Source of the DNA: a virus
DNA length: 22,610 nucleotides
Strand: one strand, 5' to 3'
IMG/VR virus record: IMGVR_UViG_3300046002_001556
Location: 1-22,610 of that record
The number at the start of each line of letters is the position of its first letter. The first letter of the stretch is position 1. A program made the translations under genes and the position numbers. This document shows, in pieces, positions 1-22,610 of the stretch. The notes beneath the pieces are model-generated. The model saw only the letters and a list, made by a program, of their open reading frames with translations. It did no database searches and was not told the origin of the DNA.

Positions 1-741
1 TATAAATATCGAGAGGATGGTATTCATGCTAAGGACATTTGTAATGCTCGTATGAAATGGCCTTATGGTGTCCGTGATTTAGATGGTGATGAGATGACAG
101 AGATTGTCATGGACGTTAGTGTCGCTATCATGACACATTTGAAGGACAAGGATGTAGCGTTGTTCAAGACATATTTGAAATACATCCTCACTGAGAGTCC
201 TTGGGCTTCTTGCTTCACCACTAAGCGTGTAGCAGATGCTATGCGTTATGGTGTTAAGTTCAATCTTGATATGGATGTTTCAGCTATTGTTGGTGCAGCT
301 ATTGCTATCCGTGAGGGATGGGAATACAAAGCCAAGTTACAGCCCTTTACAGCCCTGTTAAAGGATGGATATGTGGGTAATGTGGCCTACCTAGTGTCTT
401 CATTCGTTGGACCCTCTAAAGCCAATTGGGTGATTAATGGGATGGGTAGTTCACATCAAGTGTTGTCACGGAATATTAAATGGACCGCCATTAGTAAATT
501 CTTCAAGCGAGGGTATCTTCCTTATGGTAAAGACATTAAGAACACGGCAGAAGCAAACTATCGTATCTTTGAACGTATTGGTATAATGGGTGATGACATT
601 AAGAAGGATTCTCTCCTTAACATCTTCAAAGGAATTGCTGGTTGTAATATTGTAGGACGTGGATGGGAAGCACAAGAAACTATCCCTGCTGATGGTGTAA
701 AGAAACTGGCTGAGTGGTTGACACTCGAATTGAAAGGGTAA
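1..741 (+). CDS. Hypothetical phage protein, 5'-truncated by window edge
   Basis: The reading frame is open from base 1 to the TAA at 739-741, so the start lies outside the window. The first in-frame ATG (position 52) is unlikely to be the real start, because the 17 codons before it read as ordinary coding sequence and no Shine-Dalgarno sequence precedes that ATG. The visible 246 residues are mixed charged/hydrophobic with several aromatic residues, no clear membrane segment and no catalytic motif I recognise. The gene ends one base before the class I amidotransferase-like gene, so the two are probably co-transcribed and this protein could belong to the same pathway. Function unknown. Confidence is high for coding, nil for role. 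Confidence 0.8.
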   Translation, partial: YKYREDGIHAKDICNARMKWPYGVRDLDGDEMTEIVMDVSVAIMTHLKDKDVALFKTYLKYILTESPWASCFTTKRVADAMRYGVKFNLDMDVSAIVGAAIAIREGWEYKAKLQPFTALLKDGYVGNVAYLVSSFVGPSKANWVINGMGSSHQVLSRNIKWTAISKFFKRGYLPYGKDIKNTAEANYRIFERIGIMGDDIKKDSLLNIFKGIAGCNIVGRGWEAQETIPADGVKKLAEWLTLELKG

Positions 742-742
742 T

Positions 743-1378
743 ATGAAAACAGTACATATTGTTGGTGGTGGTGGTGCTTATGAACAGATGTTCAAGAAGC
801 TAGGGTTTGTCTCGGTAGAGTATGAGACAGCTGATTTGGTGTGTTTCACAGGTGGTGAGGATGTAACTCCGTCCTTCTATGGTGATGCTAAACATCCTTG
901 GACAGGAAATAATCCAGCACGTGATGAACAAGAAGCTATCATATTCAATCGTTGCATCCTCCGAGGTACACCAATGGTTGGTATTTGTCGGGGTGGACAG
1001 TTTCTAAATGTAATGTCTGGTGGGCGTATGTATCAACACGTTGATGCTCACACTCGTAGCCACATGATTACAGACTCTAGGACAGGCCGTGAGGTGTTTG
1101 TGTCATCCACCCATCACCAAATGTTTATGCCCTCCTCTGAGGCCCTCCTAGTGGCTTACAGCACCCTTGGCGGTGGACGTGAATGGTATGATGGATACGG
1201 AGGGCTTGTTCAACGGGATGTTTCTAACACTGACTATGAAGTGTTGTTCTATGCCAATACAAAAGCATTGTGCTTCCAATCCCACCCAGAATTCTGTGGT
1301 GATGACTACGATGATATGCTGGACTACTTTGAGTCGTTGATTAACGAGTTTCTTATCAAGGAGGCTGTATGCCAGTAA
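743..1378 (+). CDS. Class I glutamine amidotransferase-like protein (peptidase C26 type)
   Basis: This 211-residue protein has the class I amidotransferase triad: nucleophile Cys82 in GICRGGQ (residues 80-86), and His181 and Glu183 in SHPEF near the C-terminus. The FTGGEDVTPSFYG stretch (35-47) resembles the N-terminal signature of gamma-glutamyl-gamma-aminobutyrate hydrolase (PuuD-like, peptidase C26), so it may hydrolyse gamma-glutamyl amide bonds or release ammonia from glutamine. No synthetase domain is fused, so it acts alone or with a partner. The start ATG follows an AAAGGG ribosome-binding site at about 732-737. Its end overlaps the next small gene by 10 nt. It opens a run of amide-bond enzymes that continues to 5852, which suggests it trims or supplies nitrogen for their product (inference). 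Family call is firm; substrate is unknown. Confidence 0.88.
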   Translation: MKTVHIVGGGGAYEQMFKKLGFVSVEYETADLVCFTGGEDVTPSFYGDAKHPWTGNNPARDEQEAIIFNRCILRGTPMVGICRGGQFLNVMSGGRMYQHVDAHTRSHMITDSRTGREVFVSSTHHQMFMPSSEALLVAYSTLGGGREWYDGYGGLVQRDVSNTDYEVLFYANTKALCFQSHPEFCGDDYDDMLDYFESLINEFLIKEAVCQ

Positions 1379-1524
1379 GTGTTCAACTTTCTTTCGGGAT
1401 TATTATAGGACTTCTCGCATCTTCTCTTGCTTGGTTTCCTGTTGAGGGGTTAGTTTTTATAGCCCTCATCAGTGGTATTGCTGCGTTCGTGCGGCTCTCC
1501 TTCTATATCATAACGCATCGCTAA
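1369..1524 (+). CDS. Small two-segment membrane protein, 51 aa
   Basis: An ATG at 1369 opens a 51-codon frame ending in TAA at 1522-1524. It is preceded by an AAGGAG Shine-Dalgarno at about 1359-1364 that lies inside the end of the upstream gene. Residues about 5-24 (rich in Leu, Ile, Phe, with small residues) and about 27-47 (LVFIALISGIAAF core) form two hydrophobic segments around a short loop containing Pro and Glu, and the protein ends in a basic tail (THR). The intergenic space would otherwise be 157 nt empty, and the strong ribosome-binding site plus 10-nt overlap support a real gene. Its place inside the amidotransferase/amidoligase cluster suggests it anchors or serves that pathway at the inner membrane. 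A holin-like role is possible but the lysis genes are far away. Function unknown. Confidence 0.7.
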   Translation: MPVSVQLSFGIIIGLLASSLAWFPVEGLVFIALISGIAAFVRLSFYIITHR

Positions 1525-1538
1525 GGAGAATTAAAATT
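1523..1538 (+). promoter_or_regulatory. Strong Shine-Dalgarno with ATT initiation codon
   Basis: AAGGAG at 1523-1528 is followed by 7 nt and then ATT at 1536-1538, directly before the TGT coding for the expected N-terminal catalytic Cys of the class II amidotransferase. The Shine-Dalgarno also overlaps the TAA (1522-1524) of the upstream membrane-protein gene, allowing translational coupling. ATT starts are known in Escherichia coli infC and pcnB, where IF3 lowers initiation at this codon. Here it would hold expression low or tie it to initiation-factor status (inference). Confidence 0.75.
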
Positions 1539-2888
1539 TGTGGACTTGTAGGTGTGGCTGGTAAATTAGGTAAGACAGAGGAGAACACCCTCCAAACTCT
1601 TCTTATCTTAGATGCGCTTCGTGGTACAGATAGTACCGGAGTTGCTGTTATTGACAATCAAGATACGGTAAAAGTTGCTAAAGCTCTTGGTAATCCGTAT
1701 GAGCTGTTAGGTAGCAAGGCATTTGATAAGGCTTTGCTGGGGGCAAATCGTGCTATCATCGGACACAATCGCTACGGAACACAAGGAAAAATCAATAAAC
1801 AGAACGCTCATCCATTCGAGTTTGACAGTTTGGTAGGTGCTCACAACGGGACATTGACATCAAAGCATCGGCTAGACAGCTCTACAGACTTTGATGTGGA
1901 CAGTGAAAATCTGTACCATCACATCCATATGCATGGTTTGCACTCAGCTATGGAGCATTTGAGTGGTGCTTGGAGCTTGGTTTGGTGGAATAAGGACGAT
2001 ATTTCTCTGAATTTCTTACGAAATAAAGAGCGTCCCATGTACATCACCAGTAATGTGGCTGGGACAGCCTTATTCTGGGCCTCTGAGAAGTGGATGTTAG
2101 AGGTTGCAATGTCTCGTAACGGTATCTATCGTAAGGAGATTGAAGAAACTCAGGTGGATATGCACTATGAGTTTATCATTGGTAAGGATGGAGTGATTGA
2201 TAAGCCTCATGTAACATCTATGGCAAGTCGTCGCGTCCCTTTTGTTCAGGAGGCTACCTACACGACATGGAAGAATGGGCAAGCAATTACACATTCTGTG
2301 GGTAGTACGCCCCCTTTGGTAGGAAGCTCCGTCGTAACAAACGGGGCCGTAAATAATGTAGTGACCATTGGGTCGAAGAAGGAAACAGCTCCGAGTGTCG
2401 GAAAAAAGCTATCACTCCATCCCGGAGACTCCTACGTTGGCTCGAAGCACGTCTCACTAACAGTACAAGCGCGTACAGTTGATAATTATTCAGCAGCATA
2501 TTACATCTGCCAAGATGTTAATTATCCAGAACGTGTAATACGTCTGTATATTAAGCCTGAAGATATTAAGATGCAACGTGGTGATGTCTTCCGTGGAGAT
2601 ATTGGGGCCTTGGTTACTGAATCAACGGGGTATGAATACTATTACAAAGTCCTTCATTCATCGGTGGTTCAGGATGTGAAAGAAACTTATACAGGAAATC
2701 TATATCTTGATGGACATGGAAATGAAATCTCATTGCAAAAATTCTATGATTCATATGGACAGTGTGCATCATGTACAGGATGGGTTGACCCTGATCGACC
2801 ACACAAATTCACCTTCGATGGTGAACAAGCTGTCTGCGACCTTTGCTGTGAAGACCCACAGCTAGGTTATTATGTTCGTCTACGTTAA
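1536..2888 (+). CDS. Class II (Ntn) glutamine amidotransferase with C-terminal zinc-binding module
   Basis: The first ATG/GTG/TTG start that fits (GTG at 1554) would remove the nucleophile. Starting at ATT 1536 instead gives MCGLVG, the conserved N-terminus in which Met is removed and Cys2 attacks glutamine. The protein is then 450 aa. Other class II features are RGTDSTG (residues 29-35), GHNRYGTQG (76-84, Arg79 binds the glutamine carboxylate) followed by AHPF, and AHNGTL (102-107, oxyanion Asn104/Gly105). The amidotransferase domain fills roughly residues 2-225. The rest (about 226-450) has no synthetase, phosphosugar-isomerase or phosphoribosyltransferase motif, and ends with a CxxC (410/413) and CxxC (434/437) pair likely to bind zinc. 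It probably supplies ammonia from glutamine to the neighbouring ligases, or transfers a glutamyl group. The partner is inferred from context only. Confidence 0.88.
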   Translation: MCGLVGVAGKLGKTEENTLQTLLILDALRGTDSTGVAVIDNQDTVKVAKALGNPYELLGSKAFDKALLGANRAIIGHNRYGTQGKINKQNAHPFEFDSLVGAHNGTLTSKHRLDSSTDFDVDSENLYHHIHMHGLHSAMEHLSGAWSLVWWNKDDISLNFLRNKERPMYITSNVAGTALFWASEKWMLEVAMSRNGIYRKEIEETQVDMHYEFIIGKDGVIDKPHVTSMASRRVPFVQEATYTTWKNGQAITHSVGSTPPLVGSSVVTNGAVNNVVTIGSKKETAPSVGKKLSLHPGDSYVGSKHVSLTVQARTVDNYSAAYYICQDVNYPERVIRLYIKPEDIKMQRGDVFRGDIGALVTESTGYEYYYKVLHSSVVQDVKETYTGNLYLDGHGNEISLQKFYDSYGQCASCTGWVDPDRPHKFTFDGEQAVCDLCCEDPQLGYYVRLR

Positions 2889-2903
2889 ATAGTTGAGGTT
2901 GAT

Positions 2904-3695
2904 ATGCAAATTTTAGTTGGCTGTGATCCAGAAGTGTTTGTTCGTAAGGGTGGTACATTCTTGTCTGCCTTTGGTTTAATCAAGGGTGATAAGAAAAACC
3001 CTCAGAAGGTAGCTCGTGGTGCTGTACAAGTAGACGGTATGGCCTTGGAGTTTAACATTGATCCTGCCCATAGTGAGGATGAATTCTGTTTGAATGTACA
3101 GGATGTGTTTGCTACTATGTGCCGTATGGTGCCAGAGTATGAAGTTGTAGCTACCCCTGTAGCTCACTTTGACCCTCTGTATATGAAATCACAGCCAAAG
3201 GAAGCATTGGAGTTGGGGTGTGACCCTGACTATAATGCTTGGACTAAGCTTGCCAATATCAAACCCAATGCTAATCGTCCTATGCGTACTGCCAGTGGAC
3301 ACATTCACATTGGCTGGACAGACGATGAACACATTGATGATCTCAATCATCGTAATCGTTGTGATATGGTGACACAGCAGCTAGACTTCTATCTGGGGCT
3401 GGGTAGCTTGGCATATGACACTGACACTGAACGTCGTGAGATGTATGGGAAAGCTGGATGCTGTCGCTACAAACCCTATGGAGTGGAATATCGTACACTC
3501 TCCAATGCTTGGCTACGCAGTGAAAACCTTATGCGCTGGGCCTATCGTAACACTGTTGCAGGTGTTAAGCAGGTGATGGAGGGAAACCTCCTTGTAGAGA
3601 AGTATGGAGACATTCAAGACATTATTAATTCCTCACGTGTTGAGGAAGGACTGAAGATTTGTCAACAAGAAGGAATTGAGGTTTGCTATGGATGA
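2904..3695 (+). CDS. Phage phiEco32-like COOH-NH2 ligase (type 2)
   Basis: This 263-residue protein matches my memory of the phage-specific COOH-NH2 ligase family (glutamine-synthetase-like fold) first noted in phiEco32-type phages. The visible signatures are GCDPEVFV at residues 6-13 (Glu10 a likely metal ligand), MALEFNIDPA at 46-55 (Glu49), SGHIHIGW at 131-138 (His133/His135) and GVEYRTLSNAW at 193-203 (Glu195, Arg197). These are the expected metal- and ATP-binding positions of glutamine-synthetase-fold amidoligases. Such enzymes activate a carboxylate with ATP and join it to an amine. The ATG follows GAGG at 2895-2898. Together with Amidoligase_2 and ATP-grasp downstream it makes three predicted ATP-dependent C-N ligases in one operon. 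Substrate unknown. Confidence 0.85.
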   Translation: MQILVGCDPEVFVRKGGTFLSAFGLIKGDKKNPQKVARGAVQVDGMALEFNIDPAHSEDEFCLNVQDVFATMCRMVPEYEVVATPVAHFDPLYMKSQPKEALELGCDPDYNAWTKLANIKPNANRPMRTASGHIHIGWTDDEHIDDLNHRNRCDMVTQQLDFYLGLGSLAYDTDTERREMYGKAGCCRYKPYGVEYRTLSNAWLRSENLMRWAYRNTVAGVKQVMEGNLLVEKYGDIQDIINSSRVEEGLKICQQEGIEVCYG

Positions 3696-4299
3696 TGTTC
3701 TGTCACACAAGGATGCTTCTCAGCTCTATGAGGGTGCCCTATTCCACTATCGTAAGGACATAGTGAGAATTCGAGAATATGCAATGGGGACTGTGACGCT
3801 GTATAATCTTCGTACAAAGAAGACTTCGGCTATCATGTTCAACCGAAAGGAATTCACCCCGGTAACTGAACGTATTGGGATGGTTAATATCAGCCAGACG
3901 GTTGTGGTTATTGTACGTAATACGTTGCGACAATATCAGATTAGCATTAGTCCTAACAATGTTAACATCTCCTACCCTCCTGTTAAACGTCCATTAGGAG
4001 CCACTCGACAACTAACAGCTTTGAAATCACTAGAGGCACCTGAGCTACTTGCTGCCATTAACAATGACTATCCATCAATTGATGAAGCATATGCTAAAGC
4101 TATTGAATGGAAGGGAGCTTGTGCTTTTGATAAGCAATTTGCTATTACTGACTTAGGCAGTATCATCTACAAAGATGCTAAGGTTGGCATGTTTGTCAAC
4201 TCTCGTATTGAATTCAATCAACCCAGTTCCTACTTGGAATCTCTACTAAATAATTCTCATGAAAAAACTTCACGAACATATCAGGCGCGACCTATCTAA
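3688..4299 (+). CDS. Hypothetical protein within the amidoligase cluster
   Basis: A 203-residue protein read from ATG 3688. A TTG at 3676 would extend it by four residues, but GAGG at 3678-3681 is correctly spaced (6 nt) for ATG 3688 and too close to TTG. It overlaps the COOH-NH2 ligase stop by 8 nt and the amidoligase start by 41 nt, the tightest coupling in the cluster. The N-terminal ~100 residues alternate hydrophobic and polar residues with basic and aromatic positions (likely beta-strand-rich). The central part (LTALKSLEAPELLAAINNDY) looks helical, and the C-terminus is polar. I recognise no catalytic motif. Sitting between two ligases, it may be a binding subunit, carrier or target of the pathway (inference). 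Confidence 0.75.
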   Translation: MDDVLSHKDASQLYEGALFHYRKDIVRIREYAMGTVTLYNLRTKKTSAIMFNRKEFTPVTERIGMVNISQTVVVIVRNTLRQYQISISPNNVNISYPPVKRPLGATRQLTALKSLEAPELLAAINNDYPSIDEAYAKAIEWKGACAFDKQFAITDLGSIIYKDAKVGMFVNSRIEFNQPSSYLESLLNNSHEKTSRTYQARPI

Positions 4300-5098
4300 T
4301 GGTGATGTAGGAATTGAAGTTGAGGCTGAAGGCATGGGCCTTGAGCTGGTAGATTCCAATCTCTGGCGTACAGAAGATGATGGAAGCTTACGAGGGATGT
4401 ATCCTTCAGAACGAGCTGAGTTTGTTTTGCGAGAGCCTGTCGATATTCGTATGGTGCCTGATGCATTGAATGTGCTGAAAGAGTTGCAACACTATGCACG
4501 ATTTAATTTCTCCTTCCGTTGTAGTGTTCATGTACACATCAATGTAGGTGATTTGACATACGATGAGTTCCTTGCCTACTTGTATCTTTGCTTGTTGCTA
4601 GAAGAACCTTTGATGAATCTGTGTGGAGAAGCACGTAAGGCCAATCGTTTCTGCCTACGTATTGCTGATGCAGAGGGCTACCTTCTCTACATCAATCATA
4701 TCTTTGCTCGTGGCCCCAGTACATTACAGGAGATTCGGGAAGAACACGTACGCTATTCAGCCATTAATATTGGCTCAGTTAAGAAATACGGTTCCTTAGA
4801 GTTTCGTGGTATGCATGGTACATTGGATGTTGAGCTACTCACGGCATGGACACAAACTCTCTACCGTCTGCGAGAAGTGGCACGTAAGATGGGAAGCCCT
4901 GTAGCTGTACATAATGCCTTCATCCAAGAGGATACAGGTGTGTTTACCAAGCGTTGTCTTGGACAGAATGCTCACCTCTTTGATATTGATAAATCAATCC
5001 GGGATGTAGATCGTAGCTATTCCCTATTGATTGACCTACCCCATGCTTATCAGAATTGGAAGACAGAGCAGGAATTACTAGCCCCTGTAATTCATTAA
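4259..5098 (+). CDS. Amidoligase_2 family enzyme
   Basis: The 279-residue sequence carries the Amidoligase_2 pattern (glutamine-synthetase fold): GIEVEAEG at residues 18-25 with paired acidic metal ligands, DGSLRG followed by AEFVLREP (41-60), SVHVHINVGDLT (89-100, His91/His93), and SLEFRGMHGTLD (179-190, Glu181/Arg183). The enzyme is expected to form an amide bond between a carboxylate and an amine using ATP and Mg2+. No in-frame ATG or GTG lies between Met1 and the first motif, so the start at 4259 is effectively forced. That puts it 41 nt inside the preceding gene with no good Shine-Dalgarno (the upstream bases are A/T-rich), so translation probably depends on ribosomes arriving from the gene before. 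Family call strong, substrate unknown. Confidence 0.87.
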   Translation: MKKLHEHIRRDLSNGDVGIEVEAEGMGLELVDSNLWRTEDDGSLRGMYPSERAEFVLREPVDIRMVPDALNVLKELQHYARFNFSFRCSVHVHINVGDLTYDEFLAYLYLCLLLEEPLMNLCGEARKANRFCLRIADAEGYLLYINHIFARGPSTLQEIREEHVRYSAINIGSVKKYGSLEFRGMHGTLDVELLTAWTQTLYRLREVARKMGSPVAVHNAFIQEDTGVFTKRCLGQNAHLFDIDKSIRDVDRSYSLLIDLPHAYQNWKTEQELLAPVIH

Positions 5099-5105
5099 GG
5101 ATCGT

Positions 5106-5852
5106 ATGAAACTCTACCCCTACATGGCTGGCAGTGCTGGTGCCAAAGCTTTAGCTGCTGCCCTCGGTATTAAACGTCTACGTCGTACAGCCCCTGAGAT
5201 TAATATAAAAGGTGCCACTGTCATCAATTGGGGGTGTAGCAACATTGGACGTGTCCTCAAGAACGCTGCTATCATCAACAAGCCTGCTGCTGTGAAGAAA
5301 GCCACAAACAAGCTAGAAGCCTTCAAAGCCATGCAGGGCACTACTAGTGTTCCCTCTTGGACTGAGAGCCGGGAAGAGGCCTTACAATGGCTTGTAGATG
5401 GATGTATAGTGGTTGTTCGACATAAACTGTCAGGACACAGCGGTGAAGGGATTGAAATTGTAGAGAAGGGCGCTGAATTACCAGATGCTCCCTTGTATAC
5501 GAAATACATTCCTAAGAAGAATGAATATCGCATTCATGTTAATAATGGTGTAGCATTCTTTGTACAAAAGAAAGTACGTAATAAAGGAATTGAAGATGAA
5601 AAAATAAATTGGCAAGTGAGAAACCATGTCAACGGATTTGTATTTTCTCACGTTAATGTAGCTGCTCCTGAATGTGCTCAGCAGGAGGCTATTAAGGCTG
5701 TTGCTGCTTTAGGCTTGGATTTCGGAGCTGTCGATATTATTCAACACGCTGTAAAAGGTGGAGGTTGGTATGTGCTAGAAGTTAATACAGCTTGTGGCCT
5801 TAGTGGTAAAACCGTTGATAAGTATGTTGAACAATTTAGAGGGATGAAATGA
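5106..5852 (+). CDS. ATP-grasp carboxylate-amine ligase
   Basis: This 248-residue protein shows the ATP-grasp layout. The N-terminal pre-ATP-grasp part includes VINWGCSNI (residues 40-48). A lysine-rich segment (AVKKATNKLEAF) is followed by a glycine-rich loop RHKLSGHSGEGIEIV (about 105-119), the strand LYTKYIPKKNEYRIHV with the adenine-loop Lys, and the Mg2+ ligands FGAVDI and LEVNTACGLSG near the C-terminus (E-x-N motif). ATP-grasp enzymes form an acyl-phosphate and couple it to an amine or thiol. The ATG is preceded by AAGGA 5 nt upstream, directly after the amidoligase stop. It ends at an ATGA overlap with a GC-richer cassette, so it is the last gene of the amide-synthesis cluster. Related short phage ATP-grasp proteins occur in phiEco32-like phages as I recall; their product is not established. 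Confidence 0.85.
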   Translation: MKLYPYMAGSAGAKALAAALGIKRLRRTAPEINIKGATVINWGCSNIGRVLKNAAIINKPAAVKKATNKLEAFKAMQGTTSVPSWTESREEALQWLVDGCIVVVRHKLSGHSGEGIEIVEKGAELPDAPLYTKYIPKKNEYRIHVNNGVAFFVQKKVRNKGIEDEKINWQVRNHVNGFVFSHVNVAAPECAQQEAIKAVAALGLDFGAVDIIQHAVKGGGWYVLEVNTACGLSGKTVDKYVEQFRGMK

Positions 5853-6211
5853 CCACCTACACAATCACACAGGATCAGCTAGACACGCTTATGCGTAAGA
5901 ACGATCTTGGCTACTGGCAAGTCGTTAAAAGCATGCTGCAATCCCTCACCCCAAACAGCGGTAGGCAGTTCTGTTACTGCGATGACGGAGTATCGCTGCA
6001 AATGGTGAGCGGTGGTGGTGCGCCAGAGGGATACCTTGGCAAAGTAACACTGCGGATTGGCGATCAGTACCGAGAGTATTCAACCCACCCCGCACCAAGC
6101 ACAAAGCGCACTGGCTACCACGCATCCCACTGCTACCAAGGTGAGTACCCGGACACCTGCAAATATGGCGATGCTGACTGCACAGCCGCCCCACAAGGAG
6201 AAACCAAATGA
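5849..6211 (+). CDS. Hypothetical cassette protein, Cys-containing C-terminus
   Basis: A 120-residue product starting at an ATG that overlaps the ATP-grasp TGA (ATGA), with AGAGGG at about 5839-5844 as ribosome-binding site. The N-terminal half is helical and polar. A Cys pair (FCYCDDG, about residues 41-47) and three further Cys (HCYQGEYPDTCKYGDADC, about 93-110) could bind a metal or stay reduced in the cytoplasm, but the spacing matches no zinc finger I know. The C-terminal tail is rich in Pro, Thr and Lys. No signal peptide or membrane segment. First gene of the GC-richer cassette, and function unknown. Confidence 0.65.
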   Translation: MTTYTITQDQLDTLMRKNDLGYWQVVKSMLQSLTPNSGRQFCYCDDGVSLQMVSGGGAPEGYLGKVTLRIGDQYREYSTHPAPSTKRTGYHASHCYQGEYPDTCKYGDADCTAAPQGETK

Positions 6212-6432
6212 AACTCGTAGACAACGTAACAGTGCTCAATGTAATTACGTCGCTCCCAATACCTGTAGAGCGCGTACTGTCCGAAGCCATGAAAGCAGAG
6301 CCACAGATTGCGATCGTAATCGGACAGGACAAGGATGGCGCGCTGTACTTCACATCTTCTGAGGCTGACGGAGGAACGGTCTTGTGGTGGATGGAGAAAG
6401 CAAAACGCGCATTGATGGAGATTTCTGAATGA
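6208..6432 (+). CDS. Small phage accessory protein, 74 aa
   Basis: The ATG overlaps the previous stop by ATGA and is preceded by AAGGAG at about 6196-6201. The 74 residues follow a layout I recall from many small phage proteins of proteobacteria. There is an NVTVLNVITSLPIPVERVL-like start, a central strand IAIVIGQDKDGALYF, then SSEADGGTVLWWMEKAKRAL ending in a helix. It looks like a compact alpha/beta protein with no catalytic residues visible. Homologues are usually unannotated accessory genes scattered across unrelated phages, which fits acquisition by horizontal exchange. Role unknown. Confidence 0.7.
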   Translation: MKLVDNVTVLNVITSLPIPVERVLSEAMKAEPQIAIVIGQDKDGALYFTSSEADGGTVLWWMEKAKRALMEISE

Positions 6433-6728
6433 TACAACAAACTGAGCCGCTATTCACATGCGGGGGTGGCCTTCCCGGAGATCACAACGGGACTAGGCAA
6501 ACTGAGCGCGATGCGCTGATTGCAGGCTTGATTGAGGTACTTAAAGGGCCAGCCATGCTCACAACGCAAGAGGCTACTGCGATAGCGGATGCCGCCGATG
6601 TAATTGAGGCGCAAGCCCTGCGGATTGCGGAGCTTGAAGATCGTGGCGCTGATTGGGAGGACGCGAAGATCACAACCCTCCGCGCTGAACTCGATGCGAT
6701 CAAGGCGCAGGGGGTGAGAAATGAGTAA
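6429..6728 (+). CDS. Hypothetical protein with C-terminal coiled coil
   Basis: The 99-residue product starts at an ATGA overlap and closes the GC-richer cassette. Residues about 25-50 form a hydrophobic/polar helix. From about residue 50 to the end the sequence is Ala/Glu/Leu-rich with heptad-like spacing (ALRIAELEDRG, ITTLRAELDAI), typical of a short coiled coil in oligomeric phage accessory proteins. The N-terminus is Gly-rich (CGGGLPGDHNG). There is no enzymatic motif. It overlaps the next gene by 8 nt. Function unknown. Confidence 0.65.
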   Translation: MIQQTEPLFTCGGGLPGDHNGTRQTERDALIAGLIEVLKGPAMLTTQEATAIADAADVIEAQALRIAELEDRGADWEDAKITTLRAELDAIKAQGVRNE

Positions 6729-6927
6729 TAGCATTGACATGGTGATTTCCCTTCTACAACGTATTGATGTAGGAGAATATCGAAAAGCAATTGGGCAAGG
6801 TAATTTTAGCAAGCTATCACAATTGCTTGACGACATCTCCTTCCTCCAATATAAAACAATCAAGCAGGTCCCTGCTCTTCTTACGAAAGAACCTTATGGC
6901 GAAATGCATCGAAAAACTACCCCATGA
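6721..6927 (+). CDS. Hypothetical protein, 68 aa, preceding primase-helicase
   Basis: The ATG at 6721 is preceded by a GGGGGTGAG stretch that serves as ribosome-binding site, and the gene overlaps the cassette by 8 nt and the primase-helicase start by 32 nt. Base composition returns here to the AT-richer background of the replication block, so it probably belongs to the resident phage and not to the cassette. The sequence is largely helical (IDMVISLLQRID, LSQLLDDISFLQY) with a basic C-terminus. No recognisable domain. It may be a small partner of the replication genes, but only position supports this. Confidence 0.6.
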   Translation: MSNSIDMVISLLQRIDVGEYRKAIGQGNFSKLSQLLDDISFLQYKTIKQVPALLTKEPYGEMHRKTTP

Positions 6928-8548
6928 ATGTGGGAGTGGTGATGGTTTGCAAGTGTTCCTCAAGGAAGATGGAACATATAATGGACACTGCTTTGCCTGC
7001 GGCGTACACGTCCCAAACCCATACCACGACAAACCAAAAGGATATAAGCCTCAAATCTTTATTAAGAGTAAGGAACAGATTGATAAAGAAATTGCTGACA
7101 TTGACAACTATCGTTGCGTAGACCTTCCAGAGCGTAAGCTACGTAAAGATTCTCTCAACCATTTTGGTATTAAGATTGGTGTCTCTGAAATTGATGGAGA
7201 AACTCCTGTAACCCATTACTATCCCTACTATCGTGGGGATGAGTTGATTGGTTATAAGGTACGCTTGATTGAAAATAAGCAAATGTGGGCCATTGGTACA
7301 ACCAAGCTGTCTGATTTGTTTGGTTGGAAGGAAGCTGTAGCATCTGGAGGTAAGAAGCTCTTCATCACTGAGGGAGAGTTGGATGCTGTTTCTCTGTTTC
7401 AAATCTTTAAAGATCATAACAAAGGAACTATATATGCAGATTACAACCCTGCTATTGTCTCAATCCCCAATGGTGCTGGGGGTGCAGCTAAAGACATTCT
7501 TCGTTTCCTTCCAGAGATTCGTAAGACGTTTAAAGAAATCATCCTTGTCTTTGATAATGATGCTCCTGGTAAGAAAGCAGCAGAGGATGTAATTCGTGTA
7601 ATTCCTGATGCTATGGTGGCTACCTTGCCAGCTAAGGATGCTAATCAATGTCTCTTGGATGGACGTAGTAAGGCAGCTTACAATGCTTGTCAATTCAATG
7701 CACAGAAGCCTAAGAATACCCGGCTTATTTCTGGAGATGAGCTTCATGAGGCAGCAAAGGAACCCCCGAAATTTGGTGTATCGTGGCCGTGGAAGCACAT
7801 CACCGATGCCACCCGTGGGATACGTCTGGGTGAGACGATTTATATTGGAGCAGGCCAGAAGCAAGGAAAAAGTGAAGTTGTCAACACGCTTGCGGCACAC
7901 TTTATTCAGACACATGGGTGGAAAGTATTTCTTATTAAGCCCGAGGAGTCGAATAAGAAAACTTACAAACTTGTCGCGGGAAAGGTAGCTGGTAAGATAT
8001 TCCACGACCCTAACAAGCCATTTGATATGGCTGCGTATGAGGAAGCTGGAGAGAAGCTACATGGACATCTGTTCATGCTCAACCTATACCAACACGTTGG
8101 ATGGGAGAGTTTGAAAGCAGATATTCGTCAAGCTGCTGCTGAAGGTTGTCAGGCTATCATGCTTGACCCAATTACCAATTTAACTAACGGAATGGAAAGT
8201 GGAGCTGCTAATGTCAAACTTCAAGAAATTGCTCAAGAACTTGCTGCTATGGCCCTTGATCTCAATGTGGTTATTTTTATTTTTTGCCATCTTCGTAATC
8301 CTGATAATGGTCAGCCTCACGAAAGAGGCGGCGAGGTATTGTCTTCTCAGTTCGCTGGAAGTCGTGCTATGGCTCGCTCGTGCAATCTTATGCTCGGACT
8401 TGAAGGAAATCGAGATCCAAGCCTTGGACCTGAAGAACGCAATCTACGAACTCTAATCCTGTTGGAAGATCGGGAATATGGTGAGGTAGGTAGATTTAAG
8501 CTGTATTGGGACAGAGCCACCGGCCTTTTCCATGAAATTAACGATTGA
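6896..8548 (+). CDS. T7 gp4-like bifunctional DNA primase-helicase
   Basis: Start is set at ATG 6896; an upstream TTG (6791) would add 35 residues that overlap the preceding gene and precede the zinc module. The 550-residue protein has an N-terminal zinc-binding module (His10, Cys12, Cys32, Cys35 as likely ligands, with CGSGDG as in T7 gp4). A TOPRIM primase domain follows, with FITEGELDAV (Glu159) and VFDNDAPGKKAA (Asp220/Asp222). The C-terminus is a DnaB-type helicase with Walker A GAGQKQGKS (318-326), Walker B-like AIMLDPITN, a FIFCHLRNP strand and a GSRAMARS motif. It synthesises primers and unwinds the fork as a ring, working with the polymerase downstream. The metal-ligand spacing HxC in place of CxxC is slightly unusual. 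Very confident call. Confidence 0.95.
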   Translation: MAKCIEKLPHECGSGDGLQVFLKEDGTYNGHCFACGVHVPNPYHDKPKGYKPQIFIKSKEQIDKEIADIDNYRCVDLPERKLRKDSLNHFGIKIGVSEIDGETPVTHYYPYYRGDELIGYKVRLIENKQMWAIGTTKLSDLFGWKEAVASGGKKLFITEGELDAVSLFQIFKDHNKGTIYADYNPAIVSIPNGAGGAAKDILRFLPEIRKTFKEIILVFDNDAPGKKAAEDVIRVIPDAMVATLPAKDANQCLLDGRSKAAYNACQFNAQKPKNTRLISGDELHEAAKEPPKFGVSWPWKHITDATRGIRLGETIYIGAGQKQGKSEVVNTLAAHFIQTHGWKVFLIKPEESNKKTYKLVAGKVAGKIFHDPNKPFDMAAYEEAGEKLHGHLFMLNLYQHVGWESLKADIRQAAAEGCQAIMLDPITNLTNGMESGAANVKLQEIAQELAAMALDLNVVIFIFCHLRNPDNGQPHERGGEVLSSQFAGSRAMARSCNLMLGLEGNRDPSLGPEERNLRTLILLEDREYGEVGRFKLYWDRATGLFHEIND

Positions 8549-8568
8549 TTGTCGAGAAAGGCTCACTA

Positions 8569-9060
8569 ATGAGATATATTGATGTTCCAACGATTGAAGC
8601 ACACTATCGTGCAACTAAAGACAGACTGATTAAGCGTACTTCATTCCGCATTGGTGGTAATCATCATGGTGCTGAAGACATTGTACAGACAGCTTATGAA
8701 CGAGCTATTCGTTACCACAAGAGTTTTGATGGAGATTTGTTTGACAAATGGTTTAGTACAATTCTAAATAATTGTCTCCGTGAATATCAAAACACAGAGC
8801 GTGGATACGTACAACCTTGTGAAGATGAAGAGGAAACTTCTGACGATCATTCCTGCCCCCACTACCCTCACCATATAATGCGTGAAGTGTTGGAGCTAAT
8901 TGACACTAAGAGTGAAACTCAAATGGAGGTGCTAAACCTCTACTTCCGTCAAGAGTATTCTGCAATAGATATTAGCCGCATCACGAATGTTGCATACGGC
9001 ACATCTCACCAGATTATTCAACGATTTCGTAATGAATTAAAAGAATTATACAAGGAATGA
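8569..9060 (+). CDS. ECF-like RNA polymerase sigma factor
   Basis: ATG 8569 follows AAGG (8558-8561) with 7-nt spacing; an upstream TTG (8545) is rejected for lack of a ribosome-binding site. The 163-residue protein has only two sigma-70 modules. Region 2 (about residues 10-80) contains GAEDIVQTAYERAIRY and FDKWFSTILNNCLREYQ, the core-binding and -10-recognition helices. Region 4 (about 108-160) is a helix-turn-helix, with AIDISRITNVAYGTSHQIIQRFRNEL. An acidic His-rich linker (CEDEEETSDDHSC) joins them. This is the size and shape of an ECF sigma factor. phiEco32 uses such a protein (gp36) to send host RNA polymerase to later phage promoters, and the same role is likely here since no phage RNA polymerase gene is visible. 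It lies inside the replication operon. Confidence 0.85.
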   Translation: MRYIDVPTIEAHYRATKDRLIKRTSFRIGGNHHGAEDIVQTAYERAIRYHKSFDGDLFDKWFSTILNNCLREYQNTERGYVQPCEDEEETSDDHSCPHYPHHIMREVLELIDTKSETQMEVLNLYFRQEYSAIDISRITNVAYGTSHQIIQRFRNELKELYKE

Positions 9061-9061
9061 T

Positions 9062-10945
9062 ATGAAGGTAGGATTTTTTGATCTGGAAGCAAATGGTTTT
9101 CTCCAACAAGCTACTCATGTACACTGTGGGGTTGTTAAGGTTGCTAAGAGTGACGAGATTAAGAAGTTCAATCCTCAACAAGTACCAGAACTTCTCAAAT
9201 ACTTAGATACATTTGACGTATTGATTGCACACAACGGTATTGGGTATGACTTCCCTCTCCTCAAGAAGTTATATAACTGGACATTTAAAGGTAAGGTGGT
9301 TGACACACTAATCATGAGTCGATTACTCAAACCTAATCGAATACTTCCATACCATTGTTTAGATAGGAAGGTTGGGCCTCATAGCCTAGCTGCATGGGGG
9401 TATAGGGTTGGACGAGGTAAGCCAGATCATGACGATTGGGAGAACTACTCTCCTGATATGCTACATCGTTGTACTGAGGACGTAGAAATACTAGCCTTAG
9501 TATATGATGAACTAATGGTTGAAGCTAAGGGTGGAAACTGGAGGAATGCTTTCCTTCTATCGTTCGAGCTCTTCACTCAGTTGCAGCTACAAGAGATGTA
9601 TGGATGGACAGTTGATCGTCCCCATATGGAGAAGTGTATACGTCAACTCACTAAGTGGATTGAACGTATAGATAGTGTTATTGTTCCACGTCTTCCAGAT
9701 ATTCTGGAGGTTGAAGAAACTAAATTAAAAGGTGAATATAATTACGTCAAAAAACCATTCCTCAAATCGGGACAGCTTTCCGAAACTAGCCGCAGCTGGT
9801 ATGCTAACACTGGTGCTACTCCTGACACTGTTTCCATTGGTGGCTGCTTTAGCAGAATTTCTTTCCGCAAAGTAAGATTAGATTCAAACGATGAAACTAA
9901 AGAGTATTTGCTATCCCTCGGTTGGGAACCCCTTGAATGGAATACAGATGATGCAGGACAAAGAACAAGCCCTAAACTCTCTAAAGATGACCCTTTTGAA
10001 GGAATTGAAGGAAAACTTGGCGCTCTTGTTGCGAGACGTGTCCAATGTAAGCAACGCCGTGGAATTATTGAAGGACTACTCAAGCTTATTCGCCCAGATG
10101 GAAAGATTGCAAGCGTCGTTAATACTCTTGCGGTTACAGGGAGAGCGACGCATCGTAACATCGTCAACATCCCAAAAGCAGGAAGCTTCTATGGAAAGCA
10201 AATGCGACAAATGTTCACCTCTCGTGACGGGTATACTCTAGTAGGTACTGACTCAGCTGGTAATCAGTTACGACAGCTTGCGGGACGGATGAACAATCCC
10301 ATCTACACTCAGGCTCTTATTGATGGTAAGAAGGAAGATGGTTCAGACAATCACTCACTCACCGCTAAGATTGGTGAACTGGAGTCTCGTGACTTAGCTA
10401 AGAATGTTATGTATTGTCTCCTCTTTGGGGGAGGTGATGCTAAACTCGCTAAGACAGCGAAGAAACCTATTGGTAGTGGTGGCATCCTTCGTGACAAGCT
10501 TTATCGTGGACTTGATGGCCTAGGGGATTTGGTAGAGAAATTAACAAAAGAATGGAAGAACACAGCTACTCAACGATACAATCCTAAATTTGGTAAGATG
10601 GAATATGCTAATGGCACGATTACAGGGTTAGATGGACGCCCTATTACAGTGCCTTCTGAGCATCAACTCCTTGTCTATCTTCTCCAATCAGACGAAGCTA
10701 TTCAAATGAGTCGAGCATATTGTATGACGGCAGAAAGATTGGCTGCTAGGTACGTATGGGGTGTCGATTATGGAATCGTTGGTTGGATACACGATGAAAT
10801 TCAGATTGAATGTCGTGAAGACATCGCTGATGATGTAGGAAGTATTTGTAGAGACGCCATTCGAGATGCAGGAGAGTTCTATAACATATCTTGCCCCCAT
10901 GCTGGGGAATCAGCTACCGGAAGGAATTGGTATGAAACACATTAA
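9062..10945 (+). CDS. Family A DNA polymerase with 3'-5' exonuclease, T7-like
   Basis: A 627-residue replicative polymerase. Exonuclease motifs are FFDLEANG (Asp7, Glu9), IAHNGIGYDFPLL (ExoII) and the HRCTEDVEIL helix (ExoIII). The polymerase domain contains AVTGRATHRNIVNIP, motif A TDSAGNQLRQLA (Asp397), motif B RDLAKNVMYCLLFGGG (Lys447, with Tyr451 at the T7 Tyr526 position) and motif C WIHDEIQIE (His577-Asp578-Glu579). All catalytic acids are present. In motif A the usual Glu (Klenow Glu710, sugar steric gate) is Gln402. At 627 aa it is shorter than T7 gp5 (about 704), so a thioredoxin-binding loop may be reduced or absent. ATG 9062 follows AAGGA, one base after the sigma stop. Works with the primase-helicase and SSB beside it. 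Confidence 0.95.
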   Translation: MKVGFFDLEANGFLQQATHVHCGVVKVAKSDEIKKFNPQQVPELLKYLDTFDVLIAHNGIGYDFPLLKKLYNWTFKGKVVDTLIMSRLLKPNRILPYHCLDRKVGPHSLAAWGYRVGRGKPDHDDWENYSPDMLHRCTEDVEILALVYDELMVEAKGGNWRNAFLLSFELFTQLQLQEMYGWTVDRPHMEKCIRQLTKWIERIDSVIVPRLPDILEVEETKLKGEYNYVKKPFLKSGQLSETSRSWYANTGATPDTVSIGGCFSRISFRKVRLDSNDETKEYLLSLGWEPLEWNTDDAGQRTSPKLSKDDPFEGIEGKLGALVARRVQCKQRRGIIEGLLKLIRPDGKIASVVNTLAVTGRATHRNIVNIPKAGSFYGKQMRQMFTSRDGYTLVGTDSAGNQLRQLAGRMNNPIYTQALIDGKKEDGSDNHSLTAKIGELESRDLAKNVMYCLLFGGGDAKLAKTAKKPIGSGGILRDKLYRGLDGLGDLVEKLTKEWKNTATQRYNPKFGKMEYANGTITGLDGRPITVPSEHQLLVYLLQSDEAIQMSRAYCMTAERLAARYVWGVDYGIVGWIHDEIQIECREDIADDVGSICRDAIRDAGEFYNISCPHAGESATGRNWYETH

Positions 10946-10960
10946 CTATTGGAATAACAC

Positions 10961-11158
10961 ATGACTGAAGAAACTAAACAAGAAACCCCTACAACCACTA
11001 ACGTCCTCGTCAACTACTTGAATGGAGGCTTCACTGACTTCTTTGAAGCTATTGGATACCAAGTGTCACATAGTGTCATTGTAGTGTATGACAAACAAAA
11101 CACCTCACACATCATCCCCCTCTCTACAATCCAAAACGTAACAATCTCTACTAAATAA
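10961..11158 (+). CDS. Hypothetical protein, 65 aa
   Basis: A 65-residue frame between the polymerase and SSB genes, with a weak GGAA ribosome-binding site. The N-terminal 15 residues are Thr/Glu/Lys-rich and disordered. The rest alternates hydrophobic and polar residues (SHSVIVVYDKQ, HIIPLSTIQNVTI) as in a small beta-sheet protein, ending in a strand. It resembles the size and strand pattern of small SH3/LSm-like phage proteins, but that is only an impression. Function unknown. Confidence 0.65.
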   Translation: MTEETKQETPTTTNVLVNYLNGGFTDFFEAIGYQVSHSVIVVYDKQNTSHIIPLSTIQNVTISTK

Positions 11159-11170
11159 TCAAGGAATAAT

Positions 11171-11863
11171 ATGGCACTGAACGCAAAGAACGCTGGTAAT
11201 GGTAAAAAAGATCGTATTGAACAACCTCTGATTGAACCGGGTGTCTATCCTGCTCGATTGGTACAGCTGATTGACTTAGGATTGCAAGCTCAACGTCCAT
11301 ATAAAGGACAAGACAAGCCTCCTGTTCAAGAGATTATGCTGACATATGAGTTGGTAGATTGTTTCATGGTGGATGAGGCTGGTGAGGAAGTAGCTGACAA
11401 GCCTCGTTGGATTAGTGAGACATTGCCTTTCTATGGCTTGTTTGCTGATAAGGCAAAGAGTACACAGCGCTATCATGCCTTCGATCCTAAGGAAGCCTTC
11501 GATGGTGATTTTGCGCAAGCTGTAGGTCTTCCAATCAATGTCACCTTGGTGAATAACATGGTTGGTGAGAAGACATACACTAACATTGCTAATGTGGCTG
11601 CTATGCGTCCTCGTGATGCTGCTGCTTGTCCTGAGTTGGCTAATGCACCTAAGACGCTTGATCTTGATGCTCCAGACATGGAAGTGTATGGCTTGTTGCC
11701 TAAGTGGATTCAAGAGAAGATTCAAGCCAATTTGAACTTCCAAGGCAGTGCTATTGAGGCAGCTATTAAAGGCAAGCCAGCAGCTCCAGCAGCTAAAGCT
11801 GAGAAGCCTAAGCGTGAAGATCCTCCAGCCCCTAAAGCTGAAGATGACGATCTGCCTTACTAA
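11171..11863 (+). CDS. Phage single-stranded DNA-binding protein
   Basis: The 230-residue protein has a basic, Asn/Lys-rich N-terminus, an OB-like strand-rich core (about residues 20-150), a low-complexity Ala/Pro/Lys linker (KGKPAAPAAKAEKPK) and a short acidic tail ending DDDLPY. That acidic, aromatic-ended tail is the hallmark of SSB proteins (E. coli SSB ends DDDIPF; T7 gp2.5 has a comparable acidic tail with a terminal Phe) and docks replication partners. Start ATG 11171 follows AAGGA. The stop overlaps the exonuclease start (TAATG). Position directly after polymerase and before exonuclease fits the role. The core is too divergent for me to align to a named SSB family, so the call rests on tail, length and context. 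Confidence 0.8.
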   Translation: MALNAKNAGNGKKDRIEQPLIEPGVYPARLVQLIDLGLQAQRPYKGQDKPPVQEIMLTYELVDCFMVDEAGEEVADKPRWISETLPFYGLFADKAKSTQRYHAFDPKEAFDGDFAQAVGLPINVTLVNNMVGEKTYTNIANVAAMRPRDAAACPELANAPKTLDLDAPDMEVYGLLPKWIQEKIQANLNFQGSAIEAAIKGKPAAPAAKAEKPKREDPPAPKAEDDDLPY

Positions 11864-12651
11864 TGCGTCAACCCCTTATCGATAGTGACATTCTTCTTTA
11901 CGAAGTAGGATTTGCAGCTGAGACGGGGTGGCAAGGTGATGGGTATGTTCAGTTTGACTATGTAGCGGAGCTGCTAGACAATCGTATTGCAAACATCTGT
12001 GGAATTGTGGAGGCCACTGAGCCTCCCATCCTCTACCTAACAGGTAAGGGTAATTTCCGCTATGACATTGCTAAACGCACCCCTTACAAAGACCGCCCTA
12101 GTAACAAGCCTTGGCATTACAAGAACATCAAGGCATATATTAAAGGTAAATACGATCATGTCGAATCAGAAGGTATGGAAGCAGATGACCTTATGGCCCT
12201 CGAACAAACTCGAAGACCCGGAGAAACCATCATCTGCTCCCGTGATAAAGACCTCCGAGCTGTTCCCGGATGGCAGTATGGGTGGGAATTGGGAAACCAA
12301 CCTCAATTTGGTCCTACTCTCGTCGATACTATCGGGAAAGTTAGTTTATCAGGAGATAGAAAGAAAATCATCGGGTATGGTGGATTGTTCTTCTACGCCC
12401 AATGTCTCACAGGAGATACAGTAGATAGTATTCCCGGACTGGGAGGTAAGACAGGGCCTGTTAAAGCCTTTAACATCCTAGATGGTACTACCACACTAGA
12501 GGAGGCATTTAAGCGTGTCCTAGAGGCTTATAGAGGCCTTCATGGGGATCGTGCAGAGGTTGAATTGCTTGAACAAGGACGCCTCCTTCATATGACTCGT
12601 CATCTACATCCAGATGGTAGTCCTGTATTATGGAGGTTTCCTAATGGCTAA
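11863..12651 (+). CDS. 5'-3' exonuclease, FEN/T7 gp6-like
   Basis: A 262-residue member of the flap-endonuclease/5'-3' exonuclease superfamily. Visible metal ligands are IDSDILLYE (Asp7, Asp9), SEGMEADDLMA (Glu/Asp/Asp cluster), ICSRDKDLRAVPG (Asp pair) and CLTGDTVDSIPGLGG, the H3TH-type DNA-binding and metal-binding segment. A positively charged arch segment (RYDIAKRTPYKDRPSNKPWH) precedes the second cluster, as in T5 and T7 exonucleases. It removes RNA primers and degrades host DNA or resects ends for recombination. The ATG shares its A with the SSB TAA. It overlaps the HNH gene by 8 nt. Confidence 0.92.
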   Translation: MRQPLIDSDILLYEVGFAAETGWQGDGYVQFDYVAELLDNRIANICGIVEATEPPILYLTGKGNFRYDIAKRTPYKDRPSNKPWHYKNIKAYIKGKYDHVESEGMEADDLMALEQTRRPGETIICSRDKDLRAVPGWQYGWELGNQPQFGPTLVDTIGKVSLSGDRKKIIGYGGLFFYAQCLTGDTVDSIPGLGGKTGPVKAFNILDGTTTLEEAFKRVLEAYRGLHGDRAEVELLEQGRLLHMTRHLHPDGSPVLWRFPNG

Positions 12652-13048
12652 GGTTGAAAAAGAAAGGCCCTATAATAATGGATTGTGGACTGCTGCTAGA
12701 TATAACAGCTTTGTCAAAGGTGGACTCCGCTCAACGAGTCAGCGATGGCCTCCGAGATATTCGGTACTTGCTGCATCTCGTAGAGGTAAGCGGGTCAATC
12801 CTGCCAGTGGACGAATGGCAGAATTCCATGAATGTGCAAGTTGTAAAAATCTCTTCGTCTCTAAAGACGTTGAGGTCAATCACATAACACCTGTTGTACC
12901 TATCTCAGGATTTGATTCATGGGATGGTGTGATTAAGAGGTTGTTCTGTGAAGCAGATAATCTTGAAGTGTTATGTAAGCCGTGTCACCTATTAGTAAGT
13001 AAACAAGAAAATTTAGAAAGAAAAGATGAACGAACAAAAACAAACTGA
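12644..13048 (+). CDS. HNH endonuclease
   Basis: Start is ATG 12644 with a GGAGG site at 12633-12637; an earlier ATG (12614) has no ribosome-binding site. The 134-residue protein has a basic N-terminal half (many Arg/Lys, RSTSQRWPPRYS) for DNA contact. It is followed by a zinc-stabilised HNH module: CASCK, then VEVNHITPVVP (catalytic His), a GFDSWDGVIKRLFC segment, and NLEVLCKPCHLLVSK with the second Cys pair and final His. Lying directly after the exonuclease, it occupies the place where T7-type phages keep DNA-processing nucleases, so a role in junction resolution or host-DNA breakdown is plausible. A homing endonuclease is less likely because there is no interrupted gene. Confidence 0.88.
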   Translation: MAKVEKERPYNNGLWTAARYNSFVKGGLRSTSQRWPPRYSVLAASRRGKRVNPASGRMAEFHECASCKNLFVSKDVEVNHITPVVPISGFDSWDGVIKRLFCEADNLEVLCKPCHLLVSKQENLERKDERTKTN

Positions 13049-13292
13049 AGCTAAAGTGTACAAAGGGTTTGACCTATTTAACGATATTGAGGATGATGCA
13101 CTCCGTATTCGTAATCGTGCTGTAGTCTTGGCTAACATGGCTGAAGACCACACCAAAGATCGACGTATCAATGCTAAAGGTGCAAGCCTTATTATAGGCT
13201 ACTTCAATGCCATCCCTGCTCCTGAACGTAACACTGTTCGTGTAGCTTTTGCAGATAACATGAAACAGCGAGGCTTTGCCCTTGTCGCCTAA
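13026..13292 (+). CDS. Conserved hypothetical phage protein, 88 aa
   Basis: Starts at ATG 13026, 23 nt inside the HNH gene, with a purine-rich AAAGAAAAG upstream. The 88 residues include YKGFDLFNDIEDDALRIRNRAVVLANM, a long helix rich in Arg, and NAKGASLIIGYFNAIP near the C-terminus. I recall similar small proteins in many podoviruses next to replication or nucleotide genes, but no function. It has no membrane segment. It overlaps the next gene (TTG start 13282) by 11 nt. Confidence 0.75.
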   Translation: MNEQKQTEAKVYKGFDLFNDIEDDALRIRNRAVVLANMAEDHTKDRRINAKGASLIIGYFNAIPAPERNTVRVAFADNMKQRGFALVA

Positions 13293-13599
13293 TGAAGCTA
13301 TTAAATATGACCAAGCTAAACCTCCGATGGCTCTCTTGGATTCTGAATTTCTTGAAGAGGTTGCTAGCGTTCTCGGGTTTGGCGCTGCTAAGTACGCTGC
13401 TGATAACTGGCGTAACGGTATTAGTTATCGTAGGCTTATTAGTGCTGCTTATAGGCATCTTGGTGCCATCAACAAGGGAGAAGATATTGATCCTGAATCC
13501 AACCTCCCTCATACCGGACATCTTGGATGTTGTATTATGTTCCTTAGTTGGATGGCAAAACATCATCCAGAGTTGGATGACCGATGGAAGCAACAATGA
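13282..13599 (+). CDS. dATP/dGTP diphosphohydrolase-like protein (DUF5664 type)
   Basis: The 105-residue protein matches the family formerly called DUF5664, which I recall being linked to the dATP/dGTP diphosphohydrolase MazZ of cyanophage S-2L. Visible features are KYDQAKPPMALL at the N-terminus, GFGAAKYAADNWRNG, and AAYRHLGAINKGEDIDPESNLPHTGHLGCCIMFL, where the Glu, Asp and His residues are the likely metal site. It probably removes pyrophosphate from purine dNTPs, or acts as a housecleaning enzyme. There is no ATG start. TTG 13282 is preferred over TTG 13276 because GAGG at 13270-13273 is 8 nt before it. It shares an ATGA overlap with ThyX. No PurZ-like gene is seen, so it does not by itself imply 2-aminoadenine DNA. 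Confidence 0.78.
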   Translation: MSPNEAIKYDQAKPPMALLDSEFLEEVASVLGFGAAKYAADNWRNGISYRRLISAAYRHLGAINKGEDIDPESNLPHTGHLGCCIMFLSWMAKHHPELDDRWKQQ

Positions 13600-14273
13600 A
13601 AATCAGTGATATTAATGTAACCCCTATCAATCCCCATCGTTGGGGAGATGATCTTGATGTTGTAAATGCAGCACGTGTCTCTTTTAGTAAGGAAAGTGTA
13701 CACGTTGAATTAGACCATTGGACAGGGGTGGCAAGTAAACAGTTGGAAACTAAGGACGTTAAGTTAATCAACTACCTTGCCAAACATAAACACTTCTCTC
13801 CTTTCAACCATTCGTTCCTTTCCTTTCGTATCAAGGCTCCACTATTTTGCGCCAGGCAGCTTGTAAAACATCGCTTCATGCCTTGGAATGAGACAAGTCG
13901 TAGGTATGTAGATGATGAGCCTGAGTTCTATATTCCTGAACTACGTAAGCGATCTGATAATGTTAAACAAGGGAGCTTAGATGAAATTCTATTCACCGAT
14001 TACGACCCCATTGATTCAGTTAAGCAATCATTGCAGATGTATAACTGGCTATTGGCTGACGGGGCAGCTCCTGAAGTTGCACGAGCATATCTACCACAGA
14101 ACATGATGACAGAGTGGATTTGGTCAGGAACACTAGGAGCATTCTTGGATATGCTTGTTCTTCGTCTTGATCCTCACACACAAAAAGAAAGCCGTGATGT
14201 GGCACAGTTGATTGCAACACACGTACAACAATACTTCCCAATCTCTTATAAGGCACGTATTACTAATGAGTAA
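13596..14273 (+). CDS. thyX: Flavin-dependent thymidylate synthase ThyX
   Basis: The 225-residue protein contains the ThyX signature KHRFMPWNETSRR (residues 91-103), matching RHRxxSxNExSxR with Lys for the first Arg and Pro for the first Ser. The active-site Ser (101) and Arg (103) are present. Upstream HFSPFNHSFLSFRIKAPLFCARQL is also typical. ThyX makes dTMP from dUMP using FAD and methylene-tetrahydrofolate. ATG 13596 is chosen because it forms an ATGA overlap with the preceding stop and has GGAAG upstream; ATG 13584 would add four residues. It supplies thymidine for replication alongside the reductase and MazG downstream. Confidence 0.95.
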   Translation: MKISDINVTPINPHRWGDDLDVVNAARVSFSKESVHVELDHWTGVASKQLETKDVKLINYLAKHKHFSPFNHSFLSFRIKAPLFCARQLVKHRFMPWNETSRRYVDDEPEFYIPELRKRSDNVKQGSLDEILFTDYDPIDSVKQSLQMYNWLLADGAAPEVARAYLPQNMMTEWIWSGTLGAFLDMLVLRLDPHTQKESRDVAQLIATHVQQYFPISYKARITNE

Positions 14274-15030
14274 AATACTCGTCATCCCTGACATACAAGC
14301 GAAGTATGGAAACGACTTTGCCTACCTAGAGCGTATCGGTAAATATATTTGTGCTAAGCGTCCTGATGTAATTATCTGCCTCGGTGACTTGGCTGATATG
14401 GAGAGCTTGAGTTCCTATGACGTAGGTAAGAAGTCCTTTGAAGGAAGGCGCTATCACAAAGACATTGCAGCAGCTATTGATGCTCAAACATATTTGTTTG
14501 GTCCCCTATTTAACCTACAAACACAACAACGAATTAATCGTAAACGAGTGTATGATCCCCGTACCATCATTACACTAGGTAATCATGAACATCGTATTGA
14601 TCGAGCCATTAATAATGATGCTAAGCTAGATGGATTGATTAGTATGGGAGACCTTCGTTATAAGGACTTCTTCCAGGAGGTATATCCCTTCCTTGAAACT
14701 GTGGTGATTGATGGTGTTGCATTCTCTCATTATTTCGTTACAGGTACTGCTGGACGGCCTAGTAGCACTGCTAGGGCACAGCTTAATAAGCAACATATGT
14801 CTTGTATTGCAGGACATCAACAAGGCCTTCAAATTGCAACAGATAATCGAGCAGATGGTACACGAGTTACCTCCATCATTGCAGGTAGTTGTTATGAACA
14901 TGATGAGGCTTATATGGGACCTCAAGGGAATAATCATTGGAGGGGGTTCTTGATGCTTCATGAAGTTGATCGAGGAAGCTTTGATCTGATGCCTGTATCT
15001 CTTGACTACTTGAAGAAACGATATGAATAA
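14266..15030 (+). CDS. Calcineurin-like metallophosphoesterase
   Basis: This 254-residue protein has the dinuclear metallophosphoesterase blocks: VIPDIQAKYG (Asp9, with Gln11 where His is usual), CLGDLADMES (Gly40-Asp41...Asp44), LGNHEHR (Asn106, His107), AFSHYF (His155) and AGHQQGLQ (His184). It is a phosphatase or nuclease of the Mre11/SbcD-like superfamily, but without the ATPase partner or capping domain of SbcCD. Short stand-alone phage versions are usually listed as phosphoesterases of unknown substrate. Start is ATG 14266 (8-nt overlap with ThyX), not the earlier TTG (14212). Its place among nucleotide genes favours a nucleotide or polynucleotide substrate (inference). Confidence 0.85.
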   Translation: MSKILVIPDIQAKYGNDFAYLERIGKYICAKRPDVIICLGDLADMESLSSYDVGKKSFEGRRYHKDIAAAIDAQTYLFGPLFNLQTQQRINRKRVYDPRTIITLGNHEHRIDRAINNDAKLDGLISMGDLRYKDFFQEVYPFLETVVIDGVAFSHYFVTGTAGRPSSTARAQLNKQHMSCIAGHQQGLQIATDNRADGTRVTSIIAGSCYEHDEAYMGPQGNNHWRGFLMLHEVDRGSFDLMPVSLDYLKKRYE

Positions 15031-15346
15031 GATGATGCACTTTAACGAATACCAGAACTTCTGTCAAAGCGTACGGCTCCCTACTGCCACCCCTGAGTAT
15101 TGTTTGCTCAATCTGTCAGGAGAAGTTGGAGAGCTTCACTCCCTCGTTGCCAAGGGTATTCGAGATGGACGTAAGTTTGATTATGATTTGAACATTAAAA
15201 AGGAACTAGGTGATGCTCTTTGGAGTATTGCTACTATTGCCTTGGATCATGGATTTACATTGCAAGACATTGCTGATGGAAATGTATCCAAGCTTTCTAA
15301 ACGTAAACAAGACAACACCCTCACAGGATCAGGAGACAACCGCTGA
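15023..15346 (+). CDS. MazG-like nucleotide pyrophosphohydrolase
   Basis: The 107-residue protein shows the all-alpha NTP pyrophosphatase pattern. NLSGEVGELHSLV has the ExxE helix, and IKKELGDALWSIATIALDHG has the ExxD helix that binds Mg2+. It ends with LSKRK, as in phage MazG proteins. It hydrolyses NTPs or dNTPs to monophosphates and pyrophosphate, clearing unwanted nucleotides or altering the alarmone pool. The start ATG 15023 overlaps the metallophosphoesterase stop by 8 nt. Its stop is immediately followed by the reductase ATG, so expression is coupled with dNTP synthesis. Confidence 0.88.
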   Translation: MNKMMHFNEYQNFCQSVRLPTATPEYCLLNLSGEVGELHSLVAKGIRDGRKFDYDLNIKKELGDALWSIATIALDHGFTLQDIADGNVSKLSKRKQDNTLTGSGDNR

Positions 15347-17326
15347 ATGACAAAACAATCACTACGTAGCCAACTGCTTGCCCGACGCACCTACAACCGT
15401 CCATTGAATGAATCAGGAACAGTATTTGAAACATGGACACAGACAATTGATCGCGTGATTGGTCATCAGAAGTGGCTGTGGGAACGAGCTAGTAACTATG
15501 GTCCTACAGCATACGAAATAGGTGTAGAGCTTGATGAACTTCGTCAGCTAATGCTTGATCGTAAAGTGTTGATGTCTGGACGTACTCTCTGGCTGGGTGG
15601 TACAGATGTAGCTAAGCGACGAGAGGCCTCTCAGTTCAATTGTTCCTTTACCAATGCTGAGACAGTGTATGACATTGTTGACATTCTCTGGCTTCTAATG
15701 CAAGGCTGTGGTGTAGGATTTAAACCTATTGTAGGACAGCTTACAGGATTCCAGAAGCGTATTGAAGACGTAGAAATCATCCGTTCTACTCGTAAAGATA
15801 AGCTTGGTCAGCAAGGTAATTCAGAATCTTACGATGAGACAACCGGGACGTGGACAATCACAGTAGGTGACTCAGCAGAAGCATGGGCTCGTTCCATTGG
15901 TAAGCTTGTAGCTCATAAGTTCCCAGCTCGAAAGCTAGTGCTGGATTTCTCTCAAATACGTCCCGCAGGGGAAAGGCTCAAAGGATATGGATGGATTAGT
16001 TCTGGGGATGCAAGCTTGGCTAAAGCTTATACAGCTATTGTTAGTTTACTTAATAAGCGTACTGACTCTCTTCTCACTAGGATTGATATCCTTGATTTGG
16101 TCAATTGGCTTGGTACTGTACTCTCTTCTCGCCGTAGTGCTGAGATTGCTCTATTCGAGTATGGTGAAGCTGAGTGGGAAGAATTCGCAGTAGCAAAGAA
16201 TGAATGGTGGAAGGAAAATGTCCAACGTGCCCAAAGCAATAACTCTCTACTCTTTCGATTTAAGCCGCTTAGAAAAGAACTTAGCGATGTCTTTGATCTC
16301 ATGGTGCGAAGCGGAGGATCAGAGCCCGGATTTATTAACGGACAAGCAGCTACTAAGCGTGCTCCTTGGTTTAAAGGTGTTAATCCCTGTGCCGAAATCC
16401 TCTTAGGTAATAAGAGTTTTTGTAATCTAAGTGAGGTGGATGTTGCGAAATTTCATGGAGATAGTGCTGGCCTTCGACGTGCAATCCACCTTGCCGCCCG
16501 AGCGAATTACCGACAAACTTGTGTTAACCTTCTGGATGGAGTTTTACAAGAAGCATGGCATCTCAACAACGCCTTCTTGCGACTCTGTGGAGTGGGCCTT
16601 ACAGGGATCGTTAGACGGCCTGACCTCCAAGCTTACGATTATTCCGAACTGCAACGAACTGCAACGGCAGGAGCTTACGGAATGGCTGACGAGCTTGGGC
16701 TACCGCGTCCTAAGAATGTCACCACCATCAAGCCATCTGGCACATTGAGTAAGATTATGGACACCACAGAGGGTGTTCACAAACCGTTAGGGAAGTATGT
16801 ATTTAACAATGTCAATTTTGGTAAGCATGATCCCCTTATCCCTCTATGTCGTGCTGCTGGTTACAAAGTTGTTGATAACCCTGATGATGGAGAAGCTGTC
16901 CTCATTACTTTCCCTGTTAAGTGGGAAGATGTTCCGTTTGATAAATTCGTTCGGGACGGGGTTGAATATGAAGTGAATCTGGAGAGTGCTATTAAGCAGC
17001 TAGAGCGTTATAAGATGTTGATGAATAGTTGGTGTCAACAGAATGTATCTGCTACGATTAGTTATTCCCCTGATGAGGTGGAAGGTATTGTAGATTGGTT
17101 GATGACGAATTGGGATGATTACGTAGGTGTTTCATTCCTCTTCCGTGCCGATCCTACTAAGACAGCTAAGGACCTTGGTTATCGCTACCTTCCTCAGGAA
17201 GTAGTTACTAAGGATGTGTATGATGCATACGCTGCTACGTTACAGCCTATTGTTCTGGATGAAGCTAATGATATTGATGCTGTTCTGGAAGATGATTGTA
17301 CGAGTGGTGGGTGCCCAATTCGTTGA
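15347..17326 (+). CDS. Monomeric class II (B12-dependent) ribonucleoside-triphosphate reductase
   Basis: The 659-residue protein aligns by motif with the Lactobacillus leichmannii monomeric class II reductase. Cys99 (FNCSF) corresponds to Cys119, Cys348 in NPCAEILL to thiyl Cys408 with Glu350 as Glu410, and Cys359 (SFCNLSEV) to Cys419. The 348-359 spacing of 11 is the same. The C-terminal CTSGGCPIR gives the mobile reducing pair Cys651/Cys656, with the same 5-residue spacing as Cys731/736. TTIKPSGTLSKIM is the conserved substrate-phosphate loop. The enzyme converts NTPs to dNTPs with adenosylcobalamin, without oxygen or a second subunit. Its start follows AGGAG and directly abuts the MazG stop. 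It is about 80 residues shorter than the Lactobacillus enzyme (739). The small glutaredoxin downstream may re-reduce it. Confidence 0.93.
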   Translation: MTKQSLRSQLLARRTYNRPLNESGTVFETWTQTIDRVIGHQKWLWERASNYGPTAYEIGVELDELRQLMLDRKVLMSGRTLWLGGTDVAKRREASQFNCSFTNAETVYDIVDILWLLMQGCGVGFKPIVGQLTGFQKRIEDVEIIRSTRKDKLGQQGNSESYDETTGTWTITVGDSAEAWARSIGKLVAHKFPARKLVLDFSQIRPAGERLKGYGWISSGDASLAKAYTAIVSLLNKRTDSLLTRIDILDLVNWLGTVLSSRRSAEIALFEYGEAEWEEFAVAKNEWWKENVQRAQSNNSLLFRFKPLRKELSDVFDLMVRSGGSEPGFINGQAATKRAPWFKGVNPCAEILLGNKSFCNLSEVDVAKFHGDSAGLRRAIHLAARANYRQTCVNLLDGVLQEAWHLNNAFLRLCGVGLTGIVRRPDLQAYDYSELQRTATAGAYGMADELGLPRPKNVTTIKPSGTLSKIMDTTEGVHKPLGKYVFNNVNFGKHDPLIPLCRAAGYKVVDNPDDGEAVLITFPVKWEDVPFDKFVRDGVEYEVNLESAIKQLERYKMLMNSWCQQNVSATISYSPDEVEGIVDWLMTNWDDYVGVSFLFRADPTKTAKDLGYRYLPQEVVTKDVYDAYAATLQPIVLDEANDIDAVLEDDCTSGGCPIR

Positions 17327-17327
17327 T

Positions 17328-17498
17328 ATGATGATTCTATATTCTAAAGACAACTGTCCAGCTTGTGTAACCCTTAAAGCTGAATTCAAACGTGATGGTG
17401 TAATATTCACCGAGATGAAAATTGGTAAAGACATTTCTCTTGAAGAGTTTAAAGAGATGTTTCCTAAAGTAAGGACAGTCCCTCATGTCACTATCTAA
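17328..17498 (+). CDS. Short glutaredoxin-like protein (C-terminally truncated)
   Basis: Starting at ATG 17328 (or 17331), one base after the reductase stop, this 56-residue protein reads MMILYSKDNCPACVTLKAEF, with the redox CPAC motif at residues 10-13. It continues through the helix and strand to TVPHVTI, including the cis-Pro after the conserved Thr-Val. The usual C-terminal part with the Gly-Gly glutathione-binding turn and last helix is missing: a TAA at 17496-17498 ends it 14 nt before the terminator hairpin. It probably reduces the ribonucleotide reductase or glutathione mixed disulfides, if the shortened fold is stable. No strong ribosome-binding site is seen, so translation is likely coupled to the reductase. 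Confidence 0.8.
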   Translation: MMILYSKDNCPACVTLKAEFKRDGVIFTEMKIGKDISLEEFKEMFPKVRTVPHVTI

Positions 17499-17512
17499 AC
17501 GATAGGCAATAA

Positions 17513-17547
17513 AAAACCCCCGGTCCAATTAAGGATTCGGGGGTTTT
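17513..17547. terminator. Bidirectional rho-independent terminator
   Basis: AAAACCCCCG at 17513-17522 pairs with CGGGGGTTTT at 17538-17547, giving a 10-bp stem; the inner TCC/GGA can extend it around a short A/T-rich loop. Each side of the stem ends in a T-run in its own reading direction (TTTT on plus, and A6 at 17511-17516, which reads as U6 on minus). It lies between the end of the plus-strand metabolic operon and the end of the minus-strand virion operon, so it stops both. The remaining 56 nt to the spike gene (17548-17603) hold no gene. Confidence 0.9.
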
Positions 17548-17603
17548 GTCGTTTATAATCTAAAGCGGCTTGGTTTTTGATCTTCGTGCAGAGGGGATTA
17601 GGT

Positions 17604-19193
17604 TTATCCAGAGACAACAACAGTCGCCACTGCTCCAGCAATCGTATGGTTGCCTGCTGAATAAGTCGGTGTGAATGTGCTGTACAGGACTGCGCAGTTA
17701 TCAGCAACATTACCCACGACGGAGCTTGCGAGCAATGTTCCTGCAATCCCAACACCGTCAATCATGCAGGTGTACTGGCCTTTTGTGTTGTCGTTCCATG
17801 ATCCATTGAACGTATTACCAACAACCGACAAAGCACGAAGCGATGAGCCAGCACCAACCACCAATTCGATGCACGGGTAAGTGGCGTTCGGCACGTTATC
17901 GTTCTGAAAACCAATGTTCCCGTTTACATTGACGTTTCTCACCATTGTGCTGGCCGAAATGTTGATCTTGATGTGTGGGCCGAACGAGGTGTCAAACTGA
18001 TTTCCTTGAATCTGCACAGACCCCCGAGAAGGAACGCTTGAGTTCCCCCAGCTATAGTCGAGCAAGATGCAAGGGCCAGCGGCGGAGGGACTATCGGAGT
18101 CTTTCCAAATGTGGTTGCCGAATATCTCTACGTCTGACGATGCTGTTTTTATACACGCAGCACCCGCAGCCGAACCATAAACAAAGTTGTTGACGAAGCG
18201 CGAGTCGCCCAAGATGTTTACGCATACGCCACGCTGTTGATTGATGATTACACAAAACGTTGTCACTGAACTGGCTGATGCCGTTAGCGATGCTGTGGTG
18301 CCACGCAAAATAGTACAGCCAAATATGTGATTCCCGCGAGTGGCATTACCCGCTGATGTATCTACGCCAACAGCAGAACTGGCATTGTTCATGCCATCAA
18401 CGTTCAAGGATCGAAGGTTACTCCCTCTTGTTCCAAAATTAGCCCCCGTGTTTCCAAGCCCGTTGTTTCCCAGCTTAACGAACCCACCAGCATCTGCAAT
18501 GTAGCCAGTAAGAACTAGCGATGAGTTGTAATATTCAAAATCACGCGCAAAACCAACGCCTGTAGCATTGCCAACACCGAACATCGTGACCCCCGTTGGC
18601 ACCACGATTTGCCCCGTGCAGGTCGTTATTTCAGACGGTATAAATACGGGAGACTTTAATTGCGCAGCGACCGCAGTTGCCACATTTACAGCAGCAGTGT
18701 CATCTGTACCCCACACGAACTGATGGAGCGTCCCCGTTGTAATGCCCGATAAGCTAACGGTCACGGAGTTGGCGCTATTAACTGCTGTAATGAATCCGTA
18801 GCGAGAGTAGTTGCCGGTTGCGGTCTTTGGCGCGTGAACGCACGACTTACCAACATCACCAGTTGAGAACACCGCAGACGTGGATGTGATTGTCATCGAC
18901 CCAGCAGACGCCCCTGTGACCGCAGCATCATAGACCGCCTGACCGTCACATTTCGCGCCGACGCTGCGAATGTCGATTCCACCTGTGGCCGCGAACTGTA
19001 CGCCACCCGCCATCAATTCAATCCCCCCGGTGAGGGGATTGGTTACGGCGGTGACAGGCTCCCCACCACCCCGTGAGAATTCCGTGTAATTAGTACGAGA
19101 CTTTTCAGCACTATTGATTTGGGAGGGTTTACTCACAGTGCGAATGCCGTATGCGTTACTCACTCCACCTGGACCTTTAGATTCTAATGCCAT
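17604..19193 (-). CDS. Tail spike / tail fiber protein with beta-helix
   Basis: A 529-residue protein. Residues about 1-55 form a short anchor (SNAYGIRTVSKPSQINSAEK). A segment with a pectate-lyase-type entry (GGIDIRSVGAKCDGQAVYDA, about 72-92) and a mixed region follow. From about 240 to the end there are repeated beta-helix turns, with many N/G/V/S and phrases such as VVGNTFNG, IFGNHIW and IQGNQFD. This is the architecture of a phage spike that binds, and often degrades, surface polysaccharide; catalytic residues are not identifiable by eye. GC content is clearly higher than in neighbours over most of the gene (18901-18960 has 39 G/C of 60), dropping again in the anchor-coding end, which marks a swapped receptor-binding module. 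Its start shares a base with the upstream stop (TAATG). Confidence 0.85.
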   Translation of the reverse strand: MALESKGPGGVSNAYGIRTVSKPSQINSAEKSRTNYTEFSRGGGEPVTAVTNPLTGGIELMAGGVQFAATGGIDIRSVGAKCDGQAVYDAAVTGASAGSMTITSTSAVFSTGDVGKSCVHAPKTATGNYSRYGFITAVNSANSVTVSLSGITTGTLHQFVWGTDDTAAVNVATAVAAQLKSPVFIPSEITTCTGQIVVPTGVTMFGVGNATGVGFARDFEYYNSSLVLTGYIADAGGFVKLGNNGLGNTGANFGTRGSNLRSLNVDGMNNASSAVGVDTSAGNATRGNHIFGCTILRGTTASLTASASSVTTFCVIINQQRGVCVNILGDSRFVNNFVYGSAAGAACIKTASSDVEIFGNHIWKDSDSPSAAGPCILLDYSWGNSSVPSRGSVQIQGNQFDTSFGPHIKINISASTMVRNVNVNGNIGFQNDNVPNATYPCIELVVGAGSSLRALSVVGNTFNGSWNDNTKGQYTCMIDGVGIAGTLLASSVVGNVADNCAVLYSTFTPTYSAGNHTIAGAVATVVVSG

Positions 19194-19345
19194 TATTTAT
19201 TACCTTTAGATTTAACGCTTTTCTCACCTTTTTTCTCAAAGAGTTTAAATCCTTTAGATTCTTTCTTCTCGTGAGCTTTAGAGCCTGATTTACCAGACTT
19301 ACCTTCTTTAACGCCTTGAGCGAATGCTTTACCTTTAGTAGCCAT
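19193..19345 (-). CDS. Lysine-rich small basic protein, 50 aa
   Basis: ATG at 19345-19343 (minus) opens 50 codons ending in TAA that shares its last base with the spike ATG. The upstream gene stop overlaps this start in the same TAATG way. Sixteen of 50 residues are Lys, with Gly, Ser and Glu making up most of the rest. The only hydrophobic patch is FKLFEKKG. It looks disordered and strongly basic, as expected for a nucleic-acid-binding or packaging-associated peptide of the virion or late stage. The overlaps and an AAAGG-type site support translation. Function unknown. Confidence 0.72.
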   Translation of the reverse strand: MATKGKAFAQGVKEGKSGKSGSKAHEKKESKGFKLFEKKGEKSVKSKGNK

Positions 19346-19617
19346 TATTTTTTCTTTCTATTGTCATATTGATTCATTGCACGATTCTTAGAAGCACTCA
19401 TCACCTGAGTGTTCTCCTTCTTGTTATTACGAGGATTTGAGTCACGATGGTCAATATCTTTCCCATCCCCCTTACTCACCTTCCCAGCTTTGACAGCTTC
19501 AGCTCTAGCTCCGTTACGACTAGCTCTATCTAGCTTGCTAGAAGGCTTGGAGTTATACTTCCTTTGTCGAATGGAATCAGCTGTTGCTCCGGGTTTAAAG
19601 CTTCCTTTTTTAGGCAT
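19345..19617 (-). CDS. Small basic HNH-like protein in the virion operon
   Basis: A 90-residue, highly basic protein (start ATG at 19617-19615). The N-terminal half is Lys/Arg/Ser-rich. The C-terminal half reads GDGKDIDHRDSNPRNNKKENTQVMSASKNRAMNQ, the pattern (DxxHxD ... N ... NR) of the minimal HNH-like proteins found in many podoviral late operons. It lacks the Cys pairs of the 12644-13048 nuclease. It could be a weak nuclease, a DNA-binding virion component or a packaging factor. It is linked by one-base TAATG overlaps to both neighbours. Confidence 0.75.
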   Translation of the reverse strand: MPKKGSFKPGATADSIRQRKYNSKPSSKLDRASRNGARAEAVKAGKVSKGDGKDIDHRDSNPRNNKKENTQVMSASKNRAMNQYDNRKKK

Positions 19618-20288
19618 TATTTAAATTTATCTCCGTATTTATTTAACACTTCACCAACTGTCTTAGGACTACCATCTGGCTTATAGAACACGTTCTTATT
19701 AGCCTTAGCTTGGCGAGGAGTGACATGATCTACAGCGTTGTCCTTATAAGGGGCTTGGATGAGCCTAGGAGCGCTCTTACCAACGAAGTGATACATATAG
19801 GCCTCCAACATCGTTGGCTCCCTTCCTAGGTCTGCTTTAGCCTTGGCTACGTTAGCCTCTGTAAAGCCCTTAGCTACCTTAGCACTCTTCTCAGGATTGG
19901 TACGGTCTGATAGCGTATAAGGGAGGTCCATCTTATTAACCATCTCCATCCACGTACCACTGGTAAACTGATGAGCCCCTGTAGCTGAGCTAGTAGGGGC
20001 TTTAGCCTTTGGATCGTTTCCACTCTCAGTAGCTGCCAGTTTAACTAAGTATTGATTAATATCAAAAGGCTTAGAAGGGTCTTTCACTGGAGGGGTTTTC
20101 ACTGATTGCTTATCGTTCTCACGACTGATAAACCCCCACTCCATTAGCCAAGGCTTCACCTTGTCTTTGACAGTTTCGACAATCCCCTTTTCAGGGGTTG
20201 CTTCCTTTAGCTTATCAGACCAATTAAGCTTCCAAGGGGCATCAGCTGGAGAATCATCTTCAACTGGTTTCTTTACTTCGTCTACCAT
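19617..20288 (-). CDS. Virion-associated lytic transglycosylase
   Basis: The start is placed at ATG 20288-20286, just after the upstream stop (TAG at 20292-20290), with AAAAGG upstream; the frame is open further but that extension lies inside the upstream gene. The 223-residue protein has an acidic, Pro-rich N-terminal linker (1-70). A lysozyme-like/SLT domain follows: INQYLVKLAATESGNDP (catalytic Glu88), SATGAHQFTSGTW (103-113, substrate-binding Gln/Trp) and EPTMLEAYMYHF. No signal peptide or membrane segment is present, so it is likely packaged in the particle and used to open peptidoglycan during DNA entry, not an endolysin. Position beside the internal virion protein supports this. Confidence 0.86.
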   Translation of the reverse strand: MVDEVKKPVEDDSPADAPWKLNWSDKLKEATPEKGIVETVKDKVKPWLMEWGFISRENDKQSVKTPPVKDPSKPFDINQYLVKLAATESGNDPKAKAPTSSATGAHQFTSGTWMEMVNKMDLPYTLSDRTNPEKSAKVAKGFTEANVAKAKADLGREPTMLEAYMYHFVGKSAPRLIQAPYKDNAVDHVTPRQAKANKNVFYKPDGSPKTVGEVLNKYGDKFK

Positions 20289-20289
20289 A

Positions 20290-22107
20290 CTACTGTACCT
20301 TTTCCCAATTTGATGGGTCGCTTCCCACTCCGCCTTTAGACTTATACCCGTTAACGATAACGCCAGCACGAGCAGGATATACCTGAGGCAGGTAGGAATA
20401 TTTATTCTCTTCCCAATATTTCGCATAATCCGTATGACCCTCCATGTGGGCTCCAATACGAATCATTTGATTAATACCTGTCTTCACACGGTTGAGGTCA
20501 TCAACACTCTCTTTCTGCCATTTCATTTCGTAAGGCTCCATTGCAGGAGCAGCCTTAGCACTGAAAGAAATACCTGCTCCATCAAACCTTACGTCCAATA
20601 GGGTAGACACATCCTTCTTACTAACACCTCCACCTCCAGGAAATTTCTCCTGAAGCGCAGCAATACGAGAATTAATACTCTGTTGCACTGAAGGGACAAA
20701 TCCAACTTGCCAAGCTTCTTTAGCTGTCTGTGCAGCATCTTTGTTTAGCTTACCACTAGCTACGAATTTACCGTACTCCGGGTCAGCAAAGAACTTAGTG
20801 ATGTTTTGCATATTCTGAGGCTTAATATTTCCTAGCTTCAGCTGATCCCCTGTTTGTTTCAGAATGTTATTTACATTGCTGATAGTTTCCTTTTCAGCCT
20901 TATCATTATCCTTAAAGCCTTTAGCATTAAGTTTAGTGATTGACTTACTTAGGAAATCAAGAACAGGACCTTCTTGCTTAGGATCACCAATAACGGTAGG
21001 AACGTGCCCCCCTTTACCATCTGTAGCATCTACAGAAGAGGCCTGAGCGAGATATTTGGTAATAGGAGTTGTAGCATTCAAAGCTACAATCGCCTGTCCA
21101 CCTATCAACTCACTGGCTACAACAACTTTTAGTAAAGCTGGATCATCAGTAACTGCCATAAGCTTCTGTTTCATAATCAGGGCTTTATACGCATCACCAT
21201 CCACTTCAGCAGCTGTCTTAGGATCAATAGCCTTAGCAGCTACAAGCTTCATTTCATCAAACAAGGAACGATAGGCTCCCGCCATATCTCCATTCAGGCC
21301 AGCTGCTGCTTGAATTGCTCCCTCAATCTGAGAGAATTCCTTCGTCAACATCAGCTGAGCATCCTGAGTGGTTACAACGCCACTCTTAACCTTAGCTGCA
21401 ATATCTCCAATAAATACACCCATCCGATCTACGTTACCCCCTGCAAGCTCGGTGATAACCTTGAGAGAAACCTCTTTACGTTCACGATCTAGGACAGTAC
21501 GCTCTTCAGCACTCATAGCTCGTCCTTCGGCACCTTGAGCTCGTTGCTCAGCAGCCATCTTCATTTGACGATCCATCACATGCTCTGCTTGAATACTAGC
21601 TTCATTCGTCTGAAGAGTTTTCTCTAGTGTAGCAGGGTCCATCCAACTGTACATACTAGCACCTCGTTGTTGAGCACTAGCTACTCGTGCCTTCTGAACT
21701 GCTTGAGCAGCCTTAGCACTATCTTCAATCTCCCCTAACTCACTACCTCCACTAAGGGCATTCTTAGCCTTGTGTAGGTCTTCAATATACCCAGCATTAC
21801 CAGCAGCATACTTTCCAAATAGGGAACGGCTACGAGCAGCAGCAACTGTTGGATTAATATCACCTCGTAAAGAAGCTTGGTTAATAGCCTCTTGTTCTTG
21901 AGTGTAGCTAGACACAACATTCACCTTAGCAGCTTCTGCGTCTGCTTTACGGGAATCTCCAAGACCCTTAATAAAGATGTTTCCAACATCTGCCAGTAAT
22001 GGCATAATGTTAGTATCAATATATTGCTCACGAACAGGAGCAAGAGGAGAGGCCCCAGCCCCTTGCGGGGCGGAGAGCTCGGTGGCTTTAGCGCCAAATT
22101 CAGCCAT
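20290..22107 (-). CDS. Internal virion (ejection) protein
   Basis: A 605-residue protein with long, Ala/Lys/Glu/Gln-rich helical segments. The stretch AAEQRAQGAEGRAMSAEERTV and its neighbours suggest coiled coils, and there are few Cys or Trp. Near the C-terminus, GFVPSVQQSINSRIAALQ and the final SYLPQVYPARAGVIVNGY look globular. No enzymatic motif is visible. Such composition, and the position between a larger virion gene and a transglycosylase, matches the internal core/ejection proteins of podoviruses (compare T7 gp15/gp16, where the transglycosylase is fused). The ATG at 22107-22105 follows AAGGAAT, which overlaps the end of the preceding gene. The exact protein family is not recognised. 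Confidence 0.78.
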   Translation of the reverse strand: MAEFGAKATELSAPQGAGASPLAPVREQYIDTNIMPLLADVGNIFIKGLGDSRKADAEAAKVNVVSSYTQEQEAINQASLRGDINPTVAAARSRSLFGKYAAGNAGYIEDLHKAKNALSGGSELGEIEDSAKAAQAVQKARVASAQQRGASMYSWMDPATLEKTLQTNEASIQAEHVMDRQMKMAAEQRAQGAEGRAMSAEERTVLDRERKEVSLKVITELAGGNVDRMGVFIGDIAAKVKSGVVTTQDAQLMLTKEFSQIEGAIQAAAGLNGDMAGAYRSLFDEMKLVAAKAIDPKTAAEVDGDAYKALIMKQKLMAVTDDPALLKVVVASELIGGQAIVALNATTPITKYLAQASSVDATDGKGGHVPTVIGDPKQEGPVLDFLSKSITKLNAKGFKDNDKAEKETISNVNNILKQTGDQLKLGNIKPQNMQNITKFFADPEYGKFVASGKLNKDAAQTAKEAWQVGFVPSVQQSINSRIAALQEKFPGGGGVSKKDVSTLLDVRFDGAGISFSAKAAPAMEPYEMKWQKESVDDLNRVKTGINQMIRIGAHMEGHTDYAKYWEENKYSYLPQVYPARAGVIVNGYKSKGGVGSDPSNWEKVQ

Positions 22108-22109
22108 AT

Positions 22110-22610
22110 TTATTCCTTAATTATTTCAGCACGTGCATTACGCATATCGGTAAGGCGGTCTATATACATCTTCTTCTGTTCATCAGAAATTGGTGCATTA
22201 CGAATCTGATCTACAGTGATTCCATACTGAGGCAAGTCTACACTACGCAACATCATCAGCATCAGTTGGCTATCTTTACCTTGGAGGTCTTTAGCCAATT
22301 CTTTCTGGATAACTGCCAATGCTTGTGGACTATCTTTATACGCAGAGAGTATCTGACCTGTAACAGCTCGTTGCTGTGTCAAATCAGTAAGACCACTTGC
22401 ATAAGCATTTTGGTAGTATTGTTTAACTTCCTTGTAAACCTGCTTCACTTCCTCGTCATATTTCTTACTACCTTCAGCTGTGATAGCTTGTGTAGCGTAC
22501 AAATCACGAGCATGTGTTGTAGGAAATCCAAACAGTTGCATCACGGCTTCTGCTGTATTCACATCAGGATCAACAACATTACCATACTTATCCAGAGTTT
22601 TCTTCAGCTC
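22110..22610 (-). CDS. C-terminal part of a large virion protein (5' end outside window)
   Basis: The minus-strand frame is open from the right window edge to a stop at 22112-22110, so the start is outside. A GTG at 22562 is not a credible start because 16 in-frame codons precede it and read as coding (DKYGNVVDPDVNTAEA). The visible 166 residues are helical and include VMQLFGFPTTHARDLYATQ and a Lys/Glu-rich coiled-coil-like stretch (YDEEVKQVYKEVKQYYQ). Similar C-terminal phrases occur in very large internal virion proteins of podoviruses, in which an MQLFGFPP-type motif precedes the end. It is the first visible gene of the leftward virion operon and is followed 2 nt later by the next gene. 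Confidence 0.75.
   Translation of the reverse strand, partial: ELKKTLDKYGNVVDPDVNTAEAVMQLFGFPTTHARDLYATQAITAEGSKKYDEEVKQVYKEVKQYYQNAYASGLTDLTQQRAVTGQILSAYKDSPQALAVIQKELAKDLQGKDSQLMLMMLRSVDLPQYGITVDQIRNAPISDEQKKMYIDRLTDMRNARAEIIKE

Follow-up and report, generated by a model that had tools for sequence, protein, structure and literature searches.

Conserved gene set of a phage amide-ligase cassette, with an upstream eighth member and a putative ATT start codon

The virus fragment analysed here (the window, a virus record of 22,610 bases) contains a copy of the cassette published in phages under the name 'peptidoglycan modification', and the gene set is therefore not new. New here are the counts of how often its genes are found together, an eighth gene (g0) located upstream, an ATT start on the gene of the class II amidotransferase and a membrane ORF of sporadic occurrence. 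Many virulent phages carry the cassette. The genes that are always together indicate the minimal set for expression or deletion and, together with g0 and the unusual start codon, provide new handles on its product, while the hydrolase partners suggest the first substrates to try.

Composition and co-occurrence of the cassette

All seven ORFs named in a sequence-only reading of this DNA were present on the plus strand between positions 743 and 5852, no overlap exceeding 41 nt and no gap 15 nt (Table 1). Profile searches support the family names given there (C26/class I glutamine amidotransferase, class II glutamine amidotransferase, PF14395, PF12224 and ATP-grasp) and place the gene left as unknown in phrog_11055. 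In alignments with 7 to 15 phage sequences the expected catalytic residues of the cassette enzymes were intact and no loss of a key residue was seen, which agrees with two types of amidotransferase and three C-N ligases in one tight operon. Downstream there is a primase-helicase (to 8548), a sigma-like factor and PolA, the cassette being placed beside primase-helicase and polymerase as in the phiEco32/RIO-1-type cassette. Promoter-like sites were no more frequent than in shuffled sequences.

Table 1 Features of the cassette (positions in the window)
Feature	Position	Strand	Evidence
g0, eighth cassette member	1..741	+	5' end missing (contig edge); adjoins GATase1; alignment; model of a relative
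GATase1, Peptidase_C26/class I glutamine amidotransferase-like	743..1378	+	PF07722 E 3e-20; phrog_7218; Cys82-His181-Glu183
Small membrane protein, 51 aa	1369..1524	+	Hydrophobicity maximum 2.15; sporadic, non-core
AAGGAG ribosome-binding site (1523-1528) and putative ATT start codon (1536-1538) of GATase2	1523..1538	+	7-nt spacing
GATase2, class II (N-terminal Cys) amidotransferase domain and C-terminal region with CxxC pairs	1536..2888	+	PF13522 E 4e-13; phrog_4736
COOH-NH2 ligase (phiEco32 type 2)	2904..3695	+	PF14395 E 3e-6; phrog_3815 E 6e-88
u (phrog_11055), conserved protein	3688..4299	+	98/106 complete loci; model pLDDT 92; weak fold matches
Amidoligase_2	4259..5098	+	PF12224 E 3e-8; phrog_7469; invariant E, H, R residues
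RimK-like ATP-grasp ligase	5106..5852	+	phrog_2599 E 3e-79; RimK/MptN models; conserved residues

A seven-gene 'peptidoglycan modification cassette' was described in 2017 in the RIO1-like podoviruses PSA-HP1 and PhiRIO-1 (PMC5498523, citing Hardies 2013), with phiEco32, 7-11, PA11, tf, MR299-2, LUZ24, PaP3 and CW02 as further carriers. The RIO1-like cassette has a COOH-NH2 (gamma-glutamyl) amidoligase, a second amidoligase, an ATP-grasp ligase and a glutamine amidotransferase in one run beside replication genes, and all four (PF14395, PF12224, ATP-grasp and class II) are found in the window. The window differs by the 51-aa membrane ORF, the upstream g0, the ATT class II start and a C26 enzyme as the gamma-glutamyl-cleaving partner in place of GGCT, of which none was seen in the 22.6-kb fragment. 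Most similar to the window are the cassettes of Zobellviridae (T4S1-k141_502596, CW02, CVT22 and GP100), which share the order g0-GATase1-GATase2-ligase-u-amidoligase-ATP-grasp-primase and a ligase identity of 49-60% but differ in the interspersed small ORFs; CW02, whose record starts right before GATase1, has GGCT in addition.

To count the genes across loci, IMG/VR was seeded with the COOH-NH2 ligase in four scans with different lead sequences, giving 322 loci together with the annotated phages, 175 of them non-redundant at 80% identity and 106 of these complete, with 6 kb or more to either side. All 106 complete loci contained the class II GATase, Amidoligase_2 and ATP-grasp; next came u (98), primase-helicase (86), GATase1 (81), g0 (76) and GGCT (42), the counts of g0 and u being the least certain because the profiles were iterated on the very loci counted and both are weakly conserved. 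With the ATP-grasp as seed, 49 loci extended 7 kb or more upstream, and every one contained u, Amidoligase_2, the class II GATase and the COOH-NH2 ligase. A linkage conserved in more than 100 non-redundant loci excludes chance for the grouping, and the core genes co-occur strictly. The commonest order was that of the window and the Zobellviridae. In LUZ24- and phiEco32-like phages GATase2 comes after the amidoligase and GGCT is used; the phiEco32 type, said in the sequence-only reading to carry part of the set, actually holds nearly all of it.

Relatives of the COOH-NH2 ligase were found in 316 records of the phage collection, and the hosts of the carriers comprise Pseudomonas, Escherichia, Vibrio, Rhizobium and Cellulophaga. 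Relatives also occur in phages that infect E. coli or P. aeruginosa PAO1, which brings the matter within reach of laboratory strains; Bas89, an E. coli phage of the BASEL set, carries the cassette. A search for plasmid-borne relatives gave no match, and the scan of cellular genomes returned a single contig with the phage-type gene order, probably a phage contig inside a metagenome bin.

The limits of the seven-gene island have to be redrawn at two points, since g0 usually belongs to it and the membrane ORF is not conserved. In the first set of complete loci g0 was found in 53 of 57, normally immediately before GATase1. Fifty g0 sequences have in common invariant Cys, Arg, Glu and His residues, with an Arg(x3)Glu spacing, and all four are present in the partial copy of the window. 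For a complete relative (L045) AlphaFold2 gave a confident model with a pLDDT of 92, which found no fold better than E 0.3 in the PDB; the alignments behind the structure models comprised retrieved loci only, without rows from named phage records. There was no Pfam family for g0, its PHROGs are families of unknown function, and the Zobellviridae-type profile did not match the LUZ24-/Kuravirus-type proteins in the g0 position. Judging from its residues, g0 might be a thiol enzyme. The gene u most likely starts at ATG 3688 and not at TTG 3676. Its model had clear matches solely to viral relatives and a weak likeness to KOW/PWWP-type SH3 barrels (E 0.02 or worse), and u is predicted to be an SH3/KOW-like barrel, possibly a binding or scaffold protein.

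Small ORFs with a membrane segment were found in the slot between GATase1 and GATase2 20 times over all scanned loci, without any small ORF family general to the cassette (the largest cluster comprised 13 loci), and the small membrane protein earlier counted as an operon member is incidental. This bears also on a graspetide-like ribosomal peptide, in which the ATP-grasp would cross-link a small precursor encoded in the cassette. Weak matches of the ATP-grasp to the MvdC/MvdD peptide maturases point in that direction, but with no general family of small ORFs to supply the precursor such a product is extremely unlikely, and a graspetide (ATP-grasp RiPP) system was rejected for lack of a conserved precursor peptide gene in the cassette.

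Glutamyl chemistry and its possible acceptors

In GATase1 the residues C82, H181 and E183, singled out from the sequence as the class I triad, are invariant among seven homologues. Family and triad of a class I amidotransferase are therefore correct, but the closest proteins are of the gamma-glutamyl hydrolase type. The nearest solved relatives are Lin1909, 7d4r/7d50/7d53 and PuuD (gamma-glutamyl-GABA hydrolase), and the NCBIfam match list includes gamma-glutamyl-CDP-amidate and gamma-glutamyl-GABA hydrolases. Given these relatives the enzyme more likely cuts gamma-glutamyl amides than supplies ammonia, and it is probably a gamma-glutamyl hydrolase. GGCT was present in 20 of the 25 complete loci without GATase1 and in 22 of the 81 with it (Fisher p 4e-6). 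On the tree this exchange corresponds to 2 supported independent contrasts (8 in all) and is not significant when relatedness is allowed for, and with so few contrasts the alternation is only a hint.

Regarding the ligases, the COOH-NH2 ligase has 25 residues invariant among 13 phages. Profile comparison of the two amidoligases detected no similarity between them, and no solved relative of either was detectable by sequence. The ATP-grasp ligase matched the NCBIfam RimK family with E 2e-8 and 34 bits, under the rimK_fam cut-off of 143, so that we describe it as RimK-like and do not claim membership of the RimK family. Its nearest solved relatives are alpha-L-glutamate ligases, with cyanophycin synthase also near; it shares with them the ATP-grasp core and the conserved ATP/Mg residues, but scores under their curated cut-offs. 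The C26 and GGCT hydrolases together with an ATP-grasp similar to alpha-glutamate ligases suggest ligation and removal of glutamyl groups in the cytoplasm, and a glutamyl-amide chemistry of the cassette is likely. The earlier proposal of an ATP-dependent island for amide or peptide bonds, with amidotransferases and without a known product, is supported, and our literature search found no experiment on the product.

In the PuuA-PuuD gamma-glutamyl-polyamine pathway an ATP-dependent amide ligase is paired with a C26 gamma-glutamyl hydrolase. The window has the same combination, but its ligases are PF14395 and PF12224 and not PuuA, and there are no oxidase or dehydrogenase steps. A soluble gamma-glutamyl compound (polyamine, folate, thiol or a new peptide), made or remodelled for phage metabolism or against host defence, would suit C26 relatives that work on gamma-glutamyl amines, the hydrolases among the NCBIfam matches and the frequent vicinity of GGCT. 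We regard it as improbable, considering that three ligases are many for one small product and that no PADLOC model was matched, although PADLOC covers defence systems and not counter-defence. A known anti-phage defence system was rejected, with no PADLOC match for any of the seven proteins.

The reading that we favour, tentatively and at less than even confidence for the whole mechanism including its target, is that the phage cassette puts glutamyl amide bonds on a precursor of the host cell wall. The cassette, adjoining the replication genes, would be expressed early and act in the cytoplasm, where both amidoligases, together with the RimK-like ATP-grasp, would form successive, mainly glutamyl, amide bonds on the precursor at the expense of ATP. 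The class II enzyme would free ammonia (or a gamma-glutamyl group), with glutamine or glutamine amides as the source. Gamma-glutamyl bonds would be cleaved by the C26 enzyme or, in relatives, by GGCT, while u is a possible scaffold for the enzymes and g0 possibly one more thiol enzyme. The likeliest acceptor would be the stem peptide of the cell-wall precursors, and the newly made wall, once altered, might hinder superinfecting phages or ease lysis. In favour of this mechanism are the strict co-occurrence (106/106 and 49/49 loci), the intact active sites, the relationship to RimK, alpha-glutamate ligases and gamma-glutamyl hydrolases, the vicinity of GGCT (42/106) and primase-helicase (86/106) and the core proteins, none of which had a clear membrane segment in a hydrophobicity check. 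Furthermore, this hypothesis has already been published for this gene set: superinfection exclusion was put forward for the cassette in PMC5498523 and later papers repeat it (PMC10580990, PMC11945000), one of them adding a weakening of the wall before lysis. Also in line with the mechanism, mass spectrometry of amplified SU10 phage revealed products annotated as ATP-grasp, glutamine amidotransferase and YtfP (GGCT-like), which were assigned to the early class (PMC4281155).

The wall as the target is a published guess, to which we give no more than tentative credit. The carriers infect distant Gram-negative bacteria, hence the target must be common to them, which fits the wall. Against it, the cassette showed no domain for wall binding, lipid-linked precursors or export, and the nearest characterised relatives have L-glutamyl proteins, cofactors or polyamines as substrates and not the D-glutamate of stem peptides. 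Against the mechanism as a whole stand the GATase1/GGCT pattern, not significant with relatedness, and amidoligases without a solved relative detectable by sequence.

The same enzymes could place glutamyl or isopeptide tags on a conserved host protein (a ribosomal protein, a translation factor or RNA polymerase), in the manner of RimK on ribosomal protein S6, with the amidoligases extending or capping the tag and the C26 or GGCT enzymes trimming it. That the ATP-grasp is closest to RimK and alpha-L-glutamate ligases, that all cassette enzymes appear cytoplasmic and that u resembles, weakly, SH3/KOW-type binding domains is consistent with such tagging, and related phage ATP-grasp ligases (the R2K clade) have been predicted to modify host proteins. 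We consider it somewhat unlikely, since RimK by itself requires no amidotransferases and no acceptor protein accompanies the cassette. It is very unlikely that the product is a modified base or virion protein. The linkage to polymerase, primase-helicase and nucleotide genes could be taken in its favour, but these are replication and not virion genes, the cassette showed neither a base hydroxymethylase nor a base kinase, and the DNA of the carrier phage tf was cut by HaeIII in a published study.

Start codon of the class II amidotransferase gene

GATase2 is related to PurF/GlmS and, in an alignment of 15 rows, R79, H103, N104, G105 and D122 are invariant. The class II enzyme with its nucleophile at Cys2, as read from the sequence, thus has the conserved Arg, Asn-Gly and Asp, on the condition that translation initiates at ATT 1536. 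There is no ATG, GTG or TTG in the 30 in-frame codons between the upstream stop and the catalytic Cys, and the start chosen by the ORF tool (GTG 1554) would lose this residue. Among 162 non-redundant homologues the codon preceding the catalytic Cys was ATG in 117, ATT in 22, ATC in 7, TTG in 6, GTG in 3 and another in 7, these last with doubtful alignment or an upstream start. A motif like a ribosome-binding site precedes 28 of the 30 class II starts with an isoleucine codon (one ATA counted in). No standard start was found in the 40 codons before the motif in 23 of 161 class II genes (two of which seem misaligned), against 0/166 for the COOH-NH2 ligase, 0/26 for GATase1 and 4/156 for the amidoligase, these four being less telling because the amidoligase anchor sits further in. 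Together these data strongly suggest that ATT or ATC initiates the class II gene. Coded in three states (ATG, GTG/TTG and isoleucine codon), the start codon requires a minimum of 33 changes on the ligase tree and has therefore flipped many times.

The infC gene is the analogue for IF3-sensitive control at an AUU-type start, and a translational control of IF3 type on the class II gene would be only an analogy with it. A broader proposal combines this with g0 in an eight-gene cytoplasmic pathway. There g0 would be a Cys-Arg-Glu-His enzyme of a new fold, the pathway would attach a new conjugate of glutamyl type to a conserved molecule of the host that is not the wall, and the amidotransferase step would be throttled by the repeatedly evolved, infC-like and IF3-sensitive AUU/AUC initiation; we regard this combination as speculative and quite improbable. 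The literature search found no phage example of such a start, and translational control through AUU/AUC starts that recur on a single gene would be unusual. With such starts, annotation of the class II gene can miss the catalytic cysteine.

Start codon of the class II amidotransferase gene

Judging from the sequence and a well placed ribosome-binding site, the window's gene for this enzyme appears to start at an ATT codon. An ATT or ATC start was found in 29 of 162 non-redundant homologues (examples are L009, L056, L073 and L087), with ATC only in some, and at least 33 changes between ATG, GTG/TTG and isoleucine start codons were counted on the COOH-NH2 ligase tree. The annotated start of this gene in phage T4S1-k141_502596 is an internal Met, so that the annotated product is left without its catalytic cysteine. 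Upstream the frame stays open to an ATT-Cys-Gly start.

Coordinates of the features discussed (positions in the window unless a locus is named)
Feature	Position	Strand
Class II amidotransferase ATT start and ribosome-binding site	1523-1538	+
ATT/ATC start in a homologue	L009:12588	
Class II gene of T4S1-k141_502596	L002:6503-7957	
ATP-grasp to primase stretch	5849-6728	
Nucleotide-metabolism-type genes	13276-14273 and 15023-17326	
529-aa protein	17604-19193	-

Variation among related cassettes

Cellulophaga phage phi14:2 (L012; Crassvirales, crAss-like) has the cassette in a different order, namely GGCT (gamma-glutamyl-cleaving enzyme), ATP-grasp, COOH-NH2 ligase, class II GATase and Amidoligase_2; g0 (the gene 5' of GATase1), the conserved protein u and GATase1 were not detected with it. 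Two genes annotated as glutamine amidotransferases flank the cassette of Rhizobium phage RHph_I3_11 (L011), one of them diverged in the alignment from the remaining class II sequences.

Some cassettes (L020, L029, L033, L034, L035, L037, L041, L045 and L048) carry a second ATP-grasp gene between GATase1 and GATase2, bringing their ligases to four. In about 28 loci (L101, L108, L117, L134, L162, L166, L251, L304 and others) the gene 3' of ATP-grasp codes for a small acidic protein that has two pairs of cysteines (MRCxxC...) and possibly acts as acceptor or regulator.

Other regions of the window

Three small ORFs separate ATP-grasp from the primase gene. The GC content there is 53-55%, against 39-48% in the immediate surroundings, and the stretch is possibly a recent insertion. 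The 529-aa protein adjoins the virion genes and matched no Pfam or PHROGs family. The nucleotide-metabolism-type genes, clustered at short distance from one another, code for a dATP/dGTP diphosphohydrolase-like protein (PF18909, phrog_801), ThyX, a MazG-like protein and a B12-type ribonucleotide reductase.
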